DNA of 64,000 nt from Synechococcus sp. Nb3U1 (GTDB lineage Bacteria > Cyanobacteriota > Cyanobacteriia > Thermostichales > Thermostichaceae). The stretch spans positions 592,079-656,078 of the forward strand of contig NZ_JAKFYQ010000001.1 of NCBI RefSeq assembly GCF_021533835.1, in the 5' to 3' direction. Position 1 is the first letter of the stretch. Each line of letters opens with the position of its first letter. A program made the translations under genes and the position numbers. Below are positions 1-64,000 of the stretch, in pieces. The notes below the pieces were generated by a model. That model ran no database searches, was not told the DNA's origin, and worked only from the letters and a program-made list of their open reading frames with translations.

Positions 1-588
1 GGGTTTGTCCCGGCAATGTCATTACCCAGCACAGGAATGGTCACCGCCGTATTGGCCGGGGTTGTTGCTGTGTCATCGTTGGCTGTCGGCCCTACTGATT
101 CCACCGTCACTGTGACAGTGGCCGTGTCACAGAGGGGTGTAGAACCGTTATCACAAACCTCGTAAACAAAAGTGTCTGTACCGGTAAATGAGGGATTTGG
201 AGTGTAGGTAATCTCTCCAGTTAGCGGATTAACACTGACCGTGCCATTGCTTGGAGGCGTAGTGATAGTGACACTAGTGGGATCCAGAGGGTTTGTCCCG
301 GCAATGTCATTACCCAGCACAGGAATGGTCACCGCCGTATTGGCCGGGGTTGTTGCTGTGTCATCATTGGCTGTCGGCCCTACTGATTCCACCGTCACTG
401 TGACAGTGGCCGTGTCACAAGTGGGTTGAATAGTCAAAAAGCCTGTATCACAAACCTGGTAAACAAAAGTGTCTGTACCGGTAAATGAGGGATTTGGAGT
501 GTAGGTAATCTCTCCAGTTAACGGGTTAACGCTGACTGTGCCATTGCTTGCAGGCGTAGTGATAGTGACACTAGTGGGATCTAAATCA
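1..588 (-). repeat. Tandem repeats of about 288-297 bp coding Ig-like domains
   Basis: The block beginning at position 1 recurs almost unchanged at 289, a 288 bp period (96 residues). The block at 151 recurs at 448, a 297 bp offset, so one linker is 3 residues longer. Only a few bases differ over more than 120 bp, including at third codon positions, which points to recent duplication or gene conversion. More copies probably lie left of the window. Confidence 0.9.
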
Positions 589-2120
589 AAAGTAACACCT
601 TGATCATTGGCCAGCACATCAATGACAACAGGCGTAACTCCTGAAGTGACTGCGCTGTCGTCATCTGCAATAGGATTAAAAGTAATAACGGCCCCGTTGG
701 CAGCCAGATCTATTCCGCCCTTAGCCTCAGCAGTGTTTGTAGGGAATGTGCTTACATCAGCAAACTGAGCCGGAACGGTTGGTGCATCTTCACCTGCCAA
801 AGAGAAACCAAAAAAGACTTGGTTAGCAGCAATTCCCAGATCTTTGTAGCTGACAAAAACTCCGGAAAGCTTCTGATTTGTAACCGTAGCCGTTACCGTA
901 GCACCTGACAAGGTAGGGCCTGCAGATTTATAAACCTTAGTAGAAGGAATTACAGTTCCCTTGCCCCAAGTTCCACTGCCGACAGAAATCACAGAACTAT
1001 AGGTTGGGGATAATAATGGATTACTTTGAATTGCGGAGATTGTAAATGGATCGTTTCCCCCTCGCTCTAAAATTAAAAAACCAATTTTGTCTAACTTTGC
1101 TGGCGGAGCTGTAATTCCTGAAGTATTGATATAGTCAACTCTTTCGATGTTGTTGGAATTTACAGATCCAGTATTAGTAAACAAGTTATCTGATCCGGCT
1201 TTGATAATCAGTGTTGGTTGAATTAGAAGAGCATCCTCCATTGTGTTCAGGCCTAACGTTATCGGAGTGTCAGGATCACGCACCCAGACAATTTGACGAG
1301 AACCTTTTACATTTGCATTATCAACTCGATTGAGCTTAACTTGATTAATAACGCTTGAGGGTGTAGCTTGTAGGGTGCCAACAGAAACATTAGTCAGTTC
1401 GCTGTTGACATCGAGAGTTGGTACGGCAGCGGTTTGCAGAGTGTGTTGGTAGCGCTGCTGCGCGCTATTCTCAACAACAATGGTTGAAGCAACTTCACGG
1501 CCGGCAGTAACCTCCAGGAGCCAGTCGCCATTCAAATCTGCATAACCGGTAGCATTGTTGGACGCCGCAATATCGGCTTGGGTCAAGTGAGCCAATTGCT
1601 CAACCAACAATTCCCCTTCAGATCCGGCAGCGACATGGCAACCATAGATCAAAATATCAGCAGCAGGTGCCAAGGCTTTTTGCCATGCCTGCAGCTGCGG
1701 CACATAGGTGCCTACGTTGCTCAGTGAGAGTGACACTCTCCCCAACTCAATGGCTCCCGGGCTGCCATGAGAAAGAATATGAATGGCCTGGATTCCTCGG
1801 CGGATGCTTAAAACCTCAGTAATTTGTCGGATCCCGTCTTGATTGCTATCCAGCAGTATCACCTCAGCACTGGGATGGATCCCTGCCAATAAGATGGCCA
1901 AATCCGGCAGATTTGGATCCACAAAAACCAGCTCCTGGCGAGCAGCAGTATCCACAATCCCACCAGGATCCTTTTGGACTGCGTTGATCTCAGCCGAAGC
2001 AGATATTAGCAGCAAGAGTGCAGTTGCAACGCTTCCCAAACCCAACTTAGGGATCCAGCGCTTGACTGTTAGCCCCTTGGCTTGAATAGCTTGAGATCCA
2101 TTAGATTTTTGGGCTGACAT
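1..2120 (-). CDS. DUF4347-domain adhesin with Ig/cadherin-like repeats, C-terminus outside window
   Basis: About 706 codons are visible with no stop, reading off the left edge. The N-terminus has a basic stretch and a hydrophobic segment (residues about 28-42), likely a signal peptide. Residues about 55-200 match my knowledge of DUF4347, a module at the start of very large cyanobacterial surface proteins: HILSHG (His114, His118) followed by DILIYGC (Cys161), an arrangement like the His/Cys pair of clan CD caspase-like folds. A central region of about 280 residues is not recognised. The C-terminal part holds 96-99 residue Ig/cadherin-like repeats (GTDTFVYEVCD, DDTATTPANTAV) of the kind found in RTX-type adhesins. 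Probable role: secreted surface adhesin, with DUF4347 perhaps acting in processing (inference). The start ATG at 2120 is the first in frame, about 50 bases after the upstream lipoprotein reading frame ends. Confidence 0.85.
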   Translation of the reverse strand, partial: MSAQKSNGSQAIQAKGLTVKRWIPKLGLGSVATALLLLISASAEINAVQKDPGGIVDTAARQELVFVDPNLPDLAILLAGIHPSAEVILLDSNQDGIRQITEVLSIRRGIQAIHILSHGSPGAIELGRVSLSLSNVGTYVPQLQAWQKALAPAADILIYGCHVAAGSEGELLVEQLAHLTQADIAASNNATGYADLNGDWLLEVTAGREVASTIVVENSAQQRYQHTLQTAAVPTLDVNSELTNVSVGTLQATPSSVINQVKLNRVDNANVKGSRQIVWVRDPDTPITLGLNTMEDALLIQPTLIIKAGSDNLFTNTGSVNSNNIERVDYINTSGITAPPAKLDKIGFLILERGGNDPFTISAIQSNPLLSPTYSSVISVGSGTWGKGTVIPSTKVYKSAGPTLSGATVTATVTNQKLSGVFVSYKDLGIAANQVFFGFSLAGEDAPTVPAQFADVSTFPTNTAEAKGGIDLAANGAVITFNPIADDDSAVTSGVTPVVIDVLANDQGVTFDLDPTSVTITTPASNGTVSVNPLTGEITYTPNPSFTGTDTFVYQVCDTGFLTIQPTCDTATVTVTVESVGPTANDDTATTPANTAVTIPVLGNDIAGTNPLDPTSVTITTPPSNGTVSVNPLTGEITYTPNPSFTGTDTFVYEVCDNGSTPLCDTATVTVTVESVGPTANDDTATTPANTAVTIPVLGNDIAGTN

Positions 2121-2174
2121 ACTGACGCTCCTGCACACAGAGTCTTGATCCTGCTTCTACAAAACGTGAGGAAA

Positions 2175-3090
2175 CTAGGGGAATGTAATCGTTACAGAAA
2201 CAGCATTGGAAGATTGTCTTACACCGTTGACCGTGACAAAAGCCCTGTTGATCAAGACCAGCCCTGGCCGCTCTGGAGTGGGAGCTGATGGGGTAGGCAA
2301 TGGAGGTCTGGGTGAGTTCTCCGGCAGCGGTGGTGGCAGGGGTACAGGGATTTCCACCCGACAGAGTTGATCCGACTGATTGCCTTCAGGAGCGTAGCAA
2401 ACCCGAATTAGGTCTTCTACAAAGCGTAAATTGCCGAAGCGAAGCTGATCCGCTCGATTGATTAAATCTGAGATCAGCTCTTCAACAGTTCTGGCCGTTG
2501 TCGACAAAGCTACCTGTGTAAAAAGGATATTCTCCAGATCCCGTAGCTCGGCAGACGTTAGGTTTACCCAGGCAATTATGCCCTGATTTTGCTCCCGCAG
2601 AATCAGGCGATAAAGGGCTTCACTCCAAGGGCTAACATCCACTGCCGCGCTGAAGACAAACCCTCGTAAAACGCTGCCATCGGCAGCACTCACCTGCACC
2701 AGTTGTCCAGTTGGAGCGGTGATTGAACCTGGAAACGAAAAGCTAAAGCCTCCTCCAGAGCTAAGAGAGGTTGTATCCCGTGCTGGCAAAAGAAGATCCC
2801 CTCGTGAGCTAAGGTTGAAAAGTTGAACAAGGCTGCCTGAACCAAAAACAATGCTCCTGCCTCTACACAAGGCTACTTCTGAATTGCCAGGGCAACCCAG
2901 TAAGATAATAAGGATCCAGTACCCGCCCCGTAAGGACTGCTGGGATCCCTGCCGTTGGGCTGCCCCCACCATTGGGCAGTGGAGCCGTAGTTAAACTAGA
3001 GCTGTCCCCACCACAACTTTTCAGTAAGATTGCCGCTAGCAGTCCAGCCACGGCCACTAAGGATCGGATTGCCTTGTCTCGAGTTGCCAT
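2175..3090 (-). pseudogene. Secreted lipoprotein gene, probably frameshifted
   Basis: The first frame (3090 to 2863) starts with a clear lipoprotein signal: MATRDKAIRS, a hydrophobic core, then LLKSC as lipobox, a Ser/Gly linker and PAVLTGRVLD, which reads like the first strand of a carboxypeptidase-regulatory or other Ig-like domain. It then stops. A second frame, open from 2972 to 2175, continues with GSLVQLFNLSSRGDLLL, the expected next strands, and about 200 more residues ending in a Pro-rich segment and VSVTITF. The second frame has no convincing start of its own, so I read one gene broken between about 2865 and 2935. The exact lesion is not evident. Alternative: the second frame starts at its own ATG at 2972, where WILIILLGC is a weak lipobox. 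The ATG at 3090 overlaps the stop of the VWA gene upstream (TAATG), so the two are translationally coupled. Confidence 0.6.
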
Positions 3091-4231
3091 TACCGCACCA
3101 CCAATACTGCATCACGGAACTCTGTCGTCAAGCTCAGCCCACCGCGGCTAATCTGCAGGCTACCGCTCAACAGGTAGTTGCCGGCCGCCAAAGGAGATGT
3201 CGTCTCAACCCTTACGGCCACTCGATTTTCTCCAATCGCCGCCGGAAAGAGATTGGCAAAAGGAGGCCCTAAATCTTCCGCTACTCTGGCCAAAACAAAG
3301 GTTCCTTGGGTGGCCTCCGCCAGCTGCTGTAGCTCAAACAGATTCAAATCTGTCCCCAAACCGACGATGTAGGCTGGTATCCCTCGCTGGGATCCGTTGG
3401 GCAACTGCTGCACTTGGCGGGTTACTTCCCTCAAGCTCAGGAGACTCTCGTTATCAATCCCATCTGTAAAAACCACCAGCCGCCGGTTGAGATTTTCACT
3501 TTGCCGGAAATCGCTGAGAAACTGAGCTGTCTCTAGGGTGGCATCGTAGAGAGCTGTATTGCCTCCAGGAGTGCTAAGTAGAATGCCTCGACGCAGTGCT
3601 GCTTGATCGCTGGTGAAGTCTTGTAGGAGCTGCGCGGTTCGCAAAGGTCGGCCCAGAGCTGTTGTCCCAAAACCGATTCCCTGATTGTCAAACCGTAAAA
3701 TTGCTCCCAGATCCAAGGGGGAAGAACGAAACTGTTGCAATAGATCAAACGCTGCAGAAAACCTGCGATCCTGGCGATCGGTAACAAACAGGCTGCCTGA
3801 GCTGTCCATCAGGAGCGCCATCGCCAGGGGTTGCCGCGTTAGGTCAGGAGAAGGATTTTGAACCTGGCTGGGGATTAACCTCAAAGAGGTGGGCTGCGGG
3901 ATTCCCACCAGATCCGTAACCCTATCAACCCTAAAGCCAATTTCATTCACCGCCAGCTGTGTTACAGGTCGAGGAGGATCCCTTTGCTCGAGCAGAGAAA
4001 TGCTAAACTCCATCTCCCCTTGAGTGCCGACGAAAAAACGCGTAAAAGCCCCATTAACCCATTAAAAGTAAGGCGGCTCCCGCTTGCTCCGGAATCCCCT
4101 ACGCCGACTAGCGTACTGGAGGAGGAAGATCCACAGCCTGTTACTGCCCACAAAGCTAGAAAACCGACCCAAGAGAACCAATGCAAAGTAATCAACCTGA
4201 AAAAAGCAGAGAAGTCAGAAGCAGTTGCCAA
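3090..4231 (-). pseudogene. VWA-domain lipoprotein gene, frameshifted by an 8 bp tandem duplication
   Basis: The frame starting at 4231 gives a lipoprotein signal (hydrophobic stretch, then AVTGC and a Ser run). The frame from 4013 to 3090 gives a von Willebrand factor A domain: the MIDAS motif DSSGS near residue 70 of that frame, GNTALYDA, and VVFTDGIDNE. Between them, TTAATGGG is present twice in tandem (4050-4065, minus strand). Removing one copy joins the frames and reads LTFNGAFTRFFVGTQGEMEF without a break, which is convincing protein sequence. The intact product would be an exported metal-ion-binding VWA lipoprotein of about 375 residues. As written, the long frame lacks a signal peptide. 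The gene overlaps the next lipoprotein frame by one base (TAATG), so the pair forms an operon with the adhesin downstream. Either a real inactivating or phase-variable event or a sequencing/assembly error. Confidence 0.8.
4050..4065 (-). repeat. 8 bp perfect tandem duplication causing a frameshift
   Basis: CCCATTAA occurs twice directly in tandem on the plus strand (TTAATGGG on the coding strand). Because 8 is not a multiple of 3, the second copy puts the signal peptide of the VWA lipoprotein out of frame with its body. Confidence 0.9.
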
Positions 4232-4261
4232 GGGAACAAGCTCCTCTTCTAGGGAACGATA

Positions 4262-4284
4262 CGGTAGATATTTTTATACTACCG
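4262..4284. promoter_or_regulatory. AT-centred inverted repeat upstream of the lipoprotein operon
   Basis: CGGTAG, 11 AT-only bases, CTACCG. It lies 31-53 bases before the start at 4231, where an operator or promoter element for the minus-strand lipoprotein/adhesin operon would sit. It resembles a GTA-N-TAC site, but the spacing is 10 instead of the 8 expected for NtcA. The role is an inference. Confidence 0.3.
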
Positions 4285-4413
4285 CCGTGGAAGATACCAA
4301 ATTTTTTTCCAAGAAGCAATCGACAAGAGGTTAACCTGGGTCAATTGTCGGGAAGGATCCCATCCAACAGTTAACCTCTCTCACATCCCCTCGACCTGAG
4401 CCATGCCCTACCC

Positions 4414-5031
4414 TCAGCTGGCCAGCGCTTCTGAGCGTTCCTCAATCACTCGATCCACCAGACCGTAGGCTTGTGCTTCTGCAGCAGAGAGGTAAAAGTC
4501 CCGCTCCACATCCCGCTCAATTTTTTCCAGCGGTTGTCCAGTGGTCTGCGCCAAGATCTCGTTCATGCGTCTTTTCACCCGTAGAGTCTCACGGGCGCGA
4601 ATTTCGATGTCACTGGCTTGGCCTTGAATTGTGCCAATCGAAGGTTGATGGATCATGATGCGGGAATGGGGCAAGGCAAAGCGTTTCCCTTTGGTACCGG
4701 CGGCCAGCAAAAAGGCTCCCATAGAAGCGGCTTGACCCACACAAACCGTAACAATATCAGGCTTAATGTGGTTCATGGTATCGTAAATAGCCATACCTGC
4801 CGTTACAGACCCGCCGGGGGAATTGATGTACATAACAATATCTTTCTGCTGATCTTGAGAGTTCAAATATAGCATCACCCCAACAATAGTATTGGCCAGA
4901 CTATCATCAATGGGTTCACCTATAAAAAGAATTCGCTCTTGATACAAGCGATCATCTAAATTGATCCACTGGCTGTAGGGTTCACCAGGCAAACGGTAGG
5001 GAACACGGGGTACTCCAATCGGCATAACCAA
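4414..5031 (-). CDS. clpP: ATP-dependent Clp protease proteolytic subunit, ClpP3-type
   Basis: 205 residues, normal for ClpP. The catalytic Ser is in [14 protein letters not shown] and the His in SRIMIHQP, with [12 protein letters not shown] earlier, so this is an active serine protease subunit. With the ClpR gene 268 bp upstream and ClpC further upstream on the same strand, it corresponds to the ClpP3/ClpR mixed core that works with ClpC in cyanobacteria, acting in the cytoplasm on damaged or adaptor-delivered proteins. The N-terminus [17 protein letters not shown] is typical of cyanobacterial ClpP3, with an AAGGAG-like site just before the ATG. The clpR-clpP gap holds no gene that I can see. 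The 3' end is followed by a short non-coding stretch before the lipoprotein promoter. Confidence 0.95.
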
Positions 5032-5299
5032 CTCCTTAAAAGATCAAAAAAGTTCAGGACAAAACTCAGACATCCTTCTAAGTCTTTGTTCAAAGAGGAC
5101 AGCCCACCTGTCAGATATCTTCTACATTCCAATTCAGCCTTCAGATTCAGCCGGAATAAAACCAGGAAAGCCCTCGCCTGGGATCCCCTGCAATCTACCC
5201 TCCTCTTCAGCTTTTTCGCCGAGCTAACCCCAGGGTGAACTCAACCTATGCACCTAGAATCTAGGATCAGACAGCAAGCCTATCCTTCTCTGGAGCTAG

Positions 5300-5935
5300 T
5301 CAGCTTTTGGCTGCTGCCAAAGCAGGTAAGGACTTGGTACTGGTTAATACTTGGTCGATCAAACCGTAGGCCTTGGCCTCTTCCGGGGTCATGAAAAACA
5401 GACGCTCTGTATCCCGTTTAATCCGTTCCAGAGGTTGTCCCGTACTGTGGGCCAGTTGCTCTAACATCATGTTGCGCACCGTCAACACCTCTCGAGTGCG
5501 AATTTCAATATCACTGGCCTGACCACGGGTGCCGCCATAGGGTTGGTGTAGCACTATCGTGGCATTGGGCAAACTGGCCCGGAACCCCTTCGCTCCCGCT
5601 GCCAACAACATCGCAGCCATACCAATGGCGTTGCCAATGCAGATGGTGTGCACCGGTGGCTTAATGTAGTTCATCGTATCCAAAATGGCAAAGGCCGCTG
5701 TGTCATAGCTGTAGGTGCCCGTGGAGTTGATGTACATCTTGATCGGTTTTTCCCGATCTTCGTACTGCAGATACAGCAGCTGCTCCACAATCAGCTTGGT
5801 GACGTTGGCATTAGACTCCTCCGCCAAGGGCAAGCCCAGATAAACGATCCGCTCCTGCAAAAGCAAGGATGCCAAATCCGGTGGAGGGGTACGAACCGGG
5901 GCACCACCCCCGTAGTAGTAGGTTGATTGCACCAT
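5300..5935 (-). CDS. clpR: Inactive ClpP paralogue ClpR
   Basis: 211 residues with the ClpP fold. The catalytic Ser position is Gly (CIGNAIGMAAMLLAAG, where ClpP has QAASM), while the His in IVLHQPYGG remains. This is the diagnostic feature of ClpR, the non-catalytic subunit that shares heptameric rings with ClpP3. The N-terminus MVQSTYYYGGGAPVRTPPPD is typical for ClpR of cyanobacteria. It lies between clpC (133 bp upstream) and clpP (268 bp downstream), all on the minus strand, so the chaperone and both core subunits are probably expressed together. The assignment is firm; stoichiometry and partner are from family knowledge. Confidence 0.95.
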   Translation of the reverse strand: MVQSTYYYGGGAPVRTPPPDLASLLLQERIVYLGLPLAEESNANVTKLIVEQLLYLQYEDREKPIKMYINSTGTYSYDTAAFAILDTMNYIKPPVHTICIGNAIGMAAMLLAAGAKGFRASLPNATIVLHQPYGGTRGQASDIEIRTREVLTVRNMMLEQLAHSTGQPLERIKRDTERLFFMTPEEAKAYGLIDQVLTSTKSLPALAAAKS

Positions 5936-6068
5936 GCCAGGGTTCTCCTATGGGTGAATCCACTCAAAACATCAAAGGTAAAGAGTAAAAGAGGACAAGA
6001 AAGGGATCCGTGGGACTTCGGATCCCTTGTACAAGAGAGGGCAAGAAAGACCAGATACAGGGCAGAGT

Positions 6069-8543
6069 TTATTCTGCTCCTTGCGGCAACAAGACCCGCT
6101 CTGGCTCGGCAATCAGCACCTTTGGCTTGCGCTCATCATCCACATCGATGATTGCTTCAGCCCCTTCCTTCACCCGCCCAGTCAGGATCTCCTCCGCCAG
6201 AATATCCTCCAAGAGACGTTGAATGGCACGACGCAAAGGACGTGCCCCATAGCTGGGGTTGTAGCCCTCATCCACCACCAACTCCTTAAAGCGGTCGCTG
6301 ACTGTGAGGCGAATCTTCTTCTCCGTCATGCGGTCAAACACTTCCTTGAGAAGGATATCGGCAATTTGCTTCACTTCCTCCTTGTTCAGTTGCCGGAAGA
6401 CGATGATCTCATCCAGCCGGTTGAGGAACTCAGGACGGAAGTACTGCTTTAACTCCTCGTTCACCAGGTTGCGGATGCGGTTGTAGTTGGCATCCTCATC
6501 ATTACTGTTGAACTCAAAGCCCAGGCTACCGCCTCCTTTCTCGATCACTTTCGAGCCGATGTTGGAGGTCATTACCAACAAAGTGTTTTTGAAGTCCACC
6601 GTGCGGCCTTTGGCATCCGTCAAGCGGCCATCTTCCAGAATTTGCAACAGCAGGTTAAATACATCCGGATGAGCCTTCTCAATCTCGTCAAAGAGCACCA
6701 CTGTGTAAGGGCGACGGCGCACTGCTTCCGTGAGTTGACCTCCCTCATTGTAGCCCACATAACCCGGTGGGGATCCAATCAGCTTACTGACGGTGTGTCG
6801 CTCCATGTACTCCGACATATCCAAGCGGATCATGGCCGACTCAGAGCCGAAGAAGTAAGCCGCCAAGGCTTTGGTCAGCTCAGTTTTACCCACTCCTGTT
6901 GGGCCAGAGAAGATGAAGCTGGCAATCGGACGGTTGGGGTTTTTCAACCCGACACGGGCACGACGGATAGCCCGCGAAATGGCTCGTACCGCCTCCTCTT
7001 GGCCGATAATGCGCTGATGGAGGGTCTCTTCCATATTCAGCAGCTTCACCGATTCGGTTTCTGTAAGTTTTGCCACTGGCACACCCGTCCAGGCACTCAC
7101 CACTTGGGCAATATCCTCTTCGGTTACCTCCGGCATCTCATCGCGGTTGTTTTCCTCTGCTTTTTTAGCGGCGGCAATGGCGCGGATCTGCTGCTTGATT
7201 TCCATCTCCCGATCCCGCAACTGGCCCGCTTTGTCAAAGTCTTGGGCACGCACAGCCGCATCTTTATCTCGCAAAACCCGCCGCAGCTCTTGATCCAGTT
7301 CTCGAGCCGCTGGAGGCAGTTGGGAATTGATCAAGCGCACCCGAGAAGCAGCTTCATCCACCAAGTCGATGGCTTTATCGGGTAAGAACCGGTCGGAGAT
7401 GTATTGGTCTGCCAACTTAGCAGCAGCATCCAGAGCAATATCTGAGATTTTCAGTTTGTGGTGTTGCTCGTAGCGCTCTCGCAATCCGAAGAGGATCTCG
7501 ATGGTTTCGGAAACCGTCGGTTCCCCCACCATGATTGGCTGGAAGCGACGTTCTAACGCAGCATCCCGCTCGATGTGCTTGCGGTATTCATCCAGGGTAG
7601 TGGCCCCAATGCACTGCAATTCGCCCCGTGCCAAGGCTGGCTTCAGAATGTTGGCCGCATCGATAGCTCCCTCGGCAGCACCGGCCCCAATCAAGGTATG
7701 CACTTCGTCAATGACCAGAATGACGTTCCCCGCCCCACGAATTTCATCCATGATTTTCTTGAGGCGTTCTTCAAACTCACCCCGATACTTCGTTCCAGCG
7801 ACCAGCAAACCAATATCGAGGCTAACTACCCGCTTTTCTGCCAGGATATCCGGTACATCCCCCTGAACAATGCGTTGGGCCAAGCCCTCAGCAATGGCGG
7901 TTTTACCAACCCCAGGCTCGCCAATGAGCACTGGATTGTTTTTGGTGCGGCGACCCAATATTTGAATCACCCGTTCGATCTCTCGCATCCGACCCACCAC
8001 GGGATCCAACTTGCCATCCTGGGCCAACTGGGTGAGATTGGAGCCAAACTCGTCCAGGGTTGGAGTTTTGGTACGGCCAGAAGATCCACCCCCAGCCGTT
8101 ACTTCGGCAGTTTCCCCCAGCATGCGAATCACTTGGGTGCGCACCTTAGAAAGATCTACCCCCAGGTTCTCCAAAACGCGTGCGGCTACCCCCTCTCCTT
8201 CTCGGATCAGGCCTAAGAGCAGGTGTTCGGTGCCGATGTAATTGTGGCCCAGCTGACGGGCTTCTTCTAGAGAGAGTTCCAGCACTCGTTTGGCGCGGGG
8301 AGTGAAGGGGATCTCGACGGCAACAAAGCCGGATCCGCGACCGATAATTTTTTCCACTTCAATACGGGCATCCTTCAAGTTCACTCCCATGGACTTGAGA
8401 ACTTTGGCAGCGACCCCAGTGCCCTCGCCGATTAACCCCAATAGAATTTGCTCAGTGCCAACGAAATTGTGACCCAACCGTCTGGCTTCTTCTTGCGCCA
8501 GCATGATCACCTTGATGGCTTTTTCCGTAAAGCGTTCAAACAT
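6069..8543 (-). CDS. clpC: ClpC, AAA+ unfoldase of the Clp protease
   Basis: 824 residues, the usual ClpC length. Order: two Clp_N repeats ([17 protein letters not shown], then [17 protein letters not shown]), first AAA+ module with Walker A GEPGVGKT and Walker [12 protein letters not shown], a UVR-like coiled linker (middle domain), second AAA+ module with [14 protein letters not shown] and [12 protein letters not shown], and a C-terminal ClpB_D2-small domain. ClpC unfolds substrates and feeds them into the ClpP3/R core encoded just downstream; in cyanobacteria it is essential and part is membrane-associated with protein import/assembly functions (family knowledge). The start [12 protein letters not shown] is the conserved one. 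The downstream arrangement clpC-clpR-clpP is informative because these genes are at separate loci in some well-studied cyanobacteria. Confidence 0.97.
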
Positions 8544-8660
8544 GATCTTAGGCTCCCTACGCCTGCATCAAGGCGGACTTGATAAGGCTAATCCTAACAC
8601 AGGATCTTGGGAGGCCAAGGGACGGTAAATACCCCAGACTGGAGTTGTCCGGGGAGGAAA

Positions 8661-8734
8661 CGCGCCTGGAGAGATTTGAACTCCCGACACCGTGGTCCGT
8701 AGCCACGTGCTCTAGTCCACTGAGCTACAGGCGC
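8661..8734 (-). tRNA. tRNA-Arg (anticodon ACG)
   Basis: A cloverleaf folds on the minus strand: acceptor GCGCCTG pairs perfectly with CAGGCGC, D-stem GCTC/GAGC, anticodon stem CGTGG/CCACG around loop CTACGGA (anticodon ACG, so A34 is probably deaminated to inosine), short variable loop, T-stem GGGAG/CTCTC (one G-T) around TTCAAAT. Discriminator G at 8661. CCA is not encoded. It lies about 120 bases upstream of clpC on the same strand. Confidence 0.95.
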
Positions 8735-8867
8735 AAGCTACCCAACTGCGATGAGAATGGGGCAACCACGGTTGAATGTCTGTCCGCAATGGACTTTTAT
8801 CAATGTGGCTCAGGTATTCTAGCACAAGAGAGTCTTTTGGGAAGTCTGACGGAAGTGCAGATATCCG

Positions 8868-10016
8868 TCAGCATTGGCCTTGCCAGGTTTGAACGTGCTC
8901 TCCCCCCACCTCTAAGCCGGCTTGATGGCTTTCGGCGGTGAGGATCTGTGTCCAGACTTGGCCGTTGCGCCGCCAAAGCTGCATGAGCAAATGCCCCGCC
9001 AAGGTGTCTCGACAGTTGCGCCGCATCCCTTTGGGGCCTGGGGTAAAGACGGTTTGTCCGGGTTGTCGGCTATGGCCCTGCAGTTGGATACAATGGGCGG
9101 CGTTTTGCCCTGTGATTTGCCAGGATCCCCAGGGATCCACTTGCCAAGTTAGATGAGCCTGGCCGGGTCGCCATTCCAGAAACGGCTGGGATCCCCAACC
9201 GTGCAGGCTGATCAAGGCCACTTCTTCCGAGCGGGCGAGCACTCGCCGTTCGGCTCCGGCACAGGTGAGGCTGAGGCCGGGATGCTCCGGGAAGGCATTG
9301 CACTGGATCCAAAACCAGCGACGCGGAAAACTTTGTCCCCAATTTTTTTCGGCATAGGCGGGAACCTGTTGAAATTCATACCGCTGCCCCCCCCATTCCA
9401 CCCAGCCACTAGCCAAACCGTGGGCCATCAAGATCTGCCAGCCCGGCTCAAAAATGGGCAAATAAGACCAGATCCCCATCGTCGCTTGCGGTGGGATCCC
9501 ATAGGCAAAGTGGGGTTGGATGCGGTAGAGCCAACGAATCGGCTCTGAACAGAGGGGATCCGGCAAAATGCCCTGGTTCAGGTGGGCAGAGAATTGGTAG
9601 CCACTGGAGAGGATCTGAAAGAAAGTGAGGGGATCCTGGAGTCCGGCGGGGTTGTGATCACATCTCCCCTCCCGCAAGGCTCCCCTATGCCCGAGATGAT
9701 CCCGCTCTGCCCAAAACCCGTTGGGATTGGAGAACGTGCGCCAACAGAGCTGATCCTGCGGCCCCAACACCTGCGCCATGCCCCCCTGCTGCGGATTGAT
9801 GGCGTACATAAAAGAAAAACTGACGGAACCCGGGTTAGCTGGCTCGGTTGGATCCCTTGCAATGGGCAAGGTAACTCGGGTGTACCAGCCCTCGAAAAAC
9901 GGCTGCGTCCAGCCATCCCAGTGGTAGCCCGCATGGGGCAGGGATCCCGGATCTTTGAGGACTCTCGGCCTACAGGGATCCACACTCAAAAAAAACCGCA
10001 TCGAGCTCAAGCCCAT
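8868..10016 (-). CDS. Tocopherol cyclase
   Basis: 382 residues matching the tocopherol cyclase family (plant VTE1, Synechocystis slr1737). Motifs: YHWDGWTQPFFEGWYTRV near the start, SFSFMYAINP, and AEKNWGQSFPRRWFWIQ around residues 225-240, all hallmarks of the family. The enzyme closes the chromanol ring of 2,3-dimethyl-6-phytyl-benzoquinol in vitamin E synthesis, at the membrane. Length fits cyanobacterial members. A second Met at residue 6 (MRFFLSVDPC) is an alternative start. No other tocopherol genes are adjacent. The 3' end faces the tRNA on the same strand. The gene is dense in GGATCC, as are most genes here. Confidence 0.88.
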   Translation of the reverse strand: MGLSSMRFFLSVDPCRPRVLKDPGSLPHAGYHWDGWTQPFFEGWYTRVTLPIARDPTEPANPGSVSFSFMYAINPQQGGMAQVLGPQDQLCWRTFSNPNGFWAERDHLGHRGALREGRCDHNPAGLQDPLTFFQILSSGYQFSAHLNQGILPDPLCSEPIRWLYRIQPHFAYGIPPQATMGIWSYLPIFEPGWQILMAHGLASGWVEWGGQRYEFQQVPAYAEKNWGQSFPRRWFWIQCNAFPEHPGLSLTCAGAERRVLARSEEVALISLHGWGSQPFLEWRPGQAHLTWQVDPWGSWQITGQNAAHCIQLQGHSRQPGQTVFTPGPKGMRRNCRDTLAGHLLMQLWRRNGQVWTQILTAESHQAGLEVGGEHVQTWQGQC

Positions 10017-10207
10017 AGATAAAGTTCAGTAGATAAAAACCTATGATTATCAAAGGAATAATTATATTGTCTCTATATTTATCTACCTTTAAGATAACAA
10101 CCAAGCTAGGACTTAAGGATCTCTTGAGATTTCACGGAGGGGACTTCGTGGCTCTAGCGGATTGAAGGCTTTGTTTTTGCGTTCATTATCCTTTCAATGA
10201 GGTAAGC

Positions 10208-11512
10208 ATGAGTTCACGTCGCAACTTCTTGCTGTCCGCTGGAGCAGCAACAGTTGGCGGAATTTTGAGTAGTCGTTTGGCACAGGCCAGTTCCGGTTAC
10301 TGGGTTGCTCAGGCCAGTGGCCCAGAGACTCCTAACGTCAAGTTGGGTTTTATTCCGATTGTGGAATCTGCCCCCCTGATTATTGCCCAGGAAAAGGGGT
10401 TCTTTGCCAAACATGGCATGACTGGCGTGGAGGTTCTCAAGCAGGCCAGTTGGCCTGCAGCGCGTGACAATGTAGTCATTGGTTCAGCGGGTGGAGGCAT
10501 TGATGGAGGCCAGTGGCAAATGCCCATGGCTCATCTGATTCATACCGGAGCGATTACCAACAACCAGCCTGTCCGTATGGCGCTTTTGTGTCAACTAATT
10601 ACTCAGGGGAATGGAATTGCCGTGGCAGGTATGCACACTGGCAAAGGACTAGGGCTGGATATTTCAGGAGCAGCAGAGTACATCAAAAACTTTCCGGCCA
10701 CCAATGGACGTAAGTTCAAAGCTGCCCATACGTTTCCCAATGTGAATCAGGACTTTTGGATTCGCTACTGGTTTGCCGCAGGGGGTATCGATCCAGATCA
10801 AGATATTGATCTATTGGCCGTTCCTTCTGCTGAAACAGTGCAGGGTATGCGCAATGGCACCATGGATGCCTTTAGCACCGGGGATCCCTGGCCCTACCGA
10901 ATTGTAGCGGATGGAATCGGGTTCATGGCAGCTCTGACCCATCAAATTTGGCCCTTCCACCCTGAAGAATATCTGGCTATCCGGGCCGATTGGGTGGAAC
11001 AAAATCCCAAAGCAACCCAAGCCATTTTGATGGCAGTGATGGAAGCGCAGCAGTGGTGCGATGATCCAGCCAACCGTGAAGAACTGGTGCGCATTCTATC
11101 CCGGCGCGACTATCTAAATGTTCCAGCCGATGTGCTAACACCTCCCTACCAAGGTAACTATGAGATGGGAGATGGCAAGCCCAAGATTCAAGACTTTAAT
11201 GCTGGCCCACTGTATTGGGAAGATGGTCGCGGTAGTGTTTCTTATCCCTACAAGAGTCATGATCTTTGGTTCTTGACTGAAAGTCTACGTTGGGGCTTCC
11301 ACAAACAATTCATTCCTGATTTGGATACGGCGCGTCGCCTGGTGGATGAGGTAAACAGAGAAGATCTGTGGCGCGAGGCGGCCCAGGCTTTGGGGGTCAG
11401 CAACATTCCCAGCAGCACCTCACGGGGTACGGAACGCTTCTTTGATGGGGTAGTGTTTGATCCCCAGGATCCACAAGCCTATCTGAACAGCTTAAAAATC
11501 AAGAAAGCCTAA
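10208..11512 (+). CDS. nrtA: Nitrate/nitrite ABC transporter substrate-binding protein NrtA
   Basis: 434 residues. The N-terminus [18 protein letters not shown] is a Tat-type twin-Arg signal. The body is the NrtA/CmpA/SsuA fold: [71 protein letters not shown]. The segment GGQWQMPM is what I recall for NrtA; CmpA (bicarbonate) typically has GAHILTPMP there, so nitrate is preferred. First gene of nrtABCD. The start is preceded by TGAGG at 10198. The 191 bp upstream holds no perfect GTA-N8-TAC NtcA box, so NtcA control is not evident from sequence. A hairpin follows the stop. Confidence 0.92.
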
Positions 11513-11918
11513 TTGGCCTCTATGTGCTGGATTGGAGAAGATATCGATCTTTCTCCATCCAGCCAACGGGATTCGTAGCTAACAGTATCTCGCTGGGTTA
11601 TTCAGTAACTATCGTTTGTATTAGGTTCGTTATGTTGGCACTGATCAATATTCTTCGGGAATACTCTTATTCTAGGGATCCCTTTTCCTATGAACCGAAG
11701 AAGCCCTGCTTGGCTAAGCTACTCTTGTCAGTGACGATTGGGTTGTTAGGTTTTGCAATTGCTCTGAAAGTTTTGTTGAGCTTGGAAACCCTATGCTTGC
11801 CTACAGGGTCAAAAAACCAAACAGGCCAGAACTCCTGTCTCATTTCTCAAATTCTGTAAAGCCTGTCCAAACTCCAGAGAGCCTCAAAGTTTTACTGTCC
11901 TCTATCTGCTACTAACCC
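11513..11918 (+). other. nrtA-nrtB spacer, 406 bp, with a hairpin at its start
   Basis: No convincing gene. A strong imperfect stem lies 13 bases after the nrtA stop (11526-11563): GCTGGATTGGAGAA against TTTCTCCATCCAGC, with no T-tract after it. Such structures after a binding-protein gene commonly stabilise the 3' end of its mRNA or slow transcription, giving more binding protein than permease. A 111-codon frame at 11524-11859 has no ribosome site and no recognisable homology, and I do not call it. Confidence 0.55.
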
Positions 11919-12749
11919 ATGACGGCAACACTTTCTTCTCCTGCCTCTAAATCTAAGACTGCAAAAGTTGATCTGACGAAATATCGAGATCAAGTTCTGC
12001 CGCCAGTCGTTGGGATCGTTGGATTTTTGCTCATCTGGCAAATCTTAGCGAGTACCAATCTCATTCGTCTGCCGGGGCCGTGGGATGTTTGGATGGATGA
12101 GCGCAGCCGTTATCTGATTCTTCACCCTTGGTATCGCAATAGTGACCTGGATCAGGGTCTCTTACGGCAAACCCTGGCCAGCCTAAAACGGGTGGCGATT
12201 GGCTATTGCAGCGCCGGATTGGTGGGGATTGCCCTCGGTATTTTGGTGGGCAGCAGTACCTGGATTAATCGTGCTTTGGATCCAATTTTTCAGTTTTTAC
12301 GCATGGTAGCTCCCCTGGCTTGGGTACCGATTTCCCTGGCAGCTCTGCAACGCAATGAACCTGCTGCTCTCTTCGTGATTTTCATTACCTCGATTTGGCC
12401 AATTTTAATCAACACTGCTGTGGGAGTGCGCCAGATCCCAGAGGACTATATCAATGTGTCCAAGGTACTCAAGCTCTCCAAGATAGACTTCTTCTTTAAG
12501 GTCTTGTTGCCCTCTGCCTTGCCCTATATGTTCACCGGCTTGCGGATTGGCATTGGTTTGTCTTGGTTGGCGATTATTGCAGCAGAAATCGTCATGTCGG
12601 GTGTACCTGGAATTGGCTTTTTTATTTGGGATGCCTATCAGCAAAATTACGTGACTGAGATCATTGTTGCCGTTGTTTACATCGGGGCTGTGGGTTTGTT
12701 GCTGGATCGACTGATGACAGCTTTACAAGCCAAAATAGCAAATCGCTAG
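11919..12749 (+). CDS. nrtB: Nitrate ABC transporter permease NrtB
   Basis: 276 residues with about six membrane segments. The BPD_transp_1 signature EAA loop is visible as INVSKVLKLSKIDFFFKVLL, and the ending PGIGFFIWDAYQQNYVTEII is typical of NrtB/SsuC-type permeases. It forms the inner-membrane channel for nitrate/nitrite, working with NrtA outside and the ATPases NrtC and NrtD inside. A short basic N-terminal tail precedes KYRDQVLPPVVGIVGFLL. The next gene follows after about 47 bases, so it is co-transcribed with nrtC. Confidence 0.93.
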   Translation: MTATLSSPASKSKTAKVDLTKYRDQVLPPVVGIVGFLLIWQILASTNLIRLPGPWDVWMDERSRYLILHPWYRNSDLDQGLLRQTLASLKRVAIGYCSAGLVGIALGILVGSSTWINRALDPIFQFLRMVAPLAWVPISLAALQRNEPAALFVIFITSIWPILINTAVGVRQIPEDYINVSKVLKLSKIDFFFKVLLPSALPYMFTGLRIGIGLSWLAIIAAEIVMSGVPGIGFFIWDAYQQNYVTEIIVAVVYIGAVGLLLDRLMTALQAKIANR

Positions 12750-12796
12750 GCTTTTTCGATGCTTTTTATACTGTTTTGCTTGAGGAGGTATTGGTT

Positions 12797-14797
12797 GTGT
12801 CTGTACTGGTGAATGTGGAGCAGGTAGAAAAGTCTTTTGGTTTACCTGGAGGTCAGGAATATCTCGCTCTCAAAGGCATTAATTTGCAGATCCATCAAGG
12901 AGAATTCGTTTCCCTGATTGGGCATTCTGGTTGTGGTAAGTCTACCCTCTTGAATATGGTGTCGGGTTTGGCTTTGCCTACAGGTGGGGTAGTAGCTTTG
13001 GATGGACAAACCATCACTGCCCCTGGCCCGGATCGCATGGTGGTGTTTCAGCATTACTCTCTGTTGCCTTGGCTAACTGTGCGGCAAAATGTTGCCTTGG
13101 CTGTGAATGCGGTTCTGAAAAATTATTCCCAGGCAGAACGACAACAGATTATTGAGGAGCACATCGATTTGGTGGGGTTACGCCATGCTGCTGATAAGCC
13201 TCCGGCCCAGCTGTCAGGGGGTATGAAGCAGCGGGTGGCCATCGCTCGCGCTCTTGCTTTACGGCCCAAAGTGTTGTTATTGGATGAGCCATTTGGGGCT
13301 TTGGATGCTCTGACACGAGGCAATTTGCAAGAGCAACTGATGCGCATATGTGAAGAACATCACATGACCACCATTATGGTCACCCATGATGTGGACGAGG
13401 CGGTGCTGCTCTCGGATCGGGTAGTCATGCTCACCAATGGGCCGGGATCCCATATCGGTAATATTTTAACCATCGATATTCCCCGCCCTCGCCGTCGCTT
13501 GGAGGTGGTGAATCACCCCAGCTACTATAGCTACCGTAGCGAAATCATCTACTTTTTAAATCAACAAAAACGGATTAAACAATGGCGTGCCCGCAAAGAG
13601 GCGGTGATTGCCCGACATGGCTTGGAAAAGGTCAACCTGGATATTGGCTTTGTGCCTCTGACCGCCTGTGCTCCGCTAGCGGTGGCTCAAGAAAAGGGCT
13701 TTTTTGCTAAGCACGGATTAGAAGAGGTGAAGCTGGTGCGGGAAACCAGTTGGCGTGGGATCCAAGATGGCATCATTGGGGGGTATTTGGATGGTGCCCA
13801 AATGCCCGCCGGTATGCCGATATGGATGTCTTTGGGGGGTGGAGACAATTCCCCGCAGCCGATAGTGACGGCCCTGACCCTCACCCGCAATGGCAACGCC
13901 ATTACCCTACACAAACGCTTTTACGAGCAAGGGATCCACACCCTCAGCCAGCTGAAGGCCTACATTCTGGATAGCCCCAGCCGGCAACTCACCTTTGGGG
14001 TGGTGCATCCCAGCTCAATGCACAATTTGCTGTTGCGCTACTGGTTGGCCGCCGGTGGGATCCACCCCGACCAGGATGTAGTGCTGAAAACCTTGCCCCC
14101 GGCCCAGATGGTGGCCAATTTGACGGCGGGCAACATCGATGGCTACTGTGTGGGGGAACCCTGGAATTTGCGGGCCGCCCTCGAAGGCAGCGGCTTTACG
14201 GTGGCCACTGATCTGGAAATTTGGCTGGGGCATCCGGGCAAGGTGCTGGGGGTACGGGAAGACTGGGCCAGAGCCTATCCCAATACCCACATTGCCTTGG
14301 TCAAGGCCCTTATGGAGGCCTGTCGCTACTGCGAGGATTCAGCCCATCACGAGGAAATTCGCGAGCTCCTCAGCCGACGCGCCTACCTGAGCACGGACAA
14401 AAGCTACATCCATCTGGGGGATCCCCATCGTATCACCTGTGACCTGGATACCCCGATGCGGGAATATGCCCACCATCAGTTCTTTTTGGGAGCGGGTAAC
14501 CGCCCCAGCCGCACGGAGCATCTGTGGATGATGACCCAGATGGCTCGCTGGGGAGATCTGCCCTTCCCCCGCAACTGGGTGGAGATCTTAGAGCGGGTCT
14601 GCCAAGTAGGGGTTTTCAGTACAGCGGCCCGTGAGTTGGGCATTGATGTCTCCTATCAGCGGCATCCCATTCAATTGTTTGATGGAGTTCCCTTCAATGG
14701 GGAGGATCCCGTGGCTTACCTCAACAGTTTGCCCATCAAACACGATATCTACATGGCAGAAGTGGCCTTGAACCGCCGTCCATTGGTGCTATCGTAA
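12797..14797 (+). CDS. nrtC: Nitrate ABC transporter ATPase NrtC with fused NrtA-like regulatory domain
   Basis: About 666 residues. The N-terminal 255 are an ABC ATPase: Walker [11 protein letters not shown]-loop [11 protein letters not shown], signature [12 protein letters not shown], Walker [13 protein letters not shown]. From about residue 285 to the end is a second NrtA-like solute-binding domain ([65 protein letters not shown]). In cyanobacteria this cytoplasmic domain senses nitrate and mediates ammonium-triggered inhibition (family knowledge). An in-frame ATG exists at 12776, but GAGGAGG at 12782-12788 places the likely start at the GTG at 12797 (8-base spacing) or the TTG at 12791. 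Confidence 0.93.
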
Positions 14798-14929
14798 CCA
14801 TGATTGCCCATGCTCATCTATAGTGACTCATAGCGATCACTTTAGATCTTTGGTTACTTTGATTTGGGCATTCCAGTCTATCTCTCACCCCTAGCCAATT
14901 CCAAGAACTTTGCTTAGGAGTAAGCTCAA

Positions 14930-15766
14930 ATGACGGCAATTCTGACCGATCCTGCCAAGATTCAAGTAGCAGCCAAACCTTACCTAAGTATTGAAAATGT
15001 CAGCAAAATCTATCCCACCCCCAAAGGTGACTACCCCGTTTTGCGAGACATCAACCTCACCATTCAGGAAGGTGAGTTTGTCTGCCTAGTCGGACACTCC
15101 GGTTGCGGCAAGACCACTCTTCTGAACATGGTGTCTGGCTTTGCTCAGCCGACGAGCGGATCTGTACAGCTAAAAGGGCGAACCATCACAGCTCCGGGGC
15201 CAGATCGGATGGTGGTGTTCCAGGGTTATGCTCTGCTGCCTTGGCTGACTGTTTATGACAATGTCTATTTGGCAGTTCAATCGGTATTTCCCCAAAAGAG
15301 CCAGTCGGAAAAGCATCAAATTGTGGAGGAACATCTGCATTTGGTAGGACTAGGGGAAGCAGCCCAGAAGTATCCGCCGCAAATTTCGGGAGGGATGAAA
15401 CAGCGAGTAGCGATTGCCCGTGCTCTGGTCATTCGCCCGGAAGTGCTGATTTTGGATGAGCCTTTTGGCGCTTTGGATGCCATCACCAAAGAAGAATTGC
15501 AGGAGGAGTTGCTGCGAATTTGGAACGATCACCGTTGTACGGTCTTGATGATCACTCACGATATCGATGAGGCTCTGTTTTTGGCCGATCGACTGGTGTT
15601 GATGACCAACGGCCCGGCGGCTACCATCGGACAGGTGATCGATATTCCCTTTGCTCGGCCCCGCGATCGGGAGCGCATTTTGGAAGATCCGCAATACTAC
15701 CGCCTGCGCAATTCCATCTTAAGTTATCTCTACGGGCATGAGGCCAATCCAGAAGCAGCGCACTAA
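14930..15766 (+). CDS. nrtD: Nitrate ABC transporter ATPase NrtD
   Basis: 278 residues, a single ABC domain without the solute-binding extension of NrtC: Walker A GHSGCGKTT, VVFQGYALLPWLTV, signature [12 protein letters not shown], Walker [13 protein letters not shown], switch THDIDEALFLADR. It pairs with NrtC as the nucleotide-binding heterodimer. The start ATG is preceded by TTAGGAG. It is 132 bp after nrtC; that gap contains AGTGA-N10-TCACT, a possible weak hairpin. narB and nirA, often in the same operon elsewhere, are not next to it. Confidence 0.94.
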   Translation: MTAILTDPAKIQVAAKPYLSIENVSKIYPTPKGDYPVLRDINLTIQEGEFVCLVGHSGCGKTTLLNMVSGFAQPTSGSVQLKGRTITAPGPDRMVVFQGYALLPWLTVYDNVYLAVQSVFPQKSQSEKHQIVEEHLHLVGLGEAAQKYPPQISGGMKQRVAIARALVIRPEVLILDEPFGALDAITKEELQEELLRIWNDHRCTVLMITHDIDEALFLADRLVLMTNGPAATIGQVIDIPFARPRDRERILEDPQYYRLRNSILSYLYGHEANPEAAH

Positions 15767-15837
15767 CAGATCAGAGCTTCCAAGATCTAGCCCGTAAGAC
15801 GATTGCTATGAAAAAATCTTGATTGCGAGAGCTGAAG

Positions 15838-16506
15838 ATGCCGCGTGTTTATCCTTATCAACCGATTTTGCTGAGAATTTTGCATGGTGCAGCAGCAGTA
15901 CTAACTGTTTTAGCTCTGATTTCAGGCTTTTGGGTTTACAACACCTATGACAAACGTTGGGGTGCCCTTCCTTTACCTACGCTAGGAGATATACAGGGTA
16001 TTCACGGTACAATCGCTTTAACTTTTCTGTTGTTTTTGCCAATCTTTGCTCTTTATAGCTTTCATCTTGGCTATCGTCGCTTAATCCAAGAGCAATCACT
16101 TAGTCAGCTAAAAAAATATGGTAAGCCAGTTTTTTGGATCTCTATTCACCATTTGATTAATACACTGATGCTGCTTTCAGTAACGCTTGCAGTGGTGACA
16201 GGTCGAATGATGAAAGAAGAGTGGCTTCCCGCTAGAGAGATCAATCATCCATGGTATTTGGTGCATTTGATAGCCTGGGTATGTGTGTTTATCAGCATTG
16301 CACTGCATCTGCTGATGGGTGCCAAAGTCGGTGGAGTGCCTTTGCTTCTGTCTATGTTCAATTGGAAAGTCAAAGGCGAAGATTCTTTTCCCTCTTGGCT
16401 AAAAGGATTCAAGATCAAACACTCTAGCTTGGTTTTAAGAGCTACTGAATTTGTTGTGATTGGAGGAATTGTTTTGGCGTTTGTTTTGCCAGTTCTTAGT
16501 GTCTAA
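15838..16506 (+). CDS. Cytochrome b561-like membrane protein
   Basis: About 222 residues with four main membrane spans and one at the C-terminus. His residues suited to bis-His heme ligation lie in the spans (LRILHGAAAV, IHGTIALTF, WISIHHLINT, ISIALHLLMG), matching the bacterial cytochrome b561/Ni-hydrogenase b-type subunit family. It would carry electrons in the membrane; the partner is unknown. I prefer the ATG at 15838 (MPRVYPYQP); a TTG five codons earlier is also in frame. It is AT-richer and lacks the GGATCC motif frequent in its neighbours. It follows nrtD by about 70 bases and may be co-transcribed, but a role in nitrate metabolism is only suggested by position. Confidence 0.75.
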   Translation: MPRVYPYQPILLRILHGAAAVLTVLALISGFWVYNTYDKRWGALPLPTLGDIQGIHGTIALTFLLFLPIFALYSFHLGYRRLIQEQSLSQLKKYGKPVFWISIHHLINTLMLLSVTLAVVTGRMMKEEWLPAREINHPWYLVHLIAWVCVFISIALHLLMGAKVGGVPLLLSMFNWKVKGEDSFPSWLKGFKIKHSSLVLRATEFVVIGGIVLAFVLPVLSV

Positions 16507-16531
16507 TCTATATTTTTGTAAGGATTGATGC

Positions 16532-18250
16532 TCAGGGATCCCCGGATGAATTCAGCCGTTGCTGCTGGGCTAACCGGAAATTAAGCAAAATCACCGGTAA
16601 GATTCCCACCAACACGATCGCCAAAGCTGGGGCTCCTGCTTCCGCTAGCCGTTCATCAGCGGCCATCCGGTAGGTCTGCACCGCCAAGGTGTCAAAGTTA
16701 AAGGGCCGCAGCACCATTGTGGCGGGCAATTCTTTCATCACATCTACGAATACCAGGATCATCCCCCCCAGGATCCCTCCCCCCATCAGGGGTAGATGCA
16801 CTCGCCACAGGGTTCCCAGGGATCCCTGGCCTAGGCTGCGGGCTGCTTCATCCAAGCTGGGAGGAATCCGCATCAGGGTGGCTTCGATGGTGGAGAGGGA
16901 AACCGCCAAAAATCGCACCAAATAGCCAAAAATTAACGCTGTGATTGTGCCACTGATCACCAAGCCAGGGGGTTGTTGGAAAAGTACCTGCCGCAGATGG
17001 CTCAACATCTGATCCAGCCGCCCCAGGGGGAGCAGTACCCCCACGGCGATCACCACCCCTGGCAGAGCATAGCCCAAAGACGACAGCTGTACCGCTAGGC
17101 GCAGACCCCAGGGGGATCCCAGGCGTCCTAACCCCTGCAGCCGCAGGCCATAAAGCACCAGCACGGATACCAATATGGCAATCACCGCCGTCACTGTGGC
17201 CAGCACCAAGCTGTTTTGGGCGTAGCTCCAGAAGCGGCGACCCAAGCTCCCCTGTCGTAGGGTCATATTCAACAGGATCAGGGCGGGAACGCCAAAGCCC
17301 AAGACAATCGGGATCCCACAGGCTAGCCAAGCTCCCACGGCTCGCATTCCCCGCAGGACATAACGACTGGCGGCGGGTTTGCACCCCTGGCGATAGTAGC
17401 GTGCTCGCCGTCGAGCCATTTGCTCTCCTACCATCAGCAGCAGCACCAACAGCAGCAACAAAGCTGACAACTGGGCTGCCGCCACCGGGTTGCCCAAGGC
17501 CGTCCAGGTTCGGTAAATGCCTGTCGTAAAGGTATCTACCCCGAAATAGCTGACGGTACCAAAATCATTCAGAGTTTCCATTAGCGCCAACAGAGCCCCA
17601 GCTACAATTCCTGGTCGGGCCAGGGGCAACGCCACCTTCCGAAAGCTGGCCCAAGGGCCGTAACCCAGGGATCGGCTCACCTCCAAGCAGGCCACTGATT
17701 GCTCCTGAAAAGCCAGCCGCGCCGCCAAATACACGTAGGGATATAAGGTGAGAATCAGCAGCAGCGTTGCCCCCCAGAGGGAGCGGATGTTGGGAAACCA
17801 GTAGTCGCCAATTCCCCAGCCGGTGATCCGCCGCAGCCAAATCTGAAAGCCGCCGGTTACCTGCAAAAAATCGGTATAGGCATAGGCCAAAACATAGGTG
17901 GGGGCCGCCAGGGGCAATACCAGCATCCATTCCAGCCAGGCCCGCCCCCAAAACTCACATAGGGTCACCAACCAGGCGGTGCCACTGCCTACCAGGATCA
18001 CCCCCGTTGCCACCCCTACCATCATCAGTAGGGAATTGCGTACGTAAAGCCCTAGCACCGTCCCTGCCAGATGTTCCCACACCTGCCGCTCGTCCGCTAG
18101 CAGACTCAACAACACCGTCAGGGTGGGCACCAAAATTAGGCCCGTTAAAACCAGGGTGAGCAATGCCCAGCAGTTTAACCTAGGCCATTGCATTTTCCTG
18201 AGGCTGTGCCCAAAGTATTTCTTTAGGGGTGGCTCGGCCAGTTTGCTCAT
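16532..18250 (-). CDS. futB: Ferric iron ABC transporter permease FutB
   Basis: 572 residues with about 12 membrane segments in two homologous halves, the fused permease layout of FutB/SfuB/FbpB. Each half has a BPD_transp_1 EAA-type loop (LEVSRSLGYGPWASFRKVAL in the first, LDEAARSLGQGSLGTLWRVH in the second). It would import ferric iron across the inner membrane with the FutA-type binding protein whose gene lies 270 bp upstream on the same strand. The ATPase FutC is not in the window. It converges with the cytochrome b561 gene, the two stops being about 25 bases apart. Confidence 0.88.
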   Translation of the reverse strand: MSKLAEPPLKKYFGHSLRKMQWPRLNCWALLTLVLTGLILVPTLTVLLSLLADERQVWEHLAGTVLGLYVRNSLLMMVGVATGVILVGSGTAWLVTLCEFWGRAWLEWMLVLPLAAPTYVLAYAYTDFLQVTGGFQIWLRRITGWGIGDYWFPNIRSLWGATLLLILTLYPYVYLAARLAFQEQSVACLEVSRSLGYGPWASFRKVALPLARPGIVAGALLALMETLNDFGTVSYFGVDTFTTGIYRTWTALGNPVAAAQLSALLLLLVLLLMVGEQMARRRARYYRQGCKPAASRYVLRGMRAVGAWLACGIPIVLGFGVPALILLNMTLRQGSLGRRFWSYAQNSLVLATVTAVIAILVSVLVLYGLRLQGLGRLGSPWGLRLAVQLSSLGYALPGVVIAVGVLLPLGRLDQMLSHLRQVLFQQPPGLVISGTITALIFGYLVRFLAVSLSTIEATLMRIPPSLDEAARSLGQGSLGTLWRVHLPLMGGGILGGMILVFVDVMKELPATMVLRPFNFDTLAVQTYRMAADERLAEAGAPALAIVLVGILPVILLNFRLAQQQRLNSSGDP

Positions 18251-18520
18251 CCAACTTAGGTGAAATTTTCACAAACTCAAATTAATGTTCCTCTCTCAGT
18301 CGATAATCGGCTGAGAACCTGATCCCAATCAAGAAACCTTATTCTACCCTCTCACGAACCTGGGTTTGGATAAAGCCAAAGCTGGCATGGGTTCTGACAT
18401 GGGCTAACTTACTCAAGATATCGGGGATCCCTGACCAGGGATCCCCACCCTCCGGAGCCAGGATCAAGTCTGTCTATCTGAATTAAGGTTTTTGAGCTAG
18501 ATATTTGCTCCCGCCAAACC
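18251..18520 (-). other. futA-futB spacer with a perfect inverted repeat
   Basis: No gene is seen. At 18423-18446 an 11 bp perfect inverted repeat (GGGGATCCCTG, AC, CAGGGATCCCC) is built from two GGGATCCC octamers. It lies after the futA stop and could fold in RNA as an attenuator or 3' stabiliser, but there is no T-tract on either strand. It may be only a paired HIP-like motif. Confidence 0.45.
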
Positions 18521-19567
18521 CTACTTCCAGCCGGCTCGATCCATGACCATCAATGCATCTGGGGTGACTCGGCCAATACTAGCGGCGTTGAGGGTATCTT
18601 CCTTAAAGCTGCCAAAGCTCGCCACCACCGAATCGATCTCCGCTCCCGCCAAAACCGGATACTCATTATTGCTCTGGGCGAAAATGGCTTGGGCTTCTGG
18701 CCCGGAGAGGAACTCTAGAAACTGGATAGCTGCTTCTTTGTTAGGAGAAGTTTTCAAAATACCAGCACCGCTGATATTGACATGAGTGCCGCGATCCTCC
18801 TGGTTGGGGAAGAAGACACCAATTTTCTCCGCCACCGCCCGATCTTCGGGGTTATCGGACTTAATCAGGCGGGGCAGGTAGTAGGTGTTGGATAAGGCCA
18901 CATCCCCGACGCCGGCAGCAACGGCCTTGATTTGATCCGTATCTCCTCCTTCCGGCGGACGGGCAAAGTTGGCCACCAAGCCCCGCGCCCATTCCTCCGT
19001 TTCCGGGATCCCGTGGGCCAAAATGATCGAGGCGGTCAGAGATTGGCTATAGACATTGCTGGAAGAACGGGTGAGCACTTTACCCCGCCACTTCGGATCC
19101 GCCAAATTCTCGTAGGTGGAGAGTTCGCCAGGATCCACTGTGTCTTTGTTATACATGATCACTCGTGCCCGTTTGGTGAGACCAAACCAATGCCCTTCCG
19201 GATCCCGCAGGGAGGCGGGGATATTTCTGGACAGGGTAGCAGACTCGATCGGTTGAAACAAGCCCTCATTTTGGGCACGCCACAGCCGGGCAATATCCAC
19301 CGTCATGAAAATATCGGCAGGGCTATTCGCTCCTTCGCTGCGAATTCGCTGGGTAATCTCGTCGGCATTGCCCTGAACCCAGTTGACTGTAATGCCCGTT
19401 TTTTGCTTAAACAGCTCGTACAATTCTTCATCGGTGCCGTAGTGCCGTGAAGTATAAAGGTTTACCTCCTGGTTAGCGCCGTGGGCCGGACGCAGGAAGG
19501 ATCCCGCCGCCAAGGCTACAGAGCCTAAAGAGACTCCACTGACAAACTGCCGTCGCGATAAGCGCAT
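18521..19567 (-). CDS. futA: Ferric iron-binding protein FutA
   Basis: About 348 residues. The N-terminus MRLSRRQFVSGVSLGSVALA is a Tat signal, fitting the known Tat export of FutA2. The mature protein begins with NLYTSRHYGTDEELYELF, and SEGANSPADIFMTVDIARLW, GLTKRARVIMYN, NTYYLPRL and FFPNQEDRGTHVN are closely like Synechocystis FutA1/FutA2; the Tyr residues in YTSRHY and NTYY are the iron ligands in that family. I choose the ATG at 19567, with GGGAG ten bases before, over a TTG two codons upstream. It works with FutB downstream. Confidence 0.93.
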   Translation of the reverse strand: MRLSRRQFVSGVSLGSVALAAGSFLRPAHGANQEVNLYTSRHYGTDEELYELFKQKTGITVNWVQGNADEITQRIRSEGANSPADIFMTVDIARLWRAQNEGLFQPIESATLSRNIPASLRDPEGHWFGLTKRARVIMYNKDTVDPGELSTYENLADPKWRGKVLTRSSSNVYSQSLTASIILAHGIPETEEWARGLVANFARPPEGGDTDQIKAVAAGVGDVALSNTYYLPRLIKSDNPEDRAVAEKIGVFFPNQEDRGTHVNISGAGILKTSPNKEAAIQFLEFLSGPEAQAIFAQSNNEYPVLAGAEIDSVVASFGSFKEDTLNAASIGRVTPDALMVMDRAGWK

Positions 19568-19887
19568 ATACAACTAACTCCCAAGCTCAGAAAATCCTAA
19601 AAAAAGCTGCACCACCCCATTAACAGAGTCGGCAATGGCCCTCTCTGCTGAGAAAACGCTCAAAAACCGCTCCACTGAAGCAGAAGTGGTTGCCCTGAAT
19701 TTGAAGCCCGATGTCGGTTACCTCAGGCTCAACTTGTTGAGATTTTTATTCAGGAACTTTTCTCTGGTGCTCATGATAAGAGATCTCAGATACCTGGTCA
19801 AGCTATTAAGATATATTCTCATTTGTGGATCGTCTGCTGATCCACAGAGTTTGGGAGAGCTCGGTTGAATGCTGAAGGGCGAGGGGT
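19568..19887 (-). promoter_or_regulatory. Upstream region of futA with a possible Fur-box-like stretch and an inverted repeat
   Basis: 320 bases with no convincing gene. AAGATATATTCTCATTT at about 19809 resembles the AT-rich TTCTCA core of cyanobacterial Fur boxes, about 240 bases before futA. Next to it, TGTGGATC-N7-GATCCACA (19824-19846) is a perfect 8 bp stem just after the stop of the gene at 19888. It could terminate that minus-strand transcript, but no T-run follows. Both readings are tentative. Confidence 0.3.
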
Positions 19888-20505
19888 TCAATGGCAATCG
19901 AGGCTGGCAAACACCTGTTCCGCTTGGGGCAGGGCGTTGTTGCCGGTGGAGATGAGCAGAAACATGAGCAGGTCTTCTCGGTGCAAAACCGCGGACTGAT
20001 AAACGACACTGGGCACGGTTGTGGATCCCTCTTGGCTCTCTCCTTCCAAGATCAAGAGCGAGATGGCCTGATCGCAAAGGCGGCGGGATTCACTGCGCTC
20101 GAGGGTAATTTCTACATCCTCGGAACGGAACTCACTGACCCCTTCTCGAAAATTGGCCTCTAGCTCCTGCCGGTCGATCTCGTTCAATGCCTCAGCGCCA
20201 ATGCGGCCCACCATCAGCAGCACCTCTTCGTCGCGGCTGGTTACCCCGGCAAAATCGATCGGGCCGAGGCTAAAGCTCACCACCCCCTGTGAGCCGCCAG
20301 GAATTTGGTGTTTGAAAATGGTTTGTGCTTTTTCTTCTACAGCCCCTGAGTCGAGGGTAAAGCCCGTAACTTCCCGCAACACCCGCGAGAGATAGTAGCC
20401 TGCCGCAACACAGGATCCCACCCCCAGCACCAGGAGCAGTCCGCACCCGAGGGCAACCCCGCGCCAGGGAAAACCAGAACGGGGATCCGGTTGAGTGGAA
20501 GTCAT
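19888..20505 (-). CDS. Single-span membrane protein, unknown function
   Basis: 205 residues from the ATG at 20505 (MTSTQPDPRSGFPWRG); the reading frame extends upstream but codes low-quality sequence there. One membrane segment near the N-terminus (GVALGCGLLLVLGVGS) with the remaining 150 residues probably outside the cytoplasm. The body alternates short strands and acidic stretches (SFSLGPIDFAGV, EVLLMVGRIGAEAL) and ends QVFASLDCH. I do not recognise the family. It is divergent from the channel gene at 20648, sharing a 142 bp promoter region. No operon partner downstream. Confidence 0.65.
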   Translation of the reverse strand: MTSTQPDPRSGFPWRGVALGCGLLLVLGVGSCVAAGYYLSRVLREVTGFTLDSGAVEEKAQTIFKHQIPGGSQGVVSFSLGPIDFAGVTSRDEEVLLMVGRIGAEALNEIDRQELEANFREGVSEFRSEDVEITLERSESRRLCDQAISLLILEGESQEGSTTVPSVVYQSAVLHREDLLMFLLISTGNNALPQAEQVFASLDCH

Positions 20506-20647
20506 AGCAAGAGCCCCAGCCTGCAACGTTGGGTGACTTGAGTGTAGCAAGGTGTGTTCACCTAAGGCGGAGATCTTCAACACCTGTAGGGCTGGAAATC
20601 CTTTGGGTATCCCTTTGGTATAACGAGGGGAGGGTATGTAGCAAGAT

Positions 20648-22849
20648 ATGACAGGCTCCCTTTCTGACTTGCCCCGACTACAGCCGCAAGACAACAGCAG
20701 GGATCCCGACGCGGCCATTCTGGTGTGTGGCTATAACGATTTGGTAGAGCTGACCCTACAGGCTTTGGAGGCTTTTGGACAACGGGCCTTGGTGGTGGAT
20801 CCGCAGCCGCTGCCTACCCAAATCCATCGCTGGCGACATCTGCGAGGGGATCCCCGGCAACGGGAGGTATTGCAACAGGCTGGGATCGAGGGGGTGAAGG
20901 TGGTGCTGCTGCTGCAAGACAACGACCAAGCTAATTTCGAGCTGGCCTTGTTAATCCGCGATCTCAACCCCCAGGTGCGCATTGTTTCTCGTCTGTTCAA
21001 CCGCAGCATCGCCGCTTACCTCGACTCGGTTTTGCCGCAGCACTTTTCCCTATCTATTGCCGCTTTGGCTGCCCCGGCCTTTGCCCTGAAAGCGGTTTCG
21101 GATGAATTTGTCGGCTACTTCGAGTTGCCCCAGCTGGAGGCCAAGCCAGCGATTCTGCCCCCCGAATTGGCGGATCCCTTGTCCCTCACCCTGTCCCAAG
21201 AAACCACCCTCTGGAACGTGGTGGATCTGACAATTGAGGATAACTCCCGCCTGTTGCACATGCCCCTGGCGGAACTGGAAGAAACCTTCGGGGCGCGGGT
21301 GCTGTTCCACTACCCGGTGGATGGACTTTCCGACTTTTCCGAGTGCCGGGTTTTCGATGATTTCGACCATGAGGCAGAGCTGATCGAGGGGGATCGCATT
21401 CTGGTGATTTGTGATCCGCAAGCCTACCTACAACTGTTGGAGCGCAACGGGCGGCGCGGATCTTCACGGGCCCAACGCTGGGCCAGCGGGCAGGCAGAAG
21501 ACAAACAACAACAACGGCAGCGCACACCCCTCCGGTGGGGATCCCTAGGATTTTGGCTGCGCAGGGGGGGGCAAGGGCTGGTGCAGATGAAGCCGATCGT
21601 GCGCACCCTCACCTTCACCTTGGGAGCAATGTTGGTGTTGGGGGTGATTAACTTCAGCTTGATTGGCAAATCCGTCGTGGATGGATTGCTCCTGACGATT
21701 GTGGTGCTGACGGGGGGCTACGGGGATATTGAAGATTTTCAGCAGCCGGACACGCCGCTAGCGGTGAAAGTGTTGGCGGTATTTATGACTTTGGTGGGGG
21801 CAGCTTTGGTCGGGTTGGTTTACGGTTTGGTCACCGACAAGTTGGTGAGCAGCCGCTTTGGCTTGGGGCGGGCCGCGCGCATGCCCAAGCAGGATCATGT
21901 GGTGATCGCGGGCTTAGGGCGGCTGAGCTACTTAGTCTTGCAGTTGTTGCGGCAGATGGGCTACGAGGTGGTGCTTCTGGAACCAGAAACCCAAAATCCC
22001 CTGCTAGAAGCGGCAGAGCGGGAAGGGGCGATGGTCATTCGAGGCGATTATGCCCTGGCCGGAACCCTACAACAGGGGCACATCGAGGGCAGTCGCTGTC
22101 TGATTTGCACCACCCGCAATGACCTCACCAACATCGAGACAGCCCTCACAGCCCACACCCTCCACCCTGGCATTCGCACTATTCTGCGGGTCGCCGATCC
22201 AGAACTGGCGGATCGGATGCAGCGCCATATTCAAACCCTCGGGATCAGCTATAGTGCCACCGGGCTGGCGGCACCGGCCTTTGCCACAGCGGCTCTAGTG
22301 GGATCTGTTTATGGCACGTTGGCTTGGGAAGGGGAAACCCTCTTGGTGACACTGCTGGAGGTTTCTGCCCAGTCCCACTACCTGGGGCTATCGCTGCGGC
22401 AGTTGGCCAAAGATTACGATCTTGTGATTTTGCTGCATCAGTCCAGGCCGGGCAAGCCTCAAATTTTCCCAAAACTTTGGCAGAAAGAAGGTGAGACTTT
22501 TTTGAAGGAGGGGGATCAACTGTACGTGATGGGGGCAGTGGGATCCCTGATTCGCCTAGCCCAAAACCGGCCTTTCCCCCCAGAACTCTATCAGGTGCGC
22601 CTTTTGGAGTACCACAACGCCTACTTCGAAGAGGAGATCCTCTCGGCGCTCTCCTTTTATGCCCGTTTGCCCAAGACTGTGCTCAAGCCTCTATTGCACC
22701 ATCTTCCTGCTGTGGTCAGCCCACCCATGCCCCGTGACAAGGCAATCAAGCTAGCCCGACAGCTGCGCAAAATGAGCACGGAGGTGCAGGTGTTTGCTCA
22801 GGTGCAGCCCACCCATGGGATCCCTGGGGCGATGTCCGAAACTGTTTAA
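20648..22849 (+). CDS. RCK - two-span channel - RCK protein, putative K+ channel
   Basis: 733 residues. Order: an RCK/TrkA-N-like Rossmann module (about 22-150, AILVCGYNDLVEL, VVDPQPLP), a linker (about 150-310), two membrane spans (about 320-345 and 372-395) bracketing the loop VVLTGGYGDIEDF with TGGYGD at 355-360, a second TrkA-N module (about 415-535, HVVIAGLGRLSYLVLQLL, RGDYAL), then a TrkA-C-like domain and a tail. TGGYGD differs from the K+ filter TVGYGD at the second position. The first RCK lacks the classic GxGxxG. Usual bacterial K+ channels have RCK only after the pore, so a module before it is unusual. A nucleotide- or ion-gated channel is inferred. Start ATG at 20648; an upstream start is not excluded. 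Confidence 0.75.
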   Translation: MTGSLSDLPRLQPQDNSRDPDAAILVCGYNDLVELTLQALEAFGQRALVVDPQPLPTQIHRWRHLRGDPRQREVLQQAGIEGVKVVLLLQDNDQANFELALLIRDLNPQVRIVSRLFNRSIAAYLDSVLPQHFSLSIAALAAPAFALKAVSDEFVGYFELPQLEAKPAILPPELADPLSLTLSQETTLWNVVDLTIEDNSRLLHMPLAELEETFGARVLFHYPVDGLSDFSECRVFDDFDHEAELIEGDRILVICDPQAYLQLLERNGRRGSSRAQRWASGQAEDKQQQRQRTPLRWGSLGFWLRRGGQGLVQMKPIVRTLTFTLGAMLVLGVINFSLIGKSVVDGLLLTIVVLTGGYGDIEDFQQPDTPLAVKVLAVFMTLVGAALVGLVYGLVTDKLVSSRFGLGRAARMPKQDHVVIAGLGRLSYLVLQLLRQMGYEVVLLEPETQNPLLEAAEREGAMVIRGDYALAGTLQQGHIEGSRCLICTTRNDLTNIETALTAHTLHPGIRTILRVADPELADRMQRHIQTLGISYSATGLAAPAFATAALVGSVYGTLAWEGETLLVTLLEVSAQSHYLGLSLRQLAKDYDLVILLHQSRPGKPQIFPKLWQKEGETFLKEGDQLYVMGAVGSLIRLAQNRPFPPELYQVRLLEYHNAYFEEEILSALSFYARLPKTVLKPLLHHLPAVVSPPMPRDKAIKLARQLRKMSTEVQVFAQVQPTHGIPGAMSETV

Positions 22850-22920
22850 CCGCCCTAGTGCTGTTGCCACCACACGCTCAGAAAAGCTGGGGCCAGGATG
22901 GCGGAGCGGTTGAACCCGGC

Positions 22921-24330
22921 TTAGGATGCAACCAAGCTGTGGGCAGCCCGCTTGTAGGCTTCGTCCAGGGTTTCCGCTAGGGTGGGGTGGACATGCACCA
23001 AGGTGGCCAATTCCCTAACACTGGCTCGGCGGGCAATGGCTTGGGCGGCCTCGTGGATCAAATCTGCAGCATGAGCGCCGAAAATATGGGATCCCAGCAG
23101 TTGCCCGGTGGCTTTGTCGAAGATCAACTTCACCATGCCGTCGGTTTCTCCAGAGGCGATCGCTTTGGAGTTGCTGCCAAAATAGGTGCGCACCGTGCCG
23201 ACGCTGTAGCCCTCTTCTTTGGCTTGGGGTTCCGTCAGCCCGACAAAACCCATTTCCGGGTGGGTAAACACCGCCGCCGGAATGCTCAGGTAATCCATGT
23301 GGGTGGTGCGGCCACAGATGTTCTCCACCGCCACGATCCCCTGAGCCGCTGCCGCATGGGCCAGCATCATCTTGCCCGTGACATCGCCGATTGCCCAAAG
23401 GTGGGGCAGATCGGTGGCCATGCGGTTATCGACGGGAATAAAGCCCCGTTTGCCAATATCGATCCCCAACTCCGCCAAACCCAGCTCCCGCGCCACTGGG
23501 ATCCGCCCGGCTGCCACCAGACAGCCATCCACCGAAAGGGTTTCCCCGGTGGACAGGTGAATGGTCACCGGATCCCCAGGGATCACCTGTTTGGCCAAGA
23601 CCCCCACAAGAGTTTGAATAGGGCGGGGTTTGATCAGCACCCGTTGTGCCAGCCGAGCGATATCTGGATCGAAGGCGGGCATCAGCTTATCCAAGGCCTC
23701 GATCATGATCACTTCCGCTCCGAGGGCCGTGTAGACATCCGCAAATTCCTGGCCGATGTAGCCACTGCCGATGATTGCCAGCTTGGCCGGGATCCGCTCC
23801 AGTCGAACGGCTTCGTCGCTAGTAAACACCGTCTTGCCGTCGGTTTGAATGCCAGGGGGCACAAAGGGCTGGGATCCGGTAGCGATGATCACATCCTGGG
23901 CGGTGTAGGTTTGGGATCCGGTTTCCCCCTGCACCTCCACGCTTTGGCCCGAGAGCAGCTTGCCCCGTCCCCGCAGGATCGTCACCCCTAACTTCTCTAA
24001 AGAGCGGGTCATGTCGGAGCGAATTTTTTCCACCATCCCTGCTGCATGGGCAGCAATCGCCCCCCGGTCAAATTGGATGGATCCCACTTGAATGCCCAGT
24101 TCAGAGCTGTGTTGCAGTTCTCGCAAGCGACCGGATGCCGCCAACAGAGCTTTGGAAGGAATACAGCCGCGATTGATGCAGGTACCTCCCATTTCTGCAG
24201 ATTCGATAATGGCGGTTTTCAGGCCGGATTCGACAGCGTGTAGGGCAGCGCCGTGTCCGCCAACGCCCGCGCCAATAATGATCAGGTCGTACTGGTGCTG
24301 CGCACCTTGTGTAGCAAGAACGAAGCTCAT
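22921..24330 (-). CDS. lpdA: Dihydrolipoamide dehydrogenase
   Basis: 469 residues. FAD-binding GAGVGGHGAALHAVE, redox disulfide GGTCINRGCIPSK, NAD-binding GSGYIGQEFADVYTALG, second FAD motif LWAIGDVTG, and the C-terminal interface with the catalytic pair HVHPTLAETLDEA. E3 component of the pyruvate dehydrogenase complex (and of the glycine cleavage system in many cyanobacteria). The start MSFVLATQGAQHQYDLIIIG gives normal length. It is 32 bp downstream of the TVP38-type gene's coding end on the same strand, so the two are probably co-transcribed. No other pdh subunit is nearby, as is common in cyanobacteria. Confidence 0.95.
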   Translation of the reverse strand: MSFVLATQGAQHQYDLIIIGAGVGGHGAALHAVESGLKTAIIESAEMGGTCINRGCIPSKALLAASGRLRELQHSSELGIQVGSIQFDRGAIAAHAAGMVEKIRSDMTRSLEKLGVTILRGRGKLLSGQSVEVQGETGSQTYTAQDVIIATGSQPFVPPGIQTDGKTVFTSDEAVRLERIPAKLAIIGSGYIGQEFADVYTALGAEVIMIEALDKLMPAFDPDIARLAQRVLIKPRPIQTLVGVLAKQVIPGDPVTIHLSTGETLSVDGCLVAAGRIPVARELGLAELGIDIGKRGFIPVDNRMATDLPHLWAIGDVTGKMMLAHAAAAQGIVAVENICGRTTHMDYLSIPAAVFTHPEMGFVGLTEPQAKEEGYSVGTVRTYFGSNSKAIASGETDGMVKLIFDKATGQLLGSHIFGAHAADLIHEAAQAIARRASVRELATLVHVHPTLAETLDEAYKRAAHSLVAS

Positions 24331-24362
24331 GGTGAAATCGGGTGGACAGGTACTCTATTGTC

Positions 24363-25154
24363 TCATTCTGACGCCCCTTGCACATTAGATCCCCCGGTTT
24401 GGATCCCTTGAGCAGGTTCTACCACCTCTTGTAGGGCTTGGCGGGCGATGCGAGTGACGTAAACGGTGACAGCCACCGTGGCCATCAAACCAACAATGCG
24501 AATGATCCATTGGGCGATTTGGGCCTGTGGACCCAACTCTGAGCTGCCCATGTTGGCCAGGGATCCCGCCAACGAGCCGATGTACACATACATAAACGTG
24601 CCCGGCACGATCCCGGCAGTGCCCACCACATTATCCAAAAACGACACCTGGGTCAGCCCCAGGGCATAATTGAGCACATTGAAAGGAAACGCTGGTGACA
24701 AACGAATCAGGCCAACGATTTTCCACCCCTCACGCCCCACCGCCCGATCAATAGCCGCAAACTTCGCATTGCCCTCGATCAGCTTGGCCACCCGTTCCCG
24801 TGCCAAGTAGCGTCCGATCAAAAAGGCCAGGTTCGCTCCGATCGTCGCCCCGATCACCACATACAAAGCTCCCGCCAGCACCCCGAATACAGCCCCCGCC
24901 CCTAAGGTCAGCACAGAAGCCGGCAGAAACAGTACCGTCGCCACAATGTAGATGCCGATGAAGATGATCGGCCCCAATGGCCCCAGCCCTTCGATCCAGG
25001 CTAGAGCATCGGTAAAAAAGCTCTGGACAGCTCCGAACAATCCCAATTGATGCGCCACCCAAAAGACAACAATAGCCACACCCAGACTAACAGCAAGCTT
25101 GAGCCAAGACCGCCGCTTGCCAGGGGCTGCGCTTGGTTGAGACAGATTTTCCAT
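24363..25154 (-). CDS. TVP38/TMEM64 (DedA-superfamily) membrane protein
   Basis: 263 residues with about six hydrophobic segments. The VTT (SNARE-associated) domain is visible: FLPASVLTLGAGAVFGVLAG, GATIGANLAFLIGRYLARER, then IRLSPAFPFNVLNYALGLT, with the conserved Gly and Arg residues and re-entrant loops of the family. Related proteins are lipid scramblases or undecaprenyl/phospholipid transport factors; the function of this one is unknown. Just upstream of lpdA. The N-terminal tail is polar and the C-terminus ends in a low-complexity stretch (GIQTGGSNVQGASE). Confidence 0.85.
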   Translation of the reverse strand: MENLSQPSAAPGKRRSWLKLAVSLGVAIVVFWVAHQLGLFGAVQSFFTDALAWIEGLGPLGPIIFIGIYIVATVLFLPASVLTLGAGAVFGVLAGALYVVIGATIGANLAFLIGRYLARERVAKLIEGNAKFAAIDRAVGREGWKIVGLIRLSPAFPFNVLNYALGLTQVSFLDNVVGTAGIVPGTFMYVYIGSLAGSLANMGSSELGPQAQIAQWIIRIVGLMATVAVTVYVTRIARQALQEVVEPAQGIQTGGSNVQGASE

Positions 25155-25353
25155 TAGTCAAACTCCTATAGAATGGGTGAGCCTTGAGATATGGGAAGCA
25201 TCTATATCAATTCAATAGAGGTTCAGATCTCTTTCCTATCTCAATGGGGAGGCGCAATCTCTCAAAGTTAGATACACAGGCTGCCCGTCCCCCATTGGCA
25301 CAAGACCTTTGTTTAATTCCGGGCAACCTGCACATCTATCTCGAAAAACTGAC

Positions 25354-26028
25354 TTAGCTATCGGTCACCACCAGGGGGTAATTCAGGGTGGGGTTGAGGG
25401 GGCAGCTATACACATATTCACCCGGTCTGAGACTGACCACGTAATCTTTGGTCATTCCTTCTGTGAGGCCACCACCACTGACTCGGGGTAAGGTCACACC
25501 CCCCAATCCAGCCCCCCTCAAATAGAACCCTACTTCATAAGGTACCGATTCGTTGGTGACACGGAAAACATAATCTCCAGCGGGCAGGGTGAGCGGTTGA
25601 GCTGTGCGGCTATCGGCAGTGGTTTGGTTGATCTGTTTGCAGTCTTCCGCCGAATTGGATTGGAAGTTCAGGTTCACCCCTTCGCTCTCCAAAAACTGAC
25701 AAGGAGTTTGGGTCAGACTAACGATATTTTTGCCATCTACCACTTCTACTGCCAACTTGTAAGAGGCACAGGGGTTGGCCACCGCTTTCACATCAGCAGT
25801 TTCAACCGGCTCGCTGGCAGAGCTGGAAGCCGCACAAGGATTAGCAGTCTTAGCTGCACAGGGATTAGCTGCACAGGGATTAGCGGATTTTGCTGCGCAG
25901 GGGTTGAGAGGAGCACAGGGATTTGGCCCACATGGGTTGGCTTGGGCAGTTAATGAACTCTGAGTAATACCGCTCACAAGGCTAAGGACAATGGCACATC
26001 CAATCAGGGCCAGGTACTGAACTTTCAT
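25354..26028 (-). CDS. Secreted protein with NPCA repeats and a cupredoxin-like C-terminal domain
   Basis: 224 residues. A signal peptide (MKVQYLALIGCAIVLSLVSG) ends near QAN, followed by a Cys-rich tract at about 31-68: NPCGPNPCAPLNPCAAK, repeated NPCAA/NPCAAK units with one Cys each, roughly nine Cys in total counting a later NPCAS. Then about 140 residues: PAGDYVFRVTNESVPYEVGF and RPGEYVYSCPLNPTLNYPL, a beta sandwich of cupredoxin type in which the Cys-containing loop is YSCPLNPTLNYPL instead of the Cys-His-Met ligand set of blue copper proteins. Possible metal (copper or iron) binder in the periplasm or at the membrane (inference). Isolated gene; AGGAG precedes the ATG closely. Confidence 0.75.
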   Translation of the reverse strand: MKVQYLALIGCAIVLSLVSGITQSSLTAQANPCGPNPCAPLNPCAAKSANPCAANPCAAKTANPCAASSSASEPVETADVKAVANPCASYKLAVEVVDGKNIVSLTQTPCQFLESEGVNLNFQSNSAEDCKQINQTTADSRTAQPLTLPAGDYVFRVTNESVPYEVGFYLRGAGLGGVTLPRVSGGGLTEGMTKDYVVSLRPGEYVYSCPLNPTLNYPLVVTDS

Positions 26029-26213
26029 CAGGAAACTCCTTAAAGATTGGCTAAGACGGAAACAGCCAGTTCACTTTGAGTGTTTCACTTTAAACCCGCA
26101 GCCCCCTGAGCTAGAGATTAGAGTTTTCTCAGCCCAAATTTAGGGGGAATTCAGTTCAGTCGAGTTTGATGAAAAATGCTAGCTTTAGGCTCCATCGAGA
26201 GATGTTCGGGCTT

Positions 26214-26311
26214 ACAGCCTTTTCCAGCGTTACTTGATATAGCAGATTCAGGTCAATCCCTTGCTCCATCAGGCCTAGCTCAAGAGCCTGCGTGAAGTCG
26301 GGAAAAGCTGT
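26214..26311. mobile_element. MITE-like element, copy 1 (98 bp)
   Basis: It starts ACAGCCTTTTCC and ends GGAAAAGCTGT, an imperfect terminal inverted repeat. The internal stretch (GCAGATTCAGGTCAATCCC and onward to GCCTGCGTGAAGTC) is nearly the same as the copy at 51808-51900. No coding capacity. It lies in the 332 bp gap between the NPCA-repeat gene and the cupin gene, which otherwise holds no gene. Confidence 0.7.
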
Positions 26312-26316
26312 ATCGA

Positions 26317-26344
26317 TAACTGTCCTTTTTTAACTGTCCTTTTT
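26317..26344. repeat. Perfect 14 bp tandem duplication
   Basis: TAACTGTCCTTTTT is present twice with no spacer, starting five bases after the MITE-like element, just upstream of the cupin gene start. Similar in kind to the 8 bp duplication in the VWA gene. Confidence 0.85.
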
Positions 26345-26360
26345 GGGGTGATTTCTTCTT

Positions 26361-27059
26361 ATGATGGTGCCTAGCCCCTTGGGATCCGATCTGGCTCTTC
26401 AGCCGCCTCGAGAGTCAGCCCAGAACTATGAGGTCGGTGGGGCCGGAGTGGTGCGCCGGATGGGATCCCCTGCGGCTAGCCTGTTGTGTCGGTTTTCCTT
26501 GCCCAGACCTTATCGGCTGTATCGCTTCTTGAGCCACCTGGAAGATTTGGTGGGGGCTGTACGGGATGAGCGGGAACGTTTGAGATTGGCAGCGGTGTTG
26601 GTGCGTCATCTGCTGGCGGAATCTGCTTGGATAGCCGAGAGTTGTCCGCTGCCGGATCCAGCTTTGGGCTGGGCGGTTTCATTTCTTTACGATGAGCCCG
26701 CTTATCCATTTACGGTGCAGTTGGTTTCTTGGTTGCCCGGTCAGGGATCCCCGGTACACAACCATGCCACTTGGGGGATTGTGGCGTTGCTGGGGGATCC
26801 AGCACAAGATGGCTATGAAGAAAACACTCTCTGGCGGCAGACGAAGCAGGGCGGGGTGGAAAAAACCGGGATCCTCACCCTCAAGCCAGGAGATTTGATC
26901 GGGTTGACATCGGAAGCCATTCACAGTGTGCAGGCGGTGGATCCCGTGGGTCAGGGTCGCCCCACCCTCACGTTGAATGTGTATGGCGAAACAGACTTCA
27001 GCCAGCGCTACGAATATGACCCGACGGATCCCTCCCCGAGTTCAGCCAAGTTGTTTTGA
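26361..27059 (+). CDS. Cysteine dioxygenase-like cupin
   Basis: 232 residues (possibly fewer if a later start is used; no strong ribosome site precedes the ATG at 26361). The core cupin motif is SWLPGQGSPVHNHATWGIVA (His-X-His metal ligands), with ALLGDPAQDGYEENTLWR and a downstream HS in SEAIHSVQAV. This fits the cysteine dioxygenase type I / COG5553 group of metal-dependent double-stranded beta-helix proteins. The real substrate is unknown; many cyanobacterial members are annotated only as cupins. It ends FSQRYEYDPTDPSPSSAKLF. No operon partner. Confidence 0.75.
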   Translation: MMVPSPLGSDLALQPPRESAQNYEVGGAGVVRRMGSPAASLLCRFSLPRPYRLYRFLSHLEDLVGAVRDERERLRLAAVLVRHLLAESAWIAESCPLPDPALGWAVSFLYDEPAYPFTVQLVSWLPGQGSPVHNHATWGIVALLGDPAQDGYEENTLWRQTKQGGVEKTGILTLKPGDLIGLTSEAIHSVQAVDPVGQGRPTLTLNVYGETDFSQRYEYDPTDPSPSSAKLF

Positions 27060-27334
27060 CGGCAATATCAAGTTTTGGGCCGAGCGAATCTGCGACACGA
27101 TCAAGTTTTCCAGATTGTAGCCGTAGCGATAGATCTGCCGATAGGGTTTATCATCCCCAGGCTTGCTTTTTGGCTAATCGGCGGGTAGACCGCAGGTCGT
27201 TCCTAGCCCCGCGCTCTACCTGTAGCCTGCTTCCCGAAGGGTAAGGTGTTGGCGTAGCCTGGGAGTAGTTCACCAAGGCATAAATCCTTTTTCCGGGTTA
27301 ACCTCCTTTGGAGAGATTCATCAAAGAGTTTCAA
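27060..27334. other. Intergenic region with STRR-like short repeat material
   Basis: No gene. 27180-27270 is rich in short inverted elements (GCTTCCCGAAGGG, AAGGTGTTGGCGTAGCC) of the style of cyanobacterial short dispersed repeats. A related piece (AAGGTGACTGGCGTTGCC) lies at about 40834. The resemblance is short. Confidence 0.35.
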
Positions 27335-28171
27335 TCAAAGAGATTCATCTGTAGACTCAACGGAACTGCGGGAAATCTTGAAGGAAATATCCAACGCCCA
27401 AAAGGTGATCCCCAAAGACAAAACCCCCAGCACTCCTGCCAACGGATTGCCCCCAACTCCTGTGACCCATTCCGGGGCTCTGCCTGTATAGTCTACCCAA
27501 TTGAGATTATTCACCCAGGTGATGCCCCACACCCAGCCAGCATGAAGTCCTAGGCTGAGGCCCAGTTTGTTGTGTGTCCAACGACGGGCTTGAACCAGCA
27601 GTAATCCCATCAACCCCAACCCCGGAAACTGTGGCCAAGTGGCCAGAATCTCCGGCAGCGGCTTGAGAAAATGAGCGATGGCAAATATCAGGCTGGATCC
27701 CCAGGAGGCAAAAGCCATTCCATAATCCAGCGTCATTTCCTCCAGCATCCAACCGCGAAAAAATAGCTCCTCCACCAGCGCCACGGCAAAACCCAGGAGT
27801 AACCCCAGCAGACTGTAGCCCAGCAGGGAGCCCCAACCAACTGGCCTCCAGGTCAGCCACCCAAACCCCCCTTCCACGGCAAAGAGCAGCAGCAGCCCCC
27901 CGCACCCCGTCACTAGGCCCTGTAGGATCCGGCCCTGGCAAGCCCAACTGCGATCCAGACCATAGGTGGCAAATCCACGGGATCCCCGCCACTCACCCCA
28001 TAGCCAGATCCAGCCCAGCAACAGGCCGTACAGAGGCAGCCATAGGTAGTCGCGCCCACCGGGAAAGAGCCACCAGCCCACCCCGACAAACGGTAACCAC
28101 CCCAGAGCCAGGATCCCCAGAAAATACAGCAGCCGCCCAGGAAAAGGGCTGGCACTCAGTCGAGGGAACAT
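27335..28171 (-). CDS. CPBP-family intramembrane metalloprotease
   Basis: 278 residues, about eight hydrophobic segments. The Abi/CPBP motifs are present: EELFFRGWMLEE (motif 1, Glu-Glu-x-x-x-Arg), FAIAHFLKP (motif 2, His) and LHAGWVWGI (motif 3, His). These form the metal site of intramembrane CAAX-type or related proteases. The substrate is unknown. It follows clpS by 5 bases on the same strand and is almost certainly co-transcribed with it. The start MFPRLSASPFPG is close behind the clpS stop; no strong ribosome site of its own, so coupling is likely. Confidence 0.85.
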   Translation of the reverse strand: MFPRLSASPFPGRLLYFLGILALGWLPFVGVGWWLFPGGRDYLWLPLYGLLLGWIWLWGEWRGSRGFATYGLDRSWACQGRILQGLVTGCGGLLLLFAVEGGFGWLTWRPVGWGSLLGYSLLGLLLGFAVALVEELFFRGWMLEEMTLDYGMAFASWGSSLIFAIAHFLKPLPEILATWPQFPGLGLMGLLLVQARRWTHNKLGLSLGLHAGWVWGITWVNNLNWVDYTGRAPEWVTGVGGNPLAGVLGVLSLGITFWALDISFKISRSSVESTDESL

Positions 28172-28176
28172 CAGGC

Positions 28177-28458
28177 TCAGCGTTCCGGTTCAATCGAACT
28201 GGTCAGGCCATGCTGGCGTAGCTGTTCACAATAAAACTCGGCGTGCTCTTGGGGCACCACAATCACCACGGCCATGCCATTGTTGTGGGCTTCTAGCATG
28301 ATCTCCGTAGCTTGGGGTGGCATCATTGCCGGAATCACTTGTACCAAAACTCCCACCACATATTCCATGGTGTTGAAGTCGTCGTTGTGCAGCAGCACCC
28401 GGTACATGGGCATGTGCTTTGGGGTGACAGAGGGTTTAACCAGAGTCTCCGTAGGCAC
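28177..28458 (-). CDS. clpS: ClpS, adaptor of the Clp protease
   Basis: About 93 residues. Core motif MYRVLLHNDDFNTMEYVV followed by IMLEAHNNGMAVVIVVPQEHAE, the ClpS fold that binds the ClpC N-domain and delivers N-degron substrates to ClpCP. A GTG at 28467 is also in frame but overlaps the AAGGAG; the GTG at 28458 is 8 bases after AAGGAG and so is the better start (PTETLVKPSVT). Cyanobacteria may have two ClpS paralogues; I cannot say which this is. Its partner ClpC is encoded 20 kb away in the same window. It leads a two-gene operon with the CPBP protease. Confidence 0.9.
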   Translation of the reverse strand: MPTETLVKPSVTPKHMPMYRVLLHNDDFNTMEYVVGVLVQVIPAMMPPQATEIMLEAHNNGMAVVIVVPQEHAEFYCEQLRQHGLTSSIEPER

Positions 28459-28767
28459 GAGGATCACTCCTTAAGGTGACGACAACAAGGTGACAAAGCG
28501 TAATGAAATTTTAGCCTTCTCAGCCCCCAGCGTGGGGTTCAAAAAGAAACAGCGCCCAGAGGACAAACCCCCTATAGAGGGGATCCCCAAGTTCCATCCA
28601 CAGCGCCACGCCCAAGGAGTTCTTTAGGTATTTAGGCATTAAACAAACGCTAACCAAGCTTTCACCTGCTCACAACCTCAGTACAGGCACAAAAATGCTT
28701 GACTAAGGGCGATTGGTTTTTGTTGCGGATCCCTTTACATTTTGCCTGCGTCGCTGAGGTTGGTCTT

Positions 28768-30498
28768 ATGAGTCCCCTGCATTCCCGTCGCTTTTTCCTG
28801 CAACTGATGATGTTTGGGGGTGGGGCAGCCGCTCTAGCCGCCTGCGGAGGCAGTTCCAGTTCTTCGGTTGCCCCATTGGGTGAGCCCGGTTTTCCGCAGG
28901 GGGTGTTCGCCGGGGATCCGACAGCTCAAGGGGCGGTGCTCTCGACGCGGGTGATCCCTGCCGGTGCGGTGGATAGCGTATCGGTCACTTTGCAGATTGC
29001 CGATAATCCTGATTTTGCCTCGATTGTGCAGCAGATTCCACTGAGTGCCCGCCGCACTGCCGGGAGTAACTATCGCAACGAGCCCGGAGATTACATCGCC
29101 CGCGTTGTGGTACAGGGGTTACCGCCTGCCCAAACGTTCTACTACCGCTTTGTCAGTGCCGATGGCTTTACTAGCCCCGTGGGGCAGTTCCGGACGCTAC
29201 CGGAGGCTGGGGATGGACGGGCCATTCGCTTTATGCACATCAGTTGTGCCAATGAGCCACCGTTCCCGATTGGGGCTGCCATGTTGGCGGAAGTGGGCCG
29301 AGGAGACATTGACTTTATTTCCTTCAACGGGGATACCGTCTATGCCGACCGTTTCTGGCTGGGGCTAGATCCAACGGGGAACTTAGATTTTTACCGCAGC
29401 CTCTACCGTGACCAACGGGATCCCAACTATGCGGGGCCCGAGTTCCCGCAGCTGTTTGGCCGCACTTCTTTTGTGATCAACTGGGATGACCATGAGGTGA
29501 TCGACAACTACAGCGGCCAGAAGGATCGGGGTGGCCCTGCGGTGCAGTTGGACGACACCACCGGGCAAACCCGCGATGTGGAAGACTTGAAAGTATTGGG
29601 GTACCAAGCCTTCTTTGAGTACAACCCCATTACTCCTAGCCTCACGGATGTGGGAGGTGTGAATGCTCGGGATCGGGTGTTTCGCAGCTTCCGCTATGGG
29701 GCCAATGCGGAGGTGTTCATCCCCGATTTACGCCAATACCGGGATTTGGCGGTGGTCACTCCGATTTTGCCCATTTTGCCCCCCGGACTGACCCGGCAGC
29801 AATTTTTGGCTCTCTCCGGTATTAGCCTTACCCCCGAACAGGAGGCCCTCTTCTTTGGTCCACCGGGATCCGAAGAAGCGCTCTTTAACCTGCTGCGTCG
29901 TACCCCGCGCACTCTGTTGGGTGGCCCGCAAAAGCAATGGTTGCTGAATGGCCTACGCAACTCCACTGCTACCTACAAATTCATCGTCAGCCAGTTCCCG
30001 ATTACTGTCACCTATTTCCGCTCCAACGATGTCTGGGAGGGCTACTGGCTGGAACGGCAGGAGGTACTGGACTTTATTGAGGCTAACAACATCCGCAACG
30101 TGGTGTTCTTAACGGGGAATAACCATGCCGGCTTCATTGGGCAAGTTAATCCCGGTAGTGATAACCCGATTTGGGAAGTATGGGCTGGTCCTACCGGGCG
30201 CAGTGTCACTGCCCTCAGTATTGATGAGTTGGGCAATCAATTGGGGATCCCCAACGCCAGCCGCATCTATTACGGTATTGTCAATGGCTTTCTGGCCCCG
30301 GTGAACCCTAGTAATCCGCAAATCAGTGGCATCCCGGGGGTAACCACCAGTAATCTACGCTTTCTGGAACTGGCGGTGCCCAATTATCACACCATTGAGG
30401 TTTCTGGCAGCCAGTGTACCATCCAGATCAAAGGCCCGACCGGCAGTGTCTTGACGGATCCCTTCGGTCGACGTGGAGAGTTAATTTTGCCTCAATAA
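28768..30498 (+). CDS. PhoD-family alkaline phosphatase/phosphodiesterase, lipoprotein
   Basis: About 576 residues from MSPLHSRRFFLQLMM; upstream in-frame codons exist, but GAGG lies before this ATG. A twin-Arg signal (SRRFF) is combined with a lipobox AALAACGGSSS, so it is probably Tat-exported and lipid-anchored. The PhoD N-terminal domain (FPQGVFAGDPT) is followed by the metallophosphatase body: FMHISCAN, FISFNGDTVYADRF, VINWDDHEVIDNY, FLTGNNHAGF. It would release phosphate from organic esters outside the cell using Ca/Fe. A Pho box was not identified upstream. The catalytic core appears complete. The 300 bp upstream holds no gene that I can support. Confidence 0.88.
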   Translation: MSPLHSRRFFLQLMMFGGGAAALAACGGSSSSSVAPLGEPGFPQGVFAGDPTAQGAVLSTRVIPAGAVDSVSVTLQIADNPDFASIVQQIPLSARRTAGSNYRNEPGDYIARVVVQGLPPAQTFYYRFVSADGFTSPVGQFRTLPEAGDGRAIRFMHISCANEPPFPIGAAMLAEVGRGDIDFISFNGDTVYADRFWLGLDPTGNLDFYRSLYRDQRDPNYAGPEFPQLFGRTSFVINWDDHEVIDNYSGQKDRGGPAVQLDDTTGQTRDVEDLKVLGYQAFFEYNPITPSLTDVGGVNARDRVFRSFRYGANAEVFIPDLRQYRDLAVVTPILPILPPGLTRQQFLALSGISLTPEQEALFFGPPGSEEALFNLLRRTPRTLLGGPQKQWLLNGLRNSTATYKFIVSQFPITVTYFRSNDVWEGYWLERQEVLDFIEANNIRNVVFLTGNNHAGFIGQVNPGSDNPIWEVWAGPTGRSVTALSIDELGNQLGIPNASRIYYGIVNGFLAPVNPSNPQISGIPGVTTSNLRFLELAVPNYHTIEVSGSQCTIQIKGPTGSVLTDPFGRRGELILPQ

Positions 30499-30592
30499 AA
30501 GCTGGACTGGTTCACAGAAAATTTATAGTTTTAGCCAGCCCATTCTGATCAGAATCCAGAGATCCTTGTTGTGCTTTGGGATCCCTGTTTTT

Positions 30593-30642
30593 TGTGATCT
30601 AGATCATTCTGATGATCCCATGCCTCAGTGTTAAAGTATAAA
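30593..30642 (+). promoter_or_regulatory. CRP-like site and possible -10 box
   Basis: TGTGATCTAGATCATT at 30593-30608 contains the 12 bp palindrome TGATCTAGATCA and matches the left half and three bases of the right half of TGTGA-N6-TCACA, the CRP/SYCRP1 consensus. TATAAA at 30637-30642 could be a -10 element, placing the site about 48 bases before a start point. The next gene on this strand begins at 30877. The 378 bp region holds no other gene. Confidence 0.35.
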
Positions 30643-30876
30643 AGTCATCAGGAAGAGAGCTGATCACTTGATTCAGATGGCTGCGGCTTGGGAAAGAACT
30701 TTTGGGGTGGAGAAAGGGGAGAGATAGCTTCTGTTGAACTTCAGTGGTTCTGAATACAGTTAAAGCTCAAACCTTTTCCGAGATGAGGTGATTTGTTGAA
30801 GAGTAGCGTTCCCGTTGAAAGATGGGATCCCTGTTGCCAACTCAATTCTTTTTTCTTCTTTAAGGAGTGTGGTCTT

Positions 30877-31236
30877 ATGTCTTCTCTGCGTAGCTGGTTA
30901 GTGGTCGGTGTGGTAGCAGCGGCTTCTGTAGTGGGTGGAGCTGAGGCTTGGGCCCAAAGTCGTAACCTGTGGCTGCTCCATGGGCAATCGACGGTGACGA
31001 CGGGCTATTTCTATTCGGGTGAGAACATTTGGGCGGAGTGTGATGTGGATTGCTACGACGTCGATTTGGTTCTCTATGATGCCAACGGTCGGGTGGTGGA
31101 TGCCGATGAGCTGCGCGATGATTACCCGATCGTGCAGGCCCCCTATGAGGGCAACTTTTCCGTCAAGGTGATCATGTACAATTGCACCCATGCCGCCGGT
31201 TGTGGTGTCAGTATGGATTCTGATTACGGATTTTAG
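30877..31236 (+). CDS. Small secreted protein, unknown function
   Basis: 119 residues from the ATG at 30877 (MSSLRSWLVVGVVAAAS), which follows AAGGAG. A signal peptide ends near AEAWAQS. The mature part is about 90 residues, acidic, with four Cys (CDVDC, YNC, AGC) and a predicted beta-rich pattern (YFYSGENIWAECD, LVLYDANGRVVDADE, GNFSVKVIMYN). No family recognised. Its stop overlaps the stop of the glycosyltransferase gene on the other strand (31233-31236). Confidence 0.75.
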   Translation: MSSLRSWLVVGVVAAASVVGGAEAWAQSRNLWLLHGQSTVTTGYFYSGENIWAECDVDCYDVDLVLYDANGRVVDADELRDDYPIVQAPYEGNFSVKVIMYNCTHAAGCGVSMDSDYGF

Positions 31237-33548
31237 GCTGCCTGACTGGCAGAGTGGGCTTTGGCCTGGGTGAATTTGCTCAGGCCATGTACGGTTTTTT
31301 CCCAGTAAAAAGGTTTGGTAAACAGTTGCCAAAGAGCCATATAGGCAGCCATGGAGTGTAGCTGCCAATAGATGGGGTTGAGGAGAGCGTAGAGAGCTAA
31401 GTCGTAATAGCCACGCCGGAACACCGCGATCAAATTGAGATAAATGCCAATGGCATTGCCCAGGATCAGATTAAACAAGCCAATATAAATTAGCCAACTG
31501 GGAAACAGATTTTGTAGCCAACTGGCACGGGTGAACCACCAATATAAAAACATCAGCCACATGATCGGGCTGGTGAGGAAGGTAACGAAGGTGCCGCCGA
31601 TGAAGAATTGGTAGGAGAGCCAGTTTTTCAGGCCCAGTTTGCGCAGAGAACGCAGTGGGTGGCGATTGTGTACCAACCATGTTTGCATGTAACCCTTGAT
31701 CCAGCGGGAGCGTTGCCGAATCCAGTTTTTGGTGGCGCAGTTGGCCTCTTCGTAGGTGGTGGAGTTGATCACGCCGACGGTATAGCCGTGCTGGCTGGCC
31801 CGAATGCCCAAGTCCGCATCTTCGGTAACATTAAAGGGATCCCATCCTTCTAGTTCCCGCAGGCGATCGGTACGGAAATGGTTGCTGGTTCCTCCAAGCG
31901 GGATGGGTACTTTTAGGGTTTCGAGGCCTGGCAAGAGATAGTCAAACCAATAGGAGTATTCTAGGGTGAACATGCGTGTCAGGAAGTTCTCTTCACGGTT
32001 GAAATAGTTGAGGGCTGCTTGCACGCACACCAGACTAGGATCCCCTTTGCGGAAGGCAATCACCGCTTTTTTTAGTTGATCTGGATCAGGAATATCTTCA
32101 GCATCATAAATGGTTAGATAATCACCACGGGCAAAGGCAAGACCATAATTACAGGCTTTGGGTTTAGTCTTGGGATGGCTTTCCGGTACTCGGATTAAAC
32201 GAACAAAGTTAGGGGGGTTAGCAGCGCGGGCAGCATCAATGGTAACTTGATCTTTTTCCTCCAGCAGGATCAAAACATCCAACTTCTCGTGCGGGTAATT
32301 TAGCTTAGACAGAGATCCAATCAAAATCGGCATCACCTCCGGCTCGTTGTAAACCGGCACCAACACCGTGTAGATGGGCAAACTGCGGTCATCCACAGCG
32401 GCCACTTCCGCATCGGTAATTTGATGGAATTGGTCGGCGGATCCCGCCAAGCTGAGGATCAATTTGTAAAGAATGGAGCCGATGTAAAATACGTTGATCA
32501 ACAACACCAACAGGGTGAGGGTACTCCAGGGAGCTATAGTCAGGCCCCATACTAAGGCCAACACTAGCCCATAGCCCACCAGAATTTGCGGCGGGGTAAA
32601 CACCCGCGAGGCGGATTCTTCCGGTAGGCGGGCCAACAACCTGAACACGGCATCTTGGCTGAACTTGGAACCATGGGTTTGATCCAACAGTTGGGTGATA
32701 TCCGCTTCGGTGCCCAAGACTTTCTCGATGCGCAGGCCAGGCCGCAGGGTGTAAATGGCCTCATCTACTACCAGATCGAGCGGATCCTGCACCATCACCA
32801 TCAAGGTGTCGCTATCCGCCCAAGCAAGCGGATAAAAGAGGTGGCGCATCATACTCTGGGGATCAAAGCGTTGGCTCAGGGTTTTATCGATGTAAAGCAG
32901 CCCAGAACCGATCAGGTCTGACAACACCGGATAGCCCAACAACTGGGTGATCATGCCCAGGTAGTCTTTCGGGTCAAGGTAATTGAGGCGGGTTAACACC
33001 TGTCCCAGGCTGGATCCCGTGCGCCGACGAATGTTTTGCACCGCCTGCCATTGTTCTAGCGTTAGCTTGCTACCCAAAAAATCCGCAACCAGTTTGCGCT
33101 CCACGAGCACCGAGAGAATCTGCTTTTCGGTGGCGGGGATCTCGTGAATCGCGGCATCGGGCCAGAGACGTTGCACACTTCGCCGCACCATCGGGTGGCC
33201 CAGTTCTTCGGTGGCTACCACCAAGGTATTGGCATTGGCCCAACCACAGAGTAAAAAACGCACCGGCACCAGATCCACCGCCTCCACCAACCAAAGCAAC
33301 TCTGGGTCGAGAGGATGCTGTTTTAGCCAATCCCACAAGGTGGGCCGATTCGTAATACGGGCACAGAGCCTTACAAATTTGGAAGGATGCATCCACCCCA
33401 AACTCCAGAAGGCACGGGGCAGAGAACAAAAGGCCCGTTGTTGATATTCTCGTGCTTCTGCCAGTTGCTCAGCGGTGAAATACCCGGTGCGGATTAGCCA
33501 GGATTCTATGAGCAGCATGGCAAAACTTGGCGTGACAGAACGAATCAT
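31233..33548 (-). CDS. Membrane glycosyltransferase (GT2, synthase type) with N-terminal MshEN-like domain
   Basis: 771 residues. Residues about 10-290 hold type II secretion E/MshE N-terminal-like repeats (WLIRTGYFTAEQLAEAREYQ; QNIRRRTGSSLGQVLTRLNY followed by YLDPKDYL), a fold that binds c-di-GMP in several proteins. Two membrane spans (about 323-365) precede the GT2 domain: YTVLVPVYNE, IYDAED, TEDADLG, QRSRW (Q-x-x-R-W of processive synthases), with about four more spans at the C-terminus. No PilZ domain is present. The BcsB-like gene lies 13 bases upstream on the same strand, so the two form a synthase pair like BcsA-BcsB. E. coli NfrB (GT plus MshEN) is the nearest described analogue. 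The polymer is unknown. Inference: a c-di-GMP-controlled exopolysaccharide synthase. Confidence 0.85.
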   Translation of the reverse strand: MIRSVTPSFAMLLIESWLIRTGYFTAEQLAEAREYQQRAFCSLPRAFWSLGWMHPSKFVRLCARITNRPTLWDWLKQHPLDPELLWLVEAVDLVPVRFLLCGWANANTLVVATEELGHPMVRRSVQRLWPDAAIHEIPATEKQILSVLVERKLVADFLGSKLTLEQWQAVQNIRRRTGSSLGQVLTRLNYLDPKDYLGMITQLLGYPVLSDLIGSGLLYIDKTLSQRFDPQSMMRHLFYPLAWADSDTLMVMVQDPLDLVVDEAIYTLRPGLRIEKVLGTEADITQLLDQTHGSKFSQDAVFRLLARLPEESASRVFTPPQILVGYGLVLALVWGLTIAPWSTLTLLVLLINVFYIGSILYKLILSLAGSADQFHQITDAEVAAVDDRSLPIYTVLVPVYNEPEVMPILIGSLSKLNYPHEKLDVLILLEEKDQVTIDAARAANPPNFVRLIRVPESHPKTKPKACNYGLAFARGDYLTIYDAEDIPDPDQLKKAVIAFRKGDPSLVCVQAALNYFNREENFLTRMFTLEYSYWFDYLLPGLETLKVPIPLGGTSNHFRTDRLRELEGWDPFNVTEDADLGIRASQHGYTVGVINSTTYEEANCATKNWIRQRSRWIKGYMQTWLVHNRHPLRSLRKLGLKNWLSYQFFIGGTFVTFLTSPIMWLMFLYWWFTRASWLQNLFPSWLIYIGLFNLILGNAIGIYLNLIAVFRRGYYDLALYALLNPIYWQLHSMAAYMALWQLFTKPFYWEKTVHGLSKFTQAKAHSASQAA

Positions 33549-33561
33549 GAACCAGAGATCC

Positions 33562-35505
33562 TCAGTCTTGGGGTGGGGGGGTGGGCACCTCTGGCAGACG
33601 GGCTAGGCGTCGGTAGAGGCTCCAGGCAACTCCTGCCCCCAGGAGCGCCACCGCAATCACCAGCAAGAACCGATATCGCCACAATAGTAGCCGCCAGTCC
33701 AGGCGGTCTGGGTAGCGCACTTGATAGGTTTGGCCACTCAGATCCCAGCTTTGTACCTGGGTCAGATCGGGGGCTGCGGCATAGGCAGTGACCACATTCC
33801 CCTGCATTTGGCTGGCCAAAAGAGTACGGGGATCCGCAAGAGAACGGCTCAACCGCTCGGCTAGGGTCGGATTGGATCCCCACCAGGAGAGCCAGAGGGT
33901 GGGTTTGCCCCCGAGCAAAAAGTATTGCAGCAGGCCCAGTTCATCTTCCGGTTGAACGGCTAGCACTGCCTGTTGATTGAGGGGGTTAAGGATCTCAAAC
34001 TGGGATCCCAGACGAATCGGGGTGTTGAGATCCACTTGTTCCGGCCCAGCCACGATCAATCCCCAGGCGGCATCCCCCAGTGGAGAGCGGGATACCGGCT
34101 CAGACAACAGTTGTAGGGTGGGTAGCAGCGGCTGAGGAGACAACCGACTCAGGGCTCCCAGTAGATACGCGGCACTGGCGAGCAGGTCGGGATCCCCCAG
34201 AAACAGTTGGCCGGATCCCTCCAGAAGGGCGGGAATTTCCTGCAGCTCCCCAACCGGGGCCTCATACCCACTCCAACTGAAGGCAGAGCTATCTCCCCGT
34301 AGCTGTAGGGTCAATGGGGTCAGGGCTCCCCTACAACTGCCTTGGCTGGGAGCATAATCGAAGCGCAGCTCTAGGGTATTGGCACGGCGCAACAACCCGG
34401 AGGGCAGCCGAAGGCTTTCATTCAGTTGGGTACGCCCCGTCAGGTTGTAGGTTTGCAGCAATACTCCATTCAAAAATACCAAGCCATTTAGCCGATCCCC
34501 AAGCCGACCCTCAACTGATGTCATGACGGCGTTGAGTTGCAAGGCTAGATCCCGCGGTCGGCCACCCAACTGAGCCAGATCGAAGTTCAACAACAAAGAT
34601 TGGGTGCCAATGCCGCGCAGGGTGGGATCCCCAAACCCCAATTGCCGGAGGCTGCGGCGGCTGCCCAAAGGTATGGGTGCGCTGGCGGGTGCCGAGTTAA
34701 GTGGGACAGACCCGCTCAGGAGACCAGGACGCCCCCACTCAGCAGCCAAGGCCCGGATCGCCTCTGGACTGGCTGCCACCCGCAAGGTGGATCCCTGACG
34801 CTGAAGCTGTGGAGCGAAGTCAGGTGACTCCAAAACCACCCGTGGACCACTGCCGGAACCCTTCGTCCAGAGGATCGGGGTTTCAGGAAACTGATGGGCA
34901 AGCAGGCTGTAGAGCCAAAGGGCAGCTTGGGCAGATTCTGGACTGAGATCAGCGGGCACTACCAAGCTAAGCTGGTTGTAGAGGGGGCGAAAAAAATCGG
35001 CTACCGTGCTTTCGGGGATACGGGGCACCACCTGAAAGAAGCTATCGCGTCCTACAATCAAGAACAGGTTTCCGGTGTTGATGTCCTGACAAATATCTCC
35101 GCTGATGGTCAAGAATGGTTGCACCGACAGGTTAATGAAGCGCTCCCCAGGAGGCAAATCTGGGATTGGCACCTGCACAACCGGGTTGGCCCGCAACTGC
35201 CCAATGGAGAACACTCTCACCGGCTCCCGGTTGATCAAAACCCGCACCGTGGATTCCGGATCCAACACTGGCGACGGATCCAAGCGCAACTGCACAAAGC
35301 TGGCAGAGGGGTCGAGCCCTCCAATGGGGGCAGGGATGCCGAGATTGAATTCCGGGCTAGCTCCCTGCAGGACAACAGAGCGGCTATACCCCAATGTTTG
35401 CAAAGAAATCGTTTCTTCCCTCTGAGCTGTGGCTGGCAAGGCTCCCCAACAGGTTAAACCTGCCGCCAGCAGACCCCAGTATTGCCAGTGATATGCCACG
35501 GTCAC
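33562..35505 (-). CDS. BcsB-like periplasmic subunit of an exopolysaccharide synthase
   Basis: 647 residues. Signal peptide (N-terminal span ending ALPATAQ), a long beta-rich periplasmic part of alternating jelly-roll/flavodoxin-like modules (SVVLQGASPEFNLGIP, VRVLINREPVRVFSI, FLTISGDICQDINTGNLFLI, LVFLNGVLLQTYNLTGR), and one C-terminal membrane span (FLLVIAVALLGAGVAW) plus a short cytoplasmic tail. This is the layout of BcsB, the cellulose synthase subunit that holds the polymer at the membrane exit. SGDICQ and LNGVLL resemble conserved BcsB segments. It precedes the glycosyltransferase by 13 bases, so they are co-expressed. Identity as cellulose-specific is not claimed. Confidence 0.82.
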   Translation of the reverse strand: MTVAYHWQYWGLLAAGLTCWGALPATAQREETISLQTLGYSRSVVLQGASPEFNLGIPAPIGGLDPSASFVQLRLDPSPVLDPESTVRVLINREPVRVFSIGQLRANPVVQVPIPDLPPGERFINLSVQPFLTISGDICQDINTGNLFLIVGRDSFFQVVPRIPESTVADFFRPLYNQLSLVVPADLSPESAQAALWLYSLLAHQFPETPILWTKGSGSGPRVVLESPDFAPQLQRQGSTLRVAASPEAIRALAAEWGRPGLLSGSVPLNSAPASAPIPLGSRRSLRQLGFGDPTLRGIGTQSLLLNFDLAQLGGRPRDLALQLNAVMTSVEGRLGDRLNGLVFLNGVLLQTYNLTGRTQLNESLRLPSGLLRRANTLELRFDYAPSQGSCRGALTPLTLQLRGDSSAFSWSGYEAPVGELQEIPALLEGSGQLFLGDPDLLASAAYLLGALSRLSPQPLLPTLQLLSEPVSRSPLGDAAWGLIVAGPEQVDLNTPIRLGSQFEILNPLNQQAVLAVQPEDELGLLQYFLLGGKPTLWLSWWGSNPTLAERLSRSLADPRTLLASQMQGNVVTAYAAAPDLTQVQSWDLSGQTYQVRYPDRLDWRLLLWRYRFLLVIAVALLGAGVAWSLYRRLARLPEVPTPPPQD

Positions 35506-35555
35506 CTATCCTTCCTGCAAAATCCCACTGCTGACCTCACCCCAGATGGGATCCC

Positions 35556-35954
35556 TTAGCGGGCATAGTCATCCTGAAAGCGAACAATGTCGTCTTCTCC
35601 CAGGTATTGGCCATTTTGCACCTCGATCAGAACCAAGGGGATGGTGCCGGGGTTCTCCAGACGGTGCCGGGTGCAGGGAGGAATATAGGTGGATTGGTTG
35701 GAGGTGAGCAGCACCACTTCATCGCCGCAGGTGACACGGGCCGTGCCCAGTACAACAATCCAGTGTTCGCTGCGGTGATAGTGCATCTGCAGGCTGAGAC
35801 GATGGCCTGGCTTGACTTCAAGACGCTTGATTTTGTACATGGGGCCTTCCTCCAAAACCAGAAATGCTCCCCAGGGGCGAATCTCAGCTTTGGGAGCAGT
35901 GGAGGGCAAAAGTTCTAAAGTTGGGGTGGAAGGTTCACTCAAGGCTTGCAGCAT
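35556..35954 (-). CDS. Mannose-6-phosphate isomerase-like cupin
   Basis: 132 residues, the size of the stand-alone type II mannose-6-phosphate isomerase domain. RPWGAFLVLEEGPMYKIKRL, KPGHRLSLQMHYHRSEHWIV (His ligands), GDEVVLLTSNQSTYIPPCTRHRLEN and the ending DDIVRFQDDYAR are the family's conserved blocks. It interconverts mannose-6-phosphate and fructose-6-phosphate, supplying GDP-mannose precursors. It lies 50 bases before the BcsB-like gene on the same strand, so it may supply sugar for the linked synthase. The 291 bp between it and the divergent gene at 36246 contain the likely shared promoters and no gene. Confidence 0.88.
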   Translation of the reverse strand: MLQALSEPSTPTLELLPSTAPKAEIRPWGAFLVLEEGPMYKIKRLEVKPGHRLSLQMHYHRSEHWIVVLGTARVTCGDEVVLLTSNQSTYIPPCTRHRLENPGTIPLVLIEVQNGQYLGEDDIVRFQDDYAR

Positions 35955-36245
35955 CGTCGTATCCTTTCAAGATCTTCATTCACAGGTCAGGCTCTGATCT
36001 GCCCCATTCTCACCTTCGGGCTTAGAGGACACAATTGAAGATCCTGCTGAATTAACCTAAGCAGAAAGTCGTAGGAAAACTTACCTGGCTTGGGGTGCTA
36101 GCTTGGCCTTGTACAGTGACAGCTCCCAGTGGGCCCAATTCCCCGCAAAGTAACTTGGCATGTCAGTTAACTCTTAAAACTGTTAACCATTGAAACAATT
36201 TGATGTTGATTCTGTGCTTAAGTTTTTTCAGTTTGCAACAAAGAA

Positions 36246-37835
36246 ATGCTAGTAACAAAACTTAAAACTTTCTTTACCTTTTTTGGGGCGCTTGGGATCC
36301 CGTTTGTGTTGCTCACTCTGGTTTTGGTGGGCCTGGAATGGGCTTGGGGCTGGGTGAGCTTGGAGGATCAATTTTTGGGCTACAAGGGATCCGTGGCGGC
36401 AGTGGGGCCGGATCCCCGCTTGTCGGTGGTAGGGATCAGTTTTCCGCCCCTGTTGGTATTGGGGACAGCGCTGCTGGGATCCCCGTTGCTGTTGCGCATT
36501 GCGCTGGGATCCCTGCTGTTGCTGTGGGGGTGGCGACAGTTGGCCCAACTACCGGTGGGGGTGGGGTGGCGCTGGCTGTGGGGGATGTTGATAGCATTGC
36601 AGCCCAGCTTTGGCTTGATGCTGTTGCGTAGCCCTGGCTGGATCGCGACGGCGGGGTTACTGGGGGTGAATATGACGTTGTTGTTGCCCCTAAGCCGCGT
36701 GGGCAAGGTGAAAAAGGATGCAGAAGTGGATCCGGGAACGGGATCCCCCGCCCTGTCCACACCAGAGATTGTTGGTCAAAGTCAGCGACCATTGCCGCTC
36801 ACCTTACGCTTGGTGCTCTTGGGTCTGTGTCTGGCGCCGTTGATGCTATTGCGGTGGGAAAGCTGGTGGCTGTTGATTTGGGTGGACTTGCTGGTGCTGT
36901 TGGCCTTTTGGCGAGAGTCTTGGGGGTTTCGGGGCACGGCAGTTTTGGTGGTCAGCTTTATGAGCCTGGCGTTGATCCTGGGCTGGTTGTACATGAATGG
37001 GCTGGCGGTTGGGGATCCCTGGGCCTTTGTCTATCAACCCAGCAGTGGGCTGCGGCTGCCGCAACTGCAAGCGTGGCTGATCTCGGCAGGGGGATGGGAT
37101 AGCCTGGCACAGGCTGGGATTTGGCTGTTGGTGGTGGTGCCTGCCTATCTGATTGTGGGGGTAGGAACGATGGTGCAATGGATAGGTGGGCGCTGGGTTT
37201 GGGCGCTGGGCTGGGCCTGTCCGGTGGTGCTGCTGGTGGCTTCTTTGGGGCAGGGGCTGTTTGTGCCGGAGCTGAGCCGCTTCGGAGTGTTTTGGATGCT
37301 GATGCCTCTGCTCTTGGGATCCTACCTGCAGGTGGGGCGGGGTGGGTGGGGGCAGCGATTGGGGATAACGGCCGCCTTGCTACTGAGCTTGCTTACCAGC
37401 GGTTATGTTCTCACCCACGGAACTTTGATCCCTGAAGAACAAGATCTGTGGCAGCGGCTGCAAGCCAGCTCCCGTCCACCGAGCCAGCTTGTGCAACAGT
37501 GGCAAACGCAGCGACAAGAACAACGGCAGGTGGGGCAGTATTTGCTTCAACATCTGCTCCCTGGGCAGCGGGTACTTGTGGATGATGCCCTGCATTTCGA
37601 AGCGATCTTTTGGGCCGGGGATCCCCGCCTGTTCATTACGCCCCATCAGCACGAGTTTTCCATTGCCCTGCAACAACCCCAGGAGCAGGTGGATTACCTC
37701 TTGCTGGCGGGGCTGGAGGATCCCTTACGGTCGTCGGATCGGCTGCTACAATTTTGGCCGGAACTCAACTTTGGCTCTTTGCCGGAGTTTGTGGAGGTCT
37801 ATGGATCCCCACAGGTACGGCTGTTGGCGCGTTAG
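36246..37835 (+). CDS. Polytopic membrane protein, possible GT-C-like
   Basis: 529 residues with about 10-12 hydrophobic segments over residues 10-390, Leu/Trp/Gly-rich, then a soluble tail of about 130 residues (GQRVLVDDALHFEAIFWAGD, LFITPHQHEFSIAL, VDYLLLAGLEDP). The tail resembles the C-terminal part of ArnT/GT39-like membrane glycosyltransferases, but I see no clear N-terminal acidic catalytic loop, so a transferase role is uncertain. Divergent from the cupin/BcsB/GT operon and 14 bases before the glycosidase-like gene. Probably part of the same polysaccharide locus. Rich in GGATCC motifs. Confidence 0.6.
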   Translation: MLVTKLKTFFTFFGALGIPFVLLTLVLVGLEWAWGWVSLEDQFLGYKGSVAAVGPDPRLSVVGISFPPLLVLGTALLGSPLLLRIALGSLLLLWGWRQLAQLPVGVGWRWLWGMLIALQPSFGLMLLRSPGWIATAGLLGVNMTLLLPLSRVGKVKKDAEVDPGTGSPALSTPEIVGQSQRPLPLTLRLVLLGLCLAPLMLLRWESWWLLIWVDLLVLLAFWRESWGFRGTAVLVVSFMSLALILGWLYMNGLAVGDPWAFVYQPSSGLRLPQLQAWLISAGGWDSLAQAGIWLLVVVPAYLIVGVGTMVQWIGGRWVWALGWACPVVLLVASLGQGLFVPELSRFGVFWMLMPLLLGSYLQVGRGGWGQRLGITAALLLSLLTSGYVLTHGTLIPEEQDLWQRLQASSRPPSQLVQQWQTQRQEQRQVGQYLLQHLLPGQRVLVDDALHFEAIFWAGDPRLFITPHQHEFSIALQQPQEQVDYLLLAGLEDPLRSSDRLLQFWPELNFGSLPEFVEVYGSPQVRLLAR

Positions 37836-37849
37836 TCTGGGCAGGTGTT

Positions 37850-38917
37850 ATGAGAGTGGGGCGGCGGCGGTTTTTACAAGTGGGGGGATCCTTGGCGGTG
37901 GCGGCCTTGGGAACCTTTCTGATGGCTAGAAGAAAGAGTGGGTCGAGAAAAGATTTGAGTTCTGTTGCTTGGCAAGTGGGTATTGGCGAGGATCCCGGTC
38001 GGTTTATTTGGGAAATCGAGTCGAGTCCGGAAGTAGCAGCGGTGGCCCAGGCATGGGATCCCCATTTTTTGAGTGGCTGGCTGAACAGTTTCGATCACAA
38101 AACGGGGGATTTGTCATTTTGGCGAGACTGGCATCGGGCCGGATGGCTATCGGAGTGGTTTGAGCAGGGCTATAGCCTGCATGTGATCACCTGGGAAGAC
38201 GACACCATCCTCCCCTGCGGGGAGTACCACCTCTCGGAACAATTTGTGGAGGATGTCAGAGAGTTGGCGGGCTACATCGCCCAGGCGAACCCCCACGGGA
38301 TCCGCACCGATTGGAGCTTGGCCACTGAGTTTTCCTACTGGCGCTTGCCTGCCGATACCTACAATGCCGATACTGCCCCCTACTACCAAGCCCTGATGCA
38401 GAACCTCCTGCGGGCCCGCAGAGCTATCAAAGATCGGCTGCCAGAAGCTCAGGTTGCCCTCTGCTGGGGCGGCTGGATCGCCACCTTTGATGAGCCGGAA
38501 CGGGGAGCCGGACGCAGCATGGTGGATCCCTTCGCCGAGATGATGAGCCAAATGGATGGGATCGCCTTCCAGTCGATGCGCCAGCGCCGACCGGGAGAAT
38601 TTAACCCCGAGTTAAATGGCCCGGATCCCGGCAATCCAGAACAAATCCGCCTCTGTTGCCAGTTGTTTTCACCGATCCACCCCAACTTGATGCTGGCTCA
38701 CTACGAACCGGCCATTAAAGACAAGCACCCCAGTGGTGGGCGAGCGGACACGGTGCAAGGGGATTTTCAGCTCATGAGCCAATCCGACTGGCTTACGGAA
38801 GTCATGCGCTTAGGGCTGAGGCGAATGTCGTTGATGCACTACGGCCTTTACAAAGGGGATCCCTTCGGGGCACTCACAGCAGCTCGCCAGTTTCGCACTC
38901 AGATAGCGGGTGATTAG
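37850..38917 (+). CDS. Secreted glycosidase-like protein
   Basis: 355 residues from the ATG at 37850; a longer in-frame extension exists but runs inside the upstream gene. The start MRVGRRRFLQVGGSLAVAAL is a Tat or Sec signal. The body looks like a GH26/GH-A type (beta/alpha)8 fold: YSLHVITWEDD and TDWSLATEFSYWRLPADTY each carry a candidate catalytic Glu, QVALCWGGWIATFDEPERG follows, and LFSPIHPNLMLAHYEP comes late. I cannot name the family with certainty. It follows the polytopic membrane gene by 14 bases and would serve as the polymer-trimming hydrolase that synthase-dependent polysaccharide loci often have (as BcsZ does for cellulose). Inference. Confidence 0.6.
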   Translation: MRVGRRRFLQVGGSLAVAALGTFLMARRKSGSRKDLSSVAWQVGIGEDPGRFIWEIESSPEVAAVAQAWDPHFLSGWLNSFDHKTGDLSFWRDWHRAGWLSEWFEQGYSLHVITWEDDTILPCGEYHLSEQFVEDVRELAGYIAQANPHGIRTDWSLATEFSYWRLPADTYNADTAPYYQALMQNLLRARRAIKDRLPEAQVALCWGGWIATFDEPERGAGRSMVDPFAEMMSQMDGIAFQSMRQRRPGEFNPELNGPDPGNPEQIRLCCQLFSPIHPNLMLAHYEPAIKDKHPSGGRADTVQGDFQLMSQSDWLTEVMRLGLRRMSLMHYGLYKGDPFGALTAARQFRTQIAGD

Positions 38918-39024
38918 GTTTTGGCAGGATCTCTGGAGGCCCAATCCTCAAAGGGCTTTCGGCAGCGTTCTCAGCCCAATGCCACACTCAATGCCACAAT
39001 AGAAAGCCCTTCTTTGGCCCGCCC

Positions 39025-40419
39025 ATGACTGTCCCCTCTCTTTCCCATTCTCCATCTCAGGCCAAACCAGGAGACATCCTCTCGCTACAGATCACCGGGC
39101 TAACCCCCCAAGGAGACGGCATTGGCCACACCGACGGCCCCGGAGAGGGGCAGGTGATCTTCGTCTCCCAAGGGATCCCTGGGGATCTTGTGGATGTGCA
39201 GGTGATCGAAGCTAGACGCAATTACCTGATTGGGCGGATCCAATCGGTTCAGGTTCCTTCCCCAGAGCGGGTACGACCGGCCTGTATTGTGGCGGATAAA
39301 TGCGGCGGCTGTCAGTGGCAGCATGTGAGCTACGCCATGCAGTTGGCCACCAAACAGCAGATCTTGACCGATGCCCTCCAACGCATTGGAGGGATCCCTC
39401 TGCCCGAACCGGTGCCCATTTTGGGATCCCCGCAACCGCTTCGCTACCGCAACAAAGTCACCTATCCCATCGCCAAATCGGAAGGCCAACCGTTGCGCAT
39501 GGGCTACTACCAAACCGGCAGCCACCGCCTAGTCAACCTCAACCAATGTCCTGTCCAGGACGAACGGCTGGATGTGTTCCTCAGGGACATCAAGTGGGAT
39601 CTGCAGGAAACAGGTTGGAGTGTCTACGAGGAAGGTCGGCATCAAGGACACCTGCGCCATTTGGGTTTGCGCATCGGTCGTCGGACCCGCGAGGTGCTGC
39701 TGACGTTGGTGAGCTGCAGTCGTCGGCTTCCCCAGTTGGAAACTTGGGCACAGCAGTGGCTGGATCGCTATCCCGACTTGGTGGGGGTTTGCCTCAATCT
39801 CAACCCCGCTCGTACCAATGCCATTTTTGGCCCGCAAACCGAAGTGATTGCCGGTCGGGGTGCCCTGCGGGAAGAATTTGCCGGGTTGTCCCTCTGGATC
39901 GACAGCACTTCTTTCTTTCAGGTGAATACCGAGCAAGCGGAAGCCTTTTTTACTTGGATTGCCGATCAACTGAACCTACAAGGGCAAGAAACCATCCTCG
40001 ATGCCTACTGCGGTATTGGCACCTTCACTTTGTTATTGGCGCAACGGGCCAAACGGGTGATGGGGGTGGAATCTTTACCAGAAGCTGTACTCCAGGCTCG
40101 CCACAACGCCCAATTCAACGGCATGACCTCGGCGCAATTTTTTGAGGGCACCGTCGAACAGGTACTGCCCACCTTGCCACCCGCCGACATTGTGGTGCTG
40201 GATCCCCCTCGGCGGGGCTGTGATCGCCAAGTGCTGGATACCTTATTGCTTCGACATCCCCAACGGCTCGTCTACATCAGTTGTCATCCGGCCACGCTAG
40301 CCCGTGACCTGCAGATTCTCCTTGCAGAGGGATCCTATCGACTGACCCAATGGCGGGCGGCCGACTTTTTTCCCCAAACAGGGCATGTGGAGGGGGTTGC
40401 CTTTTTGGAGCGGGCATGA
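39025..40419 (+). CDS. RNA m5U methyltransferase of the TrmA/RlmD (RumA) family
   Basis: 464 residues. An N-terminal TRAM domain (GDILSLQITGLTPQGDGIG), Fe-S Cys cluster region (ACIVADKCGGCQWQHV), SAM motif ILDAYCGIGTFTLLLA, then IVVLDPPRRGCD and the catalytic Cys in VYISCHPATLARDL. It methylates C5 of uridine in 23S rRNA or tRNA. Length is normal for RlmD-type enzymes. TrmA versus RlmC versus RlmD cannot be separated here. It stands alone, 107 bp after the glycosidase-like gene. Confidence 0.93.
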   Translation: MTVPSLSHSPSQAKPGDILSLQITGLTPQGDGIGHTDGPGEGQVIFVSQGIPGDLVDVQVIEARRNYLIGRIQSVQVPSPERVRPACIVADKCGGCQWQHVSYAMQLATKQQILTDALQRIGGIPLPEPVPILGSPQPLRYRNKVTYPIAKSEGQPLRMGYYQTGSHRLVNLNQCPVQDERLDVFLRDIKWDLQETGWSVYEEGRHQGHLRHLGLRIGRRTREVLLTLVSCSRRLPQLETWAQQWLDRYPDLVGVCLNLNPARTNAIFGPQTEVIAGRGALREEFAGLSLWIDSTSFFQVNTEQAEAFFTWIADQLNLQGQETILDAYCGIGTFTLLLAQRAKRVMGVESLPEAVLQARHNAQFNGMTSAQFFEGTVEQVLPTLPPADIVVLDPPRRGCDRQVLDTLLLRHPQRLVYISCHPATLARDLQILLAEGSYRLTQWRAADFFPQTGHVEGVAFLERA

Positions 40420-40980
40420 AGCGACCCACAAATACTTGAAACTGGCTCTCTCCGTTTGCCGTACGGAATCCTTAGCAAGACAAAAGCAACATCAACAGCT
40501 ACCGGAAAAGTTCTCGCTCACAGACTGAGCACACCCCACCCCACCCCAAAATAGATTTCTAAAGAAACCCGTATTGTTTGTGTCAGGCGATCGTTCTAAG
40601 GGGTTGACAACTTATACTTTTTCCCTACAGATGTCTTTCCTCTAGAGATAATTTATGATACACCATATCTGCGTGAGGAGAGTTAGATTCCATGAGCAGA
40701 TGCTCCAATGCGGATTTTACGGCTCTTGAGCGGGTTTCCTACAACAATGCTTGCCTCTCTAACAGAGTTTAGAAGAGGACTCTGGCAAGGGTGCCCTCGC
40801 GTAGCGAGATGTACCCTATGCAAGGTGACTGGCGTTGCCCTGTGGGCTGCTACAGGCGAACACGCTAGCGTGCCCTTGGCGTAAAGGACTGTACTTAGGG
40901 TTCTCCATGTCAAGAACCTTGCCCTGCCAAAACCAAATCTATCACCCACCATTAACTCATGCAAAAAAAGGAAGTTTTGA
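40420..40980. other. 561 bp intergenic region with promoter-like and repeat-like sequence
   Basis: No gene supported. TTGACA at 40604-40609 and TATACT at 40613-40618 look like promoter boxes but are not spaced as one pair. 40790-40900 contains STRR-like palindromic pieces (CTCGCGTAGCGAG, CACGCTAGCGTG, GCCCTTGGCG). A reverse-strand frame at 40683-41093 overlaps the epimerase start and is not called. The region precedes an atypical gene pair and may mark its insertion boundary. Confidence 0.4.
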
Positions 40981-42009
40981 ATGGCTAAAATTCTGGTCAC
41001 TGGCGGTGCCGGGATGATTGGCTCTAACCTTGTTAAACGGTTGGTGGCTGAAGACCACGATGTTTTTGTGGTGGATAACCTCTGGAGAGGCAAGATAGAT
41101 CATCTAAAAAACGAGGCGGGGAAATTCGTAATTCCCTTAGAAGAAAGGTTCTTCCTGCGTGATCTCGCCATCCCAGAAATAATCGACGGTCTTGTCGGTC
41201 AAGTTGAGTACGTCATTCACTTGGCTGATATTGTGGCAGGCATAGACTATGTTTTTGCCCATCAGGGAGAAATTTTCAGAAAAAACATTGTTATAAACTC
41301 AAATGTGATTCACTCAATCAGGAAGAATCGCAGATCCATAAAAGGATTTATCTATACCGGCACGGCCTGTAGCTTCCCATCGTCCTTACAGAAGGATATC
41401 GAATCAAGGCCTCTACGGGAGGAAGACCTATACCCCGCGCAGCCTGAGTCTGCCTATGGATGGAGCAAGTTGATTGGCAACTATGAGACAGAGCTATTGG
41501 AAAAAGAAACTCAAATTCCCTGCTCGATCCTCATGCTACACAATGTCTATGGAACCCCCTGTGATATTGGCCCACGTCGGCAAGTCATCCCATCCTTGAT
41601 CACCAAAGCCATCCGGTTTCCAAGAGAACCCTTTATCGTTTGGGGCAGTGGATCCCAAGGTAGAGCCTTTGTCCATGTTGATGATGTTGTAGATGCGATT
41701 GTGCTGACTTTAGAAAAAGGCCTAGGGCGAGGGACAATCCAAATCGGGCCATCCTCCTGCACCACCATTCAAGCGCTGGCTGAAATGATTGTCAGCATTT
41801 CTGGCAAAGACATTAAGATTATCTACGACACTACACAACCGGAGGGAGATAGGGCGCGCAGAGCTGACTATCGCAAAGCCAGAGACATTTTAGGCTGGGA
41901 TCCGAAAATTCCTCTCCGGCAAGGGCTTGAGGATCAATATCGATGGATTGAGCAGCACATGAAACGACGACAATGGGTGATTCCTCTCATGTACAAACTG
42001 GCTTCGTAA
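40981..42009 (+). CDS. NAD-dependent sugar epimerase/dehydratase (extended SDR)
   Basis: 342 residues. Rossmann motif ILVTGGAGMIGSNLVKRL, the catalytic Tyr-x-x-x-Lys as SAYGWSKLIGNYE, TGTACSFPSSLQ as the Ser/Thr loop, FVHVDDVVDAI and a C-terminal GWDPKIPLRQGLED. Best fit is the GDP-mannose 3,5-epimerase / NDP-sugar epimerase group; the exact sugar is uncertain. It precedes a WecG-type glycosyltransferase by about 20 bases, so the pair may make and attach an unusual sugar. The gene is AT-richer than the surroundings and has only two GGATCC cores. Confidence 0.85.
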   Translation: MAKILVTGGAGMIGSNLVKRLVAEDHDVFVVDNLWRGKIDHLKNEAGKFVIPLEERFFLRDLAIPEIIDGLVGQVEYVIHLADIVAGIDYVFAHQGEIFRKNIVINSNVIHSIRKNRRSIKGFIYTGTACSFPSSLQKDIESRPLREEDLYPAQPESAYGWSKLIGNYETELLEKETQIPCSILMLHNVYGTPCDIGPRRQVIPSLITKAIRFPREPFIVWGSGSQGRAFVHVDDVVDAIVLTLEKGLGRGTIQIGPSSCTTIQALAEMIVSISGKDIKIIYDTTQPEGDRARRADYRKARDILGWDPKIPLRQGLEDQYRWIEQHMKRRQWVIPLMYKLAS

Positions 42010-42029
42010 GGGGAGCTGAGATTTGGTGC

Positions 42030-42785
42030 ATGGGCAATTTCTTTAATGTCAGCATTGAATTTGATCGAGACAAAGTTAATGAGACCATTTTCTCTGCAAT
42101 CTTGAATAAGCAAAAAGGCTATGTCTGCTCTATTGAAAGCAATAACCTCTCTATTGCCAATATCAATTCTGAATATAATACGATAATTAACAGATCTTTG
42201 GTCAATATATGTGATGGCTCCGTGTTGGCTAAGATCCTTGCCTGTATTCACCAACAAAACTTTGATTCATATATAGGTGCAGAGCTGTTTCTGAGTTTTA
42301 TTGAATTACGCACCTTCAAACAATATTTCCTGGGAAACACACAAGAGGTCTTGGACAGCCTGCGAGAGAACCTTTCCAAGATCGATCCTGCCATTCGAAA
42401 AATGAGATTTTGCCCGTTGCCTTTCGCAGATGTGGAAATGTTTGACTATGCTGCCATTGCCAAAGATATCAATGCCGAACAACCCGATATTATCTGGGTT
42501 TCTCTTGGGGCTCCCAAGCAGGAAATCTTCATGCACAAGCTACTTCCTTATCTCGATCAAGGAGTGATGTTTGGTTTTGGTGCGATCTTCAACTTCAATG
42601 CTCACACCGGAAGCGTGAAACGCGCCCCCAAGTGGATGTTGAGGTGGAGACTGGAGTGGCTGTATCGAGCCTACGAAGAACCTCGGAAGAATATTCCCAG
42701 ATACGTTCGTTTCCTTTGTCTCCTACCCCGCTTGGTTTGGCAGGAATATCGGAGCCTTAGGGAGCAGCAGCGTTTAACCCCCTAA
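42030..42785 (+). CDS. WecG/TagA/CpsF family glycosyltransferase
   Basis: About 251 residues from the ATG at 42030, with AAGGGGAG upstream; a longer frame from 41973 overlaps the epimerase end. Family features: ICDGSVLAKI where the family has its conserved Asp-Gly, FLGNTQEVLDSL, IWVSLGAPKQEIFMHKL, MFGFGAIFNFNAHTGSVKRAP and RWRLEWLYRAYEEPRK, the GT26 core. It transfers a sugar to a lipid-linked acceptor in surface-polysaccharide synthesis. The first half is strongly AT-rich and GGATCC is absent, unlike its neighbours. Its stop overlaps that of the DUF3727 gene on the other strand. Confidence 0.88.
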   Translation: MGNFFNVSIEFDRDKVNETIFSAILNKQKGYVCSIESNNLSIANINSEYNTIINRSLVNICDGSVLAKILACIHQQNFDSYIGAELFLSFIELRTFKQYFLGNTQEVLDSLRENLSKIDPAIRKMRFCPLPFADVEMFDYAAIAKDINAEQPDIIWVSLGAPKQEIFMHKLLPYLDQGVMFGFGAIFNFNAHTGSVKRAPKWMLRWRLEWLYRAYEEPRKNIPRYVRFLCLLPRLVWQEYRSLREQQRLTP

Positions 42786-43369
42786 TCTTCGTCTTCGTCC
42801 TCCACTTCTTCATCGAGATCCAGCAATAGAGCATAAAGCTGGTCGAACAGTTCCGGTGGGTCATCTGGGGTCAACAGATAGGGATCCCCTTCCTCCGGCA
42901 GGGCGGCGTAGATCAAAATCGGGTCGAGAGGGGTAAAAATGCCGTACTTCTGCTCTTTGTAGAAGAATGTGGCCAGCAGCTGAAACTCTTGGGCATCTTC
43001 GTCGCTTTCGCCGATTTCCAGCACGTCTTCATCTTCGACTGCGGGCAACTCCCCTTGGATCGTGAGGATATCAAAGCCATTTTGCTGCAAGGTTAAGTTC
43101 AACTCCCCCAAGACAGCCTGGATTGTGGGCATCGCCGCCTGTAACTCCTCTGGATCCGGTTCATCCAGGATCCCTTCCATATCGGCATCTCCGTTCACGG
43201 GTTGGCTGGGTTCTTCTTCCCCTTCCCACACCAACACTTTGATTACGGCATCGACAGGAGTGACCAGGGCATAGGTTTGATCCTCGACTACAACCTGCCT
43301 CAAGATCTCGCACTTGAGGAGCTGATCTTGCTCGTCGCGGAGCACCAAGGTCTCATGGGATTCATTCAT
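42782..43369 (-). CDS. DUF3727-type acidic protein
   Basis: About 195 residues from MNESHETLVLRDEQDQLL (ATG at 43369); the frame extends ten residues upstream without a reason to use them. Two similar halves carry a short beta pattern (CEILRQVVVEDQTYALVTPVDAV and FYKEQKYGIFTPLDPILI), the DUF1292/DUF3727 repeat seen in cyanobacteria and plastids. The remainder is very acidic, ending EEVEDEDED. Function unknown. The stop codon overlaps that of the convergent WecG-type gene by a few bases. Confidence 0.7.
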   Translation of the reverse strand: MNESHETLVLRDEQDQLLKCEILRQVVVEDQTYALVTPVDAVIKVLVWEGEEEPSQPVNGDADMEGILDEPDPEELQAAMPTIQAVLGELNLTLQQNGFDILTIQGELPAVEDEDVLEIGESDEDAQEFQLLATFFYKEQKYGIFTPLDPILIYAALPEEGDPYLLTPDDPPELFDQLYALLLDLDEEVEDEDED

Positions 43370-43449
43370 CGAAAACAGCCCAGGGTAGATGAGCAAACGG
43401 ACAGGTTCAACAAAAGTTCATTCTCCCACGTTCTGCCCCACTGCCAAGT

Positions 43450-43731
43450 TCAGGGATCCGTTTCGGGTTCATCCTCGGCATCTTCAGGTTCAGTTTCTGC
43501 TTCGGCTTGCCGTTCCGCCTCGGCTAGGGCTTCTAGGGCCAGCAGAATTTCTTCTTCCCGCTCGGTGTAGGCGGCTTCGTCAATCTCCCCCAGATCCAGT
43601 TGGATTTGCAGGGCGGTGAGTTCTTTTTGCAGATTTTCTTTGTTATCCAGTTGGGCCTCGGCGCGTTCTTGAATTTGCCCCGCCAGCCAAAACAAACTCT
43701 GGGCAGGCCACGTCAACAATTGCCAGACCAT
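43450..43731 (-). CDS. GvpG-like small protein
   Basis: 93 residues. LLTWPAQSLFWLAGQIQERA, LDNKENLQKELTALQIQLDL and GEIDEAAYTEREEEILLALE match the pattern of gas vesicle protein GvpG (LLTLP..G..W....I.E.A...L.....L...L..L......GEI.EEEF...E..LL..L). The C-terminus is an acidic tail. No other gas vesicle gene (gvpA, F, K, L, N) is in this window, so gas vesicles are not implied. It lies between DUF3727 and glpD on the same strand. Confidence 0.75.
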   Translation of the reverse strand: MVWQLLTWPAQSLFWLAGQIQERAEAQLDNKENLQKELTALQIQLDLGEIDEAAYTEREEEILLALEALAEAERQAEAETEPEDAEDEPETDP

Positions 43732-43761
43732 TGGAGGAATCCTAACCCCGATGGGCTGATC

Positions 43762-45426
43762 CTAGCAGTGGGATGCCAAATAAGCCCGGTAGTTGGCGAC
43801 TTCCGTTTGGCAGCGCTGCTCATCCCAACCCGCATGGTTGCGCAGAATCCTCAAAATATGGGGCATGGGCTCTTGGCAAGGATATGCCTGTATACCGACC
43901 GTCGTGCGCCGCAGCAGCAGATCCACCAGGGTTTGGGCCATTTCCGTCTGAAGGGCAAAAATCAGTTGGGCGGCAATATCTGGCCCGGGCGGGGCGATGG
44001 ACTCCGCTAAGTCTGGGTTGGCTGCCACGAGTTCCAAGACCTGGAGAGCCCGGGATCCGTACAGGGTAAACAGGTGATGCAGGGTGCGGGCCGGGAGAAG
44101 GGGAGCATAGGTGCGTAGGGCTTCTGCGATACGTGGATCCTGAGGGTGGATCGCGCCCGGAAAGGGCTGGGTTGGGGTAGGGCAGGGGGGAATGGGTTTG
44201 CCCAGCTTGCGCAAGACTTGATCCACACAGTCTTGGCCCACCTGTCGAAAGGTGGTGAGTTTGCCCCCGATCAGGCTGATCAAGTTGGGGATCCCTTCTG
44301 AAGCGTGATCCTTGAGGATGTGGCTGCGGGTGATCTGGCCGGGTTTAAGACCTTGGCTGTGGGGGAGGGGTCGAACGCCAGAGTAGGTGAAGCGAATTTG
44401 GGCTCGAGTGAGTTGCGCATTGGGGAAAAGCTGATTGACCTCCTGCAGGAGGTAGTCTATTTCTTCTGGGGTAGCTCGCACGGTGTCCAGATCGCCCTTG
44501 TAGGGAAGGTCGGTAGTGCCGATCAGCAGCAGCGAGTTTTCCCATCCCCAGGGCACCACAAATAAGGGGCGGCCATCGCTCTTGGCCTCCACGTACAGGG
44601 CGCTGGCGGGGGATCCGGGAAACGGTTCCACCAAAATGTGGCTACCCTTCGTACCCCCAATCAACGGTTTATATCCAGGCCGCAGGGATCCCAACAGCGA
44701 ATCCAACCAGGGGCCAGCCGTGGCCACCACGATGGCAGTTTCCAATCCGGTTAGGCGAAACGGCACTCCTGTGATGGGATCCTGTCCCTGTAGGGTATGG
44801 ATCCCGTTGGGGCCAGCCTCAATGTGGGTCACTTGGGCATAGTTCACCACGGTCGCCCCGGCTTGCTGGGCCGAGAGTACCGTCTCTAGACACAGACGCT
44901 CCGCATAGACCACCTGCCCGTCGTAGTATTGCGCTGCCCCGAGCAAATCTTGGGCATCCACTTGGGGAAACAGTTGCCGAAAAGCCGCCGCTGAGAGCAT
45001 GCGGTGGTTGGGCAAACTTTTGTCAAAGCTGAGCAGGTCGTACAGGGTCATGCCAGCCTGAATTTGCCAAGGTGGGCGTTGCCCCTGCCGATAGATGGGA
45101 ATGGTTAGTTGCAGGGGACGTACCAAATGAGGAGCTGTGCGCAGCAAAATTTCTCGTTCCCGCAGCGATTCCCGCACCAGAGCAAACTCAAAAGTCTCCA
45201 AATAACGCAGGCCACCATGAATCAGGCGGGTCGACCAACTGGTGGTGCCGCCACCAAAATCCCCTTTGTCCAATAGGAGGGTGCTCAACCCCCTCAGGGC
45301 TGCATCTCGCGCCACTCCAGCTCCATTGATGCCTCCGCCGATGACCACCAGGTCGTAGGATCGGTGCACCGGGATCCGTCCAGATCTGGGTACATAAGGG
45401 GATGTGGATGGGGGATCCAATGACAT
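43762..45426 (-). CDS. glpD: FAD-dependent glycerol-3-phosphate dehydrogenase
   Basis: 554 residues. FAD site DLVVIGGGINGAGVARDAAL, GGTTSWSTRLIHGGLRYLE, VVATAGPWLD, TYSGVRPLPHSQG and the C-terminal domain are typical of GlpD. It oxidises glycerol-3-phosphate to dihydroxyacetone phosphate, passing electrons to quinone. The start ATG at 45426 is on the opposite strand to and overlaps the possible ATG of glpK at 45425 (the shared CATG), so the two genes are head to head with no spacer. Together they catabolise glycerol, but glpK is frameshifted here. Confidence 0.94.
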   Translation of the reverse strand: MSLDPPSTSPYVPRSGRIPVHRSYDLVVIGGGINGAGVARDAALRGLSTLLLDKGDFGGGTTSWSTRLIHGGLRYLETFEFALVRESLREREILLRTAPHLVRPLQLTIPIYRQGQRPPWQIQAGMTLYDLLSFDKSLPNHRMLSAAAFRQLFPQVDAQDLLGAAQYYDGQVVYAERLCLETVLSAQQAGATVVNYAQVTHIEAGPNGIHTLQGQDPITGVPFRLTGLETAIVVATAGPWLDSLLGSLRPGYKPLIGGTKGSHILVEPFPGSPASALYVEAKSDGRPLFVVPWGWENSLLLIGTTDLPYKGDLDTVRATPEEIDYLLQEVNQLFPNAQLTRAQIRFTYSGVRPLPHSQGLKPGQITRSHILKDHASEGIPNLISLIGGKLTTFRQVGQDCVDQVLRKLGKPIPPCPTPTQPFPGAIHPQDPRIAEALRTYAPLLPARTLHHLFTLYGSRALQVLELVAANPDLAESIAPPGPDIAAQLIFALQTEMAQTLVDLLLRRTTVGIQAYPCQEPMPHILRILRNHAGWDEQRCQTEVANYRAYLASHC

Positions 45427-46956
45427 GACAAGCTCTACTCACTCGGGGTCGGGGGTTGGCTCGCCCTTCACCATCATGGCCCTTGATCTGGGCACCACCG
45501 GCAATCGCGCCCTTCTCTTCGATCAACACGGGCAAGTTCTGGCCCAAGCCTACCGCGAGCTACCCCAGATTTATCCACAGCCGGGCTGGCTGGAACACGA
45601 TCCACAGCAGATTTGGCAGGATACCCTCTGGGCGATGCGTACTGTTTTCCAGAAGGCCGGCATTCGCGCCGAGCAGGTGGCTGCTGTTGGATTGTCTGTG
45701 CAGCGAGAAACCTGTTTGCTTTGGGATCCGACCACGGGCCAACCTCTCCACAACGCTATTGTCTGGCAGGATCGGCGCACCGCGCCTCTGTGTCAGGAGT
45801 GGATCGATCGAGGCCTCGAACCAGAGAGATCAGCGAACGCACCGGGCTGGTACTGGATGCCTATTTCTCCGCCAGCAAATGGGCCTGGCTTCGGGATCAT
45901 CTCCAACCTCAAACCTCCGCCCAAACTTGGGAGCGGGTTTTGGCGGGTACCATCGACAGTTGGGTGATCTGGAAGCTGAGCGGGGGATCTCTTCACGTGA
46001 CAGATGACAGCAATGCCAGCCGTACCCTGCTCTACAACCTACAAACCCGCCAGTGGGATCCAACCCTCTGCCAATGGTTTAGGATCCCGATGAGCTGGCT
46101 GCCGCAGATCCGCCCCAGTGTTGGCATTGTCGGCCATATCACCCCGGAGCTCTTGGGGGTCGCCATTCCCATTGCGGCCATTTTGGGCGACCAACAGGCG
46201 GCTCTGTTTGCCCATGGCTGCGACCGGCCTGGGTTGATAAAATGCACCTACGGCACAGGCTCCTTCTTGGTAGCCCACACGGGCCCAACCATTGCCCGTT
46301 CTCAACACCGACTGCTCTCCACCCTGGCCTGGACAAGCCCCAACCAACCGGCTGGCTACGCCTTGGAGGGCAGCATGTTCACCAGTGGCGCCTGCATTCA
46401 ATGGCTGCGGGATGGCTTAGGGATCATCCATTCGGCGGATGAAACCGCCTCCCTAGCTCAACAGATACCCGATAACGGTGGCCTCTACTTTGTGCCCGCC
46501 CTCAGTGGCTTGGGAGCTCCCCACTGGGACATGAGTGCTCGGGGCGCCTTCTTCGGCATTACCGCCGGGATCCGCCGGGAGCATCTGGTGCGGGCGGTGC
46601 TGGAATCGATCGCCTACCAGGTCAAGGAGGTGGTGGATGCGGTCGCCCAGGATATGGGATCCCCGTTGCAACGGCTGAAGGTGAATGGGGGGGCCTGTCG
46701 CAATGATTTCCTGATGCAGTGGCAAGCCAATGCCCTGGGGATCCCTGTAGAACGCCCGCAACTGTTGGATGCAACTGCCCAAGGGGCTGCCTTTGCTGCC
46801 GGTTTGGCGGTGGGCTTTTGGGAAGACTACTCAGGCTTGGTGGCTGCACGACCCGTGGATCGGGTTTTCCAGCCAGAGCCCACAAACGACTTAGCCCAAA
46901 CCTGTTTTCGCACCTGGCAAGAGGCTGTGGCTCGGGCTAAACAATGGCCGGATTGA
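45425..46956 (+). pseudogene. glpK: Glycerol kinase, split by a 2 bp frameshift
   Basis: The first frame reads MALDLGTTGNRALLFDQHG to CQEWIDRGLEPE; the next frame continues EISERTGLVLDAYFSASKWA through the phosphoryl-transfer and C-terminal domains (GDQQAALFAHGC, YGTGSFLV, GLGAPHWD, NGGACRNDFLMQWQANALG, ATAQGAAFAAG) to 46956. At 45823-45829 the DNA reads AGAGAGA; removal of one AG gives LEPEISERTGL, an intact family sequence, so a 2 bp expansion broke the gene. GlpK would phosphorylate glycerol. The start may be the ATG at 45425 or, more like other GlpKs, the one at 45476. Real loss, phase variation or a sequence error are possible. Confidence 0.88.
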
Positions 46957-46991
46957 TCCGGATTGATGCTGATGAATGAAAATGAAAGGGA

Positions 46992-47393
46992 TTAATCGTT
47001 CCAGTGGTGCTTCTCGATCCAGTCCATCAGCTCCCAATCGGAATGAGTGCAGAGCCGGTCGCCCGTAATCGGGTCTTGGGCATACCACCAGATAATGCCG
47101 TTGCCATCCACCCACTGACGTACCCGCAATTCATCGCACGCCGTCAACACTTCCTTCAGGTGTTCCCAAGCATGGCGCAAGCCCTCAAGCAGCGCCGGAG
47201 AAGAATGAGCTCCACTGCCATATTCGGCAGCTAGTTGCCGTTGTTCTTGCTCTAGTAACTCCACCAAGTGGGTGTTGTTGGCTGCCCTGGCTGCTTCCAG
47301 ACGATGAGCCAGAGAGGCAGCGATGTTTTGTTGATGACGGGCAAGGAGATTCACTCCAGTCATTTCGGCGGCTGCGTTCATAAAATGCTCCAC
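46992..47393 (-). CDS. Conserved-looking hypothetical protein
   Basis: 133 residues (or 129 from the ATG at 47381). A helical N-terminal half (LLARHQQNIAASLAHRLEAARAA, split by Asn, then LVELLEQEQRQLAAEYG) and a compact C-terminal part (VRQWVDGNGIIWWYAQDPIT, GDRLCTHSDWELMDWIE) that is likely a small folded domain. No motif that I know. Composition and GC match the genome, so I regard it as real. A short perfect hairpin GTAGC-AAAA-GCTAC lies upstream at 47432-47445. Function unknown. Confidence 0.65.
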   Translation of the reverse strand: MEHFMNAAAEMTGVNLLARHQQNIAASLAHRLEAARAANNTHLVELLEQEQRQLAAEYGSGAHSSPALLEGLRHAWEHLKEVLTACDELRVRQWVDGNGIIWWYAQDPITGDRLCTHSDWELMDWIEKHHWND

Positions 47394-47610
47394 ATCAATA
47401 CCTCTACAGGATCAATCCTAACGTAAATTCTGTAGCAAAAGCTACGGAAAATAACAGAATTGTCATTGTTGCGATAGTTGCACTACCGGTATGCCAGACA
47501 CGAAAGCCTGATATACGGAACATTCACAAGTTGCCTCCATTGCCCATGGGATATAACGGACTAGCCCGTGTGTAGGGAAGAGATCTCGGACAGACAGGTG
47601 GAGGTGTGCT

Positions 47611-49137
47611 GTGGGGCGATTTTGGGTTGGGTTGGGTGCCGTGGCAGCCCTCTGGTGTAGCAGTGCTGTGGCAGGGCCTTTGCCGGAGGCGGTTTGGGGG
47701 GATCCCACCTGTGGCCTGCCGGAGGCAGAACGACTAGAGAAACAACAGCTCCTAGAAGCCAGCCTCACCGATCCCCAAGCTGCTGAGCGCTATCGGGCCT
47801 TGATCGGATCCCATGCCCAGCGACTGCAAGCTTGTCGAGCCCAAACTTGGCCGCAAACTCAGGCGGTGTGGCTGCGACTCTACGATACCGATGCGCTACC
47901 CGGCGTGCTAGACGAAGTTTTGGATCGGATTGTTAATCGAGGTTACAACCAGGTTTTTGTGGAAACCTTCTATGACGGGCGGGTGTTGTTGCCAGAAGCC
48001 GATAATCTTACCCCTTGGCGTTCGGTGCTACAGGAGGCGGTGGCTGCCGGGATCCTCCCCGCCGATAGGGATCTGCTGGCAGAGGTGATTGAGAAAGGTC
48101 ATGCCAGAGGCTTGCAAATCCACGCTTGGATGTTCGCCATGAATTTTGGTTACAGCTACAGCGAACGCAGCGAACGTGCCCCTCTATTGGCCCGCAATGG
48201 CCTCGGCGAAACCAGCATTGCCCAGGCTCGCTTTGATCCGGGCCTGCTCATCGATGGGCAAGCCTTTTACGAAGATGCCTACGAAACTGAACATCTGTTC
48301 GTGGATCCTTATCATCCGCAAGCCCGCCAAGATTTGATCACGGCCATCACCGCCATCTTGGCCCGCCAACCGGACGGCGTCCTGCTCGACTACATTCGTT
48401 TCCCAACCGCCGTCGGAGCGGACAAATGGGTCAGCCACCCCCATGAACTGTGGATCCATGCTGAGGCCAGCCGCACAGCTCTTTTGGAGCGTATGCCCAC
48501 CCGTCGGGAGCGAGAACTCTTGCAGCGCTATTTACAAAATGGATCCCTGTCTGGAGCCGATGTTGCCCAGGTGGATAGCCAGTATGGGGATGAACCGCTG
48601 CCGTCGGTGATGGATCGGTTGCGCACCCACGCTCGCCGTGCCCAGCGTTACGAAGCTCAGTTTTGGCAGCATTCCATAGACCATGCCCTGCAAGGGGTGA
48701 TCGACTTTTTGGCCGCCGTTGCAAAGCCTGTGCAAGCGGAAGGGATCCCTGTGGCGGCTGTGTTTTTCCCCGGTGGCAACCGCATTCAAAATGGAGCTTA
48801 TGATGCCAAGCTACAACCCTGGGATCGCTTTCCGGCAGGGATCGAGCGGCACCCGATGAGCTATGCCATTTGCGGAGAAAACAATGCTACTTGCGTTGCC
48901 GATCAAGTGGGAGAGGTGATCCGCAAAACGCCCGTGGGTACTCCCATTTGCCCGATTTTAGCTGGCACTTGGGGGCAACCCTTCGGGGGCCACGCCAGCC
49001 TGGAAATTCAGATGGAGGCCCTAGAATCTCGCTATCCTCAACTGGAGTGTGTGAGCCATTTCGTCTACTCCTGGATGGAGCCAGACTCGGATCGGGATCG
49101 CAAGTTCCGCCTGCAAAGCCAAACTCGGGGACTATAG
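47611..49137 (+). CDS. GHL10-type (DUF187) glycosyl hydrolase-like protein, secreted
   Basis: 508 residues with a GTG start at 47611, GGAGG six bases before it. Signal peptide ends near SSAVAGP. The glycosyl hydrolase-like 10 fold is visible: AVWLRLYDTDALPGVLDEVL, VNRGYNQVFVETFYDGRVLL, LQIHAWMFAMNFGYSYSERS, FVDPYHPQARQDLI, DGVLLDYIRFP, and VYSWMEPDSDRDRKF near the end. Proteins of this family are related to sugar-cleaving enzymes such as the divisome amidase-like EssD/YngK group, but this substrate is unknown. No operon partner; crtB converges. Confidence 0.82.
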   Translation: MGRFWVGLGAVAALWCSSAVAGPLPEAVWGDPTCGLPEAERLEKQQLLEASLTDPQAAERYRALIGSHAQRLQACRAQTWPQTQAVWLRLYDTDALPGVLDEVLDRIVNRGYNQVFVETFYDGRVLLPEADNLTPWRSVLQEAVAAGILPADRDLLAEVIEKGHARGLQIHAWMFAMNFGYSYSERSERAPLLARNGLGETSIAQARFDPGLLIDGQAFYEDAYETEHLFVDPYHPQARQDLITAITAILARQPDGVLLDYIRFPTAVGADKWVSHPHELWIHAEASRTALLERMPTRRERELLQRYLQNGSLSGADVAQVDSQYGDEPLPSVMDRLRTHARRAQRYEAQFWQHSIDHALQGVIDFLAAVAKPVQAEGIPVAAVFFPGGNRIQNGAYDAKLQPWDRFPAGIERHPMSYAICGENNATCVADQVGEVIRKTPVGTPICPILAGTWGQPFGGHASLEIQMEALESRYPQLECVSHFVYSWMEPDSDRDRKFRLQSQTRGL

Positions 49138-49159
49138 GTCTCTTCTACAGGTAGGTCTT

Positions 49160-49216
49160 CTCTGCTATATCAGATATATCAGGTCAGATATATCAGGTAA
49201 CGCTGGAAAAGGCTGT
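49160..49216 (-). mobile_element. MITE-like element, partial copy (57 bp)
   Basis: Read on the minus strand from 49216 it begins ACAGCCTTTTCCAGCGTTAC, the same end as copy 1, then CTGATATATCTGACCTGATATAT, where TGATATA units are duplicated. No matching far end is clear. Confidence 0.5.
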
Positions 49217-49224
49217 ATCCCGGT

Positions 49225-50112
49225 TCAGTAGCCATAGTAGTTGGAGCGCCACCAAGCCACCGGCAGTGCCAAAGCCTTACTGAGGGTGGAGACATAGGCA
49301 CGGGTGCGAAACACCTGGTAGTGATTGCGCTCAATTGCATTGAGGATTTGTCGATACAACATCAAGGAAGCCGCCACCGGCCAACGGGAATCTGGCTGGA
49401 GGGTACGGATCCCTTGTTCGGCTTGGGCGTAGAGCTGTCGGGCCCGTTTGATCTCGTAGTCCATCAGGGCAATCCAGCGCTCGTCGATCACATAGTTGAA
49501 CAGATCCCGCTCCGAGTAGTTGAAGCGGCGCAGATCTTCTAAGGGCAGATAAATCCGTCCCCGCCGGGCATCTTCCCCCACATCCCGCAAAATATTCGTC
49601 AGTTGCATGGCAATGCCCAAGGCCACCGCCTCTTCAGTGCCATCCAAACCTGGCACAAAGCCCATGATCTCAGAAGACATCAGGCCCACCACCCCCGCCA
49701 CCCGGTAGCAGTAAAGGCGTAGATCTTCCCAAGTGGCGTAGCGCTGGGTATCTAAATCCATGCTCTGGCCCAACAGCATGTTCCGGAAGGGCTGAATCGA
49801 GAGCTGATAGGTTTGGATGGCGTTAATCAGGGCCAAATCTGTGGGGACCTGGGGTTCGCCCCCCTGAAACAAGGCTTCCAAATGGGATCCCCAGTGTTCC
49901 AGTTTGCTGCGGGTAATCTCCACCTGCGTATTGCTGGCTTCCAGACCATCCAGCAGTTCGTCGGTTTGCCGCAACCAAGCATAAATGGCCCAAATGGCAT
50001 GACGCTTCGGTCGGGGCAACAACAGGGATCCCAGATAAAAGGTCTTGGCATGCTTGGCCGTAATCTGGCGACAGAGGGCGATGGATTGATCAAGCGGACT
50101 CATCTGGCTCAT
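49225..50112 (-). CDS. crtB: Phytoene synthase
   Basis: 295 residues from MSQMSPLDQSIALCRQITAK (ATG at 50112), a common length. Prenyl-synthase motifs: KHAKTFYLGSLLLPRPKRHA, WAIYAWLRQTDELLDG (first Asp-rich motif) and LTNILRDVGEDARRGRIYLP (second). It joins two geranylgeranyl diphosphates to make 15-cis-phytoene. It follows crtP by 145 bp on the same strand, the crtP-crtB order usual in cyanobacteria. In-frame upstream codons to 50163 (MPFLFGSPF) are unlikely to be used. Confidence 0.95.
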   Translation of the reverse strand: MSQMSPLDQSIALCRQITAKHAKTFYLGSLLLPRPKRHAIWAIYAWLRQTDELLDGLEASNTQVEITRSKLEHWGSHLEALFQGGEPQVPTDLALINAIQTYQLSIQPFRNMLLGQSMDLDTQRYATWEDLRLYCYRVAGVVGLMSSEIMGFVPGLDGTEEAVALGIAMQLTNILRDVGEDARRGRIYLPLEDLRRFNYSERDLFNYVIDERWIALMDYEIKRARQLYAQAEQGIRTLQPDSRWPVAASLMLYRQILNAIERNHYQVFRTRAYVSTLSKALALPVAWWRSNYYGY

Positions 50113-50257
50113 CTCCAGGGGCGCAGGGCCAGGACAAAACGGGGATCCAAACAGGAACGGCACAACATAAACACTACGGGAAAGGGGACACAGTAGATCA
50201 GCCTAGGCAGCAAAGTCGAGGGAAATCCGGGTAGAGGCTTCTCTGATCGGTAGCGAT

Positions 50258-51742
<1,485 letters not shown>

Positions 51743-51807
51743 TCATTCTATTTGCAAACCGTTACAATTGCTCGAACTGCTTCTGGTGGAGAGGGGTTAG
51801 GTGCGGT

Positions 51808-51900
51808 ACAGCCCTTTCCAGCGTTATCCAATACAGCAGATTCAGGTCAATCCCTTGCTCTATGAGGGTTTTTGGCTAGCTCAAGGGCCTGCGTGAAGTC
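51808..51900. mobile_element. MITE-like element, copy at 51.8 kb (93 bp)
   Basis: ACAGCCCTTTCCAGCGTTAT, then CAGCAGATTCAGGTCAATCC and AAGGGCCTGCGTGAAGTC: closely the same as copy 1 at 26214 apart from an 8-10 base insertion and a few changes. The far inverted end is absent, so it is probably truncated. Confidence 0.65.
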
Positions 51901-51926
51901 TCTGCATCTCAGGCAATAGCGCAAAT

Positions 51927-52475
51927 CTAGCGACGGTAGCTGAGCCGCCCTGCAGAGATCTGACTCTGGCGACGCTTGCGCCAACGTTTCCAACCGGAGA
52001 TCATCCAATCGCTGAGGCTGTGATTCATGGATCCCAGCTCCAGCCCCATGCCAATCCAAAACAGCAGCTCGCCATGCACCTGCAGCAGTTGCCAAAGATC
52101 GCTGCGCCACACCCAGGGTTGCCACATCCACCAGCCCCACAGGGATCCCAGCCAGGCCCACAACAGGCCAAATCCCCCCACCCACAGGCTGAGGTACAAC
52201 ACCCGCACTACTGTGCCCAAAATTGGCCCATGGGACCAAAAGGAGCGATGCCGCATCCATTTGCGGTAGGGCAACCAAATCCAGCGCAAGAACAGCCAGC
52301 GCTGATACTGCCGAGAGCGGGTATCCAGATCCCCAGAAAACATCAGACCACTGAACAAATAGGCGGATCCCACAGACAAAGCGATAGTGGTGCTGTTCCC
52401 CAGCAAACCGGCAGCTAAAGTAATGCTCGGGGCCGTCCAGAGGGTAATGCGATCGTGGGTGGATCCTAGGGGCAT
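51927..52475 (-). CDS. DUF2227-type metal-binding membrane protein
   Basis: 182 residues. HDRITLWTAP at the N-terminus, GDLDTRSRQYQRW, WMRHRSFWSHGPILGT, and NHSLSDWM near the C-terminus supply the conserved His/Asp residues of the DUF2227 family (related to the metal-dependent hydrolase YdjM group). Three to four hydrophobic Trp-rich segments. Function unknown. It converges on crtP's upstream MITE-like region and is divergent from uvrC, sharing a 128 bp promoter interval. Confidence 0.8.
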   Translation of the reverse strand: MPLGSTHDRITLWTAPSITLAAGLLGNSTTIALSVGSAYLFSGLMFSGDLDTRSRQYQRWLFLRWIWLPYRKWMRHRSFWSHGPILGTVVRVLYLSLWVGGFGLLWAWLGSLWGWWMWQPWVWRSDLWQLLQVHGELLFWIGMGLELGSMNHSLSDWMISGWKRWRKRRQSQISAGRLSYRR

Positions 52476-52603
52476 AAATCGGAGCTGGGCAACTGCGGCT
52501 CAGTTTACCCGCTTGATCGGCATAAGGCTTGCCCCAGCGGGATCCCTGAAAGCAACGCTACAGTAAAGTTCTCAGGAAAGTTTTCGGGATCCCTTGCACT
52601 GCC

Positions 52604-54475
52604 ATGACTGCCCCCCTGATCCAAAACCGCGACATTCTGGAAAACCGCCTTAAAGAGCTTCCTGCCGAACCCGGAGTGTATTTGATGCGGGATGCCACGG
52701 ATCAGATTCTCTATGTGGGCAAATCCAAAAAGTTGCGCTCCCGGGTGCGATCCTACTTCCGGTTTACCAGCGATCTATCTCCTCGCATTCAGCGCATGGT
52801 GGTTCAGGTTTGTGAGATCGAATTTATCGTCACTGACAACGAAAGTGAAGCCTTAGCCCTAGAAGATAACCTGATCAAAACCCATCAGCCTTCCTATAAT
52901 GTTCTTCTCAAAGATGACAAAAAATATCCTTATCTGTGCATTACCTGGTCAAACGCTTATCCCCATCTCTACATCACCCGTCACCGTCGTCTTCATCAAA
53001 ACCAAGACAAATACTATGGCCCCTATACTGATGTGGGCCTATTGCGCTATACCCTTGGCTTAGTGAAGCGCATTTTTCCGCTGCGACAACGGCCTAAGCC
53101 CCTATACAAAGATCGCACCTGTTTGAACTACGATATTGGGCGCTGTCCGGGTGTCTGCCAAGGCTTGATCACCTCAGAGGACTATCGCAAAACGTTGTCT
53201 CAGGTGGCGATGATCTTTCAGGGGCAGACGGATGAACTGGTTAAAGATCTAAAAGAGAAAATGGCCCAGGCAGCCGCCCAGGAAAACTACGAAGCTGCGG
53301 CCCGATTCCGGGATCAAATTCGTGGCCTAGAACAACTGGGAGAATCTCAAAAGGTTTCCTTGCCCAACTCTACCGTCAGCCGCGATGCTCTGGCCTTGGC
53401 CATGAACGACTCCCGGGCTTGCATTCAACTGTTTCAGGTGCGAGCAGGCAAGTTGGTGGGGCGCTTGGGGTTTATTGCCGAAAATCAGGGGGATGATCCA
53501 GCCCTTATTTTGCAGCGGGTGTTGCAGGAGCATTATCAATATTGCGATCCCGTCGAGATCCCGTCGGAGATTCTGACCCAGTATGAATTGCCCGAACATG
53601 ATTTCTTGGAGGCTTGGTTGAGCCAGAAGAAAGGCCGCAAGGTGAGCCTCATCGCCCCGCAACGGCAGAGCAAAGCCGAGCTGATTGAGTTGGTGGAGCG
53701 CAATGCCGAGTTGGAGTTGACCCGTACCCAACGTTTGGCGGATCGGGATGCGGCGGCGCTGGAACGCTTGGCGGAGGTACTGGATTTGCCGGAGGCACCA
53801 CGGCGGTTGGAAGCCTACGATATTTCCCACATTCAGGGATCCGATGCAGTGGGCAGTCAGGTGGTGTTTATCGATGGGCTGCCCGCCAAACAACATTATC
53901 GCCGCTACAAAATTCGCAACCCCGAGGTGCGTTCCGGTCGTTCCGATGATTTTGCCAGCCACGCAGAAGTGGCCCGTCGTCGCTTCGGCAAGATGACTCC
54001 ACAGGATCAACCGGATCTGGTGCTAATCGATGGGGGCAAGGGGCAATTGTCAGCGGTCATGGCTGTCCTGATGGAGTTGGGGTTGGATCATCTGCCGGTG
54101 ATCGGCTTGGCCAAGCGGGAGGAGGAGATCTTCTTGCCAGGGGATCCCATCCCCATCCGTCTGGATCTTCAGGATCCGGCCCGGTTGTTGCTGCAACGGC
54201 TGCGGGATGAAGCCCACCATTTTGCCATTACCTTTCATCGTCAGCAGCGGAAAGTTCGTCAACAGGCCTCCACGTTGGATGAAATCCCCGGACTGGGCCA
54301 ACATCGGCAAAAGCTCTTGCTGGAGGAGTTCCGCTCCATTGCCCGCATTCAGATGGCCTCAGAAGAGCAGTTGGCCCAAGTACCTGGCATTGGCCCGAAG
54401 CTCGCCCGGCAGATTTACCTCTACTTTCACCCAGATACCCAAGCCGAATCCCTAGGGACCGCGCAGGTGGGTTAA
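52604..54475 (+). CDS. uvrC: Excinuclease ABC subunit C
   Basis: 623 residues. GIY-YIG nuclease domain ([20 protein letters not shown]), Cys-rich segment ([13 protein letters not shown]), UVR motif ([18 protein letters not shown]), UvrC RNase H-like nuclease ([33 protein letters not shown]) and helix-hairpin-helix pairs at the end ([34 protein letters not shown]). It makes both incisions in nucleotide excision repair with UvrA and UvrB. Length and order are standard; start [16 protein letters not shown]. Single gene. Confidence 0.97.
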
Positions 54476-54856
54476 GGCAATGACCGGGATCCCGATGATC
54501 CCCCCAATAGAATTCATCATTTGCGCAATATCCATTCAGCAGATTGGCTGTGTCTGTCTGCTTTGCCCCAACTTTAGAGTGAGGGTAGGTGGAGCAGTTC
54601 GTCGGGTCAACGTATGGGTATTCCGTGCTTGGCTACAGCCTTTTCCAATTTCATGGACGACACAAAGTCAAGAAGAACTTCTTGTCGGACAAAGGGTTGG
54701 CCTGCATCGGCTGTAGTCTGTATCGCTGGAAAAGGCTGTGTTCTTGGCTTGGCTGCAAATTTGATGGTGCCTCTATTCTTTCTTTGTCCAATCCCCCCAG
54801 GCGGGATCCCTAATCCATTAACCCCTGATTGGGCAACACCCATACACGCCTGAAGT
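54476..54856. other. uvrC-kinase spacer containing a MITE-like element
   Basis: No gene. The 104 bp inverted-repeat element at 54636-54739 sits in the middle. No clear -35/-10 pair or terminator stood out. If the kinase starts late (54929-55004), the spacer is longer. Confidence 0.5.
54636..54739. mobile_element. MITE-like element with perfect 13 bp inverted ends (104 bp)
   Basis: ACAGCCTTTTCCA at 54636-54648 and its exact reverse complement TGGAAAAGGCTGT at 54727-54739. The inside differs from copies 1 and 51.8 kb, containing AGAAGAACTTCTT as an inner inverted repeat. CTTGGCT lies on both sides, although three bases off on the right, so a target-site duplication is uncertain. No coding capacity. 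Confidence 0.75.
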
Positions 54857-57800
54857 GTGCCTCCTTCCCGCTCGGTTGAGCGAGTCAGAGATAAACTTGT
54901 GCCCCAGAAAACATCGCTCAGAGCGAAAATGATACATACTTTCAAAAGAGCGGCTGTCTCTTTTCACACTTTAAAGCCGCTGATGACGACACGGGGGATC
55001 CCAATGCTGACTGGGTTTGATGTGCTCCTGGAGAATGCTCCTGTCGGGATCTTCCGTATGGATCTAGAGGGGCGGTGTTTATTTGCGAACCCCAAGTTGG
55101 CGGAGATCTATGGTTATGCCTCCAGCACCCACCTAAGGCGCCACCTGTCGGATTTTGGCCATCGGTTCTACACCAATGCTGCCGGTCGTCGTCACTTCTT
55201 CCGGGATCTGCTTCAGGGCCAAGTTGACGATGGGGGATCCGCTCAAGAATGGCATCTCCACAATCGCCAGGGCTTGGATGTGTGGGTGCGAGAACAGGTT
55301 CAGATAGGGCGAAACACGGCAGGGGATCCCCTTTATTTGGAAGGATACGTGGAGGATATCACAGCCCAAAAACAAACCGAGAAAGCCCTGGCTGCTAGCC
55401 AAGAACGTCACCAAAGCTTGATTTGGGCGATCCCTGAAGTGTTGGTCATCTTCAGCAAAGAAGGCGAGTATTTAGAGCTGACCTATCCGCCAGAAAACGC
55501 CCACTTTACCTCGATTCCGCTGGAGGATTTTCAAGGTAAATCCGTAGGAGATCTGTTTACGCCAGAAGTTGCCGATTCGTTGCAAAGACTGATTTCTCGT
55601 TGTCTGGCTACGGGATCTCGGCAAACCCTGGAATACCCTGTCACCACCCTTAAAGGAGAAGCCCGCCATCGAGAAATTCGTATGGTACCTTACGGCTCGG
55701 ATCGGGTTCTGGGCTTGATCCGAGATATCACCGATCGCAAACAGATAGAATTGGCGCTGCTAGAAAGTCAACAGCGGCTTTGGGGCATTGTGGAGTCCTG
55801 CAACCTGGGTATTTCTCTGGTTCCCCTCGAGGCAGAGGCCAAACCCCATGGGATGAACCCAGCCCTCGGCGATATTACCGGATATTCTGCAGAAGAATGG
55901 AGGACTTTGCCCCTAGAAACTTATATTCCTGACCCCGCCGATGTCGAGACTTTGAAAACCTTTTGGCAGGAAATGGTCAGCGGACAGCGCAGCCACTACG
56001 AGCTAGAACACCACTGCACCCGCAAAGACGGCCAAACCATCTGGGTGAAGTCTCAGGTGTATGTGGTCAAGGATGAGAATGGACAACCTTTGTTCGCGGT
56101 CTCCTTTTTGGATGATATCAACGAGCGAAAACACATTAAGTCTGCTCTTGAAGAAACCAGAAATCAATTGGAAGGCATCTTCAATTTCTGTGGACAGGGG
56201 ATCGCCCTTATGAACTTTGATCCCGACCCTCAATATCTCAGCCTGAATCCCGCGATGGCGGAGATCACCGGGTACAGCGAGGAGGATTGGCTGAATTTGA
56301 AGGTGCAGGATTACACTCCCCATTTTGAAGACCAGGAACGGGGAGAAATGCTTTGGGAAGAACTAATCGCCGGACACATCAACAACTACGAATATGAGAA
56401 AATCATTCGCCGCAAAGACGGCAAAGAGATTTGGGCGCATTTACAGCTATTTGCAGTGCGGTCTCAACAGGGGGATCCCTGCTTTATCTTGGCTTTTGTA
56501 GAAGATATTTCCGAACGAAAAAAAGCTGAAATTCATCTGCGAGAAAGTTTGGCCGACCTAGCCCGCAGCGAGGCGCGTTACCGTGCTCTTTACGAAGCGA
56601 TTCCAGACATGCTCTTGCAAGTGGATCGGCAAGGATTAATCCTGTCCTACAAGCCTCCGCGTGGATTTGCCGCCGCCTATGAGAGTGAGCAATACCTCAA
56701 TCACTACGCCCAAGACCTATTCCCAGAGCACTGGACAACCTATTTTGGCCTGCTCTTAGAACAGGCTTTTCAAACTGGACAGATTCAAGTGGCAGAATAT
56801 CCGGTTCCTCAGCTTTCTCAAGAAGAACTACCTGAATACCGAGAAGCCCGTCTGCTGCCCTTTGGGCCAGATGAGGCCATTGTATTGGTGCGAGATATCA
56901 CTCTGCGTAAGCGTCTGGAAGTGCTACAGCAAGCCCGTGAAGCTGAGTTGCATGCCCTGGTGCAGAAACGTACACAGGAACTGGAACGCAGTTTGGAGTT
57001 TGAATCGATCCTGCGTCGCCTCACCCATCAAATGCACGAAACCTTGGATGAAGGCACCATTTTGCAGACGGTGGTGCGAGAACTAGGGACTTTTTTGAGG
57101 GTGATCTTTTGCGATATTGGCATTTACGATAACCGCAGAATGTACTCCCTGATCAGCTACGAATACACGACCCTGCCCACTCCTGGCATTGGGGATCAGG
57201 TGTACATGGAAGACTTCCCTTTCATTTATGAACAACTGTGGCGAGGGTGGTGTTTTCAGATATGCGATCGGGATCGTCCTAGGGATCCCGAAACTTCCCC
57301 TCCTTATCTAACGAAGTTGGCTTGCCCTATTACTGATGATCAAGATGATCAAGGCATTATCGGCGATCTGTGGTTGGCGCGTTTCCCTTCTGAGAGCTTC
57401 AGCGAATGGGAAATTCATTTGGTACAACAAATGGCGGCTCAGTGTTCCATCGCCATTCGTCAGGCCCGACTGTACCGCAGCAGCCAAACCCAGGTGGTGG
57501 AGCTGAAAAAACTGAACCAACTTAAAGATGATTTCCTGGCCACCGTTTCCCACGAATTAAGAGCTCCACTCACCAATATCAGTCTTTCGATTCGCATGTT
57601 GAAGCTCAGTGCCAGAACAGCTCCCCTGGATCCGAAGCAAACTCATTACATCGAGGTTTTGGAGCAGGAATGCGAACGCGAGATTTCCCTAATCAATGAT
57701 TTTCTGGAACTACAGAAACTAAGTAATAATACTCTTAGTCCTCGTCAAGAGCGACTGTATTTGCCCACGTTCCTGGCTCCCTTGGTCGAGAAGTTCCGCC

Positions 57801-58204
57801 AACGGATGCAGGAGCGCCAGCAAACGCTATATGTTCACTGGGATCCCCGTCTGCCCTTTGTCCAAGCGAATCCTCGCCTGTTGGAACGGCTGGTGCGGGA
57901 ACTGCTGACCAACGCCTACAAATTCACCCCTCCTCAAGCACACATCCACCTAGAAGCCCTGTCCCTTGACCGCGATTGGGTGCAACTGCACCTGACCAAC
58001 ACTGGCACCACCATTCCCGTCGAGCAGCAAGAACTGATTTTCGAGCGGTTTTATCGCATTCCCCAATCGGATCCCTGGCAGCAGGGGGGAACAGGGCTTG
58101 GATTAGCTTTGGTCAAGGAGATTGCCAATCATCTAGGTGGGGCTTTGCAGGTGGAGAGCGGCGATCATCGAACCACTTTTATCCTCAGCTTGCCCATAGG
58201 CTGA
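54857..58204 (+). CDS. Multi-PAS hybrid-type sensor histidine kinase (no receiver)
   Basis: Up to 1115 residues; the start may be later, at 54929 (MIHTFKR), 54983 or 55004 (MLTGFDVLLENAPVGIFRMD). Five PAS domains (about 55-170, 185-295, 305-425, 430-555, 570-680), with PAC-type ends such as LEGYVEDITAQKQ and LAFVEDISERKKAE, a coiled linker, a GAF-like domain (about 710-870), HisKA with DDFLATVSHELRAPLTN (His899) and HATPase_c (ERLVRELLTNAYKFTP, GGTGLGLALVKEIANHLGG). No membrane segments, so it is cytoplasmic. No GAF Cys for a bilin stood out. No response regulator is adjacent, so it is an orphan kinase whose signal is unknown. Confidence 0.9.
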   Translation: MPPSRSVERVRDKLVPQKTSLRAKMIHTFKRAAVSFHTLKPLMTTRGIPMLTGFDVLLENAPVGIFRMDLEGRCLFANPKLAEIYGYASSTHLRRHLSDFGHRFYTNAAGRRHFFRDLLQGQVDDGGSAQEWHLHNRQGLDVWVREQVQIGRNTAGDPLYLEGYVEDITAQKQTEKALAASQERHQSLIWAIPEVLVIFSKEGEYLELTYPPENAHFTSIPLEDFQGKSVGDLFTPEVADSLQRLISRCLATGSRQTLEYPVTTLKGEARHREIRMVPYGSDRVLGLIRDITDRKQIELALLESQQRLWGIVESCNLGISLVPLEAEAKPHGMNPALGDITGYSAEEWRTLPLETYIPDPADVETLKTFWQEMVSGQRSHYELEHHCTRKDGQTIWVKSQVYVVKDENGQPLFAVSFLDDINERKHIKSALEETRNQLEGIFNFCGQGIALMNFDPDPQYLSLNPAMAEITGYSEEDWLNLKVQDYTPHFEDQERGEMLWEELIAGHINNYEYEKIIRRKDGKEIWAHLQLFAVRSQQGDPCFILAFVEDISERKKAEIHLRESLADLARSEARYRALYEAIPDMLLQVDRQGLILSYKPPRGFAAAYESEQYLNHYAQDLFPEHWTTYFGLLLEQAFQTGQIQVAEYPVPQLSQEELPEYREARLLPFGPDEAIVLVRDITLRKRLEVLQQAREAELHALVQKRTQELERSLEFESILRRLTHQMHETLDEGTILQTVVRELGTFLRVIFCDIGIYDNRRMYSLISYEYTTLPTPGIGDQVYMEDFPFIYEQLWRGWCFQICDRDRPRDPETSPPYLTKLACPITDDQDDQGIIGDLWLARFPSESFSEWEIHLVQQMAAQCSIAIRQARLYRSSQTQVVELKKLNQLKDDFLATVSHELRAPLTNISLSIRMLKLSARTAPLDPKQTHYIEVLEQECEREISLINDFLELQKLSNNTLSPRQERLYLPTFLAPLVEKFRQRMQERQQTLYVHWDPRLPFVQANPRLLERLVRELLTNAYKFTPPQAHIHLEALSLDRDWVQLHLTNTGTTIPVEQQELIFERFYRIPQSDPWQQGGTGLGLALVKEIANHLGGALQVESGDHRTTFILSLPIG

Positions 58205-58309
58205 TTCCGTTGACGATCCGGTTTTGGTCACTTATGGTGAAATCTACCATATTGACTACCATATCGAGAAATTGCCCTTCTCAGCCAGAAGGGCGGTGGA
58301 GGGGGTGGG

Positions 58310-59992
58310 GTGAAAGTAGCGCTGTTACAACTAAACTATACCGTCGGCGACCTGAGCGGGAATGCCGAGCGGATTCGTCTGGCGGTGCAGGAAGTGGCTG
58401 CGGCGGGAGCAGAGTTGGCAGTTACTTCCGAGCTGGCTCTGTTGGGCTATCCTCCTCGTGATTTGTTGCTCTACCCCGCCCTGATTCAGAAAGCGAGCCA
58501 AGTTTTGGAGCATTTGGCCAGCCAGTTGGCGAACAGCATTCCGGTGGTGGTGGGATCCGTTCAGCGCAACCCCATCCCTGCGGGCCGCCCCCTCTACAAC
58601 GCTGCCGCTTGGCTAGAACAGGGGCAGATCCGTCATTGGTTCCAAAAATCCCTGCTGCCCACCTACGATGTGTTTGATGAAGATCGCTATTTCGAGCCGG
58701 GATCCCAGTCGCAACCGATTCAGTACCGTGGCTATCGGCTGGGGTTCACCATCTGTGAGGATGTTTGGAACGACCGCGACTTTTGGCAGCATCCACGTTA
58801 TCACAAGGATCCGGTCGAACAGATGGCCCAATTGGGTGCTGATCTGCTGATCAACCTCTCTGCCTCCCCCTTTAGCCTGGGCAAACAAAAGCTGCGGGTG
58901 GACATGCTGGGATCCCTAGCCCGCAAGCACAATCTACCGATTCTTTACGTGAACCAGGTGGGGGGCAACGACGATTTGATCTTTGACGGGGCCAGTTGTG
59001 CCCTGGATCGCTCCGGCCAGGTTTGGGCCCAAGCCGCTGCCTTTGCGCCAGATCATCTCATTCTGGATTTGGCTGAACTGACTCAGTCTCCGGGATTCCC
59101 CCAGAGACAGACAACGGTGCCCACTGGATCCCGCTGGCCGGCAGAACCGGAAGTCCAACTCTACGAGGCACTGGTTTTGGGGACCCGCGACTATGTGGGC
59201 AAATGTGGCTTTCAGGAGGTGCTGTTGGGCCTATCCGGTGGGATCGATTCTGCCGTCACTGCTGTTATTGCCGCCGCTGCCTTGGGGCCAGAGCGGGTTT
59301 TGGGGGTGCTCATGCCCTCTCCCTATTCCAGCGCTGGCAGCCTAGAAGATGCTTATCAACTGGCCAAAAACTTGGGGATCCCGACCCTAAAATTGCCCAT
59401 TCAGCCCGTCATGGACAGCTACCGCGACCTCTTAGCAGAACCCTTTGCGGGGCTAGCTCCAGACATCACGGAAGAGAACCTGCAATCCCGCATTCGCGGC
59501 ACCACCCTCATGGCCCTTTCCAACAAATTTCGGCGGCTGTTGCTGACCACGGGCAACAAATCGGAGCTGGCGGTAGGCTACTGCACCATTTACGGGGACA
59601 TGTCCGGTGGGCTGGCGGTGATCTCCGATGTGCCCAAAACCTGGGTGTATCGACTGGCCCATTGGATCAACCGCGACCAAGAGCGGATCCCACTTTCCAC
59701 CCTCACCAAACCCCCCTCAGCGGAGTTGAAGCCGGAGCAACAGGATAGCGACAGCCTGCCCCCCTATGACATTCTGGACGGGATCCTACAGCGACACATT
59801 GAGCAGCACCAATCTGGCCCGGAGTTGGTGGTGCAAGGGTACGATCCGGAAACAGTACAGCGGGTTTTGAGGTTGGTAGAACTAGCCGAGTTTAAGCGGC
59901 ACCAAGCTGCTCCTGGCTTGCGAATTACGGATCGGGCTTTTGGTACCGGCTGGCGGATGCCGATTGCCAAGCGTATTGAGGGAATTCTGTAG
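58310..59992 (+). CDS. nadE: Glutamine-dependent NAD+ synthetase
   Basis: 560 residues with a GTG start at 58310. The N-terminal nitrilase-type glutaminase (VALLQLNYTVGDL, SELALLGYPPRDLL, KSLLPTYDVFDEDRYF, FTICEDVW with the catalytic Cys) is fused to the synthetase (GLSGGIDSAVTAVIA, TTGNKSELAVGYCTIYGDM, GGLAVISDVPKTWVY). It makes NAD from nicotinic acid adenine dinucleotide, the last step of NAD synthesis. A hairpin follows the stop. No other NAD genes are nearby. Confidence 0.96.
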   Translation: MKVALLQLNYTVGDLSGNAERIRLAVQEVAAAGAELAVTSELALLGYPPRDLLLYPALIQKASQVLEHLASQLANSIPVVVGSVQRNPIPAGRPLYNAAAWLEQGQIRHWFQKSLLPTYDVFDEDRYFEPGSQSQPIQYRGYRLGFTICEDVWNDRDFWQHPRYHKDPVEQMAQLGADLLINLSASPFSLGKQKLRVDMLGSLARKHNLPILYVNQVGGNDDLIFDGASCALDRSGQVWAQAAAFAPDHLILDLAELTQSPGFPQRQTTVPTGSRWPAEPEVQLYEALVLGTRDYVGKCGFQEVLLGLSGGIDSAVTAVIAAAALGPERVLGVLMPSPYSSAGSLEDAYQLAKNLGIPTLKLPIQPVMDSYRDLLAEPFAGLAPDITEENLQSRIRGTTLMALSNKFRRLLLTTGNKSELAVGYCTIYGDMSGGLAVISDVPKTWVYRLAHWINRDQERIPLSTLTKPPSAELKPEQQDSDSLPPYDILDGILQRHIEQHQSGPELVVQGYDPETVQRVLRLVELAEFKRHQAAPGLRITDRAFGTGWRMPIAKRIEGIL

Positions 59993-60004
59993 AACCTAGA
60001 GGCA

Positions 60005-60038
60005 CCCCAAAGGTTGAAGGATCCCGTGCTTTTTGGGG
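60005..60038 (+). terminator. Possible terminator of nadE
   Basis: CCCCAAA and TTTGGGG form a 7 bp stem with a 20-base loop about 12 bases after the nadE stop, followed by ATTCTTTAT. The loop is long and the tract only partly T, so confidence is low. Confidence 0.4.
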
Positions 60039-60108
60039 ATTCTTTATCGGATCAGGAGCAGGCATGATACAACTGCTAATCGAACCAGTCACCCATTGAG
60101 GAGGAGCT

Positions 60109-60327
60109 ATGGCGATTAAACGGGGAAGTCTAGTGCGAGCTGTTCGCGAACAATTGCAGGGGAGCCTAGAAGCCCAAGCCAGCGACGCTTTGATCCCCAA
60201 CTATGTCTTCGAGACCGCTGGCGAGGTCGTGGACATGAAAGACGACTATTTGCAGATCAAGTTCGGGGTTGTCCCTACCCCTACCATTTGGCTGCGAGCT
60301 GATCAAGTGGAAGAGATTGGTGGTTGA
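60109..60327 (+). CDS. ndhS: NAD(P)H-quinone oxidoreductase subunit S
   Basis: 72 residues, [20 protein letters not shown] to [20 protein letters not shown]: the NdhS (DUF3252, SH3-like) fold, close to Synechocystis ssl0352. It is the ferredoxin-binding subunit of the photosynthetic NDH-1 complex. Start ATG is preceded by GAGGAG. It stands alone between nadE and ftsQ, with no other ndh gene here, which is usual for this subunit. Confidence 0.92.
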
Positions 60328-60383
60328 ATAGGAGCATTCGTAGCTCCACGTCTCCACAGCAATGGCTGGGTTGAGGTGGTTTG

Positions 60384-61226
60384 ATGGTTCCTCTGGCTTC
60401 TCCCACACACGAACAACTGTTGCAGCGCCGCCGACTTCTCCGTCAGCAACGGCGGAGCCGGTTTTGGCAGGGATCCTGGCGACTGACCAGTTCAATGGCC
60501 GTCCTCGCCCTGCTGGTGCTGGGCCTACGGCAGCCCTACTGGCAGATCCGTCAGCCGGAACAAATTCAGGTGGAGGGCGCCGACTGGGTTGATCCCGCTT
60601 GGATACGATCCCAGTTGCCGTTGCGCTATCCGCTCGATATTTGGCAAGTTCAGCCAGCTGTTTTAGAAGGGGCTTTACTGGGATCCCCAACTCAACCCTC
60701 CCCAATCGAGAGTGTTCAGGTGCGGCGACGGCTCCTGCCCGTGGGTGTGATCGTCCAGGTGCGGGAACGACAACCGATTGCACGAGCAATGCGGGATGAT
60801 CAACTGGGTTTGGTGGATATCCAGGGCAACTGGGTGGCTCTCAACTCTTTTCGAAGTCATGCTCTCGACCGTTCTACCCGTCCCCTGCCCCAGTTGGAGT
60901 TACTGGGTTGGGAGAGCCATACCCCGGAGCAATGGGCGCTTTTGCTCAAGGCTCTACAACAGTTGGAGATTCAGATCGAGGCGGTGGACTGGCAAGGGGG
61001 CGGGGCGATCACATTGCGTACCGAACTGGGCAATGTCTACCTAGGGCCAATTTCCGACCGATTAGCGCTGCAAATTCAAACTCTCAACCAAATGCGGGAT
61101 CTGCGCCGTTACTGCGACTGTACTCCTGACCAAATCGTCCACATCGATCTGACTAGCCCTACAGTGCCCACCCTGCAACTCACCCCTAGCGCCAGCCAAG
61201 AGCGTTGGCAGCTAGATCTGCCCTAA
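60384..61226 (+). CDS. ftsQ: Cell division protein FtsQ/DivIB
   Basis: About 280 residues. A basic N-terminus (RRRLLRQQRRSRF), one membrane span (SMAVLALLVLGLRQPYWQ), then the POTRA domain (QPEQIQVEGADWVDPAWIRS) and a beta domain (VRRRLLPVGVIVQVRERQPI, LVDIQGNWVAL). It is a bitopic divisome protein. The ATG at 60384 is adjacent to a TTG at 60381. In most cyanobacteria ftsZ follows ftsQ; here an ABC ATPase gene follows after 6 bases instead, so ftsZ must be elsewhere. Confidence 0.88.
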   Translation: MVPLASPTHEQLLQRRRLLRQQRRSRFWQGSWRLTSSMAVLALLVLGLRQPYWQIRQPEQIQVEGADWVDPAWIRSQLPLRYPLDIWQVQPAVLEGALLGSPTQPSPIESVQVRRRLLPVGVIVQVRERQPIARAMRDDQLGLVDIQGNWVALNSFRSHALDRSTRPLPQLELLGWESHTPEQWALLLKALQQLEIQIEAVDWQGGGAITLRTELGNVYLGPISDRLALQIQTLNQMRDLRRYCDCTPDQIVHIDLTSPTVPTLQLTPSASQERWQLDLP

Positions 61227-61232
61227 ACCCAT

Positions 61233-61970
61233 ATGAACTTTCCAGCCCCCTCTGAAGTGGCGGTGGACGCAAAGCAGTTGTGGACGGCTTACCCGGGCCG
61301 CCCACCTGTGTTGCAAGGGATCGATCTGCAGGTCAAGGTTGGAGAGCGTCTGGGGGTAATTGGCCCGAATGGCGTGGGCAAGACCACCCTGTTCCTCACC
61401 CTCTGTGGTCTGTTGCCAATTCGCTCTGGCCAAGTGACCTTGTTAGGACAGCCGCTCGTGCTAGGAGAATTTCGCCCAGAGGTGGGGTTGGTGTTTCAGG
61501 ATCCCAACGATCAACTGTTTGCCCCCACCGTCGCCGAAGATGTGGCCTTTGGACTGCGCAACTTAGGTGGTTCGGAACAGGAGATCACTGCTGGCGTTCA
61601 GGCAGCGCTCCACCACACCGGCACTCTGCACCTGGCGGAGCGCCCCCCCCACCATCTTTCGGGTGGGGAAAAACGCATGGTGGCAATTGCCGGGATCCTG
61701 GCGATGCGACCGCAACTGGTTCTTTACGATGAGCCGACCGCCAACTTGGATCTGCGGGCACGGCGGCGGCTGATCCAGTTCCTGCACCAAACTTCGCAAA
61801 CGCTCCTGCTGGCTTCCCACGATCTAGAGCTGATTCTGGAGGTGTGTGAGCGGGTGATTCTGCTGGATCAAGGCCGTATTTGGGCATCGGGATCCCCAGC
61901 TCAGGTGATGAGCCAACCAGACCTAATGGAAGCTCATGGCCTGGAGGTGCCCTACTCGTTGCGGCGATGA
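61233..61970 (+). CDS. ECF/CbiO-type ABC transporter ATP-binding protein
   Basis: 245 residues. Walker A GPNGVGKTTLFLTL, Q-loop VFQDPNDQLFAPTVAEDVAFG (the QDPNDQLF block is typical of CbiO/EcfA energy-coupling ATPases), signature HHLSGGEKRMVAIAG, Walker B LVLYDEPTANLD, SHDLELILEV. It would energise import of a metal ion or vitamin. No EcfT or S-component is beside it. It starts 6 bases after ftsQ, so the two are co-transcribed. Confidence 0.85.
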   Translation: MNFPAPSEVAVDAKQLWTAYPGRPPVLQGIDLQVKVGERLGVIGPNGVGKTTLFLTLCGLLPIRSGQVTLLGQPLVLGEFRPEVGLVFQDPNDQLFAPTVAEDVAFGLRNLGGSEQEITAGVQAALHHTGTLHLAERPPHHLSGGEKRMVAIAGILAMRPQLVLYDEPTANLDLRARRRLIQFLHQTSQTLLLASHDLELILEVCERVILLDQGRIWASGSPAQVMSQPDLMEAHGLEVPYSLRR

Positions 61971-62384
61971 GCCAGAAGCTAGAGGCTGTTGTCGAGCGAA
62001 AAATGTCAAGAATTATTTTTTAATTAACAGTTATTTGGCCTCTCTTAATAAAAAGCTATCACGCTAATTAAAAATATTGATTTTTGTTCAGGATCAATTG
62101 GGGATATCATTTTGTTAAGTTGGAGAACCTTCCTCTGGGTCATCCTGATCGATTTTGTATGATCGGTTTTGTGCAAGAAAGATATGGATTTTGGCTCAGA
62201 GCTGGCATTTTTGTCCTCCTGTTGGGTGGTCGAGGTTTAGCCAAGATAGCCTTCTGATCAAGGTTTGGGCAAAAGTTCCTCTCTGATGAGATTGCATAAG
62301 CGAACCCAATAAGCGAGATAAAATTGCCTCATTGCTTGGTTTTGCGACGTTCAGGAACTCAATGTTCAAAAGTGGAGAGTTGAT
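61971..62384 (+). promoter_or_regulatory. Upstream region of the carboxysome operon
   Basis: 414 bases with no gene. 62010-62090 is strongly AT-rich (TTTTTTAATTAACAG, GCTAATTAAAAATATTG), unlike the surroundings. TTGCAT at 62292 and GATAAA at 62317 are a loose promoter-like pair (19-base gap), about 60 bases before ccmK2. LysR-type regulators (CcmR/CmpR) control such genes elsewhere, but no specific site was identified. Confidence 0.4.
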
Positions 62385-62693
62385 ATGCCTATCGCAGTAG
62401 GAATGATCGAAACCCGCGGGTTTCCGGCAGTGGTGGAAGCCGCCGATGCCATGGTGAAGGCCGCTCGGGTTACCTTGGTGGGTTACGAAAAAATTGGCAG
62501 TGGTCGGGTCACGGTGATCGTGCGGGGCGACGTCTCGGAAGTACAGGCTTCGGTGGCCGCCGGTTTGGAGTCAGCCAAGCGGGTCAGTGGCGGTGAGATC
62601 CTATCCCACCACATCATTGCCCGTCCTCACGAAAACCTAGAATTTGTATTGCCCATTCGCTACACCGAAGCCGTCGAGCAGTTCCGCACCTAG
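62385..62693 (+). CDS. ccmK2: Carboxysome shell protein CcmK2
   Basis: 102 residues, one BMC domain: [72 protein letters not shown]. It forms the hexameric facets of the beta-carboxysome shell. Its short C-terminus ([11 protein letters not shown]) and its position before the longer paralogue match ccmK2 in the Synechocystis ccmK2-K1-L-M-N order. GGAGAG precedes the start. First gene of the operon. Confidence 0.93.
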
Positions 62694-62821
62694 AGGTTGG
62701 ACGTCCTCAGGGATCCCTGGAGGGATGCCAGCGCGGCAATGGGGCTAGGCCCCTCAATCTCAATGTTGGTGTTGAGTTTACATTCGCACCCTATCCTCGA
62801 ATTTCAGCATAAGGAGTACAT

Positions 62822-63163
62822 ATGGCTATTGCAGTCGGCATGATTGAAACCTTGGGCTTTCCCGCGGTGGTGGAAGCCGCCGATGCCATGGTGAAGGCCG
62901 CTCGGGTTACCTTGGTGGGCTACGAAAAAATCAGCAGTGGCCGGGTCACGGTGATCGTACGGGGCGATGTCTCGGAAGTGCAGGCTTCGGTGTCTGCCGG
63001 GATCGATTCTGTGAAGCGGGTCAATGGCGGTCAACTGCTCTCCTGGCACATCATCGCCCGTCCCCACGAAAACTTGGAGTATGTTCTCCCGATTCGGTAT
63101 ACGGAAGATGTGGCCCAGTTCCGCGAAGGGGTGAATGCCATCCGTCCCTTCACCCGTCCCTGA
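62822..63163 (+). CDS. ccmK1: Carboxysome shell protein CcmK1
   Basis: 113 residues, BMC domain nearly identical to CcmK2 for the first 80 residues ([37 protein letters not shown]), with an extended C-terminus [14 protein letters not shown] typical of CcmK1. AAGGAG precedes the ATG by 7 bases. It lies 128 bp after ccmK2; the gap holds palindromes (CAGGGATCCCTG, GGGGCTAGGCCCC) that may adjust relative expression. Overlaps ccmL by one base (TGATG). Confidence 0.93.
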
Positions 63164-63462
63164 TGCGTATCGCCATCGTCCGGGGCACCGTTACCAGCAC
63201 CCAGAAGGATCCCAGCCTGACGGGCGTGAAGTTTCTGTTGGTGCAGTATGTCGATCTCCAGGGGCAGCCGCAACCGGACTACGAAGTGGCCGCCGATCCC
63301 GTGGGGGCCGGAACCGAAGAGTGGGTACTGGTCAGCCAGGGCAGTGCTGCCCGTCAACCGCAGGGGAATGAAACTCGTCCTCTAGATGCGGTGGTGATGG
63401 CGATCATCGATACTGTCAGCGTTGGCGGTCGCTCCCTCTATAACAAGCGAGATCAACGCTAG
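63163..63462 (+). CDS. ccmL: Carboxysome vertex protein CcmL
   Basis: 99 residues, EutN/CcmL fold: [78 protein letters not shown]. It forms the pentamers at the shell vertices. The start overlaps the ccmK1 stop by one base, so it is translated by coupling. Confidence 0.95.
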   Translation: MRIAIVRGTVTSTQKDPSLTGVKFLLVQYVDLQGQPQPDYEVAADPVGAGTEEWVLVSQGSAARQPQGNETRPLDAVVMAIIDTVSVGGRSLYNKRDQR

Positions 63463-63518
63463 CTGGGATCCACCCTTTTTCTTTCCTCCCCCCTGATACG
63501 CTTTAGAGGCTCATGGTT

Positions 63519-64000
63519 ATGCCTGTTCGTACCTATGCTGCGCCGCCGACCCCTTGGTCTCGTGAATTGGCGGAGCCCGATATTGACCCGTCCGCCTATG
63601 TACATTCCTTCTCCAATTTGATTGGGGATGTGCGGGTGGAAGCACAGGTTTTGATCGCTCCAGGCACTTCGATTCGAGCCGACGAGGGATCCCCTTTTCA
63701 TATTGGTGAGGGATCCAACATCCAAGATGGGGTGGTGATCCACGGCCTCGAGCAAGGAAGGGTCGTGGGGGAAGATGGTGAACCCTACTCCGTCTGGATC
63801 GGCAGGAATACCTCCATCGCTCACATGTCCCTGATTCACGGGCCAGCCTATGTGGGCAACGACTGCTTTATCGGCTTTCGCTCAACGGTGTTCAATGCTC
63901 GGGTTGGGGATGGCTGCATCGTCATGTTGCACTGCCTAATTCAGGATGTGGAGATTCCCCCCGGCAAATATGTGCCCTCTGGTTCCATCATCACCACCCA
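63519..64000 (+). CDS. ccmM: Carboxysome scaffold CcmM, N-terminal part only
   Basis: Cut by the window end after about 160 residues. [20 protein letters not shown] is close to CcmM starts elsewhere; the ATG at 63519 has AGAGG nine bases before it and is preferred to the one at 63513. The visible part is the left-handed beta-helix gamma-carbonic anhydrase domain ([63 protein letters not shown]). The expected RuBisCO small-subunit-like repeats are outside the window. CcmM cross-links RuBisCO and the shell. Confidence 0.95.

Follow-up and report, generated by a model that had tools for sequence, protein, structure and literature searches.

Channels that combine RCK domains with a two-transmembrane (2TM) pore have been described in more than one form. 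MthK, a Ca2+-gated K+ channel, carries one RCK domain per channel subunit. According to passages of one account, separately expressed RCK subunits make up half of the MthK ring, while for GsuK ADP and NAD+ act as activators and Ca2+ as an inhibitor (PMC3510474). Departures from the TVGYG filter are also on record: CASTOR, an RCK channel that lacks this motif, is described as Ca2+-selective (PMC6697748); NaKTs, with a proline-rich filter, is presented in part of the relevant paper as a non-selective cation channel (PMC5052707); and NaK, whose TVGDG filter contains two sites, is described as non-selective (PMC8689586; PMC9822992). Among cyanobacteria, Synechocystis is credited with five K+ channel homologues in a portion of a further paper (PMC13099474).

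Here we describe a cyanobacterial gene whose product places one complete RCK domain before a two-helix pore and a second one after it, with a pore loop that lacks one residue relative to K+ channels and an additional C-terminal domain. The parts are those of known RCK-gated 2TM channels; it is their order, together with the short loop and the extra domain, for which no description was found. A literature search covering titles and abstracts of open-access papers returned no account of an RCK-pore-RCK family and no functional data for any member, and the terms looked up did not occur in a review of channels in photosynthetic membranes (PMC3928508).

The gene and its cyanobacterial relatives

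The window (the whole 64,000-nucleotide stretch of Synechococcus sp. Nb3U1 that was analysed) contains, as the preliminary description had proposed, a reading frame open from its ATG and encoding 733 amino acids (Table 1). It is a real gene under purifying selection, and more than a chance reading frame, because orthologues stand in the five other genomes of its genus (81–88% identity), so that all six carry it, and in one further genus of the family (locus L040, 52% identity), and because dN/dS against four genus members, computed with our own Nei-Gojobori script, is 0.10–0.14 for the whole gene. The pore region gave 0.05–0.11 against the same four members, below the whole-gene value in three of the four comparisons, and its TGGYGD motif is constant within the genus. 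Against L040, dN/dS was 0.19 for the whole gene and 0.27 for the pore region, which is the less conserved part in that comparison (41% identity versus 51% overall). Since two pairs of loci carry identical channel frames (L034/L037 and L035/L038), seven distinct sequences represent this orthologous group.

The neighbouring genes were assigned to families with Pfam. A solute-binding protein gene (18521–19573) lies upstream and adjoins the channel gene in all seven genus loci besides the window's own; it does not stand beside L040 within the 1.5 kb flanks examined. A transport permease gene (16532–18250) likewise has a counterpart near the channel gene at L034 and L035, the two loci for which 4 kb flanks were available. 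The pyridine-nucleotide oxidoreductase gene downstream of the window's channel gene was found at none of eight other loci.

Similar proteins occur in many of the cyanobacteria searched, and homologues with the same order of domains, as sought in the preliminary description, were found in three cyanobacterial clades that share the architecture. In a MAFFT alignment of 106 proteins these relatives fall into three filter types. Clade A reads TGAGG in 37/37 distinct rows, with K, N, Q, H or L in the next position and E or D after it; its loop is of ordinary length and contains no GYG. Clade B reads xG(G/Q/D/S)(Y/F) in 46/46 distinct rows, most often LGGYGD (21) or LGGYAD (9). In 18 of these 46 rows another residue stands in place of the second Gly of GYG (GGYAD in nine, GGYSD in four, GGYDN in three, GSYDI and GGFSD in one each), so that conduction across the wider family is not a given. 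Clade C, to which the window protein belongs, reads TGGYGD in six of seven distinct rows and NGGFGD in the seventh (L040). These filter counts omit two clade B proteins with LGGYAD pores, one cut by a contig end (L147) and the other ending early at 565 aa (L162), as well as L048, a cut copy of L041. Throughout the three clades the pore helix and the second transmembrane helix (TM2) can be aligned. A clade A paralogue accompanies the gene in the window's genome (L002) and in one other of the six genus genomes (G298, locus L042).

In a tree that excluded 11 of 97 rows, namely long sequences, near duplicates and one channel with a single RCK domain, each of the three clades was set off by a branch with an SH-aLRT of 100 and their joint group by one of 87; the grouping of C with A reached only 51, and the C-terminal domain common to B and C argues for a grouping of these two. 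Other classes of the phylum contain similar proteins with ordinary filters. Two of them, L159 (575 aa, TTTGFGD) and L155 (TTTGYGD), have two TrkA_N stretches each, and L151 and L157 have one each. Because L159 and L155 keep filters of ordinary length, the comparison suggests that the ancestor was a K+-type channel and that the odd filters are derived.

A search of genome contigs with the single protein, which reaches close relatives only, found two relatives, both cyanobacterial. Plasmid searches returned proteins of Streptomyces and Rhodococcus and one match in Salinirubellus; the position of the two that were used in a tree is unsure because of their long branches. A profile scan of viral contigs found no relative, and the 66 stretches in viral contigs that fit a 20-base degenerate filter pattern were taken as chance.

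Domain order and predicted structure

The domain order was established from Pfam matches and an AlphaFold2 (AF2) model. TrkA_N was matched at E 6.4e-32 (110.7 bits) in two stretches, of which the better, the only one located in the output, covers residues 418–526; TrkA_C was matched at 1.3e-9, again in two stretches, the better at 192–265. Both families scored over their cut-offs, so N-lobe and C-lobe RCK domains are present, whereas Ion_trans_2 (PF07885), at residues 327–399, fell below its own cut-off (16.4 versus 22.5 bits). The AF2 model, built on an alignment of 79 relatives (pLDDT 86.9, pTM 0.82), contains TM1, a pore helix and TM2 between the two RCK domains. The Rossmann or RCK modules that the preliminary description had placed on both sides of a pore are thus upheld by three lines of evidence: Pfam matches, the alignment of an HMM of K+ pores, and structure prediction. 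Two details changed: the module before the pore is present but belongs to a complete RCK domain with its own C-lobe, and the supposed RCK pair after the pore gave way to one RCK domain followed by a domain resembling the C-terminal domain (CTD) of ribosomal protein L7/L12.

Table 1. Features of the window protein and their positions in the window
Feature	Position	Strand	Evidence
Complete coding sequence, 733 aa and stop	20648..22849	+	Open from ATG; orthologues; dN/dS
RCK1 N-lobe, Rossmann, residues 23–150; GYNDLV in place of GxGxxG	20714..21097	+	Pfam TrkA_N (two stretches), AF2, motif count
RCK1 C-lobe, TrkA_C, residues 186–266	21203..21445	+	Pfam TrkA_C 192–265, AF2
Acidic stretch DFSxxRxF(D/E)DFDHEAE in RCK1 C-lobe, residues 229–244	21332..21379	+	Pattern in 7/7 clade C rows
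TM1, residues 316–338	21593..21661	+	AF2 helix
Pore helix, residues 343–354	21674..21709	+	AF2 helix; HMM alignment to K+ pores
Filter TGGYGD, residues 355–360; pore loop one residue shorter than in K+ channels	21710..21727	+	Alignments, spacing counts
TM2, residues 371–404	21758..21859	+	AF2 helix
RCK2 N-lobe and C-lobe, residues 417–638; GLGRLS; acidic residue ending beta2	21896..22561	+	Pfam TrkA_N 418–526, AF2, motif count
Likely L7/L12-CTD-like C-terminal domain, residues 647–718	22586..22801	+	AF2 of domain alone, Foldseek, VIA-align; hhalign weak

In the AF2 prediction, RCK1 and RCK2 appear to pair as in a gating ring despite the pore that lies between them in sequence. VIA-align superposed the model on GsuK (4gx0_A: Z 23.4, rmsd 2.3 over 262 residues, 18..552 on 127..480), on TrkA (4j9u_F: Z 23.5, rmsd 4.7 over 428 residues, 22..643) and on CASTOR (6o7a_D: Z 20.8, rmsd 3.0 over 271 residues, 21..558), and the pairing is read from aligned lengths that exceed one RCK N-lobe and from ranges, each given by the first and last aligned residue only, that span both domains. 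How the pore is placed relative to the ring is unsure, because the six top GsuK rows of a Foldseek comparison with the whole model had an rmsd of 10–14 (TM-score 0.39–0.41 by query length) and whole MthK chains superposed by VIA-align had one of 12–15.

The absence of GxGxxG from the first Rossmann module, noticed in the preliminary description, extends to all seven clade C rows, and the second module of the window protein also lacks the last Gly (GLGRLS); GxGxxG is found in RCK2 of no clade C row. In alignment A1 the motif is present in RCK1 and RCK2 of 23 and 23 of 28 clade A rows, 40 and 33 of 42 clade B rows, and 0 and 0 of seven clade C rows. An acidic residue ending beta2 is found in clade A in RCK2 (28/28) and never in RCK1 (0/28); in clade B it is found in RCK1 (40/42), and none is among the RCK2 residues listed for 41 of the 42 rows; in clade C it occurs in RCK1 of four and RCK2 of all seven rows. 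On the basis of these two counts, a nucleotide site likely lies in RCK2 in clade A, in RCK1 in clade B and at most in RCK2 in clade C. As the preliminary description proposed, the first Rossmann module of the window protein may bind a different ligand or be structural. The acidic stretch of the RCK1 C-lobe may bind an ion or a ligand.

The C-terminal domain, folded alone by AF2 from 49 sequences (pLDDT 84.6), likely has the L7/L12-CTD fold: the predicted model follows its beta-alpha-alpha-beta-alpha-beta order, L7/L12 proteins take the first six places in Foldseek (1rqs at E 2.1e-3 and probability 1.00, 1ctf at 2.7e-3; no match reached 1e-3), followed by ClpS, and the five best L12 entries in VIA-align have Z 10.5–10.8 and rmsd 1.5–2.5 over 68–74 residues, compared with Z 8–9 for ClpS and 7.5–8 for penicillin-binding proteins. 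Descent from L12 is unsure. Pfam Ribosomal_L12 (PF00542) did not appear among the matches of ten proteins scanned with E up to 10, where HMMER's own filters drop most matches above about 0.1, and hhalign against a profile of 13 cyanobacterial L12 proteins (from 24 loci, the others of which did not fit the extraction pattern) gave a probability of 38% (P 3.3e-4) for B and C together at a looser setting, 20% (P 1.2e-3) for B and 1% (P 0.04) for C.

This domain is present in 49/49 rows of clades B and C and in 0/28 rows of clade A (alignment A1). Its profile matches 202 of 388 genomes of the class (E <= 0.001), a figure that counts domain matches, some of them weak or in short frames, and not channels. 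Two matches reported in frames of 1305 aa correspond to clade-B-like frames of 720 aa with FGGYGD, which stand outside the counts given here. An L12 match in a 788 aa frame was rejected as a channel, the protein being of flotillin type by eye.

The short pore loop and its possible meaning

Homology of the window pore to 2TM K+ channel pores was recovered both with an HMM and with a profile search of the PDB, and the TGGYGD string lies where the preliminary description had found it. As letters it fits TxGYG; it is the spacing of the loop that differs from the ordinary TxG(Y/F)G arrangement. From the column of pore-helix residue D345 to the last residue of the motif we counted 15 positions in 46/46 clade B and 7/7 clade C rows, compared with 16 in all 28 ordinary K+ channels of the class in which the anchor could be read. 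These come from 32 loci (L118–L120 and L209–L237), the top-scoring Pfam Ion_trans_2 matches in the class; the four without a readable anchor are L120, L220, L236 and L237, the last with the filter TTVGYGD.

The pore loop is therefore firmly placed at one residue shorter than in K+ channels, and the programs differ on where that residue is missing. An HMM of ten K+ pores matched the window pore at i-E 6.7e-13 with a one-residue deletion in the filter region, and it placed such a deletion in 7/7 clade B and C proteins tried and in none of six clade A proteins, a result that is partly dependent because four of the ten pores come from relatives of the same or similar architecture. The MAFFT alignment also puts the gap in the filter region. 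In phmmer comparisons with MthK one residue is likewise missing, but from the pore helix, with LTGGYGD standing under ATVGYGD in all four alignments shown; in the profile alignment to GsuK, further gaps around the pore loop obscure the site. The proposal that Gly stands where K+ channels have Val thus holds if the gap lies in the pore helix and fails if it lies in the filter. A plain Val-to-Gly substitution is insufficient alone, the loop being shorter in 53/53 clade B and C rows by MAFFT, in 7/7 proteins by HMMER and against MthK by phmmer. Nor is TGGYGD common in K+ channels of this type: Gly precedes GYG in none of the 28 readable pores, although this sample leans to canonical filters because its loci are top Ion_trans_2 matches (the pattern itself would admit Gly). 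The suggestion in the preliminary description that the filter may change selectivity is reasonable; the loss of a residue from the loop and the complete absence of GYG from clade A strengthen it.

We consider it just on the probable side that the window protein is a subunit of a tetrameric RCK-gated cation channel with probably reduced K+ selectivity. In such a channel each subunit would contribute both RCK domains of the gating ring, one fused before TM1 and the other after TM2, and what is a separate soluble RCK subunit in MthK would, judging from the monomer model, be attached ahead of TM1. Binding of a ligand to the RCK pair (RCK2 is the likeliest site, since it keeps the acidic residue ending beta2 and RCK1 has lost its glycine motif) would move the ring and thereby open the TM2 gate. 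Ions would then pass a filter that keeps GYGD in the shortened loop; the missing residue probably alters one or more K+ sites and lowers selectivity for K+. The L7/L12-like domain would probably serve as a docking module.

The placement of the gap bears directly on a rather unlikely alternative, an ordinary K+-selective channel with a pore helix one residue shorter, in which TGGYGD, its Gly standing for Val, would still provide four K+ sites. The phmmer alignments to MthK favour it, as do the AF2 pore helix, which directly precedes the filter, the Thr and GYGD kept in six of seven distinct clade C rows, and purifying selection on the pore within the genus; MAFFT and HMMER, which locate the gap in the filter region, speak against it, together with the absence of Gly before GYG from the readable canonical pores, the NGGFGD of the orthologue L040 and the loss of the second Gly in 18/46 clade B rows. 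That variability lends some weight to a membrane-anchored sensor that does not conduct, in which the pore module would serve only to anchor the RCK ring and the L12-like domain, with signalling by way of the C-terminal domain: the RCK domains persist in clades A and B, where filter sequences vary, the C-terminal domain accompanies every B and C row and no A row, the Pfam pore score is below cut-off, and the pore is less conserved than the whole in comparison with L040. We nevertheless judge this improbable, given a genus pore dN/dS lower than that of the whole gene in three of four comparisons, a TGGYGD invariant in the genus, and a pore helix and TM2 that align through all three clades. A CASTOR-like conduction of divalent cations, in which the acidic mouth GYGDIED and the acidic stretch of RCK1 would provide Ca2+ selectivity or sensing, could draw on the Ca2+ selectivity of CASTOR, on the presence of the stretch in 7/7 clade C rows and on the match of the RCK pair to the CASTOR ring; we regard it as very improbable, the AD(S/A)GNHA motif of CASTOR being absent from the filter, the domain order being unlike CASTOR's, and GYGD being a K+-type signature.

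Beyond the reduced-selectivity cation channel that we favour for the window protein, one may picture a cyanobacterial RCK-pore-RCK superfamily that kept its gating domains and rebuilt its filter more than once (TGAGG in clade A, short-loop GGY in clades B and C), the short filter having one ion layer fewer than K+ channels, as a naturally evolved cation filter of three sites, and being coupled to a docking domain of L7/L12 type. We offer this broader picture tentatively and hold it to be doubtful. To our knowledge, clear natural test cases for the role of filter length in setting K+ selectivity are few; proteins with two loop lengths and several filters would make it possible to compare selectivity on a common RCK-pore-RCK background. 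An overlooked channel type may also matter for ion balance in many photosynthetic bacteria, given the share of genomes of the class matched by the C-terminal domain profile, which marks clades B and C.

Comparison with known systems

The NAD-binding proteins of actinobacterial plasmids resemble the window protein in their TrkA_N content, with two stretches in P0003 and in the L183 frame (both Streptomyces) and one in P0002 (Rhodococcus); they show no GYG by eye, and P0003 is unmatched by the K+ pore model (E 0.12). Membership in TrkA is ruled out by the presence of a pore. The predicted fold of residues 647–718 recalls the CTD of ribosomal L7/L12 and ClpS, at an identity of 14–22% to the five best L12 entries.

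NaKTs, a bacterial 2TM channel of Tsukamurella paurometabola that belongs to the K+ channel family, also has a non-canonical filter; it differs by the filter LPMGNGPLSP and a simple 2TM topology (PMC5052707). The plant nuclear channels CASTOR, POLLUX and DMI1 share with the window protein an RCK pair and the lack of TVGYG, but have four transmembrane helices followed by two RCK domains, and the filter AD(S/A)GNHA, according to sections of PMC6697748; domain order and filter rule out membership in this group.

Of the RCK channels against which the preliminary description proposed an alignment, CASTOR was matched through its ring in VIA-align, and MthK and GsuK by phmmer or profile search. Compared with solved structures, the profile of 79 relatives reached GsuK at a whole-sequence E of 1.6e-26 (pore stretch alone, i-E 7.8e-12), MthK at 3.4e-15, and short chains labelled potassium channel protein at about 2e-6, among them 3ouf, which we take to be NaK. 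MthK, the best phmmer match in the PDB (1.2e-8), has the same succession of a 2TM pore and an RCK domain, with the filter TVGYGD in a loop one residue longer than that of the window protein.

GsuK, the 2TM channel of Geobacter sulfurreducens, is like the window protein in having two RCK domains per subunit, and in VIA-align the predicted RCK pair superposes on that of GsuK, the fit of the whole model by Foldseek being poor. Its filter region, MTTLGFGD, is of ordinary length by eye, in contrast to the shorter loop described here, and to judge from its length of 565 residues it would be expected to have no L12-like domain. GsuK is ordered pore-RCK-RCK and, like Slo, has both RCK domains C-terminal to the pore, whereas in the window protein one of them precedes it; this RCK-pore-RCK order suggests a covalent gating ring built otherwise than those of GsuK and Slo.

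Filters and N-termini of relatives

The clade A paralogue encoded in the same genome (L002/L003) has the domain order RCK-pore-RCK and carries TGAGGKE as its filter, without GYG; TGAGG recurs throughout clade A (37/37 rows). The paralogue's filter is possibly the stranger of the genome's two. In clade B, about 100 extra residues precede RCK1 in L041 (from genome G293), L135, L164, L160, and L165.

Acidic stretch and other ORFs

Within the C-lobe of RCK1, the pattern of the acidic stretch DFSECRVFDDFDHEAE is conserved in all seven clade C rows, including L040 (52% identity), and a divalent ion might be its ligand. With the listed coordinates, the divergent ORF upstream shares 71 bases with the beginning of the channel gene; the real start of this upstream ORF is probably further inside. 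The 224 aa protein has NPCAAK-type cysteine repeats close to its N-terminus and gave no Pfam matches at 0.001.

Coordinates of the features discussed
Feature	Position	Strand
Acidic stretch, RCK1 C-lobe	21332-21379	+
Divergent upstream ORF, as listed	19888-20718	-
224 aa protein	25354-26028	-
L002/L003	G000:C2:297176-298741	

Actinobacterial plasmid proteins

L181, L182, and L183, proteins on plasmids of Rhodococcus and Streptomyces, share a two-helix membrane-like stretch, from which GYG is absent, followed by a TrkA_N domain; by eye, a Rossmann domain lies ahead of the two helices. Annotations in this set read NAD(P)-binding or NAD-binding protein, with L183 unannotated.
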